In this document: positions 1 through 64,000 of the stretch, piece by piece
Layout: each line of letters opens with the position of its first letter
How positions within the stretch are numbered: the stretch's first letter is position 1
Source: Pilatotrama ljubarskyi
Taxonomy: Eukaryota; Basidiomycota; Agaricomycetes; Polyporales; Polyporaceae
Direction: 5' to 3'
NCBI GenBank assembly: GCA_022385805.1
Contig: MU277670.1
Coordinates: 281,875 to 345,874 of the forward strand
DNA: 64,000 nucleotides
The notes under the pieces: generated by a model
Told to the model about the DNA's origin: nothing
Seen by the model: the letters and a program-made list of their open reading frames with translations, nothing else
The model's database searches: none
Program-made: the position numbers and the translations under genes

Positions 1-159
1 TTGGCCTTGCGACATGCGGTTCCGCAACACATAATTGTCTTCCGTGGTGGGTCTACGATGTGGACGGAATGGTACGGTATTTGGTAGGACACTATGTTTC
101 TACGGAAGAGCATGTAGATGCAGTGTACAGTAGGTCTACGCCAGAGTCCTGCGGTCGCT

Positions 160-1985
<1,826 letters not shown>

Positions 1986-2064
1986 TTTTAGGACGATGTC
2001 GGAGGACGACGGCGAAGAGAGGTGTAAAGCCGAAAGTTGAGGGGCGGGCGAAATCGCTGTGGCC

Positions 2065-2070
2065 CACGTG
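2065..2070. promoter_or_regulatory. CACGTG E-box upstream of IDH2 (distal-1)
   Basis: Palindromic CACGTG 80 bp upstream of the IDH2 start codon. This is the core bound by bHLH factors such as Cbf1-type proteins; binding is inferred. Confidence 0.4.
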
Positions 2071-2086
2071 AGCCATGATGTATTTC

Positions 2087-2092
2087 CACGTG
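2087..2092. promoter_or_regulatory. CACGTG E-box upstream of IDH2 (distal-2)
   Basis: Second CACGTG, 22 bp (about two helical turns) from the first, which would place both on one DNA face. Function is inferred. Confidence 0.4.
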
Positions 2093-2365
2093 GCGGGATC
2101 ACTCCTTGGCTTCTCCCGACGCCCCGTTTCGATCCCGGACGCACTGCCCGGCCATGCGCGTCCTCCCTGACAACACTAGTCTCCGTTGCTGACCATTATG
2201 CGCAAAGATGATAATCGATCTTTTTATCTTATAATGCCTTTGCCTTTCGGCCGTTGAACAAGATATATCCAGTATCGAGTCCGTTCGTCCGACGTTCGAG
2301 AGTAGCTAGCGTACACGCACGAGTATGGTACAGGGAGATGTGAAGCATAACTTAGTGGAGAAGTG

Positions 2366-3243
2366 TCATCCACTCAACAATCCATTCAGCTGTTGTCGAT
2401 ACTGCTCCATGGCTCTCTCCGTCTCTTCGTCCTCCACTTGGTCCTGTATTGACTGTGGGGCATTCAACTGAGTCGCATGATACAAGGAATAGGAACAGGA
2501 AGCGGAGCACGCACCGGGACATCTTCCTTAACACTTCCTGCTTGGCCGAGCTTGCCTTCCGTAAGCTCATAGAGCACCTTGTCTACTTCAGCGTCCGCCT
2601 CTACATCCAACTCTTCATCCTCATCCATTTGTAGGGTATCATCCATCATCTCCTCCATGATGCCGGCCTGTGTTGATCCAACATGTAGCGACACTCGGTG
2701 CGAAGTACGAACACTGCGCACCTTGGTCATCTCCATACTCATCTCTCGCATAGTCTGGCTGATTTGCGGCAATTTGATCAGGGAATTCGAGAGCTTCATG
2801 ATCTCTGTGGATTTCTGAAGAGAGCCCGTAACCTTCACCATCGCTTGATTTGCACGCAACATGGTCAAAGGATTGGCGTCAATAGGATGCGCAGTGATCA
2901 CATACCGAGCTGTTGCTGTAGCTGGTTGCTGATAGAGCCCAGCCTAGCTTTGCTAACGGAGAGTCGGTCCATCTGCTTGTGACTCCGTACGACCTCCCTG
3001 GCCATAATCCGGGCAGACTTGACGTCTCCCTTCTTGGCAAGCTGCTTGACGGTCTGCTGCGCCTTCTTCGTTGCGGTGTCTAGCTAGGAGGATATGAGCG
3101 GCGAGACGGAAGCGGGAGGGATGGTGCCGGACCTGCCTCATCTCGCGGTCGATTGTGCGCTGCTCAGAGCGCAGCTTCGCCTGCCATGCGCGCACCTTCT
3201 CCTCAGCAGTCGGGCCATAGAGGAAGCGGTTGATGGACTGCAT
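2366..3243 (-). CDS. VPS24: ESCRT-III subunit VPS24/CHMP3
   Basis: Component of the ESCRT-III filament that constricts endosomal membranes during multivesicular-body formation. Five exons join to about 221 residues, the usual size. They read MQSINRFLYGPTAEEKVRAW, then LDTATKKAQQTVKQLAKKGD (basic helical core), LGSISNQLQQQL joined to AMVKVTGSLQKSTEIMKLSN, then AGIMEEMMDDTLQ and the acidic EELDVEADAEVDKVLYELT. The last exon adds a C-terminal helix (EQYRQQLNGLL) resembling the MIM1 motif that recruits the Vps4 MIT domain. Four introns are clear, for example after EREMRQ (GT...TAG) and between DVP and LNAP. The start at 3243 fits the conserved N-terminus; the stop is TGA at 2366-2368. Confidence 0.95.
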
Positions 3244-3585
3244 CGCAGGCGTGCTACGGGGTCGCTGGAGGTCGAGTACAGGTCCCAAAGCGGGGTGGCC
3301 AAGCGTGACGCGCAGACGCGGTGCATGTGACCTGCACGAGCTCTGCAGACGCGTCGGCTCCGATCGACTGTCTTTCGTTCTTGACCGCGTTGCCAAGGCT
3401 GACATGGGCTGACCCTCGCCGCACCGGAGGCTGCCATCCACAAAACCATACTGTGGATGCTACTGGAAATGCTCTTCAGTTTCACTTCCTACCTCACACC
3501 TTTTACCGCTCGCTGGTCGGGCATCTGCTCTTATCCTTCACACTACTGTCTTCCCTGCTGTCTTTAACTTTGTACATCCTGCACC
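3244..3585. other. Divergent promoter region VPS24 / Kre9-like gene
   Basis: No gene seen. The last 130 bases before 3586 are pyrimidine-rich, as is common in 5' leaders of this window. Confidence 0.5.
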
Positions 3586-4661
3586 ATGCTTTCGCTCCTC
3601 GTTCTTGCTGCAATCTCTGGTACGGCACAGGCTGATATTACGCCTATCGCACCCGGGCCTGGGGATACATTCGCCGCCGGCTCTGACTGCACGATCAAGT
3701 GGACGGGCGACCAGACCGGCCAGTGGACTAATGTTTCCATATGTAAGTCTGGGAACGCGTTGCTTCTGCGTAAAGCCATATGGTCATAACCGTTACAGAC
3801 CTCATGTCAGGATCCAATGACAATATGACGCGGGTGACGACAGTCGCAGCCGGCTTGGATGGCACGGACTCGAGTCTCTCCCCATACAATTGGACGTGTC
3901 CGGACGTGGATCCTTACTCAGCCATCTACTTCTACCAGGTGACTTCTTGTCCACCCGAGCCTACACTCGAGGGAGCACAAGCACTCATCCTTCACAGTTT
4001 ACCAACGGAGATGACCGGCAAGAATCTACCTGGACTTCCCGGTTCGCGGTAAGCCCTGAAGGATACAACGCTTTTGCCCCTTCTGACGGTACGACCGAAA
4101 AAGATCACGTCCGCGGACGGGGACAGCGAGCCTCCAGAACACGATGCACAATCTAACGGCGATGCTATACCTTGGGGCACAGGTCACTTGGCCTCTGCAA
4201 TCGACGTCACGGCGGAAGAGGCAGGAGCCAACGATTCTCCTCCGGATGGCCCCGACCAAGAGGATCCTGACAACTCAAGCACACCGCTGACACACAGGCA
4301 TTCGACTACCGACGTTGCGTCCGATACAGCTAGTTCCTCCTTATACTGGACAGCAAACTCTCTCAGCGCTCGTCCTACTCACCCCTGGTCCTCCCATCCA
4401 ACCGCAAGCGGTGAAGCCGCTGCAGAAGACACCATCCCCACTGCCAGCCTCCCCGCTAGGAAGGCGCATGCTTCCCATACCGCTTCTCCGTCTCCGTCCT
4501 CGCCCGGTCCTTCCAGCAGCGGGATGCCTTGCTCAGCGATGGGTCCTGGCGTTCCACAGATGGGCGGCATGAAGCTCGCCAGTACGGCCATCCACATCCG
4601 AGGCATGCGGTGGCTGCAGACGGCGTCTCTTTATCCGGTCTTAGTCGCCATGCTGTTGTGA
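3586..4661 (+). CDS. Secreted Ser/Thr-rich GPI-anchored Kre9/Knh1-like protein
   Basis: Predicted extracellular protein of the Kre9/Knh1 N-terminal family, tied to cell-wall glucan assembly in yeasts; role here is inferred. It begins with a signal peptide (MLSLLVLAAISGTAQA), then ITPIAPGPGDTFAAGSDC and IKWTGDQTGQWTNVSIYLMS, the usual family core with Trp and Cys. Exons join as VSI-Y-LMSGSND, FYQ-FTNGDD and RFA-ITSADGD. The second half is a Ser/Thr/Pro-rich stalk followed by a hydrophobic C-terminal tail (SLYPVLVAMLL) directly before the stop, as expected of a GPI attachment signal. N-glycosylation sequons (NVS, NMT, NWT) occur in the folded part. It converges with the next gene, only 57 bp apart. 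Confidence 0.85.
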
Positions 4662-4718
4662 GTGTATCTGTCGACTTCGTCAGGCCATTCCTAGCAATGA
4701 GAACTCGGACCTACCTGG

Positions 4719-5786
4719 TTAGTGTGCCTGCCCTTGGCTCCCGTTGGCGTTGGATGGTTCTGCGATATGTCCCAATTCAGACATTCCTCTCATCGTGAGC
4801 AGTAGCGGTGCGTGGTCGCTATGTCCCCTGTCCTGAGGGTCCTGCAGGTAGGCGAGATCAACGACGTTGTCCCTTAGACTGCTTTCCACCAGCGCATAGT
4901 CCACTCTCGCACAGTCCTTCCCTTGCGGCTTCCCCTTTGCGAACCAGCTATACGCCTTGGTATCCGGATGCAGCTCTCGGAACACGTCGACCACGTCCAA
5001 TCCGGGGATAAACTGCTCTCTGAACTCAGCCCGGGCGAGGCCATGTGGGTACTCCGTGCGCAAGCGGGGATAGCAATCCTTCTTCGTGAGCGAAATATTG
5101 AAGTCCCCGATGAGCACGAGCCGCAGCCCGCGCTGCTGCATGGCGCGACACTCCTCCATGAGCAGCCGGTTGAACTCGCGTTTACGCTCGTTCCGCGTCT
5201 TTGGCGGCGCGCGTCCGAGGGGGTCGCGCCACATGTACTCGCTCCCGTTCAGCGCGTATACGTTCACGAGGGCCCACCCGGACTGCATCTCCAGGATGAG
5301 TACACGGCCTTCCGCGTCCCAGTCGACTTCCCGCGCCGCGACGACCGTATGCGGCTCCTTCGCGTACGTGACGACGCCGAAGTGCCTCTGCCCGCGCGTG
5401 GACCGGTTAAGCGAGTGATAGAGCGTGTATTTCGGGCCTGCGTCGTGGGCACCGTGGTTCGCAGCGAGCCGCAAGGCGGAGATCCACTGCTTGTCAGTGT
5501 GGCGCGCGCGCACCTCTTGCAGGCAGACGAAGTCTGGGTAGTCGTGCCGCTCCAGGAGGTCGCGCAGCAGTCCCGGATTGGTCCCGGCGGTCAGGCCTGC
5601 GCCCGTGGCGGAGCGTGCTTGGGTCGGAGGTAGCTGCAGAAAGGGCACAGGATTCTCGACGTTCCAAGACAAGATCCTTGTCAAGTCGTGCGGTGAACCT
5701 GCCGGTGAGTCGAGCCGTTGTTTCGTATGTGAATGTCCTGCAGGTTCATCGTCTCCGCCGTCTTCGCTGCGGGCACGTTTCGTCAT
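4719..5786 (-). CDS. Exonuclease III / AP-endonuclease-like protein
   Basis: Single-exon protein of 355 residues in the endonuclease/exonuclease/phosphatase fold. In the ExoIII/APE1 family these enzymes cut DNA 5' of abasic sites. Visible catalytic motifs: LSWNVENP (Asn), DFVCLQEVR (metal-binding Glu), NVYALNG, LIGDFNIS (Asp and Asn), CARVDYALV and HSDHAPLL (Asp-His). The first 35 residues are charged and contain KRAR and TKQRLD, a possible nuclear signal. The start at 5786 precedes that basic segment; the stop TAA lies at 4719-4721. It is the only complete gene in the window that I read without an intron. The exact substrate is not decidable from sequence; a DNase I-like or phosphodiesterase role is the alternative. 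Confidence 0.85.
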   Translation of the reverse strand: MTKRARSEDGGDDEPAGHSHTKQRLDSPAGSPHDLTRILSWNVENPVPFLQLPPTQARSATGAGLTAGTNPGLLRDLLERHDYPDFVCLQEVRARHTDKQWISALRLAANHGAHDAGPKYTLYHSLNRSTRGQRHFGVVTYAKEPHTVVAAREVDWDAEGRVLILEMQSGWALVNVYALNGSEYMWRDPLGRAPPKTRNERKREFNRLLMEECRAMQQRGLRLVLIGDFNISLTKKDCYPRLRTEYPHGLARAEFREQFIPGLDVVDVFRELHPDTKAYSWFAKGKPQGKDCARVDYALVESSLRDNVVDLAYLQDPQDRGHSDHAPLLLTMRGMSELGHIAEPSNANGSQGQAH

Positions 5787-6337
5787 GGTGACTATTGGCT
5801 TTCGTATAGAGGGGCCTGCAACGGGCGCCTAAGGCATGTGAGTGACGTTCAACTACGTTCCCAACAAAGCACGCATTGGCAGCACGTACTCTACTTCTTG
5901 CTGCAATTAGCGGCAGACGGTGGGCCAGGGTAGGCAACGGTCGTGTTAGAAAGGCGAAGGGTCGAAGCAGTGGAACTGATCCCGGGACAGGGCGGGGGCG
6001 CCATGGGGTACTCGAGACCACCAAGGACGTCGCTCCGCATTACTCTTGCTTGCACACGTGGCGGGGATGAGGTCATAGCTACAAGGCACAGTCAGAGTTA
6101 ACTAGCCCAGGCGGCCGCGCTCACGAGGCATACGCAACACGAATGAGAGGAATTGCATGAGCAGAATATGAGCATGAATATGAATGGTTTGATGGTGCAG
6201 GCGAAGCCCAGCACTCAAGCAATCTATGGATAGTAGCGCACCCTATCAGTTACAATCAGTCCTGGCCATTACCATAAACTCTTGTGGTAGAATAGTGTCG
6301 AAAGCGGAACTGCATGCCGGTACCCATCCTCGCGCAC
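5787..6337. other. Intergenic: AP-endonuclease promoter and 3' region of the Zn-cluster gene
   Basis: Minus-strand reading frames here show no conserved motif. One CACGTG lies 269 bp upstream of the 5786 start. Nothing else recognised. Confidence 0.5.
6055..6060. promoter_or_regulatory. CACGTG E-box upstream of the AP-endonuclease gene
   Basis: CACGTG palindrome in context CACACGTGGCG, upstream of the start at 5786. Regulatory use is inferred. Confidence 0.3.
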
Positions 6338-9301
6338 CTACGAGACCGGCCCGCTGCGAATCTGGTTCACCAGCGTCTCCCAGTAACTCCAGTCCGACCC
6401 ATCCACGTTCGGTAGGGCATCGTTGCCCACAAGCGGGGACGTCGTCGTGGGGTTCGTGCCCGTCCACCCAGGCAGGTCGCCCAAGCCCGGAGTCGCCCAC
6501 GGTAGCCCGGTGCCCGAGGGTGCGTCGTCGACGGCAGGACCTCCGCTGAAGATGTTGCACCACTGGTCCAGCAAGGACTGCGCGGTCGAATCTTCGTCAC
6601 CGCCGGGGCTGCCGGTTCCGGACTGCGACGCACTCTCAGATTGCTGCAGGTGCTGGAGCTGTTGGACGGGGGAAGGTCGAGACATGTTGGCGTAGCTCTG
6701 CTGAGGAGACGAGAGCGGGACAGAGGCGACGGATGCAAAGGAAGGCCCAGAGAAGACAGGTGGGGCAAGGCCTTGTGGCGGCCGAGGCGCGACCGCACGG
6801 AGGTTCGATGGCCCTGGAGGATAGCTACGTGTGTCCGAAGCAGGCCTCTGGTCCGCCGTACTATCGGGAGTCCCGGCTGACTGGGACGACCTGGTCTTCA
6901 AGAACTCGATGATCTTCATCTCCCTACGGGTGATATCGTCCATTTCCGGTATCCGTTCGTGGCGCTCCAAGAAGGTGTCCAAGACTGCGTGCATCTTGTC
7001 GGCCTCCTTACCCTTGGGATAGAGTACGAGGTAGATTCCAGCAATCATGGCTGCCTGGAACTCGCGGTAGGCGCTTGCGACAGGGTCACGGCCTGTCCGA
7101 GAGATCGATGTGAAGTATTCTTGCCGGATCTCGTAGTCCTTGAGGGCGGATTCGAAGCAAGCGTTCCTCGATCGAGCGTATTTGGTGCTATCCAGCTTCC
7201 GCAAGAGGTACGGCCGGTGCAAGGAGATGCGAACAAACAAGAATTCGGTCACGAGGAGGAATCGCTGCAAGGGGATGTACGGGTGAGAGTGGTCGTACGA
7301 AGTATCGGGGTCGAGGGAGAAGAAGGGTGGCAGGTTCTGCTTGTACTTCAGCAGCTCATCATCGAGCGATATGACGTCCGAATAGTGCCGAGGTGAATGC
7401 ACATTCTGGAAGAAATCGGACATGCGACCCATAATTTCCGCCAGTTGATGTCGCAAAATGAGGAATGTCGAGCGGGTCGGCTGGGTGAGGGGAAGGGGCT
7501 TGAAGTGGCCGTCGGCGGTCATTTCGTCGCTGTTCACGGGCGGTCGCGTAGACGTATAGCTATCATGGATGGCGATTGGCCTGCCCAGTACCAGTGCGAT
7601 AGATCGGTCAGCATGATAGAGATTAGACCTACAGGGGATGCGTGAGCAGAGCGAGGATCGCAAAACCTTCGGACGTCTTACCATATGCGTCGTCGCCGCT
7701 CTACTTGCAGAGGTTCCATGCCCTACATACATGGGCTTTAGCAAGTGGCCAAGTCAAGTGGTCGCAACCAGCTCACCATGTCAGCACCATCGCGATGCAA
7801 TCCAATGGCTTGTGCAGTTCTGACCGCTGCGCCAAGTTGGCTCCAGGACTCGGTCATACGGCGATCGAGGACTAGGAAGCGAGCACTCTGCAAAGGTATT
7901 GATACTTCGGAGCGACAGCTCTGCTCGATATACGTACCAGCATTCTTATCAATACTACCTCGAAACAATCTGGCTGTATTGCAGCGATTATCAGGAGGGC
8001 GCGGCGAGCTGCAGGTGGTTCAGTGAGGTCAGCAAAGACGCCATTTGACCAATAGTGATGCATGACTCACAGCACCAGTAATAGCGAGAGCCCGCCGTCC
8101 GTTTGCTCAGTTCGGAACCACCAATCCGTTCAGGTGCCAATCGGACGGATATAGCGAGTACCACGAAGAGAAGAGGGAGGAATCGGATGTTGTTCGGGTT
8201 CGCATGGTTGTGTTCGTTTGCTACAAATGCAGCGTACGAGGCACGGAATTCGTGCTCTGAGATAGGATAGCGGGTCCAGTTTCTAAAACGTCCAAGGTTA
8301 GCGTTGTGCTGGAGCTTGTACCAGGATGTACGAACATAGTAGCGAAGTAATGGTCTATCAGATCATCGCGTAGCTTGCGAGGCGGGAGCTCGTTGTACAT
8401 GTTCTGCAGACGCTCCGAACTGTACCCGCAGTCTCGTATGAGTCGCTGGAGCCGCTCGATGGCAGTTTGTTCTATTGGTGCTAGGCTCGGTTTGTGGTCC
8501 GGCTTGAATATGTCGGAGGGAAGTTGAGTCGTGCCAAAGGAGTTATTGCTGGCTTCGTTCTCCGTGCCTTGACTGGGCACCATGTTTTGCAGCTACAGAG
8601 TGTCGGCAGAAGTGGAGACTGCTAGTACAACCAACCTACCTGCTCAAGGACCGCCGGAGCTGCTACAAGCCCGGACGCACTCTTTCCGTACCATCTTCCG
8701 CTCTCAAAGATCCCCCCACTAGGGTCTTCGTCTTCCGCTTGCGAGCGGTTCCCGTCCTCCATAGGAGACATTGACCGTCGTCTATCATGGGGACCGCTAG
8801 CGTCCGAATTCGGAGTAGCATTCCCGTGCGACCAATATTGGGGCAGAGCTGTCTCAATTATATGCTCAAGGCGAGCCAAGCGCACGTGGATATCTTGGTC
8901 AGTCTTCCCTGGTGTGTAGGACTTGCAGAGCTCGGGGACCTTCCGAGCGATACACTGTTGATCAACTCGTGAGTTGATATTGAGGATGCCAATGCGCAGT
9001 TCGCACTCACATGCGAGCAGGGGATCTGCCTGTCGCACTGCATAGTAGTCAGCAGCCGCACTTGCCTACGAGACTTGCAGGCATACCTTTTGCTTGCGAC
9101 GGTGGCACTCGCCGCACGAGTAGCTGCGCGCACAGTAAGTCTGCCCGCGATATGATGGCTGAGAGGAGTCGTGGCATACCTGACTCGGGTCCGCGGCTTC
9201 TTGTGGGCTCGATTAGAGTCGAGATCATCTTCAGACTTGCGCCGCGAAGGCGTGAGGCCGGGGGTGGTTTCTGGAGTCATTGCGGGTGTATTCTTGACCA
9301 T
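6338..9301 (-). CDS. Zn(II)2Cys6 transcription factor with fungal_trans domain
   Basis: Sequence-specific nuclear regulator. After a start MVKNTPAMTPETTPGLTPSR the exons join into YSCGECHRRKQKCDRQIPC followed by SHCIARKVPELC. This is a complete binuclear zinc cluster (C-x2-C-x6-C-x5-C-x2-C-x8-C) preceded by a basic KKPRTRV. A linker LARLEHIIE may form a short coiled coil. The middle homology region is clear: LPPRKLRDDLIDHYFATMFV-like text, then SWSQLGAAVRTAQAIGLHRD and LYHADRSIALVLGRPIAIHD, hallmarks of the fungal_trans domain. The C-terminus is rich in Pro, Ser and Gln and may be an activation domain. Several introns interrupt it, two inside the zinc cluster. Target genes cannot be told. It is divergent from MED17, 360 bp apart. 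Confidence 0.9.
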
Positions 9302-9661
9302 CCCTCCGGTGTCACAGAAGGGGATGCCAGAGGAGACAGGGAGGAAAAGCAGAGGAAAGAGGACAAGCGGTTATAAGAGAATGGAGGCCGCAAACTTAGA
9401 CCAAGAGCGACCCCTGGCCATGGGTTCCGCTTTCAAACGGCGGCACGTGCTGCGAGACGCGCTCTGGTCGGACGCGCTCGCGCTGCGACCGCGACTGTCC
9501 CCCGCTGCCCGCTTCTCGCCTGGGCGGACTTTGAGCTTCTCCACCTCGTCCTGACTCATCTCTTCCGTGAATACCGAGGGCTGAGGCATTACAAGCCAAT
9601 TTCCGGAGACACTTCCTTCTCTTAGCAGAAGTTATCGTAACCCGGAGTGTCGTTCGATCCC
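9302..9661. other. Divergent promoter region Zn-cluster factor / MED17
   Basis: A 72-codon minus-strand frame at 9371-9589 shows no conserved motif and is probably leader. One CACGTG at 9444. Confidence 0.5.
9444..9449. promoter_or_regulatory. CACGTG E-box between Zn-cluster factor and MED17
   Basis: CACGTG palindrome 143 bp from the Zn-cluster start and 213 bp from the MED17 start. Could serve both; inferred. Confidence 0.35.
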
Positions 9662-11868
9662 ATGGAGGAGCCTCCGTGGAAGAAGCTCAAGTTGTCGCTG
9701 GAACGGCCCTACAAAGATGATAACGGGGAGCTTTTGCCTGAGCTACTTGACATCACTCCGGATGGGCAACATATATACCGCCCGTAAGTCATTGCCTGCT
9801 CACTAGGACTCCCGCTCTGACCCGTGGGTAGGCGCGAAGATCCCACCACCGCTATTGGGACGAAACTGCGACGGATCTTCATAGAACGTGGCATTGACTT
9901 CTTTGAGAGGCAAAAAGGTTCCGATACAATTCCAGGACCACAAAAACAAAATGCCCCAGCACAAGATGAGGGCGCCGCCGATGGCGAAGAACGTGCAGAG
10001 GCTTCGCACACGATGACCCCAGAAGAGCTGTACAAGATGCGCATGACTCTGCTACCTCAACTCTAGTGAGTCAGTCATGGAAAGATGGAATGGGTGAATG
10101 ACTGACTGAGAGCAGTATTGCCTATGGAGAGATGACTCAAGCCCGAGATCTTCTTACCCTTCTGCTCTCCGCGTCTTTGCCTTCACAGCAGACATCACTT
10201 CCTGCTGCACCGCTCGCTGCAACTGTGGTTGATAAGCCACCACCCATATTGTCCGTGCGTGCATTCGATGCGCAGCTGACGATCGGTGGTAAGGACAAAG
10301 CGTTGCGTGCTGCCGCCGACCTCTTCAAGGATGCCGCTGAGAAGATCGAGGAGAGCCGTGTTGCTGGCGAGAAGTATTGGCTCGACGCGTTGAAAATCCG
10401 AAGAGGGAATTGGGGGCTAATCCCGGCGCCTCTACCGCTCGGATCGGCCACTGGTAAAGGGGCAGACAAGACTTCGAAGGACTTCCTCATTTCCTTCGGG
10501 CTAGAGGAGTGTGAGCCGTATCGCTCTGTTAGCCGCCGCGTGTTCTGAATGGACCCAATCGCGCAGCTCCCCCTGTTTTCCGCAGACGTGCCATTGGTCG
10601 TATGGCCGCAATGGTCGGCGGCGCTGCCCAGAATTCTCTTGAGTTTCCCCTTCGTCAACGGACGCGTCTGCGTATCAGCTTGACCCGAACAAGCCCGGAG
10701 GGTACGCGACAGACCTCGCATAGTCTCTTGATCGCTCCAGACAACAGTTCATTGGACGGTGCTCTGCGGGCCGCACAAGGGGAAGTCGTCGAACAGGAGA
10801 TATTCTCCGCGCTCATCAAAGAGGCCAGCAGCCTACCCACCGCTTCGGCCGAGGTATCTGAGCGCCTGATCGTCATTGATGCAGCGCAAAGTACTGAGCT
10901 TCGATTTGAGCTGGTGAGTCAGTATCCAAGCTGCGGTTGTTCCTCTCCGTTGACTCTCGCCTGAACAGGTCGACGGAGAGAACCTCCCACGGCAGTCGGG
11001 CGACAGTATAGGCCCCTTTTGCGATCTCATCTACTCCGCCCTCCACGTCCTCTTGCTGCGATCGCACTCTGTGTCGAAGATTCAGCGCCTGAGCCGGAGC
11101 AGTATCTCTCGCACCAGCGCTGTGCAACCTGCACGGCAGACTCCCCCGCTGCTGCGGCCTATCATCGACGTTCTACAATACCGCGAGTTCTGGGAGCGAG
11201 TACGGGATGAGATCGACCGCGTCGTGTCAGCACTGCGTCTTGTAGGCGTCCCGGCGCGGGTACACTACGACCCTGTAGCAGATAGTGGCGAGGCTCTCGT
11301 CAAGTCTCTGCAAGTCGAGGACACCGATCCGGTAGGTGGCGAAGCTTTGCTGCGCATCAACGAGAGGTAGATTTTCCTATTTCCGGCTTCCAGCCTAATA
11401 CTGAGTAATGAACAAGGTATACACTGCGGTTCACGACGTCTTCGCCGTCTACCCTAACGGCCCACCTACCTCAAGCGACCTTGTCCATCGCCTCCATCTC
11501 TCAACTGACTCAGCTCCTCGTCGACGAGATCAGCAGCCAGCTTTTACATCAAATTTGCGACATCGGGACCGAGCGTTGCGAACGGGTCAGCGGCACCTGG
11601 TTCGTTGACCTACTGAGCGGGCGAAGCGTAGGGCGATGGGAGGGCTGCGTGCTGTGAGTTCCACCTTCCGTAACGGCATGCGTCAGGCATCTCACATCGT
11701 ATGCGCAGGAACTTCCAAATCTCATTCAATGGCGACTCCATCGGTTGCTCAGCGTCGAGGGCCAAGCGAGATGGCCGTGCTTCCTTCATCGAGGCATATC
11801 GTCGAGGCGAACAGTTATCTCTCTTCGAATGGGTCCGTCATACCATTGATTCATCCTTAGGGCGATAA
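9662..11868 (+). CDS. MED17: Mediator complex subunit 17 (Srb4)
   Basis: Scaffold subunit of the Mediator head module, needed for RNA polymerase II initiation. Starts MEEPPWKKLKLSLERPYKDD. A first short intron leads into EDPTTAIGTKLRRIFIERG, then MTPEELYKMRMTLLPQL and IAYGEMTQARDLLTLLLSAS, a very typical MED17 block, followed by FKDAAEKIEESRVAGEKYW and IRRGNWGLIPAPLP. Later exons join as EES-PPVFRRRAIGRMAAM, INER-YTLRFTTSSPST, then LLVDEISSQLLHQICDIG and WEGCVL-NFQISFNG. The ending is FEWVRHTIDSSLGR and TAA at 11866-11868. The intron at about 11366-11416 uses an unusual acceptor (aacaag/G), chosen because only it keeps the family frame. About 620 residues, within the fungal range. Confidence 0.93.
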
Positions 11869-12048
11869 TTCAATGTTTGAGAGACTCAAGCATCAGCATG
11901 TATGCCTGGCACTCATGAGACAGGCAAGATATTGCTCCGATCATGAAGGACAGCGTGGCATGAACATAGCCTACTTTTTGGGTCATAGAAGGCGTAGTAG
12001 TAGCGTGATACATGTGGTAACAGGAAGCGCAAAGACGGGGAGACACGT

Positions 12049-13165
12049 CTACTCGTCGGCATGCTCGGCCCGGAAGGCCTCGATCTTCGCCTGGATGCGA
12101 GCCCTGCGCTCCTCCAGCGTGAGCTTGGGAGTGCGGTACTTTTTGCTCTCTGCGGCCCAATCCTTCGTCTTCTCGGTGGGCTTGAAGGTGGGGTCCTCAC
12201 GGATCGCAGCGTAGGCGTTGGTGTAGATCTCCTCGATATCCTCGGAGCCGATGCCGTCAGCGAGGTAGGTCGAGAACTGCTTCTTGAAGCTAGTAGAGCC
12301 ATATCAGCCAGCTTTCTCCGAAATGACACGCGCCATGCACATACCGCTCGTCATCCTCCTCCTCAAGAGACTCCATGTACTCCGCGACGTGGCCGCCGAA
12401 GATGTACTTCTTCAGGACCTCAGCGTCGAGCTCCTTCGACTCAGGGTCGTAGCCGGGGAAACGCTTCTCGTTGTGGGGAATGTAGATACCGCCGTCGCTG
12501 GCACCCTTGAGGGCACCAAACACACGGGAACCAGTGGACGTGCGCTTCAGGCCGACGTCGAGGTAGCACTTAAAGGGGCGGGGAGCATCCTCCTCGTCAA
12601 GCGTCTCAGTCATGGTGAGGGTGCCATCAGGCTCCTCAACGCCCTGGTACTTGTCCGCAAGGCCAAGCTTGGTCAACGCACGGCGTGCGCAGAGGAGGCC
12701 AGTTGCGTAGGCTGTGAACATAGCGAACTTTCAGGTTGACAGATAGGTGCTTAGCCATATTCTACACGTACCGGCAGTCCAGTTCGTAAGACCGTGGTTG
12801 ATGCCGTAACGAGGGAGCTCCTTCGAGCGCGCAGCGCAGAGGACAAAGTCACCCTGGAGGCGGGCGTACACAATCTGGACGATGACCTCCCGGTTCGTGA
12901 AGCGGACGACCAGGCGGTACTTCGGCGCGTTGCTGGACATATGTTAGATCCCGCCCAGAAGCGTGACTTGCCGGTTGAGACGTACTACTTGTTCTTCGCC
13001 TGGGTCACCAACCGCTTGCGAGCGTAGTCTACATATCGGTCAGGCGGATTCGTAGAGCGTACTGAATCTAAACGCACAGTCGGTCTTGCCCTCACGCCGG
13101 CGACGATACTTGACCTGGAAGCGCGAGAAGTAGGCGTCGGACTTGACCTTCTTGACGAACGGCAT
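12049..13165 (-). CDS. RPL5: 60S ribosomal protein uL18 (RPL5)
   Basis: Large-subunit ribosomal protein that carries 5S rRNA into the ribosome with uL5. The joined exons read [38 protein letters not shown] and [21 protein letters not shown]. They continue with [73 protein letters not shown] and a basic C-terminal helix ending FRAEHADE. All conserved uL18 blocks are present. Introns sit after GKTD (phase 1), inside the NKY codon (GTA/GTACGT), after the LTNW block, and before the 3' exon. The stop TAG is at 12049-12051. It is convergent with MED17 and divergent from the RBM42-like gene. Confidence 0.96.
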
Positions 13166-13605
13166 CTAGGTCGGTGCGTAGATGTTAGCGTGCAGTCCTC
13201 CTTCATCCGTTCCCTGCGGCAGCCATCCATCGTCGTCCCGCCCGAATCTTCCAATTTGATGCAGCCAGAAAGGCGTATACTCCATCCAGGGCCGTCTCAG
13301 AGCGCATAAAAGCGTTACTCACCTTGGAGACGGGGGGTCTTGAGGAGGGGGATGGCTTCGTTGACTGCCAAAGCTTCCACAGGAGAGTTGGCGGGCGTTG
13401 AGACCCCGGAAGGAAACACGTGGGGAACGGTTACGGGGTCTGTGTCTAAATGGGAGCGCTGGAACCGTCCCGGTCCCAAGCGCCTGCAGCACGTCGCTGA
13501 CTTGCCCAAGCTCGCCCACCTCTAAGTACTCACTCACCCTGCGTTCACCGCCACCCCACTCGGTCCAGCCCTTCGGAGTACGACTGTCCTAGAAATCATT
13601 GCAAC
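13166..13605. other. Divergent promoter region RPL5 / RBM42-like
   Basis: No coding segment with conserved motifs. One CACGTG at 13417. A CATAAAAG stretch near 13301 could be a weak TATA-like element; uncertain. Confidence 0.45.
13417..13422. promoter_or_regulatory. CACGTG E-box between RPL5 and RBM42-like gene
   Basis: Context AAACACGTGGGG, 252 bp from the RPL5 start and 184 bp from the RBM42-like start. Confidence 0.35.
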
Positions 13606-14416
13606 ATGGATCCCTACTCCTCTCAGAGCTATTACCAGCAGTATCAGTACCAGCAAGCTGCCGACTACAACCCGTATCACCAGCCCTACCAAGGTCCTAT
13701 GTACCCCATTGCGGGCCCGTCCACATCGGCGCACACTGCACCTGTACCTGCCAATGCATATGAATACGACGTTGGCATTGTCGCTCAGCAAAGTGCCTAC
13801 GTTCCAGGTGCCACAGTAGACAAGCGTGGGGGTGCAGGAGGAAAGCTGGCGAAGGGTGGTAAGCGAACCACCGTCCTGCGTAAGGGTGGTGGAAAGGTCT
13901 GGGAGGACCAGACTTTGCTGGAGTGGAACCCTTGTAAGTTATTTTGACTTGTATCGTTACGTCTCGCTCCTTGCTCAACGATGCCTAGCGTGGTTCCGCT
14001 TGTTCGTGGGCGATCTCAGCAACGACGTTTCAGATGACGTGTTATCCAACGCCTTCAACAAGTATACGTCCTTTCAAAAGGCGCGTGTCATCCGGGACAG
14101 GCTCAGTGGCAAGGTGAGTTCTAGCGACGGCATGCCTCTCAACCCCCTCTGACCACTTTGCCATAGGCAAAGTACGGCTTTGTGGCATTCTCTGATCCAG
14201 AAGACTTTCTCAAGGCATGGAAGGAAATGGATGGTATGCCGATTGTTCCACTCTTCGTGGCGCTTTGCTGACCTTGGAGTTCTAGGCAAATACGTGGGCA
14301 ACCGTCCTATCAGGCTGAAGAAAGCCGACAATGCGATCAATCCAGTCGAGATCGGCCATAGGAAGGCCAAGCAGCTCGAGAAGGAATTGAAGAAGAACCG
14401 CCACAAACCGTACTAG
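13606..14416 (+). CDS. RBM42-like RRM RNA-binding protein
   Basis: Small nuclear RNA-binding protein resembling RBM42, a factor linked to pre-mRNA splicing. The N-terminus is low complexity, rich in Tyr and Gln (SYYQQYQYQQAADYNPY). A basic Gly/Lys segment (GGAGGKLAKGGKRTTVLRKG) follows. One RRM spans the last three exons: RLFVGDLSNDVSDDVLSNAF (RNP2), KARVIRDRLSGK joined to AKYGFVAFSDPEDFLKAW (RNP1), then EMDG-KYVGNRPIRLKKAD. A C-terminal basic helix HRKAKQLEKELKKNRHK closes it. Three introns near 13934, 14116 and 14235 are all short. The stop TAG is at 14414-14416. About 210 residues, shorter than the animal protein because the Pro-rich middle is reduced. Confidence 0.85.
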
Positions 14417-14938
14417 GATTCCAGAGTACGTGACCGCTCTTGCGGCATGGAGTCCACCGAAGATATGCGAGCCTTCGGACAATCTCCCTCAGCGTGTTTT
14501 CTACCGTCGGCGTGCCCCTAGACTGGTGTACTATTCGCACATTTGATGCAATGTAGCATATGGACCATGGACCATCTCTCATGCTGGCATAGTGGTTCGG
14601 ACTCAGACTCTTGTGGGCCGTAATGGGCCATGCGCGTAGTGCGGTAGGACTGCAGTACAGCATCAGGCAATATTGACTCTGGCGATCCGGACTCTATGCG
14701 GGACACTGGCGGTTGGCATGCTGGCTCGAAGGTACTGTATACGGAATCCAGAGTACATGCTGGATGTACAGACGTGTGAGAGTCTGTAGGTCTGTGCTTT
14801 GGACGCGTGACGCCCACGGTCTCTGACGCAGTTGCGAGCGCGCTTCTGCTTCTTCCTGTGGCTTGCACTTACTACTCCTACTTCGTGCTGAGTGCCCGCT
14901 TCCCTCTACCAGTATAGTGAATACAATATATCCACGAC
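14417..14938. other. Intergenic: RBM42-like 3' region and CTNNBL1 promoter
   Basis: No gene found. The short motif TCCAGAGTAC occurs at about 14421 and again near 14746. Nothing else recognised. Confidence 0.5.
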
Positions 14939-17393
14939 ATGGATATTGACAAGCTCTTCAAGGTGAATGGCGTTGGCCCATGAGTTCGGACTCCAGTCGC
15001 TGAATGAGCATGGTTCTCGTAGGTGCCCAAACTACCAGCTGGTAGCAATAAGAGACGCCTCCCGGACAATCCTACCCCAGAGATGCTTAAACGGATGAGG
15101 ATAGAGGCCGAGAGCTCAGAGCCTGCTGCAAACACTGTCGACCTGAATGGCTCTGGGTCGCGCGACAAGGGCAAGGCCCGAGCAGTCACGGTTGAAGACG
15201 AGGACGAGGAAGGCCAGCAATCCATGGAGGCCGAGTTCGCGCCCGGCGGCGACGCAGATTACTTCGCAGAGGAGGATGATGAGGGCCGGTTCTTCGGTGG
15301 GGGCTTGACTAGGGAACAGAAAGACATCCTCAACATATTCGACCGAGCAGGCGGCGAGGAAGCTCGAGAAGACGTGAGTGTTTGTGACGCACCTGCGGTA
15401 CGGGGCTCATTACTGAGCACAGAGCACAGTTGGAAGAGATGAACGCGGTGACCGTTCGACGACTGCTGACGCGGTTTGAGCGCGCCGCGAACAAGAACCA
15501 AGACCAGCGGTCTAAGTATCCCGACGACCCTACAAAGTGCGTACGCCTGTGGTAGCCGACAGAGCGATGTCTCACCCGTGGTGCCTCACGTAGGTTTATC
15601 GACTCGGAAGCGGATCTCGACGTCGCCATCAAGGCTTTGCTGCCACTAGCCCAATCGCCCGTGCTTGCATACCCAGAGATCATCCGTTCAGGGGCAGTGG
15701 AGAAGTTGATTGGACTGCTGAGCCATGAGAATGTGGACATCGTGATCGATGTCGTCGAGGTAATACACGAGTTCACCGATGAAGACGTCGGGAACGAAGC
15801 TGAAGACGAGGACGAAGAAGAGGGGACTCGTGAGGAAGCACTGAAGCAGCTGATCCAGAGCTTCGTAAGTACCGTCACGCAATCTGCACACCCCGCATAT
15901 ACTCAAGCAGTCCTAGATTGACAACGCGATCCTAGAACTTCTTGTGGACAATCTCAGCCGATTCAACGAGGAGGAGGAATCCGACAGGCAAGGCCTGTTC
16001 CACGTCCTGGGTAGGTACAACTTCGCAGCACTCACATCATGTGTACTGAACCTCCGCCAAGGCATATTCGAGAACATACTCGGATTCAACGCAGAGTTGT
16101 CTACCCAACTCGTCTCAAAAACTAAGATTCTCTCGTGGCTCCTGAAGAGGATAGAGTCGACAAGGCACGATGACAACCGGGGCTACGCCGCCGAAATCCT
16201 CTCTATTCTACTCCAGAACAACAGGCAAAACCGCTTGGAATTAGGCAAGCTAGATGGCGTCGAGACTATTCTGAAGATCCTCGCGGTAAGAGCCTACGAA
16301 CCATTCCGTTGCTCACTACTAATCATGTCAATTACCAGCGGTACCGCAAGAGAGACCCTGTCGACGCAGACGAGACAGAATTCATGGAGAATGTGTTCGA
16401 CGTTCTCTGCTCGGCACTCGGCGAGCCTGAAATCAAGCAACAGTTCTTGGACGCGGAGGGAGTGGACCTCATGGTGCTCATGATGAAGTATGACCTCCAC
16501 ACTGGAAACCGAAGGGACGTGCTGATGTGTGCATAGGGACAAAATGCAAGCCCGTTCACGAGCAATCAAGGTCTTGGACTACGCCATGTCTGGGCCAGCC
16601 GGTACGGCGGCCTGCGAAACCTTCGTGGAAGCATTAGGCTTGAAGACATTGTTCTCGTCGTTCATGGGAGGCAAGGTTGGCTAGGCAGATCATTGCTTTC
16701 GTTGTATTCTGTACTTACACGGCGAACATTATAGGTAGGCAAGAAGCAGAAGACTGCGACTGGTCATGCCGCCTCTGAGGACACTGCACACACGCTCGGT
16801 ATCGTCTCCTCTCTGCTGTCGAATCTGGCGTCAGACTCTCCGGCTCGCATTCGGCTGTTGGCCAAGTTCGTCGAGAACAATTACGAAAAGCCGGAGAAGC
16901 TTTTGGAGATCAGGGATGCCGCCCAGACACGCTTGAAGGCAACGGACAAGGAGATAGAGGATGAAAAGAAGGTACGTCGGCGTGACCGGTCTTCTCAGGC
17001 TTCAGGATTGATCAATCTGCCGTTCCTAGCGGATGGAGGCGGAAGGGGAAGAGATTGGGCCTGAGATGGAAGACCTCTGGTATCTGCGTCGTCTAGATGG
17101 CGGCCTGTTCACTTTGCAGACTGTCGATTACATCCTGGCATGGATCGTTATGGAAGACGATGGGGTATGCTCTCGATTGTATGCCTTCAGCTCATGCTCA
17201 CCCTGTTGCGTAGGTACGGGCGCACGTGCAAAAGCTCTTGGATCGCAAGAACCAGTCTCTGAAAGACGTGGTCAGGACACTCCAAGTATTCCTTGACAAC
17301 GTCGACGAAGACACCGCCGAAGCGAGCCCCGACGGCGCGCTGTCGCAGCGGGAGATCCTGCGCAACCTCATCGCCTTCCTGGAAGCCTGCTGA
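14939..17393 (+). CDS. CTNNBL1: Beta-catenin-like protein 1 (CTNNBL1), ARM-repeat splicing factor
   Basis: Nuclear armadillo-repeat protein associated with the Prp19/CDC5L spliceosomal complex. The first exon encodes MDIDKLFK and an intron leads into VPKLPAGSNKRRLPDNPTPE. An acidic low-complexity stretch follows, then FFGGGLTREQKDILNIFDRA, LLTRFERAANKNQD-type text, and KFIDSEADLDVAIKALLPLA. The ARM region has EKLIGLLSHENVDIVIDVVE, EFTDEDVGNEAEDED, NLSRFNEEEESDRQGLFHVL and EMLLQNN-like repeats, then FVENNYEKPEKLLEIRDAAQ and DLWYLRRLDGGLFTLQTVDY. It ends VFLDNVDEDTAEASPDG and REILRNLIAFLEAC. About nine short introns. The stop TGA is at 17391-17393, only 77 bp from the convergent UTP15 stop. Confidence 0.9.
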
Positions 17394-17470
17394 TTATACT
17401 GTGGGAGCATGTATAAACTACACTATATCTAACATGAGCACCGAACACGCTGTCGACAGGACCGACAGAG

Positions 17471-19302
17471 CTATACTACGGAGAGTGCTGCTGATGCGAG
17501 AAGCATGTCTAGGGCACCCTTTGCTTTGACAAGCTCCTTTTGGAAGCGAATCTCGGCCGCGACCTTCCTTCGCAGTCGCGCGAACAAGGTATCAATGAGT
17601 GGCGATTGCCCTAGTACGGGTGTGTACATTTCTGCGCTGACCGCTCAGTAACAGTGCGAACATAAGGAAGAGATCTCTCACCAATCACGACGTTGGCGAC
17701 GTCGCAAACCATCTCGCCGAAGCGAGGGTCAGTGATGTACTTCAGCAACAACCGGAGAACCGGCTCTAAGAGCACATCATCGCGGCCGGCAAGCGCAGGC
17801 CGAAGACCATCCCTGTGGATGAGCTCTTGGATGAGGGAGAAGGTAGTGGTCGGGGGCACGTTCTGTGGAAGATATCAGTACGTGGGACCACGCGGGTGAA
17901 TGAGGAGGGAGCGCACCTTCCGTAATACGGAATCCAGTGCGGCAGAGTACTTGAAGTCCTTCAACAGCCGATCGTACTCTCGCAGCCGCTTCTTCCGTTT
18001 ACTCTCCACCTTGAGCTCGTCGACATCACCTATCGGTTTCGCCTTTTTCTTCTCCTTTACGCGCCCTTGTCCTAGAGCGGGTAGTGCGCCACCTAGAAAG
18101 GATTCAAAGGCTCCGGTCCGGAGAGACGCGACTGAGAAGAGGTCGTTCGCTGCCGGTTCTGAAGCTTTGGGTTGACGCCTTCGAACGGAGAGCGTCCCGT
18201 CTGACATCCCGGCAGCGATGTGTGTTTCGTCAGGCTACAGCGGCGTACGTCAGAGCATTCCGGCGGCGCGAATTTGTTTCGGGCTTACCGAGATAGCCAT
18301 GCAGAGAATGGGGGCTGGGTACCGCATGGTGTGTACCACACGATAGGTGCTCACGTCGTACACCTTCACCATCTGGTCCAAGCCTCCAGTCAGTACCCGA
18401 CTCGCGTCCGAGTTGAACGCGAGTGAGGTGATAGTCTTTTGGTGGTTGGACATTGCCCGCGTACACCGTCCCCCGGCAACGAGGTCCCATACGCGCAGAA
18501 TAGGACCCGCGGACGACAGTGCAACAGTCCCAGATGGGAACATTAACACTTGCTCGACCGGGGCGGTGTTTCTCGTGCCCGCCGCACCAGAGGGATCGCC
18601 CATGACCATCTCGCATTCTCCGGTTCTTGAGTCGAACAGGCGCACGGTCGCGTCGTACGAGCCGGTCAGGATGAGGTGAGGGTTGGAGGTGGAGACCTGA
18701 CCTGAACGGACGTAGTCGGAATGGTCGAGGAAGGTAGTGATCGGTGCTTGCGAAGGGACGTCCCACAGCTTCACAGTCGTATCGTCTGAACATGATAGGA
18801 CCTGTGTTTGGTCCAGAGCAGAGAACTTGGTGACGTGAACGGGTTGCTTGTGCGAGTCGAGCGTGCGGAGGATGGCACGAGAGTTGATGTCGAAGACCTG
18901 CAAACATTATGCTTAGCACTTAGTAAAGAGCACATACACGCGGTCTGGTCAGGACGGCCGCCACGCCAGGGATGCCATCATACTCACCTGGATGAGACCA
19001 CTGTCATCTCCGGCTACGACGAGCTTGCCATCTCCCCGTATGCAGCCGCTCCGAGCAACGTCCTTGAATCGAGAGATGGTCTTCGTGACCTTCTGTGTCC
19101 TAGGTGCATATATCTGCACGCGAGTAGCAGCGGTCACCGCATACCGGTGCGGCTTGGCTGGTGAGAAGTGAACGGAGGTGACGGGAGCGTATTCTTTGAT
19201 GAAGACGGGGTGTCTGTACTGCCGCCAGTATCGTGACTCGGCGTTATGCTTGGTTGATGCGGGACGAGGGTGCTTGCGGACGACCACCGGCTGGTATTCC
19301 AT
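17471..19302 (-). CDS. UTP15: U3 snoRNP / t-UTP protein UTP15
   Basis: Nucleolar WD40 protein of the t-UTP subcomplex, needed for 18S rRNA processing and linked to rDNA transcription. Begins MEYQPVVVRKHPRPASTKHN, then FSPAKPHRYAVTAATRVQIY and GCIRGDGKLVVAGDDSGLIQ. WD repeats include KFSALDQTQVLSCSDDTTVK followed by LWDV, LILTGSYDATVRLFDSRTG, LSSAGPILRVWDLVAGG and ASRVLTGGLDQMVKVYDVST. The UTP15 C-terminal domain follows: KRLREYDRLLKDFKYSAALD, FSLIQELIHRDGLRPALAGR and EPVLRLLLKYITDPRFGEMV. The protein ends with a helical tail LVKAKGALDMLLASAALSVV. The start at 19302 gives the family N-terminus; the stop TAG is at 17471-17473. Four introns. Confidence 0.93.
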
Positions 19303-19427
19303 GGCGGCGGTGGTGGCAGCGGGCGGACAGTGCAGCGAACTCGGAGTGTGCAGTGAGCGGCGGCGCGCTCGTGGACGAGCTCAAAAAAGTTCCAAAAAGG
19401 CAATCGAGGCTCGGTGCGGAGAAGGGC

Positions 19428-19433
19428 CACGTG
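19428..19433. promoter_or_regulatory. CACGTG E-box between UTP15 and TCTP
   Basis: Context GGCCACGTGACG, 126 bp from the UTP15 start and 182 bp from the TCTP start. Confidence 0.4.
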
Positions 19434-19534
19434 ACGGAACGATAAGAGATCGATTGATCACTTTTCCGCTGCTCCGCCAGTTATTTTTCAGCGAAAAGTG
19501 TACATAGCCCGGGCTTTTCATCTTTGCTTGCTCT

Positions 19535-19604
19535 CAGGTCTCTCTGTCTCTCTCTCCTTCTTGTCTCCGTCTCTCTCTCCTCTCCAGTCTCCTCTTCCTC
19601 TCTA
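19535..19604 (+). promoter_or_regulatory. Pyrimidine-rich leader of TCTP
   Basis: About 70 bases almost entirely C and T (repeats of CTCTCT and TCTCC) just before the TCTP start. In animals TCTP is a classic 5'TOP mRNA. In fungi CT-rich blocks usually mark the core promoter or leader of highly expressed genes. Which applies here is not decidable without the transcription start. Confidence 0.5.
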
Positions 19605-19614
19605 AAACGCCGCC

Positions 19615-20303
19615 ATGTTGCTCTACACTGACGTTATCTCCAACGACGAGATGTTCTCGGATGCCTTCCCCATGTACGCTTCTGTGCACTTTCACTTCCG
19701 AGGGTGATAGCTGACTTCCTCTACAGCAAGGAGGTTGATGACATCGTGTACGAGGTCGACTGTGCCATGATCACCGTCAAGCCTGGCGCGGACGTCGATA
19801 TCGGCAAGTAGTCTGCTTAATCTACCCGAGGCCGATCGTGCTGACCGCCGCGATTTCGTGCAGGCGCCAACCCCTCCGCTGAGGAGCAGGAGGAGTCTCT
19901 GGAGGAGGGTGCGACGACGGTCAACAACGTCGTCTACTCCTTCCGTCTCCAGTCCACTCAGTTTGACAAGAAGTCCTACCTCACCTACCTCAAGGTATGT
20001 CGCCCAACCCACCGGGAGCCGCATCTCTCTGATCGGGACGCTCACCTTGTCTTCGATCTGCAGGGCTACATGAAGGCGGTCAAGCAGCACCTCCAGGAGA
20101 CCAAGCCTGATCGTGTCGAGGCCTTCGAGAAGGGTGCGCAGGCGTTCGCCAAGAAGATCGTCGCCAACTTCAAGGATTACGAGTTCTACACCGGCGAGAA
20201 CATGAACCCCGACGGCATGGTCGCTCTCCTCAACTACCGCGAGGACGGTGTCACCCCCTACTTCACCTTCTGGAAGGACGGCCTCAAGGAGGTCAAGCTC
20301 TAG
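19615..20303 (+). CDS. Translationally controlled tumour protein homologue (TCTP)
   Basis: Small abundant cytosolic protein of the TCTP/TPT1 family, associated with ribosomes, microtubules and growth control. Four exons join to about 168 residues: MLLYTDVISNDEMFSDAFPM, KEVDDIVYEVDCAMITVKPG, ANPSAEEQEESLEEGATTVN, SFRLQSTQFDKKSYLTYLK, GYMKAVKQHLQETKPDRV and ENMNPDGMVALLNYREDGVT. It ends FWKDGLKEVKL. All three TCTP signature segments are present. The start codon sits in an ideal GCCGCCATG context. Introns interrupt after AFPM, after ADVDIG and after LTYLK. Confidence 0.97.
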
Positions 20304-20643
20304 ACTGCCCCCATCGCTCTCGTTCCTTCGCACGCTGGATCCTTTCGCTTTTACTTATCGCGCGTACTTGGTGGTGTATCAGTTGGCTGTTCTGTAGGAA
20401 AGAGAAGTTCTAGCATCATTGTATCCTCAGAAAAGGTCCCTCCCGGCAATGGGAGACATGTGGCATACATCGCTCACTCACAGCCGGAAACTCAGTGACG
20501 GTTAGCGCAATCGCAACGAACGGCAAGCAACTGGATGCGTGATGCAGTGAAAGAGATCCGTGGATATTTTCAGGCGGCTGCGCCTGGACTAATACTGAAT
20601 AAACGTAGTGATATGCAACGTGACTACCGTATCGACCCAAGAA
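20304..20643. other. Convergent 3' regions of TCTP and PDI
   Basis: No gene or structured element recognised between the two stop codons. Confidence 0.5.
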
Positions 20644-22416
20644 TCAGAGCTCGTCGTGGTGCTCGTGGTCGAGAACAACCTGCGCGGCCTCCTGGATGGG
20701 GGTCTTGTTCCCGAAGGGAACGTTGGGGTCGAGAGGGTTCTTCGCATTCTCCTCGACGAAAGCGATGAGGCTCTCGAGCGAGCGGTCGCCGTCATAGTCA
20801 ATGAAGTCGCGAGATCCTGCCTTCTTGAACTTGAGCGTCGGGAAGCCGGAGATGCGGAACGGCACAGTGGGAGGCAGGTCGTTCTCGGTAGCCTCCATCT
20901 TCGCGCTGTCATACAAAACGTGTGAGAGAAGGGCGACGGCGTTCAATGACGTAGGACGTACATCGTGAGACGGTCCTTCACGTTGGCAAAGTGCTCGCCG
21001 AGGGAGTCCCAAGTGGGCTTGAGACGCTTGCAGTGGCCGCACCTGTTACATGAGGTAAGCGACCCGCCAGTCGATACTTCGGTAGTAGGACGTACCAGCT
21101 CGCGTAGAATTCAACGAAGACATCCTTGTCGTCGTCAAAGACGATCTCATCAAACTGCTTGCCGACCAGGTTGAACACGGGTTCATCCTGGGTCTCGGGG
21201 ACGGGCTGGCTCTTGAGCTGGGGCTCGAGCTTGCCATCAAGGAACTTCTCGACCATGGCGTCGATGGCGTCACCGGTGAGCTCTGCGCCCTGGTCGTACG
21301 GGTACTTAAGCTGCTTCTGGAGGTCCTGGATGACGAAGCTAGGCCACTTGGCTTCCTGGAGGTTCAAAGCGCGTGCGTGGTCGCCGAATTTGATGGCGTC
21401 AATGTAGACAAAGTTGACCTTGCCCTTGTACTTCGCGGCGACGGGCTTGATGTCAGCAATATAGTCGTTGAGCTTTTCGTCGGTGGGGTCGACGAAGAGG
21501 TACGCGAGCGGCTTTCCGCTCGAGGCGTAGACCTGGTAGTTCTCGGCGCCGACCTCATCGATGATGGGGATGGCGAGGTCCTGAATCCACTCCTCTATCT
21601 CCTTCGCAGTCGCAGACGCAAGCGGATAGGGGAACTCGGTCTTGGGCTCGTCGAATGACCTGAAGACGACAATGGCAGGGGGAGTGACGCCAGCAGCCTC
21701 CGCCACCGCTTTGTCGGTGGTGAGACCAAAGAGATAGTCGTCGCGGTGCTTGTTCGCAGTCGCGCTGAACTCCGCAGCAGGTGCATCTGTTGGCGAGGAA
21801 AGGACGGCGAGTGCTACAATCTTGTCCGCCTTGATAAAGTCCTCGAACGTGTCCTTCGTCACCTCAGAGACGGCCGGCAAGGATTGTCTGAAGACGATGT
21901 GTCGGCGCAGAGCAGGCAAGGCACTAATACGCAACGTACTTGTGCATGTAGCTAATGATACCGTCGGCTTTGCGAGGGCCAGTGTAGTCGGTGTACTCGC
22001 CGTTACGGTAGACACGGAGAGTGCTGTCGGAATAGCCGGTCAGAAACCTGCAGCGAGAGTCTGCAGCGGAGGCACACGTACGGGTATCCCTGGACGCCGT
22101 TGGACTGGCAGAAGTCCGCCTCGTCAACGCAGTTGACCTTAGCGAGTTTGATGTTCTTCTCCTTGAGAGCGGTGGCCGCCTCCTCGTAGTGAGGGGCAAG
22201 AGCCTTGCAGTGACCGCACCTGAAGGATGTCAGCACGTACAGCTGCAGGATACACGACATGCCGTACCATGGCGCGAAGAACTCGACGAGCATCAACGGC
22301 TCGGGCTTGACGACAGCATCGAAGTTGTCGTGAGTGAGGTCGATGACATCGGAGGCAAGCACGAGGGAGAAGAGGGCGAAGGCAGCCGCCGAGGAGAACA
22401 AATGCGAGAACCGCAT
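20644..22416 (-). CDS. Protein disulfide isomerase, ER lumen
   Basis: ER oxidoreductase that forms and reshuffles disulfide bonds in secretory proteins. Signal peptide MRFSHLFSSAAAFALFSLVLAS, then domain a with APW-CGHCKAL (the intron splits the Trp codon), NCVDEADFCQSNGVQGYPTL, domains b and b' (for example FLDGKLEPQLKSQPVPETQD), and domain a' with FVEFYASW-CGHCKRLKPTW and KMEATENDLP. The ending is HEHHDEL, a canonical retention signal. Both CGHC active sites are intact, and both are crossed by introns at nearly the same place. About 500 residues, the normal length. The start at 22416 gives the signal peptide. Close to yeast PDI1 in layout. Confidence 0.96.
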
Positions 22417-22862
22417 CGTGGAGGAGGAGGTGGATGAACTTTAGCGGTGGCGACGACTGCCGGGTTATAAGCAGGCGGAGTGTCGACGTGTCACTCTATA
22501 AGCACGATCACTACAGCCGAGCGTCCCGAGTCCGCTGCGAGACGGTGCCACCTGGATCAGGAGACGCCCGCGCGCGCTGGCGCAGAGACTCGAGCCTCGA
22601 GACGCGAATGGCCGGTCCTGACAGCAAAATCCTCCGGGTGCTCCTCTCGCTTGCGGGGTTTGAGTTCCTTCCACGGACCTCCCCATGGTCCTGGATGAGC
22701 TTATGTGTTCACCGTCCCGGGCTTAGCGCGGCCATATTGCGCATCATCCTCCTTGCGGCCCCTCATTTAGCCATGTCGTGGGCAACCCATGACATCCTCA
22801 GCCATAAGGCACATTACAGGCATACGTGGCATTTCCAGAGTCCATCCTTCGTCCTACATGCG
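22417..22862. other. Intergenic: PDI promoter and verprolin 3' region
   Basis: Upstream region of PDI. Plus-strand frames here carry no conserved motif. No E-box seen. Confidence 0.5.
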
Positions 22863-24230
22863 CTACAACGACCCAAGATCAAAGTTGCATCCTCGCTGAC
22901 GTCCGCCAGTGTACTTCTTCACACTCGCCGTGAATGGACGCGGCGGCGGGAAACCCGACACGGGGAACGTGTGAGACCCAACTGTGGGAGGAGGCGTGGG
23001 TACTAAGAGCCATATCATGTCAGCGAGCTGTGCGAATTGCGAATCCCAAGCACTGGAAACCATGATACTTACTCTTTCGGCGTTGCTCCGAGTTGCCGTT
23101 TCCGTTCAGCCTCGGCACCAAGCCAGAGGGGACTCTGCTCGCAGGCAGCGACGACGGCCGTAAATTGGATCCGGACGTCGTGCGCGACCGAGCAGGTGAG
23201 GGTGCAGAAGGTGGAGGAGGTGGGGGCGGAGCCGCAGGGGCCGGAGTATGGCGAGCCGGAGGAGCGGAAGGTGGTGGCGGAGGCGGAGGCGGAGGCGGCG
23301 GGCTTGCGCTGGGAGGAGCAGGGGTATGCCTTGCAGGTGGAGGGGGAGGCGCTGCGGGTGTCGCGTCGGTCTCGGAGTGTACCCTTTGTCGAACAGGAGG
23401 CGGCGGAGGGGCACCATGAGGTCCCTTGCGCGCAGGAGGTGGTGGGGGAACCGGCCTTCCAGGAGAACCAGCGCTGCTCTCGCTGTTATGTACCGCGATA
23501 GAGGACGGACGCGGCGGCGGAGGTGGCGGTACCTTCCGATGCGGCAACGCCGACGATGGCCTTGGGGGAGTCTCCGGAACTGGGCGTCCTCCCCGGCTCG
23601 ATGGTGAGGATCCTCTAGCAGGAATGGAGGGCGGCGACGCCGGACGAGGCGGGGGAGGTGCTTTGCGTGGAGGAGGAGCAGGAGGCGTGGGTGCACTTGG
23701 AGGAGCAGGTGCGCTCCTTGCAGGCAGACTGGGCGCAGATCGCGCAGGAAGACTTGGGGCGGACCGCGCGGGAAGACTTGGCGCAGACCGTGCTGGGGGC
23801 GCGGGCGGAGGGGGAGCAGGCGGCCTAACCGGCGAGGATCTGTTGGGAGGCGGCGGCGGCGCAGCGGGCGCAGAGGGAGCATCGCGCTTGGGGATGGCGG
23901 GTGGTTTTCCCAGCGTAGGCGGTTTACCTTAGGGCGGGTGCCGTGTCAATAACAGCCTGCATAACGAGGACAACAATGCATACCCAGCTGACTTTGCCCC
24001 GCAGGCTTCAACTTGGGCATCCCACCTGCAAACAATGCACCGAGTTGGGGAGGACCACCGCTTCCAGACGAAGAGGGTGCTACAGGGATCGGAGGAGCAC
24101 CCATGCCTGCCCTGCCACCTCCCCCAGCACCCTTCGGAGTCTCGATAATGGGCGCACTGCGGTCATTCGTCTCAGCCTTCCTGAGCTTTTTACCGGCCTG
24201 AATCTGCTTCAGCAGTTCAGAAGAGGCCAT
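22863..24230 (-). CDS. Verprolin / WIP-family actin regulator
   Basis: Proline-rich partner of WASP/Las17 that binds actin monomers and promotes Arp2/3-driven patch assembly. The N-terminus holds a WH2 motif, ELLKQIQAGKKLRKAETNDR. About 300 residues of Pro-rich sequence with many PPPPP SH3/profilin ligands follow, including three tandem RSAPSLPA units. Exons join by the intron after RRK to IGSHTFPVSGFPPPRPFTAS, the conserved C-terminal WASP-binding motif (FPPPRPF), ending VKKYTGGRQRGCNFDLGSL. The stop is TAG at 22863-22865. The start is uncertain: 24230 (MASSELLKQIQ) is used, but an in-frame Met at 24308 or an upstream exon is possible, since relatives usually begin with a polyproline run. 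Confidence 0.85.
23718..23789 (-). repeat. Three tandem 24-bp coding repeats in verprolin
   Basis: Units at 23718-23741, 23742-23765 and 23766-23789 encode RSAPSLPA three times, followed by a diverged RSAPAPPS. Units 2 and 3 differ at only a few bases, so the expansion looks recent or homogenised. Confidence 0.75.
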
Positions 24231-24595
24231 CGGGGAATTTGGGGGCGGACGTGGTCCAGCTCTGTAGTAGGAAGCTTCACCAAGGGCAACCGCGGACGTT
24301 GTACTCAAGCGGTACGAGATAAAGATGTGTAGACGCCCTAAACGCGCAGCGCGCGAACATCGACATCACCCAAACATCACCTGCAACTGTACAGCCTGCT
24401 TGTACTGCGCTAGTTGAGGTTCATATGGCCACAGTACTCAGCTGGCCCGAGGTCACCTTGGCCTCATCCCCTCATAACTGCCGATGATTATGCATTAAAG
24501 GAGCGTACAAGAAGGTTTCATGATTGATCTGAACCGTTCACCAGGAATACCCGATTAGCACAGGCGTGCGGTCATATCGTTCGATCCACCTCCAG
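24231..24595. other. Intergenic: verprolin upstream region
   Basis: May hold a missing 5' exon or leader of verprolin (see that entry). Otherwise nothing recognised. Confidence 0.4.
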
Positions 24596-27126
24596 CTACC
24601 GTCTTACGGACGGATAGGGCCGCAGCGTCCTCGGTTCCAAGTCAATCGGGGGCAGTTCTGGGCAGCTATCACTACGCCTGCGTCTGTGTCTCTGCTGAGC
24701 CTGACCCTCTCTCGTCCTGCTCGGCTCTTCTTCCGTGGCAGTCGGCCAACCACTTCGCAAGTTGGGAGCCGAGCCCGAGGTGGACGGCGTCCTCGGACCA
24801 CGGAGTCTGCCTGAGCCTTGTGCGCGTTCGTATGAGGCCGACGGAGGGGTCCTCGGCGTTGCCACACCGCTGTGTCCTGGAAATGCTCTGATGGACCGTG
24901 GTGAGTCTGGAATGATGGGCGACCGTAGGTGCTCGGGGACCGTCAGGTGCTGAGACGACAACGGACGGTGTGCGGCGGACACGCCATGAAGCCGCAGTCC
25001 TAGGCGCATGGGATGGGGGCTGGGTGGTCTCGAGGAACGCAGGGAGTGTGGCCGGCTGATGGCCACGCGATTCGCCGAGGACTGACTCCCTCGCAATGAG
25101 CCCGAGCCAGAACCAGAGGCCCCGCCACCGCCCTCCGTGTTGCCCTCCGCGACTGGTGGTAACTCATCTTGCCCGCCGAATGTCCTGGCTGACGCGAAGG
25201 ACTTACGGGGTGTGCTCCGCCACGGCATCTTTAGAGACGTCTCCGCAGGCGACCGTACCTTGCGGCTCCCCTGTCGGGACAGGACGACGGAAAAGACCTG
25301 TCGCGAGTTGCCACTCAAAGAGCGGTTGAACTTGGAAGTAGCCATGGAGAGGTTGGAGTTGCGGACCGCCGTGGTAGGGGTAGCGGCGGAAGAAGTGTGA
25401 GACGCGGTGTAGTCCGACGGCGTTGCAGTTGTGCTGGGCGACCATATCTTCGTCTCCTTCGTCTCCCTCTTCGCAGATGATACCGCTGACGGAAGACGGA
25501 GTATGTCAGAGCCGATGATAGTGGACGGGATATTCATCGACGAGTTCGAAGCCTCCATGTCCTCGATTTCCACCTGAACATGGGGACGCTGCTTCTTAGG
25601 GCGGATCGGCACGATGGGTCCAGTATGTATGTGGCGTTCCATCTGTTCGGCATACTGCACTTGGAACGGCAGGATCTGTCTTGCTTGCAGATCGGCGAAG
25701 ACAGGAGTATCTCCTATGCGAGGCGGAGCGCTGCTGGGCACCTTCACGCGCGGCGTGACGCTAGCAGGGACTCTTTCCATCGGATTATCGAAGATGATGA
25801 CACCTCCACTCGGAGGCCCCATGGGAGAGCCTCTGACCATGACTGGAGATGGCTGACGAGATGTTAACGCCGGCGAGGGAGTGATCATGCGGGAATGATC
25901 GGTAGAGTTTGTCTCAGCGAGCGAGTCTGATGGCTGGAAGGGCTCATAGATGTTGTGGTTGAACGCAACTGGGACACATGTCAGCTAACGCTTACGACGA
26001 AAAGGCGAACGGCTTACTAAGGACAATAAGAGCGCCAAGGCTGAAAGGAACAAATTGCGCAAGCACATTGGTGATCACGACGTTCGGAGCGAAGGTCAAG
26101 ACCTCAATGAGCAGGAGACTGCATGTTTGTGCGACCTGGAGGTTGGCGGACTTCGCCATGAAGGAGCGCGAGCCGAGACTACGCCCTTCCCAACCTAAGA
26201 ACCGGAGAACGACGTATGCTTCCAGAATGATGAACCCGATCGAGGTCAGGAGAGCAGTGGGAAGAAACCTAGTGTGATCTCTATGAGCCACGCTCAACAA
26301 AGAGAATGGTTGCACGCACTGGCCCTTGACACATATAGATATCGCTAGCGTATGGACGAAGACCATGTCGCCAGTGTTCGTAGCGTTATAGCCCAGTATG
26401 AACGCTGCTGGGGTTTAGAGAGAAGGCGAGTCATCGGGTATCCAAGGACGTACAGAGCACGAACACGAGGGCGGTACACAGGCCATAGAACTCCACGGTC
26501 CTTGCGCCTCGCTGTTTCAGTCGCAATACCAAGACGGCTAAGCCTATAAGGCGTGCAGCTTGACCCGCCATACTGCCCCATGCGACGGTAAAGGCTGAGT
26601 GCAACTATGAATTGAAGTCGCCAATGCTGAGAGAAAGGAGGCTATACCGCAAGCTGTATCCGCGCCACCTGGATCATAGGCCAATATAGAGCAGAACTCG
26701 GCAAAGCTAGCGAAGGCGAAGCACAGATTGAGCGTGAACACCAATGCGGCTTCGTTCGAGATGCGTTCAATGCTCGCAAGTCCACTTTCTCTTCGTCGAG
26801 TCCGTTTCTCCTCGCCTGGCCCACGCGCCTCGACGTCGGAGACCGGAGCGTCGACGGGCGTGCGTCGGATGAAGGCCCAGAAGATGTGACCCAGCAGCTG
26901 GAAGAACTGCGATTTGGCCGCGTACGAGATGCTGCTCCAAAACACCCATCCCAGCAAGAATCCCGCAGTCGCGCGACTGCGGGTATGCGCAATGAGCCAA
27001 CCTGACGCGTTAAGACAGCCTGAGTGAAAGAAGTACTCACAAATCAGGGTGACGCAAGAACTCAGCCGCAAAAGGATTCGCGTTATCCTGAAGGAAAGGT
27101 GCTGGAGGCAATGGATTGCTAGACAT
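24596..27126 (-). CDS. Unrecognised multi-pass membrane protein with long Ser/Pro-rich tail
   Basis: I do not recognise the family. The chosen start gives MSSNPLPPAPFLQDNANPFA, a soluble N-terminus. Hydrophobic segments follow in order: ATAGFLLGWVFWSSISYAA, EAALVFTLNLCFAFASFAEF, AFTVAWGSMAGQAARLIGLA plus VLVL, FYGLCTALVFVLSAFILGY, FLPTALLTSIGFIILEAYVV, and two more between LQVAQTCSLLLIEVLTFAP and FVPFSLGALIVLSKPFAF. That is six or seven spans. The last 430 residues are hydrophilic and rich in Ser, Arg and Pro, with many possible phosphosites (for example RSLSGNSRQVFS). A receptor-like layout (seven spans plus a long cytosolic tail) is one reading, but nothing proves it. Introns near 27000, 26660 and 26440 were placed to keep the frame, so the exact joins carry some risk. 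Confidence 0.6.
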
Positions 27127-27741
27127 TCGTTCGTTGTCCGTGAAGCCTCTTTGATCACCGCAGCATGAAGGGTCCAGCCGAGCGTAAACAGTTGAGACAG
27201 CCCAGCTGTGAATGCGAGAGACCAGCTCGACAAGGTATGAATAGATTTTTCAGAGAAAGGGGGAGAGTCGTGCGCTCCGGACAAGTCTGGTAGTCGGAGG
27301 CACCCATGAAGATCAAGCATCGTTACCGGCGGTTGGTATCAGAGCTTAGTGATGAAACCAGCAGCCGGCCAGATCAAGGGTGATCAGGTTAGCCAGTGGT
27401 CAGGGCCACAGCCGTTCGCAGCCCAACCGAGCCAAGCATACCGCTGCAGTGCTTGTACACTTACAACCAATGGGGACCTATGCCATGGTGAACGAGTGTA
27501 TGGATGTTCAGCACGGGCCTGTGTCTCGAGTAGATAGATCTCCTCGACCGAGGTGGATTCAACTGTATGGCGCTGCACGATGAACTGTGACACTGTTGCA
27601 CGTCTTGGACGCATGGAATCCATGCCATCGTTCCGGTAACACCATGAAGGCAGCCAATGAGTAAAGCAGGAGCCTGATAGCACTTGCTAAGATTCAACGG
27701 TTACGTATAGCTCGCGTCGGAAGCAAGCTGCTGAAGCAAGG

Positions 27742-27758
27742 GCAGCAGCAGCAGCAGC
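27742..27758. repeat. (GCA)n microsatellite
   Basis: Five GCA units plus a partial unit in the TRA1 upstream region. Confidence 0.6.
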
Positions 27759-27805
27759 CTGTCGCGCCGGATTGTCCGGTCCGCAATGGCCCCCCTACGA
27801 AAGAT

Positions 27806-27811
27806 CACGTG
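27806..27811. promoter_or_regulatory. CACGTG E-box upstream of TRA1
   Basis: Core of the eight-base palindrome TCACGTGA, 170 bp before the TRA1 start. This extended form is the one preferred by Cbf1-type bHLH proteins in yeast. Confidence 0.45.
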
Positions 27812-27980
27812 AGTTTGAACTTTCGGGGTCGCGGGCGCGTCTTTGTGGCTTTCGATTGTACCCCCCGCGTCCTGCGGGCACCTCAGCCACATCTGCCTTG
27901 TCCTCCGTCCTCTTCTTTGCCTTCGCTCTCTCAACTGCTTTCCATCATCCAAACTTGCTGTCTATGCACTCTAGCACACC

Positions 27981-30900
27981 ATGGATAACACGCCGCCTCT
28001 TCACACGGCCGCAGACCTCGAGTTGCGCGCTGCACGCGTCGCAGACCCGAGTATAGGTGCGTCTCACCCCAACGCCTCTTACGCTCATCGCTCAGTCTCG
28101 ATCCATAGACCTGAAGACGAAATATGCCGTTGCATGTGAACTTCGCGAAATGATAGACGGTGTCCGGGAGGCCGAAGTCCGGGTGCTACCCCATATGATC
28201 CCTGTGCTCCTGGAAATCCTGCGATCTGGAGAGCCGTCGTTCCAGAAGGACAGCCTCGAGTTTCAATTCCGACGTACTCTCCTTGAGATCCTCCATCGAA
28301 TCCCCTCCCTGGAAGTAGTCCGTCCCCAGATTCTCCCGCTCTACCATGGCTTGCTCTACCTGCTCCGGCACGACAACGAGGAAATTGGCGTTACTTGCTG
28401 CAAGATGCTCGCTGACATTACTAGGGGAATTCGAACCCTCAATGAAGAGGTCTTCACAGAATACATGTCCATCCTCCTCACTCTCCATGACAACCTCAAA
28501 CAGCTAGTGGTCGAGGCGCTCTCTGAGGGCTCTCCTGAACTGGATGCCAATGTCTCCCTGCCCGCTATTCGAAGCTTCAAGGTCGCCACCGAGATGGACT
28601 TCTTACTTGTGCCTTTCTTACAATGTAACCGCAACCTGGTCGTGACCCACTTGTCTACCATCATTCCTCGCCTCCTCGAGTTCATTGAACTACAAGCTCC
28701 CGCACAGCAGAAGGCACGGGAGGATTTTGAGGCCATGGGAGGCTTCTGGGCAGGCATGGCCCCCAATATCAAGAACACTCAAATCTACACCGACTACATC
28801 GTGGCCCAGCTGAAGTGTGCCTCGTCGTTGGTGTTCATGGTCAGAGGTCTGCCAGAACAATACGATGCGGAAGGGGAGAAGCTGGTCCTTATGATGCTCC
28901 GCCTGTTTCAAGACTGTCCGACGATGGCTATAAATGCTCGAAAGGTAATATCCTTTGTCGGCAATGGTTCTCCTCATATTTACGCCGGGCTTCGTCAGGA
29001 TCTGTCCACTCTCATGAGGCATCTTGGAGCGACGTCTCATCGGCGTGCTCTCCTTCCCCACATAGATAAGTTGCTCGACGAACGGGTACTTTTGGGAACG
29101 TCAGTAGGGGGCCGGGAGATACTTCGGTGAGCTCGTTCATCAAGACGTCGTCGCGTAGAGACTCACTCACGAGGGATGTTAGGATCACTCTGTTCACCGC
29201 GGTCGCTGACCTGCTGCATCATCTGAGGGCCGAGCTTACCCCTGCTAACCTGACGCGCATATTTACCGTCTACGTACAGCACCTGCACAATCCCTTCCTC
29301 TCCACCCACATGCACGTAATGTCTGCTAAGGTCATCCTGCACCTCATCGAGGTCGAAGTGGCCAAGGATACTCACCAGAATGCGGCTCGCACCTTGACTA
29401 TGTTGCTGGAGGCATGCGTCGACAAGGTGGATTCATTGGTGTCCGTGCAGGCTGAGAGGCTCAGCAAGGTCGCCAAGGAGAAGGATGCAGCATCAGAGTT
29501 CAAGGACTTCGCCGCTATTGAGAAGTCTAGGCCGCTCGTCAATCCCTGCTACGCTACGGAGAAGCCAGAGGACCATGTTGGAGGTGCGTCACTAGTGTTG
29601 TCGAGAGTGGGCTGTTATTCTCATAGCTATCTCAGAGTACCGCAATTTGATACGCACGATCTTGCACGTCTTTCGGGGTCTCATTGTGGGGTTGAAGAAG
29701 TGCGATGCCCCAGTACCAGATGGCGCGCTGATAGCTCGCATGTTCGACAGCTGCATCCGCGCTATGGCCTTCTTCGACACCGATTCGCGGGATGCGCACG
29801 ATGCCATGGACTGGCTTGCCGGCGCGCTGGCAGAACTCAACCTCCACGTTTTCCAGGAGGTCTGGACGCGCAAGATCGGGTTCTATCTTGCGTCCGCGGA
29901 GAAGCGCCCCCTTCTCATGCATCTCGCCAGCGTGCTCTTCAGCAAGGAGCCGACTTCCCCCACGCTGGTCGCGATCGTTCTGCGGCATCTCGTCGACCGT
30001 CTCCCAGAGCTCGGCGATTATGATGACCAGTCTGCTGCGGTCCTCATCCGTGTCTTCAAGATGGCATTCCAGGCCGTGACTACTTACCCCCAGCTCAACG
30101 AGTCTATCCTCGCCTCGCATCTGGGCAAGCTCATAATGGACTGCTTCCCCCTCGCGGCCAAGACCACGAGACCGGCGAACTACTTTCATCTCCTTCGTGG
30201 TCTCTTCCGCTCAATTGGAGGAGGCGGAGGTCGATTCGAGCTGTTATATAAGGAGGTCCTTCCGCTCCTTCCAGATATGCTCGAAGGGCTCAACCGCCAG
30301 CTTCAAAATGCAGAGGGAACAAGCCGCGACATGATCGTCGAGCTCTTCCTCACGGTCCCTCTCCGCTTGACGCACCTCATTCCCTACCTCTCGTACCTGA
30401 TGAAGCCCCTGGCCTTGGCGCTGCGCGGTACGCCGGACCTCGTTACGCAAGGGCTTCGCACTCTCGAGCTCTGCATTGACAATCTCACCCCGGACTTCCT
30501 CGACCCCACCCTCAACGCCGTGCTCCGCGAGCTGATGGAGGCGCTGCACGACCTCTTGAAGCCGGTCCCTGCGAATCACCATCATGCTCACACGACCATA
30601 CGTATCCTCGGCAAGCTCGGCGGACGCAACCGCAAGCTCTTGGAGAAGGAACCGCTCCTCAATTATCGCCCGCACCCAGAGCCCGTCACAGCGCGCTTCT
30701 CCTTTGGACCGCAGGTTGGGAACGTCGAGCTGACCCCTATGTCGGTTCTGTCGGCGAAGATATTTTCCTCACCGGCAAAGTATGGCGCCCAGTATCGCCC
30801 GCTTGCATACAGCTATCTGGAGCAGTGCTTGAGTTTGGTCCTTCATGAGGTATGTGTTCATGTGATGCTTCAGCGTCTTTGAGCGATGCGTTACTGACTG

Positions 30901-33900
30901 AGGGAAAAAGGGTGTGAAGGGACGCGAACGGGAAGAGCTCTTCGGCAGGTGTCTTGAGAATCTCTACGACGCGTTACATGTTCCGGACCTCCAGGAGAAA
31001 GCAGAGAAGGCTTTGGCCGAGCTTTCTCGCTTCCTTTTTGCATCCGAGGTGAAGCGTAACGCGGTGAAAGACCCACTCACTCGCCGCTACCCTAGTCCTA
31101 TCTTCACTTGCTACCTCGACGCCCTACAGTATGGCCTTGCCCGTGACAAGCCAGAGGAAGCGAAGAAAGCTCTTGAACTCGTGGACTCCTCCATCCGCGA
31201 ACTTGTGGAGATAGCCGTCGGGAATGAGACGTCAGTCAACGACGTCGTGATCACGCTACACCAGATCGCTAGTCGCTTCCTCTCCTTGTGTCTCGAGGAA
31301 GCTTGGGTGCGCAGGAGCGCCGGCTGTGGCGGCATCCGGGTCATGACCAACATCCCCGACCTAGGTGTCCGATGGGTCAATGAACGGGAGGTCGATCTCG
31401 TCCGCATGCTCCTCCACGTTCTCAAGGATATGCCGCACGACTTACCTCACGACGCGGACACTGTCGTGGATGTCCTCCATCGCGTCCTACGTGTCAGCAG
31501 CGACGACACGCTTGCCAACGATGGCGAGCAGGTGCGAGACAATAAGGCCCTGCACGTGGTGGGTCTCTTCTTCGCGGAGCTGTCAAGCCCCAACCCCATC
31601 GTGCGGAAGGCGGCCCAAGATTGCATAGCCCTGCTCGCAGAACTCAGCCACAAGTCGATCTACGACTTGCTGATGCCCCATCGCGACCGGATACTCTCTT
31701 CGATCTACACGAAGCCGCTGCGAGCCCTTCCTTTCCCTCTCCAGATCGGTATGATCGAGGGCATCCGATACTGCGTCAGCCTGCAGCCACCGCTGCCCGA
31801 GCTCAACGACGAGCTTCTCCGTCTCCTCCATGAGACGCTTGCTTTAGCCGACGCGGACGATATGGCCTTGGTGGGGAGGACGAACGGACGGCAGAGCAGC
31901 CTTGACATCATCAAGCTCCGAGTGGCCTGCATCAAGCTTTTGACCGCCTCCATGCCCATGACCGATTTCTTCGCGAAGCAGCACCAGACTCGGCAGAGGT
32001 ATGGAAATGTGCGTACCTTGTATGTCGAATGCAGTACTGACGGCTTCGACAGAGTGACGACGGTCTACTTCAAGTCGCTCTACTCGCCTACGCCCGAGAT
32101 CAAAGAAGTTGCGCATGAGGGCCTTCGGATGGTGCTGACGCATCAAGCCAGGCTCCCGAAGGAGCTGCTGCAGACTGGTCTCCGCCCTATCCTGATGAAC
32201 CTCGCCGACCCCAAACGACTCTCGATCCCGGGTCTGGAAGGGCTGGCGCGGCTGTTGGAACTGCTTACGAATTATTTCAAGGTAGAGATTGGCCACAAGC
32301 TCCTGGACCATTTCCGCATTGTCGCCGACCCCCAAATGCTGCAAGCATCCTCCCGCTTGCCTCTCATGGAGAACGACGGGATCAAGAAGCTCGTCTGCTT
32401 GGCAAATATCTTCCACCTTCTCCCGTCCGCGGCCAACATCTTCTTGGAAAACCTCGTCAATGCGATTGTGCAGACCGAGTCCGCGTTGCACTTCTCTGGA
32501 GAGAGCCCTTTCTCCGCTCCCCTGGCGAAGTATCTCGACCGCTACCCCTCTGACGCAATGGACTATTTCATGAAGCACCTCGCATTCCCGATGCAGATCC
32601 GCACGCTGAGGAGCATCCTGCGCGCGAGACTTGCGCCCAATCTGCTGCGAGAGCTGAACGGAAGGACCGGCGCTCTTGTCGCTACATGCTTGGAGGGGAA
32701 GGACCCGAACTTGGTCATGCCAGGTCTCCTGCTGTGCTCTGACCTCGCGGAGTTGGTACCGGGGTGGGTGCTTGACAACAAGCATGCTGTCGACGCGGTC
32801 CTTGCGCTGTGGAGAGCTGAGCCGCTCATGGAATCTGCGACAGCACCGTCCGCGGAACTACTGCAGAAGTATACTTTGATGCTGGCGATCTTCAAACAGG
32901 CTTTGGAACAGTCCCCTCGAATCGATATCCTCTTCGACCTCGTCAACATCTTCATCCGCCGTCAGCCCCTCGATGTCGTCAGCGTCGTCCAATTCCTCTA
33001 CCGACATGTCGCGCTTAGCACAAACCTGGCCTTCCGGAGAAACATCCTGCTCCGCTTCCTCATCTGGTTCGACGATCCCTCCTATACCTGGTCGCAGAAG
33101 GCTCTCTTCCTTCAATACATCGTCACTCCGATGCTTCTCATACATGCAACGCATTCGCCCACCAAGGTGGGCTTGCTGGATGCGGACATCGTACAACGAA
33201 TGCACAACCGTATCTGGCAACCCTTGGCCGCCTCCGAGACTACATCTTTCTTGGCTGCTTTCCACGGCGCTGACGACACTGTCAAGATTGAATTCCTGCG
33301 ACTCACAACGGTCATGGTTCAGCACTACTCCGACGTCCTGCAGGAAGCGAAGAAGGACATCATTAAGTGCGCTTGGCTCTTCATCACAAGCGAGGATCCG
33401 CTCGTCAAGCACAGCGCCTACGTTCTCGCCGCCCGCTTCTTCGATGTCTTCGACGGGCCTCCGAAGTTCATTCTGCGCTTGTGGACTGGCCTTCTGAAAG
33501 GACCTCATTCGGAGGGGAGGCAACTTGCCAAACAGGCGCTCGAGATCCTGGCTCCTGTGCTCCTCCGTTCGCAGACCTCCGAGCCTGGCTACCCTCAGTG
33601 GGCTAGGACTACGCGACGTCTCCTCGCAGAGGATGGTGTCAACTCTACGCAGACGAACCTCGTGTACCACTTGATCTCCGCCCAGCCGGCGCTCTTCTAC
33701 CCCGTACGCGCTCTCTTTATCCCCCACATCGTCAACCACCTCATCAAGCTGGGCTTGACCGCCACTTCGACCATCGATTCTAGGCTGCTGTCGATCGAAA
33801 TGGTTCAAGTGATTTTCGACTGGGAACAGAAGGCCGCCTCGACTGCCAACAACGAGGCCCCTTCGGCCGCGACCTCGGCAGACGCCTGGACTACGCCCCT

Positions 33901-36900
33901 CGGCTTCCGCGAGAACATGGTCAGCTACTTGATACGCCTTGCCACGACTCCGCTCGACGTGCAGTCGAGAGCAATCGTAATACCACGAGCGCTCGTGTTG
34001 CTGCGCAATCTGATTGCGCCTTCCGGGTGGGGGGACGTGACGATAAAGCTGAACTACTTCTCCCGTGCACTTGAACAGGTAAGCAGTCTGCGTTCGGCAC
34101 AGCTTTTTGTTTTTGATGCCAACCCAATGCCTTAGAACGAGTTCGCCGACGACGCCTCGAAACTCCTGGCTCAAAGCACCGCGAAGGTCCTACAGCTCGT
34201 ATCCGCTGAGAGAGATGATGCCTGGTTCCGGACCAACGCCGTCGCCCTCACCAAGCTCGTCCGGAAGGGCATATTCTCGGAAGACGCTGTTCTCCAGGAC
34301 TCGCTCTGCCCGGTCGTTGATCGGTTGCTTCGGCTGTTCCCGCTCCCCAAGGAGGAGGAACTGTCCCAAAGCGAGATATCCGATTTCCATACCGCGGTTC
34401 ACACTGCCATCACGGACAGCCTCAGAAGCTCGGAGACTGCGAGGCCAGGGCCATTGCGAGGTTGCTTGCTCGTGCTGAAGACGGTCGTGCAAGTTGCGCC
34501 TGAACGCATCGAACCCTATTGCTCCAATCTCATGAAGCTGCTGAGCAAGCTTGCCAAAGATCACCTCCAGTCCTCTACCTCAAGCAACAATGCATTCGAC
34601 GGGCTGGTGCGGCTGTTAATCGCTATTCTGGAGGTATGCCACATCGCCGTTGCGCACCTCGGTGATCAACGCAAGTGGCTCTTGAGCACCCTTGTCGTCC
34701 TCGTCGACAAGTCCAAGAGCGGTAGTCTGTGCCGGTATATGCTCGATATAGCGAGAGACTGGGCGATGAACAAGCGCGACGCGTACCCCACGATGAAGGA
34801 GAAAGCCAGCTTGCTGCAGAAGATGACGAGTTTCGAAAGTCGTGGCGAACGGGGCGAGGTGCTCTTCAACAACTATCTCGAGCTCATCTATGACATCTAC
34901 ACGGACCCCTCCCTCCGTCGCAGCGACCTCACTACCCGCCTTGAACACCCGTTCCTTCTTGGATGCCGCGCCACGGATCATACAATCCGCGAGAGATTCA
35001 TCGACCTCCTGGATATGAGCGTCCCTCGCTCTCTATACAGTCGGCTTGTGTACATCCTGGGTGTCCAGAGCTGGGAGTATCTGGCCGAGCACAACTGGAT
35101 ATTCCTTGCGCTCCATCTGCTCCTGGGCGCCGTAGACGGTGACTTGACCGTGTCTCCTGATCGGAGGGGCACGTTCGAGTCCGGCTGGTCGACGCCGCCC
35201 TTTCCTCTTGCCCGAGCATCTTCCTACATCAAACCCATGCAGCGTCTGCTCTTCGTGGACCGACAGACTGCTCACGACGTTTGGGTGTCTGTTTTCCCCG
35301 CGGCGTGGGCCTGCCTTTCACGACGCGAACAGGCCGATATCACTCACCATATGATCACGCTGCTCAGCAAGGATTACCACATCCGACAGGCGGACATGCG
35401 GCCCAATGTGATCGTGACCCTTCTGTCTGGTATCCAGGCTTGCTCCTCGCCCATGACGTTACCCCCGCACCTCGTCAAGTACCTTGCAAAGACTTTTAGC
35501 GCCTGGCACGTCGCAACGGAGATGCTCGAGTGCTCCTTAACCTACGTCCGCGAAGATGAGGCCGTCGTCCGTGATACGATCTATGACTCTCTTGCGGAGC
35601 TCTATGCAGAGTTGGCTGAAGAAGATGTCTTCTACGGACTCTGGCGTCGACGTGCGCTGTACCCGGAGACGAACGCTGCCATCTCCTTCGAGCAGGCCGG
35701 CATGTGGGAGCAAGCATCAAACATGTACGAGCTCGCGCAGAACCGTACCAGGGCTGGAGTCCTTCCTTTCTCGGAATCCGAGTTCTGTTTGTGGGAGGAC
35801 CACTGGATACTCGCGGCGGAGAAGCTGCAACAATGGGACATCCTGTTTGAGCTCGGGAAGCAGGAGCAGAACTTCGACCTCCTGTTGGAGAGCGCCTGGC
35901 GCACCAAGGACTGGGTGGATAACCGAGCACAGATGGAAGAATACGTCAACCAACTACGAGACGTGGCCACGCCAAGGCGTCGCGTCTTCGAGGCATTCAT
36001 CACGCTGCTCAAGCTGTCGTCCGCTCCTGACAAAAATTCAGAGTTCACGAAGATACTCGAAGACGCCATGCAACTTTCACTGCGCAAGTGGATCAGCCTT
36101 CCGCCTCAATTCTCCGCCGCCCACATCCCCCTGCTGCAGCACTTCCAGCAATTCATCGAGTTACAGGAGGCCACCCAGATCTTCGCCTCCCTTGCCACTA
36201 CTACCGCGCAGAACTTGGAGAAGAAGTCATCGGACCTGAAGATGCTCCTACAGGCCTGGCGTGAGCGTCTGCCAAACGTCTGGGACGACATCACAATCTG
36301 GAGCGACCTTGTGGCCTGGAGGCAGAACGTCTTCAATGCCATTAACAAGGCCTACCTTCCCCTCATCGCCCCGGCCAATCAAGGCAGCGCGACCAACGGT
36401 AGCACCAACACCTTCGGGTATCGCGGCTACCATGAGACGGCTTGGATTATCAACCGCTTCGCTCATGTGGCACGGAAGCACGAGCTACTAGACGTTTGCT
36501 TCACGTCTCTGAACCGCATCTACACGCTGCCCAACATCGAGATCTCGGAGGCCTTCCTCAAGCTGCGAGAGCAAGCTCGGTGTCACTACCAGAAACCTGG
36601 CGATCTGCAAGCCGGGTTGGAGGTCATCAACAACACCAATCTGATGTACTTCTCGAATCCCCAGAAGGCCGAGTTCTACACGCTCAAGGGCATGTTCCAC
36701 GCGAAGCTCGGTCGTAATGACGAGGCAAACAGCGCATTTGGACAGGCGGTCCAGCTCGACATGTTCCAGGCAAAGGCGTGGGCGGCATGGGGGAAGTATA
36801 ACGACAAGATGTTCAAGGAGTTCCCCAACGACATGTCGTACGCGTCGAATGCAGTCAGCTGCTACCTCCAGGCCGCAGGGCTGTACAAGAATAGGAAGAG

Positions 36901-39615
36901 CCGTCCTCTCCTGACTCGCGTCTTGTGGTTGCTCAGTGTCGACGACGGCAGCTACACGATATCCCAGGCGTTCGACAGATACAAGGGCGAAGCCGCGTTC
37001 TGGTACTGGATAACTTTGATCCCTCAATTGTGTCTGTCGCTCTCCCAGCGAGAGGCGAAGCAAGCACGATACATTCTTCTGAACTTGGCTAAGTTGTACC
37101 CGCAGGTCTGTCCTTTCAAACATCACTCCTGCTACTTGCGGACGTTAATTGTGGTGTGACAGGCTTTGTTCTTCCCCTTGCGTACTACGAAAGAAGATAT
37201 GAATCTCGTGAGACGACAAGCAACTCAGGCAGCTCAGGCGGCCGCGGCCGCGGCGGCTCGAGCGAACGCCTCACAAGCTGCTGCCAGTGCTGATGGTAAG
37301 TGGAAGATGCGACTTCGTTACTATATAATCTGACAGAGCTTCATATGCAGGAGCCGCCAAGTCCAATGGTAATCCCGACGAGAACGGTACCAATGTCCAG
37401 GCGTCATCGAGCGCCACAGGATCGAGCGCTCGACCGAATGAACCTCCCAGGCCTGTTCCTCCCGAGCTCTCCATACCTCTCGCCACGCGTCAATCCTGGG
37501 AGCTCATAGACGAGATTGTTCAAATACTGAAGACCGCCTTCCCGCTACTGATCCTGACTTTGGAGACCGTGGTCGAGCAGATCGCTCAGCGATTCAAGGC
37601 TTCAACAGAGGAGGAGATATACCGCTTGACCTGTATGCTGCTGCAGGATGCGATGCAGGTACTTCGTAGCACCACTCAGTGCACTACCCTTGCTGATGGA
37701 ACTATAGCAATATATCCACCGTATGTCCAGCGATGATGATGGTCAGCTCAACCCGACCACAGTCACCAACTTGGCTCGCCTTGCCGTCAACCTTTCGGGT
37801 TCAGCCCGCGTGAGTCCTACCCTCCGGACGAACTCTGTTTGCCATCCTGACCGCTTGAAAAGAGAGACTACGAGGAGGACTTCCTCAGAAGCAAACCGAC
37901 TCTGCAAGAATACATACGGAAGCTCATACAATGGCGTGACAAGTATGAGCGGTTGCTTGACGCTCGCCCGCGAGTCCAGTCCTTGGATAATCTCAGCCAT
38001 TACTTGATCGAGTTCCAGTACACGAAGTTCGATGAAGTCGAAGTACCAGGACAGTATACGGAGGTAAGGGCTCTCCCCTCGGCTCGAGTTCTACACCACG
38101 TTTAAGCTGCTTGCAGGACAAGGACACGAATCAGAACTTCGTACGCATTCGTAGGTTCGGTCCGAAGTACGACAACTGCCGATCGCATGGGTACTGCTAT
38201 CGGCGCTTGATGATCAAGGGCCACGACGGGTCGATAACGTCGTTCGCTGTCCAACTTCCTTCTGGACGTCACTGTCGTCGGGAAGAAAGGACCATGCAGA
38301 TATTCCGCACGCTGAATGGGTGCGTATCGTATGCTTTGGTGTCCTGATTCGATGCTGAAGGCCCTGATGGATGGCAGCACCTTGACTCGGAAGAAGGAGA
38401 CGCGGAAGCGTAATCTCCACTTCCATCTTCCAGCAGCTGTCTCATGTGCGCCCAACCTCCGCCTTCTTCAGAACGACGCCTCGTACGTCACCCTGGGCGA
38501 CATCTACGATCAACACTGCGAAGAGATTGGGATGGCCAGAGAGGAGCCGATCTTGATGTGTGGCGAAAAAGTCAAGGCTGCCATCCGTGAGTTCAAGCAA
38601 CGGAATGGGCGGGTGGTAGGCGGACACGGAAATCTGCTACAATACTGTGCTGACAGACTATCTTGCAGCCAAACAAGGGAGAATATTTCTTGTTGAAGAA
38701 GGAGCTGCTGGACGACGTGATAGCGAAGTCATGTCCCGAAGACGTACTGAGTCGCGTAAGTGGTCAGCAGGACGTTGTAGATAGGTGCTCATACCATGAC
38801 TGCAGTACATGATCAAGACGATGGAAGGACCTAGCGAGCTTTGGCGCATGCGGAAGGAATTCGCCCTGCAGTTGGCTTCTGTCAGCTTCATGACGTACCT
38901 CCTTTGTCTCAGCAGTCGTCTGCCCTCCCGTTTCCATTGGTCAAGATCCACAGGTCAGATTGCGATGAGCGAGATGCTTCCAGGTAATTGCCCAATGGTC
39001 ACGCATTCCACATAAAGCCCATGGCTCACACCGGAATTCCACAGGTCTCACCGCGCAGGCTCCGTACTTCACCTCGCCCGACGCTGTCCCATTCCGCTAC
39101 ACTCCTAACCTTCAGCACCTACTGGGCCCTATCCTCACGGAGGGTATACTTGCTTGTGGCATCATGTCTATCGGTCGCTGTCTCACCGAACCCGAGGTAC
39201 AGTCGAGGGATCGCTGTCGATGAGAACAACGTTAACCTTCTTGCCTTAGAACGAACTCGAGCACCAGCTCTGTCTCTTCGCGCGGGACGAAGTGATGACC
39301 TGGCTACACCAGCATCACCGTGGCAAGGTCCCGCAGATCGACTTGAACTTCCGTCTGAATGTCGCAGCCAACATCGAGAGTGTCGTAAAACGTGCAGAGA
39401 CCATGGCGTGCAAGCTGGAGCGGGACCAGGTACGTGCTTACAGGCTGAGCTGGTCTTACTCACTGTTCACACAACGCATGACATAGGTACTACAGCAGAA
39501 CGCGCAGAACATCAGCAATACTCCGGTCGTACAGACCGTGCTCAACCTCATCTCCACCGCGACGAATCCTCTCAACCTTGTGAAGATGAACGAGATGTTT
39601 GCGGCATGGTTCTGA
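27981..39615 (+). CDS. TRA1: TRA1/TRRAP, PIKK-family pseudokinase of SAGA and NuA4
   Basis: Giant activator-binding scaffold shared by the SAGA and NuA4 acetyltransferase complexes. Exon 1 ([20 protein letters not shown]) ends ADPSI, and the first intron joins to [24 protein letters not shown] repeats fill two very long exons (about 30.9-34.1 and 34.2-37.1 kb), with FAT-domain text such as [20 protein letters not shown]. An Ala-rich linker near 37220-37290 leads to the kinase-like part: [45 protein letters not shown] and RNLHFHLPA. The catalytic-loop region reads [20 protein letters not shown], lacking the DRH..N and DFG residues of active PIKKs, as expected for TRA1. The FATC end is [13 protein letters not shown]. 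Roughly 3,500-3,600 residues, in the family range. The 3' third has many small introns. Confidence 0.96.
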
Positions 39616-39738
39616 GCGGCATTCTTGGATCATCACACTGGCATCATTCGGGCGGCTATCCTGCATTGTAACTGTACTACTAGACCGGACTGTATACCAT
39701 GTATGGCGTAATGCATATATCTTGTGACTGGCATAGGA

Positions 39739-41650
39739 CTAGATGCGATGGAACCCTTCAGTCTGTCGGAACGCATTGATTTCGCGTTCGCTGGACAGCA
39801 TCATCTGCCGGGGGGCCATGTTTAGCCTGGTGAGGCAAAGACACATATGAACCCTGACCTCTTCAGCCATGTTGTATATCTCGGACCCTGGTCTGTTATA
39901 CATCATCGCGTTCGCGAACATGAGGTATATGTCGCGTTGGAACTCAAGAGAGTTCGAGATCAAACCGTCTTTGACCCTGGACTTGATCGTTTTCAGGTCC
40001 ATTGGTCGCTTGACGATGTCGTGGTAGTCAGGAGCTTCGGACTTCTTGATCGGATTGTGGAAGATGTTCCCGTAACGGTGCGCTGATATCTGGGAATGTA
40101 GCATGCCTATCACGTTTTGGAAGCGTTTCGATACCATAGGCGTATCCGCGCCTGCGCCTGAGCGGTCTCTGCGGCGCGTTCTGGGAGTACCTGGTGCATT
40201 TTGTGGGCATTTTGCAGACGCAGTGCAAGATGCGTGTGCACGCACCTTCATCCTCGTCCGCAGGCTCGGAGTCCTCTCTAGGTCGTTTGCGCTCGCGTTG
40301 GGCCTCTAGCATCAGAGTATCCTCCTCCGATGCCTTCCGCTTGCCTGAAAGGATGGTGAGTAGAGTGTCCATCTCACGCAAGCAATCTGCTCGCCTTCAG
40401 CTCGTGATGAGGATGCAGTCTCCTGCGCCACGCTGATCGGGACTTCCGGCGACTCAGGGTCTTCTGGAGCATCGTCTCCTAGGGGAGGGTGCGGGCTACC
40501 CTCGACGTTCGCTTGCTCCTCCACATCGGAGACCTCCATCTGACCCGGGGGTTCTTCATGCGGCGTCTCTTCTGAGGCAGGGGAGGTGTCGTCCTCCGGT
40601 GCGTTCTCTGGAGGCTTGTCTGACGTGCAATTGCCAATGAGCTCATCGACGGCTTCGTTATCGGAGCCTTCCTCCGGCTAAGGTTTTCTGTCATGCATGA
40701 AACAGGACAAGTATCAAATAGCACGCACTTTGTCCTCGGCCTCGAGCACAGGAGGGACCTCTTGGACTTCGGAGGCCACATCTTCCTCGATAGGAGCATG
40801 TTCTTCGCGTTCCTGCCTCACGAGTTACGATATATCGTAGTAGGACAGCAACAGCGCTTACTGTTCGGCTCTCAGGAGAGGTAGTCACGACCGAAACTAC
40901 AGCTCCCTCAGTGGCCACTTCCGTCTCGGTTGGTTGAGCCTCGTTCGAGGATTCTCCGCTACCCTCCGGCAGCACATCCTTGCCAGCATCAGTAGCTAGA
41001 GCGGCACGAATCTTGTCATCCCACGCGCCGCTCCGTATCTCGTCAATTTCTGTGACGAGCTTCCTATACGTGTGCTCCGTAAGCAGTTCATCGTCTTGAA
41101 CTGCCGCTCCGACGTACTTGAATCGTGCTTCCTCCGCGGCTATGAGTGCCTTAAGCTCCGTCACGCGTGCCACATAGTACCGTTGTGCCAATTTCAGATG
41201 TTTCTCTGCTAGCACATCGGTCGGCATCAGTCAGCAGCGGTGGAGGCATACAAACTTACATCGAGGGCCAACATCTGTTTGCGACCTTCACGAAGAAATA
41301 TGAGCGGCCAAGCGGTGCATATGTATACGGGTCTCCCTCTCACCATTCTAAGCCCGCCTCTTCCATAAGGCGCCGATGCAACACGGGGCATGACTTTTAC
41401 ATCACCAAGCAAGGATGAGACTCGTATTACAGTGCATGGCTGGTGAAATCGTGCTGACTTGTGCCGTAAATGCCCCCTTCGGCTGAGAGATGAGAGGATG
41501 GTTGGATAGTAACTTCGCCACCTCTGGCCATGCGTTCGTGCCAAACTCATGCACGGCTTGGGCGAAGATCAGCCGTTCGACGTTGTTCAAATTCGCCACG
41601 TCCAGCTCAGGCGTCGAGGGTGACTTCTGCGAGCGTACTCCTGAGGCCAT
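39739..41650 (-). CDS. Bromodomain protein, BRD8/Bdc1-like (NuA4 subunit)
   Basis: Nuclear acetyl-lysine reader; the fission yeast relative Bdc1 and human BRD8 are NuA4/TIP60 subunits. The N-terminus has a SANT-like segment (NNVERLIFAQAVHEFGTNAW followed by PEVAKLL). A helical region follows (KHLKLAQRYYVARVTELKAL), as do EIDEIRSGAWDDKIRAALAT, a long acidic linker, and GKRKASEEDTLMLEAQRERK with a probable nuclear signal. The C-terminal bromodomain reads RFQNVIGMLHSQISAHRYGN, NPIKKSEAPDYHDIVKRPMD, LKTIKSRVKDGLISNSLEFQ and DIYLMFANAMMYNRPGSEIY. It keeps the YHDIV and the acetyl-lysine-binding Asn (MMYNR). The start is taken at 41650 (MASGVRSQKS); 41704 is an in-frame alternative. The stop TAG lies at 39739-39741, 123 bp from the convergent TRA1 stop. 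Confidence 0.85.
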
Positions 41651-41978
41651 CTTGGTGGGTCCCAGCAACGAAGTGGCGGAGGTCAAGAGAGAGAAGTCAC
41701 GCATACATTCTGGCCAAGACGAATACCGGCGCCGTGTCTGCCATTTGCAGGGCCAACGCTGTTTGACTCCGCGTCGCGCTGAGAACCGCCGCGGTCGTCT
41801 CCGAGCCGGTGGCCGGAGGTGCGCCGGGAGCGGTGATCCGTCACGAGCGCTCTCCCTGTGACGACGGCGTGGGGCCGGCGCAGCTCCGGCGGCGACCGAC
41901 AGTACGCGCGGCCAACGTCACCCTCGCTCGAGGTGACAACCCCAACTTGGCTGCGGTCGTGCTTGCACTCCAACCACC
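41651..41978. other. Divergent promoter region BRD8-like / proteinase A
   Basis: No gene. Near 41915-41943 an imperfect inverted repeat (GTCACC...CTCGAGGTGAC) lies close to the PEP4 start. No CACGTG seen. Confidence 0.4.
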
Positions 41979-43543
<1,565 letters not shown>

Positions 43544-43888
43544 AGGCTTGCTTTGGAACTGGATGGACCCATGATTCAGCACCTTAGTGTTACGCTTTCT
43601 TGATACCTGCATGTACAACATATCATCATTCACGGAATCATAAGTATGTTATCGGTATTGCTCTTCCTGGTCGTAGATACGTACAGTACTATGAATTTGG
43701 TGATGTCATGCGCGCCGCCGTCCCTGGGCGTCTCCGGTTCGAATTCTGGACAGGTTCTTGAAGCTTTGAAGAGTCGTTGCAGGGGAATGCGTCCACAGAT
43801 CTACAGTATGTCCTTGTTTCTTGCTTGCCTGCTCTCATGATCGATCTTTCGCAAGACGACACTGTAGCTAGAGCATTGTAAACTCGAA
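43544..43888. other. Intergenic between PEP4 and the DCAF8-like gene
   Basis: 3' region of PEP4 and upstream region of the next gene. No gene or named site seen. Confidence 0.45.
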
Positions 43889-45987
43889 ATGCGCTCGAAC
43901 TTCTTGGAAACAACCTTGACTACCTCTTCGTTGCCACCGTCCTCTATCCGATCTCGCCGTTGGAAAGAGGACCTCCTATCTGCTGCTTATTGCAGTGGGA
44001 GGTTGGATCGAGTCAACGTTCTCGGCAGCGATACTACTGGCCACACCGGCTGTGTCAATGCGCTCTCTTGGGCTAGGGGAGGCGACATCCTCATAAGCAG
44101 CGGCGATGATACAACGTACGTGTTCGTACTATGCGGTATCGTCTAATATCCCCATCTCTAATCCACACTGGTCTGAAGGGTCCGCCTTTGGAGGCTTGAT
44201 GTGGAGAATGACCGGGACTACTCGTTCAATTGCGACGCCGTCATACATACTGGGCACCGGGCCAATATCTTCAATGCGCAAATGCTTCCGCATTCATCCC
44301 GTATGTAGGTACCAAGCTGCATTACCCTATATGCTGCTTCCCGACAAGAATCAGCGTCACCGTCGCAGGGGATAGGCAGATTCGCGTATTCGACCATGAG
44401 AAGGCTGGTGGCCTTCCCGGCAGTGACGGAGAGACGCAATACTATGCGCGACAAGCAGCGATCCGGGTTCTACGGTGCCACCAGGGACGGGTGAAGCGAA
44501 TCGTTACGGAGGATAGTCCGGATTTGTTCCTGACTGTCGCAGAGGTACGTAATCGCGGTGTCAGTGAGTCTGTTGAGGAGTTCGCCAACAGAGGAGACAT
44601 GACTCCAGGATGGCTCCGTTCGTCAGCATGATCTGCGCGTCCCACATACGTGCTCAGTGTCATGTCCTGCGCCCTTGGTCCAGCTAAGCCATGAGCTGTC
44701 AACGTTGTCCCTGTCACCTCTCACCCCGTACCAATTTGTCGTAGCCGGAGCTTCGCCATTTGTAAGTACACTAGCACGTTCCTTGGCACGTTTGCTCACT
44801 CATATCAGGGTTACCTCTTTGATAGACGACACGCTGGCCGCCATTTCCGCGAAGAGTGGGGTCAGCCTCCGGATAGTGGTGAGGTCACCACCTGCGTGCG
44901 TCGATTTGGACGTGCTGCTCGGGGGCAACATGAACGCAGAGGACTTGAGCACATCACCGGTTCGAGAATGGCCTCCAGTAACGGTCACGAAGTGCTACTA
45001 TGTGTGTCTTCTCGCAAACTCTGCGGTGGCCTCCGAAGTTGACCCTTCGACAGCATACAGTTCGGACTCAGTCTACCTATATTCTACCAAGGATGACCCT
45101 CAACCGTCGAGTATGGCGACCGAGGAGTCATCTATCCTGCCATCTTATAAGAGAAAGAGCGGCCGCAGACCTCCTACCGAGCGTCACGATGATAATGATG
45201 CGGAGATGGACCGAGCGCGATCAGAGCGTGACGCTCTCATGGACGAGGATATCGAGCGGATACGGGCGGAGAGTACTCCGTCCCCTCAAGGGTTACTCCG
45301 GCCGACCGTGGAGGAAGACTCGAATACTGAGGGCCATGATAGTCGCGAAGATGACCACGAAGAACTTGAAGAGGAAGAAGAGGATGAGGAGGAGGAGGAG
45401 GAGGACAGCGAGCCCAGAGGCGATGAACGCTATGCCAAGGTGCCTACCATCATGCCTCGCTCGCGCTTCTCGGGAGCCTGCAACGTCGAGACCGTCAAGG
45501 ACGGTGAGTATTGTGGAGTGCCTATGTGGCTCACAACTAACGATCCCTCGCAGTGAACTTCCTCGGACCACGGGATGAGTTCGTCGTGTCTGGTTCGGAC
45601 GACGGCAACTGGTTCATGTGGGAGAAGGATACGGGCCGGCTTCACGACATCCTTGAAGGCGACGGCACTGTTGTGAATGTCATCGAAGGACACCCTTATC
45701 TCCCTCTCGTCGCAGTCAGCGGCATAGATACTACGGTGAAGGTGGGTGCTCATCTTGCCTGCTACTACTCGGATCATATTCACGCGCGTTACAATGTCCA
45801 GCTCTTCGCGCCCACACCAGGCCCTAGCAGTTTCTCCCGCCTCGATAGGGCAGAGTCCATAATCAGTCGCAATGCTGAAGCAGCCACGGCGCGGAGTGAG
45901 CTTTCTAATTTGCTATTGTACTACCGACTAGCGCGGCAGCTGGCCGAAAATGGCGGAGAGGGTGTAGCTCAGTGCCCCCTTCAGTGA
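43889..45987 (+). CDS. WD40 protein of the DCAF8/WDR42 type (CUL4-DDB1 substrate receptor)
   Basis: Predicted substrate-recognition subunit of a CUL4-DDB1 ubiquitin ligase, by similarity to DCAF8 and its relatives. WD-repeat text: LGSDTTGHTGCVNALSWARG, GDILISSGDDTT, VIHTGHRANIFNAQMLPHSS, ITVAGDRQIRVFDHE, RCHQGRVKRIVTEDSPDLFL, then VAGASPFGYLFDRRHAG. An intron with donor gtgtgtctt joins GHEVLLS to YSSDSVYLYSTKDD, the family's penultimate blade. A very acidic loop (mostly Glu/Asp) interrupts the propeller before VNFLGPRDEFVVSGSDDGNW and VVNVIEGHPYLPLVAVSGID. The end is LFAPTPGPSSFSRLDRAESI and a helical tail. Several short introns. The stop TGA is at 45985-45987. The role is inferred from family, not shown. 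Confidence 0.8.
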
Positions 45988-46882
45988 CATGGACGTTCCA
46001 TAGCGACTCTTGACTTCAGCTGTACATATATCTGATGTATTCTACGTTTTGCATCACTGGACGTGGGTTTTGGACCTCGTTGCGAAGAACATGCGGCTCA
46101 GGCTGCGTCACAGCGCGGGCGGTCCGCATGTGTGTATACGGCGCCGGTCCAAAACTCGGGATGGTTCGAATCTTGCAGTAGACCACCACTCTACTCTGAT
46201 CGTTCAGTACTTATCTCTGACGCGATGCAGATGTCTTTCTGTTAGCACCACTCAAGGAAACCCCAGAGTAGGAGTGGGGATATCTTGTGTCGGCTTTCAT
46301 GCTGGACGAAGGAGAAGCCTTCGGTTGGCGGTGCCACAAGCTCTAGCTCCTACCACGACCCCTGCCTGGGGACTGCTCGCTTTCATCTGCTGCTGTTGCC
46401 CGGTGCTCCGTATGCTTTGATCAGAGCTATTTACTCTGACGTTTGGTACGCATATAGGGCTGTTGGTAGCCTTTCTATCCCGTAAGTACTACAGTTTCTG
46501 TCGTCGGAGTACGTCCAGTGAGACGTTCTGCTGACTACATGGGCTCCCTCTCGACCTTCCCTGCTTTCCAGTCATCACCACCGTCCGCGAGGCGCAGGCA
46601 TTCGTACTAGTGAGATTGGGAGAGCCTTGCATTGAACCTGTTTTGAGCTGGCGCGGAAGTTTGTGGAGGGCAAACCCTTGACCTTTGACTTTGCGCCGTC
46701 ACGGTCCACGTAACGTGAGCGTCCAACTCGACGCTCATCTCGCCTCCTGCCATCACCTCGCACGCCCTTGCCAGCGCAATTTGCATGCATATTAGCAAGC
46801 GACCGAGACGACTAAGCCCGGGAATAGACAATTGGGACGCCAGTGCAGGTTCGGCATCACGAGTCTCGACCCAACGACATTC
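45988..46882. other. Longest gene-free gap (895 bp): DCAF8-like 3' region and kinase promoter
   Basis: Open frames here lack conserved motifs and carry splice-like signals only by chance. No tRNA or E-box found. May contain an unseen leader exon of the kinase gene. Confidence 0.45.
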
Positions 46883-49800
46883 ATGTCAGGCTCACACACG
46901 CAACAAGACCACGACGTTCAACGTTCTCCAAGATCTTCTCGCCACGGCCGCGACATGAGAAGAGAAGAGTCAGGTTCACGTAGCCGGTACGACGTGGAGG
47001 ACCGGTGGAGGATGCCAGACACGCCCGAACGCTACATGTATGACCGCAGAGACGAGCAGCCACGGGGAGGAGACTCGCGTGATTCACGAGAGGGAGATGG
47101 ATGGTCGAGGCATGGACACAACGACGTACGGGATTCCCCTTCTGCTCGACAGCGGCTGCAGGGCCGTGAACATAGCCATTCAACCCACTCTCGACAGGAC
47201 TCTGCCGGTTGGGCACCTACGCATCGTCACGATGACCGAGCTGGCGGCTACGGCCGAGAAAGTCGCTCGGGCCAGCACAGCGGCGGCTCACGCCATGAGA
47301 AAGACTCGAGAGAGGACCGTAGGGAGGGTGCGCCTCGGGAATGGCAGAGAGATAATGGTTGGGAGTCTCGCAAGGGCTCTTCGGCCTCGCACGCTTGGGA
47401 CGACCCTCCCCGACAGTGGTCCTCTGGTCCCGGTGAGACATCCAATCGCGAAGACCGGTCTTGGGAGCCGTCCGCTTCATGGCAGCCTGGTCGCAAGGAC
47501 AACGGCTCGCATTCGAACCAACGGAGCCAGAACCACAATCACAAGAACAAGAACAAGGGCAAGGGAGGTAAGAAGAATGGGAGCCACAACAGCAATAAGC
47601 AAAAGCGCAACTGGCGCGACGACGACAGCCAACTGAACAAGTTCGTCCATATTTCTATCCTCGATACTGCGTTGTTGACGTTCAATACAGTTGGACTCGT
47701 CGGGACACGTCTTCATCCAAGAATCCCCCGCCGTCAACAGGAAAACGTCGTCAGCGCCGTTCGCCATCGCCTGGGCGCTCTCGCTCCCCTGCAGAATCAT
47801 ACTACTCTCGTCGGTCATATCGGAGTCGGTCTCGTTCGCTGGATACCCCGAAGCGCCGCCGACGTGACGACAGTCCTCGTGGACGCAGTCCAAGCTACTC
47901 TGATAGACATCGCGGTCGAGACTCACGGCGTGACGCACGGTACTCCCGTTCGCCACCTTCAAGCATCAGCAGTCGAGGGCGGGGCAGGCGAAGGAGTTTG
48001 TCTTCAGTCTCGAGCTATAGCAGGAGCAGGTCTCGGAGCCCTACCCAAAGTCCTGGCGAACGTCCAAGAGCCAAGCATCGACTACCTCCGGCGACCAGCA
48101 TCAGGGATATCCCATTACCAAAGGGTGGGACATTCCGCAATGGTCAAAATCGCAACCGGAAAGGAGGTAATAAGAACGCCAATGGGAAGCTCTCTGAAGT
48201 GCGTTTTGACGATTCTGAAGTGGCCGACCAACTCACCTTTGAGCGACAGCTCTTCCCGGGACTCCCTGAGCGCCCAAGTACCTCCGCCTCGAAGTCAATG
48301 CCGCCTCCTAAGCTACCTGCAACGCGTCGGAAGTCCCCGTCACCGTCAGGAGGGTTGCGGCAAAGCACCACTACGACAGCCTCCGGCTCCAGTGTGGGCA
48401 AGAAACCGGGATTCAAGCCGATAGGGCAAGCAAGTAGCTCGCTCAAGAGGTTCTTCCCAGGCGATGACGAGGAGGATACGCCTCCGCCTCCTACCCACCG
48501 GTCTCGACAACGTCCTCCGACTCCACAGCCTGATTCTCCCGAACTACAAACGACTCGCCTCAGTGGAGACAGCTCCCCAAGTCGTGCTACATCTCCACAT
48601 GGTCGACGGTCTTCGGCTGATCATGAAGGGAGCCCTCATCGGTCGCCAGGATCCGGCAAGAATGACTCATCCGGGGCTCGCTCGCGTGCGAGTGGCAAGG
48701 CTCGTCGCAGGAATGTAGCGCAGACGCCTTCGCACGTCGGCAACCAGGAGAAGCTATACGTTGTACTTGGTCAGGTTGGCTCTGGGACCTTTGGCAAGGT
48801 ATTCAAGGCGAGCAATACAGCCAACGGGCGCATGGTCGCCTTGAAGCTTATCAGGATGGAGTCGGAGAAGGACGGTTTCCCTGTGACGGCTATGCGGGAA
48901 GTAAAGCTCTTGCAGTCGTTGCGGCATGAGAACGTCGTCCAGTTGTACGAGATGTTAGTCTCGAAAGGTGCGATGGTGTTGTCTGTACAGTCTTGATTGG
49001 TTTGCTAATCCCAGCTCAAGGCTCTGTGTACATGGTATTCGAGTACATGGATCACGACCTCACTGGTGTTTTGTCCCAAACCCAGTTTGAGTTCACGGAG
49101 GCGCATTTGAAGTCGTTCTGCCGACAGATGCTTGCTGGGCTCGCGTACCTTCACCACAAAGGCGTCATCCACCGCGACATCAAGGGGTCAAACATCTTGG
49201 TCAACAACCGTGGGGAGTTGAAGCTCGCGGACTTCGGTCTGGCGCGCTTCTACCAGAAGCGTCGCAAGAGCGATTACACCAACCGTGTAATTACCCAGTG
49301 GTACCGACCGCCAGAGCTACTTCTTGGGGCGACCGTGTATGGACCGGAAGTCGACATGTGGAGCGCAGGGTATGCTTTATGCCGCGTCTCCTGGCTCAGG
49401 TCGACTGATACTGCTTCAGGTGCATCATGCTCGAGCTCTTCACCAAGAAGCCTGTCTTCCAGGGTGCAGACGAGATCCATCAAGTCCAGGTCGTGTACAA
49501 GATCATGGGTACTCCCTCGGTCGAAGAGTGGCCAGGGATCGCCAGCCTACCGTGGTACGAGCTGCTCAGGCCCCCCGAAGTCATACCCAATCGTTTCAGG
49601 GAGCTCTTCAAGAAGTAGGGTTGAATTAGTCCGATAATGCGCCATATTCTGACATTCCCACATCTCAGGTGGCTCACCCCGGCGGGTCTGGATCTCGCTG
49701 AGAGACTCCTCACATACAACCCTGAGCGTCGTATCACGGCCCTGCAAGCGCTTGAGGCGCCGTACTTCAACCAGGAGCAGCCGCCAGCTGCGGCCCCAGT

Positions 49801-49952
49801 CGGGTACGTATGGATCCTCCTCGTTGTGTACTCAACACTCACACGGATGTAGTCTCTCGGCGCTCCAGGGAGAGTGGCACGAGATGGAGACGAAGCGAGA
49901 ACGCGAGAAGAAGCGGAAGAGAGATGAGGAAGGAGGCGGCGAGCAGTTCTGA
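46883..49952 (+). CDS. CDK12/Ctk1-type cyclin-dependent kinase with RS-rich N-terminus
   Basis: RNA polymerase II C-terminal-domain kinase of the Ctk1/CDK12 class, placing Ser2 phosphates during elongation (family knowledge). The first 590 or so residues are disordered: Arg/Ser/Gly/His-rich (SGSHTQQDHDVQRSPRSSRH), then NKNKGKGGKKNGSHNSNKQK, and after an intron an RS domain (YRSRSRSLDTPKRRRRDDS, SSYSRSRSRSPTQSPGE). The kinase starts YVVLGQVGSGTFGKVFKASN, with VALKLIRMESEKDGFPVTAM then REVKLL (Ctk1/CDK12-like PITAIRE equivalent). It continues with HRDIKGSNILVNNRGE, ADFGLARFYQKRR, VITQWYRPPELLLGATVYGP and CIMLELFTKKPVFQGADEIH. All catalytic residues are intact. A basic tail ends it. The start at 46883 is preferred; 46832 is in frame upstream. 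About 930 residues; five introns. Confidence 0.9.
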
Positions 49953-50074
49953 CCCTTCCGATCATGCGTTGTGCTCAGGATGCTATTGTATTGTCGTACA
50001 CATTGTACACTCCCCGCATGGACTGCTATCGGCCACCGCTGACAGGAGTACATCTCGTATATTGTAGAGCGCTA

Positions 50075-51641
50075 TCATGCCTGTACTGCTCCGAATGATA
50101 CCAGTCCCTTCTCCGTGAGGTGCTGGACAATGGTTTCCACCTGCAAAAAGGGTCAGACTCTGACGACGAGGAACGATACTGCATGCTCACATTCGCTGCT
50201 GTCAAGCGGATCTGCATGTCCCATCGCTTTGTGAAGGGAGCACCGGTATCCTCCTCAACCTGTTCTACATCCCCGAGACCACCGGCCTTGCCCTGCGCAT
50301 CATCGTCCTCACCCAGGACCTCAAACGAGATCAACTTCTCCACCTGGTCAATCGTACCCTTCAGGCGGCCCTGCTCAATCATCCTGCGCGCCATCGTCTC
50401 AGCTGCGCCCGGTGTAAGGTCAAGCAGCGCGCCCAGCCCGCGGAATGTGATGTTGTTGTAGATCTTGGAGCTCGCGAGGAGGTTGTGCTCCATCACTGCA
50501 CGATCGAGGACAGTTGACGGACCCTTGCGCGTGCTGATGGTCGGATCGCTCAGCTGGTCGTCCTCCGCAACAGCGGACGCGAGACGGTCGTTGGAAGAGA
50601 TGGAGATCTTGGCGAGCTGGTGCGGCTTCAGTGTGCCCTCGAACTCCTTGATCTCGTCCGGGCGGAGGATGCGATCGTGGAACATCTTAAGTAGGATATT
50701 GAAGTGCGGGAGCTCGGAGGTTCGCTCATCACGGCACAGGGAGGCGAGGACGCGTGAGCGGTTGGGCCCGGCGGGAGCGAGGATCGCGCAGGTCATTGCT
50801 GCAGAGCTGCAACCGGATGCCGTCAATGTGTATGTAGCGGGGATACCCGTACGGTACATACAGCATATGTTTACGCTCCTCTTCGTCAATCTCGGTGACC
50901 CAGCTGAGTTCGTGATATCGACTGGCGGCCTCGAGGAACTTTCGGCTGTAATCACTGATACGGGCCTGGCAAAGTTTGAATTGTAGTAGTGTCTCCTTGT
51001 CCGTTGTACTGTGTGCGAGCAACGCTGCACGATTGTAGTATCGTTCGGCTTCTACTGAGTCCTCGTCCTCGAGCAAGAGTCGCACTATCCGGACGTATAC
51101 CCGCAGCTTATCTTCATCAGGAAGCGACCTGGACACAGGTGAGGCTTGCGCATATGAGGGCATGCAGTGTGATCTCACCTCTGGCCGGAGTCGAGCGAGA
51201 TGCCCATGAGCACCCGAGCAGCGTCGCTCCATTGTTCTTGCTCCTCCAGGATATCGGCTAGTTGGAATCGTAGTGAGTTGACCTGAATACGCAATCCTCA
51301 GCGCCACATTATCCTAGGATCGCGCGTGTGGCACTGACCTGCTCCTCGTAGCTCACGATGCGCGGCTGCACGATGCTCAATGTGTCCTCGACGATGCGTT
51401 GTCTTTGTTCAGGATCTTTAATTCTGCCTTCGGACAGCGCTTTGACGAGTTCGGACAAGACGCCTCTGCTTATGACGAGGCCCACGCTCTCCTGGTTGAC
51501 CACATTGTCGATGAGGGCATGGATATCGCCGACGACGTTGGATTGGTCTTCGCGCGATAGTACTTCGGAGAGGACGGATTGGTAGGCCGTGGCCTTGTCC
51601 TTCTGGTTCAGAGATGCAAACTGAGCGAGTCTGGCCTCCAT
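50075..51641 (-). CDS. CSN4: COP9 signalosome subunit 4
   Basis: PCI-domain subunit of the COP9 signalosome, which removes Nedd8 from cullins. Exons join as MEARLAQFASLNQKDKATAY, VISRGVLSELVKALSEGRIK, VNSLRFQLADILEEQEQW, SLPDEDKLRVYVRIVRLLLE and CQARISDYSRKFLEAASRYH. Then comes MTCAILAPAGPNRSRVLASL, the CSN4 hallmark, followed by LPHFNILLKMFHDRILRPDE, VLDRAVMEHNLLASSKIYNN and ITFRGLGALLDLTPGAAETM (PCI winged helix). The last intron joins AAN to VETIVQHLTEKGLVSFGAVQ, ending A and TGA at 50075-50077. TRIPLE-G-like insert DDDAQGKAGGLGDVEQVE is acidic and probably disordered. About 440 residues. Four to five introns. Confidence 0.93.
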
Positions 51642-51703
51642 TGTGTGCGCCCGATGATGCTGGGAGGACGAGCGGTGGCTGCAAGGAACAGGGATGCGGT
51701 AGG

Positions 51704-51709
51704 CACGTG
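51704..51709. promoter_or_regulatory. CACGTG E-box upstream of CSN4
   Basis: Context AGGCACGTGGCT, 63 bp upstream of the CSN4 start. Confidence 0.35.
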
Positions 51710-51972
51710 GCTCGCACGCTCGTTAATGGGTTTTGCCCAAATCGGGTGCTGCAGTGATCGGCGCAAGTAGGCGCCCGTGGTACCATGGACACCGGCTGCC
51801 GTTTGCAGAGAGCACTGGCGTTCCGGCCAACGCTCTCGCTCCCGCGGACGCTCGCTCCTTCCCTCGTCCTCCCCCTCGCACGTCGACCCTTCAGGGCACC
51901 CAGCAGAAAGCAGGCTTCCTTTCTCTGGCTCCTCCTCAAGTGCGAAAAGGATTGCCTCGGTCGCCCTGGAGA

Positions 51973-51979
51973 TATATAA
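51973..51979 (+). promoter_or_regulatory. TATA-like box of the YP-repeat gene
   Basis: TATATAA followed 40-240 bp later by a CT-rich leader and the ATG at 52216. Placement fits a fungal core promoter; inferred. Confidence 0.4.
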
Positions 51980-52215
51980 CGCCTGTCTGATGCCCCTGTG
52001 ATCCAATCACGCAGCCCCCGTCTTGCTCACAGCTTCACTTGCTCAGGTTCCTCACTTGACTGTCCTTCGTTCTCCCTCCAGGCTCTCCTTGCTTTCTTTC
52101 TCTTCGCTCTTGCAGCAGTCCGCTCGCTGCCCGCTGTGTTTTGTGCTGCTAGACAGCGCGGTTCCCGACCTATCCGTTCTCTTAGTCCAACCCTATCCCT
52201 CCGTCGTCTTGCCTA

Positions 52216-55200
52216 ATGTCACACTTGACGGCACCAATGCCCACCGGGCACCGTGTGCCCAAGTCTTATCTATTCGACTTCCCTCGTCCTGCGCACCCCC
52301 TCACCCCTCCAGACACGGACTACGAAACGCAATCCCATCAGGCTGCACCTCTGCAGGCTATGGCTGGACTGGAGACGGAGCCATTTCCGCCTCAGCAACT
52401 CCCCTCAGTCACCGACTCTCCGTATGCGAGCCTACACAGGAAGCGCTCCTCGGTCACTTACGTGAACTCGGGTCTCCGTGAATCACGAGAGCGGGTCGTC
52501 CAGAGAGGCCTCAGATGGCTGGTGGTTGTCCTTCCGCCTGTCTCTTTCACAAGGGAGCACGGACATCTAGGCCACACCCTCTCGTCTGGTCCGACGCGCC
52601 GTCTGTCCAACGGCATTCTCATGCCGCTGTATCCAACGGTGAGTCGTTACTGTTGCCGCGCTGAACGATATACTGAGTGCGCATTACTATGCATAGCTCA
52701 ACAGCCAACTTGGCGCAATTGCGCGGGAGTTCAGCTTCCCAAGCATATCCGGCATCTGTGTGTACTTACACACGACTCACGGCGGTCTCTCCCTCAGTCC
52801 GCGTGTCTCCGACGAGTCCTGGCCGCTCCTTTGGGGACACCTGTTCGACGCCCGCTCGCCATCGTTACCTCCCCAGCAGCTGCCTATCAGTGGCCAGATA
52901 GAGTTCGACATTGATTTGTCGAAAGCGCGCTGGTATGACGCCTGGCTGGGATCCTCCCGCCGCGACTACGTCGACGTCCCTCAGTCTGTCACGCCATCGC
53001 GCGCCCAGTCCGTCTCTCATTGGCGTGGAGACAGTCAGACGTCCATCAACGAGCCTCTGGACGATCAGACGGACGCCATCTCTGTCGTCCAGCTTGCCAA
53101 GACTAATGGACGCAACATCAGGAAGCTCTCGCTCTTGGACCGTTTCGACGGCGCGTCAGTGCGGTCGGGCTCGAAGCTGGTGCCGCGGGACGAGTCTCCT
53201 CCCAGCCAGACTGCCAGGCAGGGCGGCGGACTTCAGGCGCTCTCACCTATAGTGCAAGAGGATGAACCCGCCACCGCAAAGAAGGCCATCGACAGTCGGG
53301 TCCAATCATGGCGCATGAGCGCGACCGCAGCCGCGCGTAGCCCCCTTGCTGCCACCGGACAGACCAGCCTTGACCCTGTGAACATGCCCAACACTATGGC
53401 TGACCTTCCGACTGCCAGTACATCCGAGGTGCAGTCGGAGCTCAATCTGGACGATTATGCTTGGTCCGTCTCTTCCGTAGGCCCTCCGGAATACGACCTC
53501 GAGTCGGTCGCGTCTTGGGACCGCGTCCTCTCGGTACATATGGATAGACGGGGTGAAGGCTCAGTCTGTCTCACGCCTTCCATCTGCACATCGTTCGGGC
53601 CTGATGACGAGTATGATCCGTCCTCCCCGATCTCGTACATGTCGCGCCTTCCCTCTCCCGACCTTGCCTTGCGTATGCTCGAGGATGTACCGCCGACCCC
53701 GACTACCGCTACTAGCTGGGGTGCGCCGCTCTCCTACCCGCCCTCCCCGCTCCTGTCGCCCTATGCGCCGTCTGTCGATATCGCAGGGCGGTGCTTGTCC
53801 AGCAGGCCAGCGACGCCCTCGACCGCAACGTCGTGGGGCGCCCCATCGTCCTTCCCGCCGTCTCCCATGATGCCCTATCGTGCGCCCTCACCCGACCTGG
53901 GTGAGCGGGGAATGTCGAGTGTCCCGAACTCTCCGATGTTCCGCCGCCGTGCGCTTCCTTCTACGCAGCCGTACGAGCTCGTCTATCCCTACTACGATGC
54001 AGCGAGGGCCTCGTCATGGCAGCACGTTTGGCCGTATGCGGAAGAGACTCATGCCGCTCAGGCGCAAGTGGCAGAGCAGAGGGAAGCCCTGAGGATGCAG
54101 GGCTTCGTGTTCCCGCCGCCTGCTGGTGTCCATGCTAAGGCAGAGCCGTGGAGGCAAGTGTGGCCCTATGCGGCTTCTTCCGCGGACTCAGGAGAACGAG
54201 TTGTCGAGGCTGCTCGTACGACACTCGGCTACCCGGTCATGGATATCTATCCCGCGGTTTATCCCTCGCTCGACATCTACCCGGCTCTTCTCACCTTGGA
54301 CGACCGGAAACTAGGGGCCCGGGCCGTCAGCTCTGGCGCGGCTTACCCTATTTTCGATCTATGTAGGTGTACTTGGGATGACGACGTACTCAATTTCTGA
54401 CGTGACCCTTTCTTCCAGACCCGGCAGTTTACCCAGCTTTCGACATCTATCCTGCTGCTCTCACCATTGCGGGTGCCGAGACTAAGGAGGTTTCCGCGCG
54501 GCTTTCGACTCCTTATCCCATTGTCGAGCCTTGTACGTGTCCCCTTCGCTCTCCGTGTTTCGATTGAGGAGTAACCACGGCTTCCTAGACCCTCCTGCCT
54601 ACCCGCATCTCACCATCTACCCTGCGGTATCTCACAAATCTCACGGCATATCTACCTCGGTCGTTGCCAGGCAAAGCAAATCGACACCCAGCATATCGGT
54701 TCGCCTGCGCTCGGAATACCCAGTCTTCAATATCTGTGAGTACTCTCGTCCAAATCCTTGCGCAGTTTCCTGATGTTCTATCCAAAGATCCTGCTGTGTA
54801 TCCCCACTGCTTTGACGAGATCTACCCTGCCATTCAAGCTGCTGCTACTGCGCGGCCGTCCCAAGGTATCGATGTTCGGCTCAACACGTCATACCCCACG
54901 TTCGTTATATGTGCGCGTTCATATGCTTCCGTCGTGGGCGTTCTGGCTTACGGTTTCGTGTCTACAGATCCGTCGGTCTACCCCTACAGCCTGGAGTGTC
55001 TCTACCCTTCGGTTGTCGCATGGCAGGGGTCGGAGCCTCTGTCTTCTTTCGTGTCAGTGGGTGTGCGGTCGCAATACCCGGTCTTTGACATATGTAAGGA
55101 GGACCATCAGGTTGCTCGCGGAGACGTGCTCAAGCCCTGCCTTGACAGATCCCGCTCTCTCTGAGATTGGAGGAGACGCTGTTGTCAGAGGAGTTCCCGT

Positions 55201-57246
55201 AAAGCTGCCCAGGGCGTACCCCGTCCTCGACATTTGTAGGTTCTTCTTGGTAAAGTGCCAACCTCCGAAGTCCTCACATGCCCTATAGACCCGGCCGTAT
55301 ACCCTTGGAATTTGCAGGAAATGTACCCCGCTGTCCCGGCTGCTCGACAGCGTGACCGCAGCGGCATCGTAGTGAAGCTCGCGCCCGCATACCCCGTCTT
55401 CGACATTTGTAAGGACTTCAGTAACCGTCCTTCCTATCCGCTACTCAACCCCGTTTTGTCGGTAGACCCTGCGGTGTACCCTCACAGCTTGTTGTATGTG
55501 TATCCGGCTCTACCCTCGTCCTCTGGCATGCAGATCCGTGCTGTCTCTCCCAGCATCGCTAAGCCGTACCTGAGCCTGAGACCATCTGTGAGGCCTACCC
55601 ACTTGCGCAAATCTTCACTGAAACGCGAACTCCCGCCCGTCCCGCCGCTTCCCAAGAATGCTCGCGAACTGACGCCGTTCTCGCCTGTTTCTCGACGACC
55701 GCTCCCCCTAGGCCGCGTGGAAGCTACCGTTCCTGTGCGACTCAACGCGGCGTACCCGAACGTCTGCCCCTGTAAGTCGGCCCCTGCCTCTGTCTCGACT
55801 TGCACTAATCACTGTGTAGACCCTCCGGTGTATCCCCACTTCGCTATCTATCCCGACGCGTCATCGGGAGACCTGTCAACGGTTGAGGTCGAGCTCAGCG
55901 GCAAGGTCCCCGCGGTGTCACAATATCCGTACCTCGTTATATGTGAGTTTCGCGCGGTGAGACGTGACGGATGCCTACTAACAGCATGCCTACAGACCCG
56001 GCGGCCTATCCATACATCGAAATCTACCCCGGATCGTGGGGAGGTTCCTTCGCTGTGCAGATTGCATCGAACCGGACGGCCGCTCGCCGACGGCCGAAGT
56101 ACACGCACATGGAGCTGCGTTCGCAAGTGCTTGCCCCCGCTAAGGCACCCTTGCCTGCGCCTGCGCTGCTTCCCGCTCGCAAGCCGCCGACTTTCTCCCA
56201 TATGCAGCTCCGTGAGCAAGTCCTCGCCACGGAGCGGGCTACGAGGGAACGTCAGCTGCCAAAGGTCATCATCGCCCACTCCAGCCCGGCCACGCCAGAG
56301 CTCTTTTCTCCCCCAGAGCCAGAGTTTGAGTTCGTCACTCCCACTGTGCGTTCAGCCGGACCCGCCTCCAGAGCACCATTCTCGCCACCAGAACCCGAGT
56401 TCGAGATCGTCGCTGTTCCCGCACCCACGCCTGTGTCTGCCGCCCCCCGCATGCAGTCTGTTCCTCCCGTCCCGTCCCGCAGCCGCTCTGGCACTGTCAA
56501 CTCACGACCACCTGTGCCTCCACCCCCGCGCCCAGTGGGTGCCCGTGCGTCCATCCTGGTGAACACAACTCCCGCGCCGTCACCGGATGCTCTCCATGCG
56601 CCGTCACAGTCCGCTCCTCATGCTCCGTCACCGTCGCGGTCGATTAACCGTCTCTCCGGTCTGCCACCCCATCCTGCGGCCAACCGGCGCATGTCCGCTG
56701 CTGCGCCCGCACCGCGGCCTATGTCGACCTTCGGGCCGCTGCCTGCAGTGCCTGAGCCTTCCCCGGGCCCCTCTCCTATTGCCCGGCGGCAGAGGTCGAT
56801 GATGAGCCCTCTGGAAGAGGAGGGGTCTTCCCCGATCCACCGCTCCCCTCAGCACCCGTCACCTTCGGAGGACTGGCAGAGGAGCTACAGGACCCCGAGT
56901 GACACGTCGCCCACTTCACGCCTGTCAATGGCGGGCAGCCCGGCGAGCCTCAGCCGGTCAAATACCATGCCTACGCGTGCAGCTCCTCGCGGTCCCAGGG
57001 GCAGCACTCTCATATCCGAGAGGGCAAGACTGTTCAATGCCTCTGGCGGTAATGGTGAGCTTTGCGTACGTGCCCTTCAGCGCGAATAGCAACTGACTAG
57101 AACGGCCCGCAGGAGAAGCTGAGTCGCCTACGAAACTGATGTCAACCCTGGCTGAGTTCCCTATTCCGCCTCGCCCCTCTCTGCCGTCGAGCCCGGCGCG
57201 GCCAGTGGTCTCGAAACTTGACCGATCAAAATATCCGTTTGCCTGA
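52216..57246 (+). CDS. Unrecognised 1475-residue protein with exon-encoded YP-repeat array
   Basis: I recognise no family. Twelve exons: 52216-52638, 52697-54362, 54419-54532, 54589-54735, 54788-54910, 54968-55093, 55149-55235, 55289-55408, 55466-55771, 55820-55942, 55996-57054, 57113-57246. Residues about 90-235 form a globular-looking part (RGLRWLVVVLPPVSFTREHG, SISGICVYLHTTHGGLSLSP, PISGQIEFDIDLSKARWYDA). A disordered Ser/Pro region follows. Then a tandem array of roughly ten units starts YPAVYPxxxIYPA and ends VxVxLxxxYPVFDI. Nine successive introns (54363 to 55995) are all phase 1 and split the first Tyr codon of a unit. The C-terminal 350 residues are Pro/Ser-rich with duplicated HMxLRxQVLA and FSPPEPEFE motifs. 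No signal peptide or membrane span seen, so probably intracellular. The frame is exact through every join, which argues for a working gene. Confidence 0.85.
53689..53919 (+). repeat. Diverged tandem duplication, TSWGAP units
   Basis: Within exon 2 of the YP-repeat gene, TPTTATSWGAPLSYPPSPLL is followed about 40 residues later by TPSTATSWGAPSSFPPSPMM, with the flanks (PYAPS / PYRAPS) also alike. The two copies are a direct duplication of about 120 bp. Confidence 0.75.
54247..56035 (+). repeat. YP-repeat array, one unit per exon
   Basis: Units begin at 54247 (inside exon 2, no intron before it) and at exon starts 54419, 54589, 54788, 54968, 55149 (degenerate), 55289, 55466, 55820 and 55996. 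The first two full units are both 38 residues. Exon sizes 114, 147, 123, 126, 87, 120, 306 and 123 bp are all multiples of three. The 55149 unit has lost the YPAVYP...IYP half and keeps only VPVKLPRAYPVLDI. The 306-bp exon holds a Pro-rich insert between the two halves. Confidence 0.85.
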
Positions 57247-57600
57247 GCAGTACCATAAGATCTTCTAGACGGTTGCATAGCAGTAACTCTCGTGTCGTTC
57301 ACTCCTGTGTACTTATGCGTATACTATCATGTTCGCTGCATATATTCACGTTGCTCTGTCTCGTGTACTTTTCGTGTTTCCAGTGCAAGCAGTAGCAGAG
57401 AAAGGCGCATACGCTTGGAGTGCTTGCAACTACTGTGGCGTAAGGCACCTAGGCAAGACGCGTCCACGTGGACCGGGGGCGCGTCGCGACGCGTCGGATT
57501 ACACAGCGGCGCGGCGCTTACCAGCCGTCTCAGTGACAGCCACAACCTCCCTCTCACCTCCTTCGACTACTCGCCCTTTTGATCAACCTCTCTGCGTCGA
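57247..57600. other. Intergenic: YP-repeat gene 3' region and RDH54-like promoter
   Basis: No gene. Contains the 12-bp perfect palindrome GTCCACGTGGAC. CT-rich from about 57535. Confidence 0.5.
57465..57470. promoter_or_regulatory. CACGTG E-box upstream of RDH54-like gene
   Basis: Centre of GTCCACGTGGAC (57462-57473), 131 bp before the start at 57601. Confidence 0.4.
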
Positions 57601-60600
57601 ATGCCTGCTTTTCAGAGCCCTGTCGCGCACTCCTCGGCTAAACGCAAGCCTGAACCTCATGACCCGAACCCTGCTAGCAGAAAGAGACAAGCACTGGACG
57701 CCGACGGCGCGTCCGGCACGTCCGCGATGGAGGGCGACCAGTATTGGATGGTGCAGTGGTGCGTCCAGCGGTGACAGGTTAGAGCATGGCATCATGTTAT
57801 ATCTGTTTGCAGGAGGAATCCTCAGTACAAGAAGCACAAGACATGGGATGGAGACGCGGTGCTGGTCGTCAGCGGGAACAAATGCACTCTCTACGATTCT
57901 GATAATAGACAGTATGTCTCCTCCTTTGACTATGGCAGCAGTGTATTTGAACAACGCATATAGGCTGGCCACTGGAAGACCTCATGGCGTAGAAGGTGCA
58001 CACAAGCTAGCCGAAGGCTCAGAGTTCACTATCGGAAGCCGCGAGGTTGAGATCGACCACAGACTATCACGCGAGGACTTCCTGTCTGGAAGATGTTTTG
58101 GGAGGGGTGGGATACCTGAGAGTTCTTCTGCGTCGTCGCACCCAAGTGCCGCGAAGCAATTCGTTCCCCTCAGGCCCAAGACCCTCAATGGTGGCAAGAA
58201 CCCCGCATACACCAGCCCTTCCGGTGTCGAGACGGAGAAACGTGGTGTTGTTCTGGAGGCAGTCAATCTGGTATCAGAAGACAAGTCTTTGTCCAAGTCT
58301 CGCGCACATAACCCATACTGGACTGCCAACTGGTTCGTATGCCATTTCTTCACTCACTAACCGAGAGCTAATCCTATCTTAGGCGTAAGCCTCAGCAGAA
58401 AAAACACAAGACCTGGGACGGAGACGGCTACATCATTCACGAGGGGGGAAAACTAACCTTGATTTCGGACACTGGCCTGGTGTATGCGTCTCCCCGGCCT
58501 CAGCTACCGATTTATTGACTAAGTCTTCATAGACTGGGTACCAAGAAGTGGGACGGCCTGCCACTATACAGCAGTTATAGGACCTTCATTGGCAACAGAG
58601 AGGTCGAGCTCGATAGCGAGGTATCTCGCGCGGAACTGCCTTTAATTGTGGGGACCTCCGCGGAACCTCCGGTAGATCCCGACTTCAACGAAGCGTCAAG
58701 CTCGCAATCGAAGTCATCATTCCTCCTCGAAGCTCGGAGGACGTCCCAGGAAGTCGCTAGCAATTCAAGCCCGTCTGTCAACTCCCCCGCGTCTGCGAAG
58801 AAGTTCATCCCTCCCTCGTCCTTCTATGGCGCCGCACCAAAGCCTAAGCCGAAAGGACCGTTGTACGTACGACGAGTGAGGCACTAACTGTGACTGATAT
58901 ATGCGCGAACAGGCACAGCCCAGACGCTCCGGGGGCAGTCGTCATGAAGGCCCCGAGCAAGGAGCACCAGGCGAAATTCAACAAGAAGTAAATTCTCGCT
59001 GCAATTTTACCGAACTACAGACTCAGAGCGCATATAGGAACCTGCCTGTAGTTCCGGTGGTCGTAGATCCAGTGATCTCGCGACACCTGCGTCCTCATCA
59101 GAAAGAAGGTAAGTCTCATTGGTCGATAATCGGCGTGTATGCGAAACGTGAACCATCGTGTCAGGTGTTCAATTCCTATATGAATGCGTAATGGGGCTAC
59201 GCAAGCACGAAGGCCAAGGATGCATCTTGGCTGACGAGATGTGTGTTCCACTTTGAGCACCCATTTGAAAGATTTTGCTGACGGTGACAATCACCAGGGG
59301 AATGGGCAAGACATTGCAGGTCCGCTCATTCGCTTCGACCGCTTGGCCGGAATGCTGACGCATGCTATAGACCATCGCACTCGTTTGGACTCTGCTCAGT
59401 AGGTCAGATGCTTCCTCATTACGAACATGAAGTGATGGTTTGGTAGAACAGAATCCTTACGCTGGCGCAGGGCCTGTTGTGGGCAAAGTACTGATTGTCT
59501 GCCCAGTATCCCTCATCAATGTGAGCCATATCACTCTGACAGTGTCTGTCGCTCACTGACGACCATACGTAGAACTGGAAGAACGAGTTTCACAAATGGT
59601 ACGTGTAGTGATGTTCCCTGACGGTCGGGCAGTGGCTGAGTCGAGGACAGGCTTGGCAAGGATAGGGTTGGCGTATTCGTCGGCGACAAGGACAAGTCAA
59701 CAATCAAGCAATTCCTGAACTCGTGTGTGATTTCTTTAATGTTTATGGGCAAGCCTCTGAAGTAGTGTAGCAAAATCCACCAGGTGCTCGTCATTGGATA
59801 TGAACGGCTTCGTACCGTCATGTGAGTATGGTTCAATAAACCGGTGCCAGTACTGACACAGGCTGTGATAGCAATGACCTAGCATACTGCAAGTAAGTAC
59901 ACCAATCCCCCTCTCGAGATAGGTGGCTGATCTGTGTCCTATAGCCCGCCGATTGGCTTGATCATCTGCGACGAAGGTGAGCATGCTCCCAGATATGCGG
60001 AGACTCTGGCTGACGATCCTCCAGGGCACAGGCTAAAGTCTGCCAATAATAAGACTTCAACCATGTTTGAGGCGCTCAGGACCCCTCGGCGCATCATCTT
60101 ATCCGGAACCCCGATCCAGAACGAATTGAGCGAGTTCCACGCAATGGTCAGAGCACCGTCCCTTATCGAGGCGACTTACTCATAATGTGCAGGCGGACTT
60201 CTGTAATCCAGGTTTACTCGGTCAGTGTAGCTGGTATCCTCTGCGTGTCAGTATTTATCCCGCATGAACATAGATGACTACAGCACCTTCAAGCGGGTGT
60301 ATGAGACCCCAATACTCAAGAGCCGCGCCCCAGGCTGCAGTGCGAAGGAAGCGGAGCTGGGAGAAGCACGCTCCGCCCAGGTAACACCGACCTTCATAGC
60401 CTTCCGTAGCATGTATGTCTGATGCCGAACTTCGTAGCTTACTTCCATCGCTAAGAGCTTCGTCTTGCGAAGGGAGGCGACGATGCTGAGGAATTACCTG
60501 CCCCCGAAGCGTGCGTTATCTCCCAACAATCATTGCCTGTGCCTCATCGAATCTACTTCCAGATGAATATGTGGTCTTCGTCACCCCGACGAGGCTGCAG

Positions 60601-62456
60601 CTCTCCATATTCGACAAGATCCTGTCGAATGACAAGCTAGATAACCTCATCCGCGGTTCTACGGCAGAATCACTTGCACTCATCAACATGCTCACCAAGA
60701 TCAGCAATAGTCCAATACTGCTGAAGGCCACTGCTGACCAGGCCAGGCTCAAGGCGCAACAGGGCGGCGACGTCGCCAAGCGCAACGCAATTGAGGAAGC
60801 ATTGAAGCTACTACCCGAGCGAGCCCAAGTCGAAGACGTCTCTTTGAGTGGTAAGTGCTAGCGTTGTCCGTTCAGGTCGACTAACCTAACACTAGTGGCG
60901 TCAGGCAAACTGAGTGCCCTAGCCACTTTGTTGCGAGCCCTGCACAAGGTATGTGGCGGTCCCCACTGAGAATATCGCGTTCTGATGTCCGACGACCCAA
61001 GCATACCGAGGAAAAGTGCATCATCGTCTCTCACTACACGTCAACCCTCAACATCGTAGAGGCGTACTGCAAGAAGAAGGCGTACACATACCACCGCCTC
61101 GACGGGTAAGGCTTGGAGCTTCTTGCCGGTCCGTCACGCCGTTGAGATTCCGTTCATTCTAGCAACACACCTGCGCCGAAACGCCAGGAGTACGTCAACG
61201 ACTTCAACAGGTCATCACAGGCGAAGCGATGTGCGGCTTAACCTGACCTCAATAACGCACATGCTGACAAGCATCTAGTTTTATTCCTACTGAGCTCGAA
61301 GGCTGGGGGCGTGGGGCTCAATCTCATTGGCGCGTCTCGTCTGTGTCTTATGGATTCGGATTGGAACCCAAGGTGTGTGCCCGACCCGATCACCCGTTTT
61401 CGAGTACCTCCTCACCAGTCTATCAGTCACGACTTACAATCAATGGCCCGTATACACCGGTGGGTTAGCTGTATACTGCCAAGCAACCATTTATTCACGC
61501 TGTTCCTCAGGGATGGTCAGAAGCGCCCCGTCTACATCTACCGGTTCCTCACTACCGGTAGTATCGACGGTACGTCCAAGCAGATCATGCATGCGCTTGA
61601 ATCTTATTGGTGGGACCTTGCAGAGAAAATATACCAACGGCAGGTTACGAAGCTCGGTTTGAGCGAGTGTGAGTCCGGTGTTCTGACTTGCTCTCTTGCG
61701 TTAGGCTGACAGTACATTCTCCTAGCACTCATGGGCTCTGTACGTACTCCGAACCGTATCTCGCCCACCTACTTACCATGATACAGGGCTCATCCGAGTC
61801 CAAGTCCGATTCGTTTACTCGCAAAGATGTGCGTCTCTCATGTCACCAACCATCCTTCCTGGCTGTTCTCTGACCTTCACCCAGCTCCTGGATATCTTCA
61901 CGGTGCATCCTCTGACCGCGTGCAATACGCACGACCTGTTGGACTGTCCATGCGAGGCGTCCGGGGGTGAAACTGCACATGCCATGATCAGCGATCTGGA
62001 GGAGGCAAGCTCATCAAGTGAGGATGAAGACCCGGTCAAAGGCTTCATGGCTGCCTCACAAGTAAAGGCCAAGGATGTCAATAAGGTCGACAAAGATGTG
62101 CGTAAATTGGTTGTATATATCCTGGGCAAGCTGACGCATTTTCTGTGCAGTATATCAAGCAGAAACGCGCGCAACTCGCCGCTCTCGGAGAGTGGACGCA
62201 TATCAACTGCCTCCGACCCGGCGCAGCCGATAAGGTCCAAGACGATATGCTCACTCATCTCATCTACTCTCCTGGTGGGGCTACCCCGGCTCCATCTGGA
62301 CCTCAGACGCTGACGGAGAAGCTCCTCGATGCTGCAGAGAGGATTATGGGAGAAGAATTGATCTTCTCTCGCGACAAGATCCCCGGCGGGTCCATATCGT
62401 TCCTGTTCGAGCGCAGCTCAAAGTCGACTATGCCAACAAATGAGGACATGGACTAG
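57601..62456 (+). CDS. RDH54: RDH54/TID1-type Rad54-family DNA translocase with two DUF2439-like modules
   Basis: SWI2/SNF2 ATPase that moves on double-stranded DNA and remodels Rad51/Dmc1 complexes in homologous recombination. N-terminus MPAFQSPVAHSSAKRKPEPH. Two related modules follow: MVQW-RNPQYKKHKTWDGDA and NWRKPQQKKHKTWDGDGYII, the second continuing GTKKWDGLPLYSSYRTFIGN. This matches the DUF2439 type seen in Mte1/ZGRF1. ATPase motifs: LADEMGMGKTLQT (I), ICDEGHRLKSAN (II, with an intron after DEG), LSGTPIQNELSEFHAM (III), SFVLRREATMLRNYLPPK, IIVSHYTSTLNIVE (IV), LLSSKAGGVGLNLIGASRLC (V) and QSMARIHRDGQKRPVYIYRF (VI). The C-terminus is acidic (EEASSSSEDEDPVKGF). About 20 introns and roughly 1,050 residues. 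RAD54 itself is the alternative, but the DUF2439 modules favour RDH54. Confidence 0.85.
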
Positions 62457-62612
62457 GACGACTAGTTATACTTACAACTCTTTTTGCGCACCCCTGCTGT
62501 CGATGTATCATACACTTGTTTTCGTGATGCTCAAGTATGCTACTCAGCTCCTTCAAGCAGTCGAGGTACCCATACTCAAACGAAGTATTGAATACCAAGC
62601 ACAGTATCGCGA

Positions 62613-63459
62613 TCATGCTCCTTCCTTGGGCGAGCTTCGAGCAGGGAGAGCTCCTTTCTGGTATGCGGAGCGTCTCTCGCGCTGGGCGCGCGCTGCAACC
62701 GACTTACGGTCGTCTTGGATCTGCAGTCGCGCCTGCAGGAAACCGGTGAGCGACTTCAGCGTATGCATACCCAGCTCAACAAGCCTACCCGTTGCCAAGC
62801 CTCCTGACGCTCAGCATGCTCTCGTGCTATCTTCTCGCTTTCATCTTCTCGCAGGCTCTCCCGTGCTAATGCCTCCTTGATCATCGAAGCACCGATTCGG
62901 AGCTGGTTCATGGCCTTTGCGTTGAAGACGTAGCAGGGGTTATAATTCTCCGCCTGGCGTGGTGCATTTCACAATGCGTAACACAGATCTATAGGCGGGA
63001 GCATGCAAGTACCTTTTCGCGGAAACCAAGCTGTGATCACGGTCAGCAGACGTCATTTATGCTAGGTGAGTAGGCAACGAACGTCGACCACGAGCTGCAG
63101 CACGCCTCTCGGTTCCATGATCGACCGACGCACGGTATCGTTTGTGATCCTGAACCTGCGGAACCGCTCATTGGTGGGTTCGGCAAGGATGTTCTCCGCC
63201 AGCTTGAGCACAGTCTGTAAGCAGAGTCGTACTCGAGTTCTGACGCACGCTCGAAAGCTCCACACACCCGCAGGGACTGCAACGCGACACCGAGCGAATT
63301 GGCCGCGATGATGTCTCGGTCTATCCTCTTGCGAAAGCGCTGACGGTCGTCGTGTTCAGGGTCGAAGTCGGTGTACAGCAGGCGAGAAGGGTCCGTCTGT
63401 CTCAAATGCTGGAGATTCCGTTGGGCCGCGGCAGCGAGCTTAGCTCTGTCCACAGCCAT
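62613..63459 (-). CDS. Small PUB-domain protein
   Basis: Five exons give about 208 residues. After MAVDRAKLAAAAQRNLQHLR and a basic helical stretch, the exons join into ALQSLR-TVLKLAENILAEP, FRRFRITNDTVRRSIMEPRG and VLQLVVD-LGFREK. This is a complete PUB domain, the fold in PNGase, UBXN6 and HOIP that binds the C-terminal tail of the p97/Cdc48 ATPase. The rest, AENYNPCYVFNAKAMNQLR followed by an Arg/Glu/Ala-rich helix (EKIAREHAERQEAWQR and RKSVAARAQRERR), looks like a coiled coil. No transglutaminase, UBX or RING part is present. So a Cdc48 adaptor is inferred, not shown. The start at 63459 is taken; an in-frame Met lies at 63474. The stop TGA is at 62613-62615. Confidence 0.75.
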
Positions 63460-63819
63460 GGTTTCGAAGGTCAAGGAGGTGAACTACGGGAGAATCACGG
63501 AATGGCTCCGTGAATCCTCGACGCCTTCCTTTATGCGCATGAGTGCAGGGCACCCGGGTGCTGCGGTAGACAAATTTATCACAGAAGACCGCGAAGGTGG
63601 TGGTGCACTCACCGGGGCTTGTCCGTCATACACGATCGCGCGCGCGCGTCATAAACGTGAATCCTCACTGAGAAGCACTTAGCTGCGGTAGCGAGTGATC
63701 CCTGGCACCGTGGTAACACCATACAGCGTGATGCACATAGCATCCTCGACAGACGTACAAGTACAGTCCTCTATACAGCCAGAGACAGCGGGATAATGCG
63801 CTGATCGGCTCGAAGCCTC
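63460..63819. other. Intergenic: promoter of PUB gene and 3' region of the last gene
   Basis: Nothing recognised. A short GCGCGCGCGC run lies near 63640. Confidence 0.4.
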
Positions 63820-64000
63820 TCACTGTTCATCCTCTTCACGAGCGACGGAGGCGCCGTCCTGTGCTTCCCCATCGTCATCATCATCCGAGTCGTCGATCAC
63901 TTCTCCGGAAAGTGTGTGTCCGGAACCAGGCATGCGACGCTTCGGGCGGTAATCCGCGACAGGAGGTGGAGCAGGGGAACCTGCAGGACGATTTGCAGCG
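63820..64000 (-). CDS. 3' end of an unrecognised gene with acidic tail (partial)
   Basis: The minus-strand frame open to the window edge reads AANRPAGSPAPPPVADYRPK, RRMPGSGHTLSGEVIDDSDD, then DDGEAQDGASVAREEDEQ and TGA at 63820-63822. A Pro-rich segment, a basic RPKRR and a Ser/Asp/Glu-rich tail suggest a nuclear protein. No family can be named from 59 residues. Confidence 0.55.
   Translation of the reverse strand, partial: AANRPAGSPAPPPVADYRPKRRMPGSGHTLSGEVIDDSDDDDDGEAQDGASVAREEDEQ

What the first reader, a model, noticed from the sequence alone, without database searches (positions are those of the whole stretch)
52216..57246. Protein built by exon duplication: nine phase-1 introns each splitting the same tyrosine of a YP repeat
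Seen directly: from 54363 to 55995 every intron falls after the first base of a Tyr codon (T / AC or AT) that begins a YPAVYP-like motif. Every exon between them is a multiple of three (114, 147, 123, 126, 87, 120, 306, 123 bp). Each exon encodes one unit: YP[APS]VYPxxx[IVL]YPA at the front and [VI]xVxLxxxYPVFDI at the back. This is a clean symmetric-exon array, as in collagen or titin-like genes, but in a compact fungal genome and in a protein I cannot assign to any family. Inference: the array grew by unequal exchange between introns and may still vary in copy number.
Basis: partly seen in the sequence, partly recalled or inferred. Interest (0 to 1): 0.88.

Follow-up and report, generated by a model that had tools for sequence, protein, structure and literature searches.

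The report
Fungal protein grown by exon duplication
A bracket fungus carries a gene whose protein contains a chain of similar segments, most of them on their own small exon and joined to the next inside the same tyrosine; signs of the same layout appear in other mushroom-forming fungi, so it is a real and old case of a protein growing by copying exons, although what the protein does is not yet known.

The parts
52216..57246 (+). whole coding span, 12 exons, 1475 aa
   Evidence: spliced model equals P0002 = BV20DRAFT_1117191
52468..52993 (+). N-terminal domain (aa about 85-240), interrupted by intron 52639-52696; predicted ubiquitin-like fold
52639..52696 (+). intron 1, phase 0, not part of the array
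54230..56030 (+). YP array: ten cores YPxF[DN][IL]-Y-P-x-V-YP
54230..54362 (+). first core and unit 1, inside exon 2, no intron in its core
54363..54418 (+). array intron 1, phase 1, splits Tyr
54419..54532 (+). array exon, 114 nt
54533..54588 (+). array intron 2, phase 1, splits Tyr
54589..54735 (+). array exon, 147 nt
54736..54787 (+). array intron 3, phase 1, splits Tyr
54788..54910 (+). array exon, 123 nt
54911..54967 (+). array intron 4, phase 1, 57 nt, stop-free in frame
54968..55093 (+). array exon, 126 nt
55094..55148 (+). array intron 5, phase 1, splits Tyr
55149..55235 (+). array exon, 87 nt, front motif degenerate
55236..55288 (+). array intron 6, phase 1, splits Tyr
55289..55408 (+). 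array exon, 120 nt
55409..55465 (+). array intron 7, phase 1, 57 nt, stop-free in frame
55466..55771 (+). array exon, 306 nt, with an insert of about 60 residues
55772..55819 (+). array intron 8, phase 1, 48 nt, stop-free in frame
55820..55942 (+). array exon, 123 nt
55943..55995 (+). array intron 9, phase 1, splits Tyr
57055..57112 (+). last intron, phase 1, not part of the array; other splice choices also keep the frame
   Evidence: choice fixed by identity with P0002
57211..57246 (+). C-terminal tail SKLDRSKYPFA and stop, conserved
   Evidence: 32 of 150 full-length hits end in a close variant; Exidia P0137 ends the same way

Best explanation
This is an unnamed Agaricomycete protein, single-copy in this genome: an N-terminal, probably ubiquitin-like domain, a long Ser/Pro-rich stretch, and a tandem array of Tyr-Pro cores in a probably disordered region. 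The array grew by tandem duplication of an exon together with its neighbouring intron, starting from a gene with one core whose junction Tyr codon was split by a phase-1 intron. Because the intron lies inside the core, each exon starts with the second half and ends with the first half of the motif; any two exons spliced together rebuild a complete core in frame, so gain, loss or skipping of exons leaves intact motifs. Shown: the intron register here, its recurrence in relatives, similar introns within two relatives' genes, copy number differing among relatives. Inferred: intron present in the one-core ancestor; loss of the first-core intron in the window's lineage; function as a multivalent scaffold in which each core is a docking site.
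For: Nine same-register phase-1 introns. In relatives, an unspliced T|GT...AG|AY intron must read Cys...Asp; of 117 short metagenome ORFs 113 have the Cys, 107 the Asp, 104 both; acceptor side Asp 140, intact Tyr 5; of 168 Cys sites 106 are followed by Glu or Lys, as GTGAG/GTAAG donors require. Gene models of Trametes coccinea, Rhodofomes, Amylocystis, two Suillus and Favolaschia retain such stretches. Intron translations within Suillus discolor P0062 (three) and within the ORF P0162 (two) resemble each other more than all 738 pairs of a hand-picked background; against all 2272 between-sequence pairs only 4 to 10 reach them, several of which look like the same intron in close relatives. Where the most similar unit pair reaches 60% identity, it is adjacent in 34 of 57 proteins, 12.4 expected. 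One core in Sporobolomyces P0141 and P0143. Array pLDDT of P0107 30-52 in blocks.
Against: The window's nine introns keep no similarity beyond what they share with the gene's two other introns (mean score -3.08 vs -3.42; 2 of 200 shuffles reach it), so co-duplication is not visible here. Two other ORFs with two introns, P0156 and P0169, show no similarity, and two of the three P0062 stretches are only the 3' parts of introns. P0076, apparently unspliced DNA, has about seven cores in one exon, so the array can grow or persist without introns. The metagenome query itself contained retained introns, which favours intron-bearing hits. No DNA of the one-core relatives was available. That other fungi split the first core rests on a VWPY motif before it (P0207, P0227, P0269), and P0160 has VWPY inside the array. 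Low pLDDT may reflect poor alignment of repeats. No functional data.
Confidence: 0.72

Rival explanations
1. The repeat was already there and introns were gained later, each at the same site in each core, because the core DNA is a preferred insertion (proto-splice) site.
For: Repeats offer the same local sequence ten times; P0076 shows a mostly intronless array; the window's introns are not alike, nor are those of P0156 and P0169.
Against: Introns within P0062 and within P0162 resemble each other; the register recurs in gene models from several orders and in metagenome ORFs; few intronless cores there (Asp 140, Tyr 5, biased query).
Confidence: 0.14
2. Each core is a pair of YPX3[IL] motifs that bind the V domain of Bro1/PalA-type ESCRT adaptors, so the array is a multivalent landing strip in endosomal or pH signalling.
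For: Of 1142 cores picked by motif, 90% have Ile or Leu at the fifth place after Tyr; 14 such motifs lie in the window's array; ALIX binds YPX3L (PMC4907476, passages) and PalA YPXL/I (Vincent 2003, title seen in a reference list); the genome has two loci matching the binding domain PF13949.
Against: Short motif; Ile/Leu could serve something else; no binding test possible; the core goes on with further YP, unlike known ligands as I recall them.
Confidence: 0.15
3. The YP array is a low-complexity aromatic sticker region for condensation or a structural fibre, with no specific partner.
For: Low pLDDT; Pro 14.7% and Tyr 9.6% in the array; spacers vary freely (unit length IQR 39-73 aa).
Against: The core is more conserved than stickers should need (judgement).
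Confidence: 0.35
4. Artefact of gene prediction.
For: No RNA-seq in hand.
Against: Of 15 unnamed records checked, 14 show no sign of unspliced junctions, e.g. P0058 with 8 intact junctions and only 351 nt outside its ORF, too little for eight introns; the junctions recur across species.
Confidence: 0.01

Closest known systems
[quoted passage not shown]
   Same: tandem symmetric exons, one intron phase, a junction amino acid shared by two exons, growth attributed to unequal crossing over
   Different: LRR fold, many genes, exact 90-bp exons, phase 2; here one gene, 87-306 nt exons, phase 1, a YP motif without a family
Collagen genes (PMC4838654, passages)
   Same: symmetric exon array made by exon duplication
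   Different: triple-helix repeat; exon lengths tied to Gly-X-Y and phase 0 as I recall
Titin PEVK exons (recalled; the listing showed no title on their exon phases)
   Same: many small in-frame exons coding for disordered repeats
   Different: animal muscle spring; no shared sequence known to me
YPXnL/I ligands of ALIX/PalA
   Same: Tyr-Pro followed by Ile/Leu at a fixed distance
   Different: known ligands carry few copies (recalled); binding untested here
Ubiquitin-like (beta-grasp) domains: ubiquitin, PB1, RBD/RA
   Same: predicted topology of the N-terminal domain

Membership tests
symmetric exon arrays by tandem exon duplication | consecutive exons of 3n length with equal phase on both sides | tested here: met
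   eight exons, all phase 1-1
symmetric exon arrays by tandem exon duplication | exons code for homologous units | tested here: met
   shared core and layout; one exon has a degenerate front
symmetric exon arrays by tandem exon duplication | introns copied with the exons | tested here: inconclusive
   seen within P0062 and P0162, not within P0156 and P0169; no trace in the window
symmetric exon arrays by tandem exon duplication | copy number differs among orthologues | tested here: met
   junction counts by genus from annotated proteins, gene-model errors possible
any Pfam-A or NCBIfam family | profile match | tested here: not met
   0 families for the window protein at E<=1; six of seven relatives 0 Pfam families at E<=0.1, the seventh only for a fused enzyme
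ubiquitin-like (beta-grasp) superfamily | fold match | tested here: inconclusive
ALIX/PalA YPXnL ligands | YPX(1-3)[LI] motif | tested here: met
ALIX/PalA YPXnL ligands | binding to a V domain | not testable with these tools
   no complex prediction or assay
introner-type mobile introns | near-identical introns within the gene | tested here: not met
   array introns dissimilar; the 5-kb span matches only itself in the genome, a search that skips common words

The most novel reading that the evidence does not exclude
The intron inside the motif is itself the device: a self-completing cassette in which each splice event rebuilds one binding core, so Agaricomycetes can tune the number of docking sites, by exon gain and loss over evolution and possibly by exon skipping or in-frame intron retention within a cell, on a scaffold that engages a Bro1/PalA-type adaptor.
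Probability: 0.1. Interest if true: 0.8.

Novelty: new member of a known kind. Interest (0 to 1): 0.55.

Why it matters
It gives a compact-genome fungal case of protein growth by exon duplication, with one-core relatives, old stable arrays and recent duplicates available for comparison, so the mechanism and tempo of exon-array growth can be tested across a class. It also marks a conserved, unnamed Agaricomycete protein family for functional work. The Cys/Asp signature lets unspliced metagenome ORFs be used to map introns where no genome is at hand.

Tried and rejected
Tandem Repeats Finder reported no array (only a 24-nt repeat at 56574-56633): the units are too diverged at DNA level. Residual similarity of the window's introns: none beyond the gene's other introns. 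Paralogous arrays in the genome: none found; only a weak copy of the N-terminal domain on C2. Sequence search of solved structures with the family profile: no hit at E<=1. Literature searches for this array or for fungal symmetric-exon arrays listed no paper whose title or abstract start describes it; some lists were capped (15 of 17, 8 of 10, 8 of 10), subscription journals and preprints are not held, and beyond listings I saw only passages of PMC2171039, PMC6564038, PMC4838654 and PMC4907476. Intron positions in relatives' genomic DNA and within-species copy number could not be fetched. A beta-propeller of the units was considered and set aside because spacers vary widely and the model is disordered there; that model is weak for repeats, and the array was not folded alone. 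Rows dropped: the background was hand-picked (39 introns of 36 sources, two of them window introns); one search repeats it with all 68 introns of 63 sources, and after it I lowered the main reading from 0.75 to 0.72 and raised the late-gain rival from 0.12 to 0.14. Unit comparisons used only units of 28-60 aa. Genus counts left out some short or partial records.

Full report
Observation. The gene runs from 52216 to 57246 on the + strand. Enumerating splice sites gives introns at 52639-52696, then 54363-54418, 54533-54588, 54736-54787, 54911-54967, 55094-55148, 55236-55288, 55409-55465, 55772-55819, 55943-55995, and last 57055-57112. The nine in the middle all fall after the first base of a TAC or TAT codon; the eight exons between them are 114, 147, 123, 126, 87, 120, 306 and 123 nt. 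The 1475-aa product is identical to a deposited Pilatotrama ljubarskyi protein (Polyporales), BV20DRAFT_1117191. Additions: there are ten cores, and the first, inside exon 2, is not split; one exon has lost its front motif; one has a long insert.

Family. The protein has no Pfam or NCBIfam match. The array region found 227 proteins including itself at E<=1e-3, of which the best 120 were listed; the named ones are Agaricomycetes as far as I know the names (only two names were looked up). The N-terminal domain found 92. Of the 120 array hits, itself included, 119 have the N-terminal domain (the exception, P0043, is a partial record). Outside Agaricomycetes the domain occurs in Sporobolomyces and Microbotryum; the two Sporobolomyces proteins have one core by the motif count, Microbotryum P0148 none, and P0148 looks closer to the paralogue without cores (by eye). 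The genome has one array gene and one weak paralogue of the domain alone.

Introns in relatives without their DNA. An unspliced T|GT..AG|AY intron must read Cys at the donor and Asp at the acceptor. Annotated models of several named fungi retain such stretches (P0006, P0043, P0062, P0070, P0090, P0113). A search with nine such translations returned 117 short ORFs at E<=1; 113 carry the Cys, 107 the Asp, 104 both. Of 168 Cys sites, 60 are followed by Glu and 46 by Lys, as expected for GTGAG and GTAAG donors. Sixty-seven introns were spanned completely in 63 of 126 sequences (two introns are the window's own); 63 of the 67 are 48-63 nt, necessarily multiples of three. The query favoured such hits, so the ratio Asp 140 to Tyr 5 is an upper view. 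Against: P0076 looks like unspliced DNA with about seven cores in one exon.

Copying of exon with intron. In Suillus discolor P0062 three retained stretches, and in P0162 two introns, are more alike in translation than any of 738 pairs of a hand-picked background. Against all 2272 between-sequence pairs, 4 to 10 pairs reach them, and several of those look like the same intron in close relatives. The other two ORFs with two introns, P0156 and P0169, show no likeness. The window's introns are no more alike than with the gene's other introns. Of the window gene's eight units, six lay within the length limits; all six match best to another species' unit, four of them to the same position in T. cingulata. 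In the Trametes clade 3 of 74 units match best within their own protein, against 135 of 733 overall. Elsewhere duplication is recent: 31 of 132 proteins have neighbouring units at least 70% identical, T. versicolor among them with 84%. In ORFs P0207 and P0227, and by a donor in P0269, the core that follows a VWPY motif is split by an intron; if that is the first core, the unsplit first core here is a loss. P0160 has VWPY inside the array, so this is only suggestive.

Function. The core has Ile or Leu at the fifth place after Tyr in 90% of 1142 cores. YPX3L is bound by ALIX (PMC4907476, passages), YPXL/I by PalA (title of a reference in PMC2171039), and the genome has two loci for the binding domain. 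This is a lead. The general reading, a disordered scaffold with repeated docking sites, is inference.

Known kinds. Tetrahymena LRR genes show the same principle with phase-2 introns and a junction residue (PMC6564038, passages); collagen is the classic case (PMC4838654, passages). So the kind is known; this family and its Tyr-splitting, motif-dividing intron were not seen described in the listings.

Noticed in passing
54911-54967, 55409-55465, 55772-55819: Three of the nine array introns are multiples of three without an in-frame stop, so retention would add 16-19 residues without a frameshift; about 1.3 such introns would be expected by a rough estimate of mine.
   Followed up: no
window protein aa 241-652 and 1101-1200: Other repeated short motifs: PWxxVWPY, PSPDxxxRM..PTPxTATSWG, and THMELRxQV after the array; VWPY-like in 112 and TATSWG-like in 65 of 150 full-length hits.
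   Followed up: partly
L010 (G000:C2:1100000-1104500), minus strand: A paralogue with the same N-terminal domain (39-40% identity) and no YP core seen in the open frames printed; similar to P0144 and P0148 by eye.
   Followed up: partly
P0141 and P0143 (Sporobolomyces): The one-core relatives carry a PF01182 domain (6-phosphogluconolactonase family) in two species; fusion or merged gene model (searches place it at the C-terminus of P0141).
   Followed up: no
P0137 (Exidia) and P0095 (Sphaerobolus): Different secondary repeat units: a 'SGYPFTxGVYPA' unit in Exidia, a 'YPDFxGLYPEDP' module between cores in Sphaerobolus.
   Followed up: no
48993-49637 (+) and 50026-51307 (-): Upstream neighbours: a protein kinase (CDK type by eye) and a PCI / PSMD12-CSN4 protein.
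   Followed up: partly
56574-56633: A 24-nt tandem repeat, 2.5 copies, in the Pro/Ser-rich tail.
   Followed up: no
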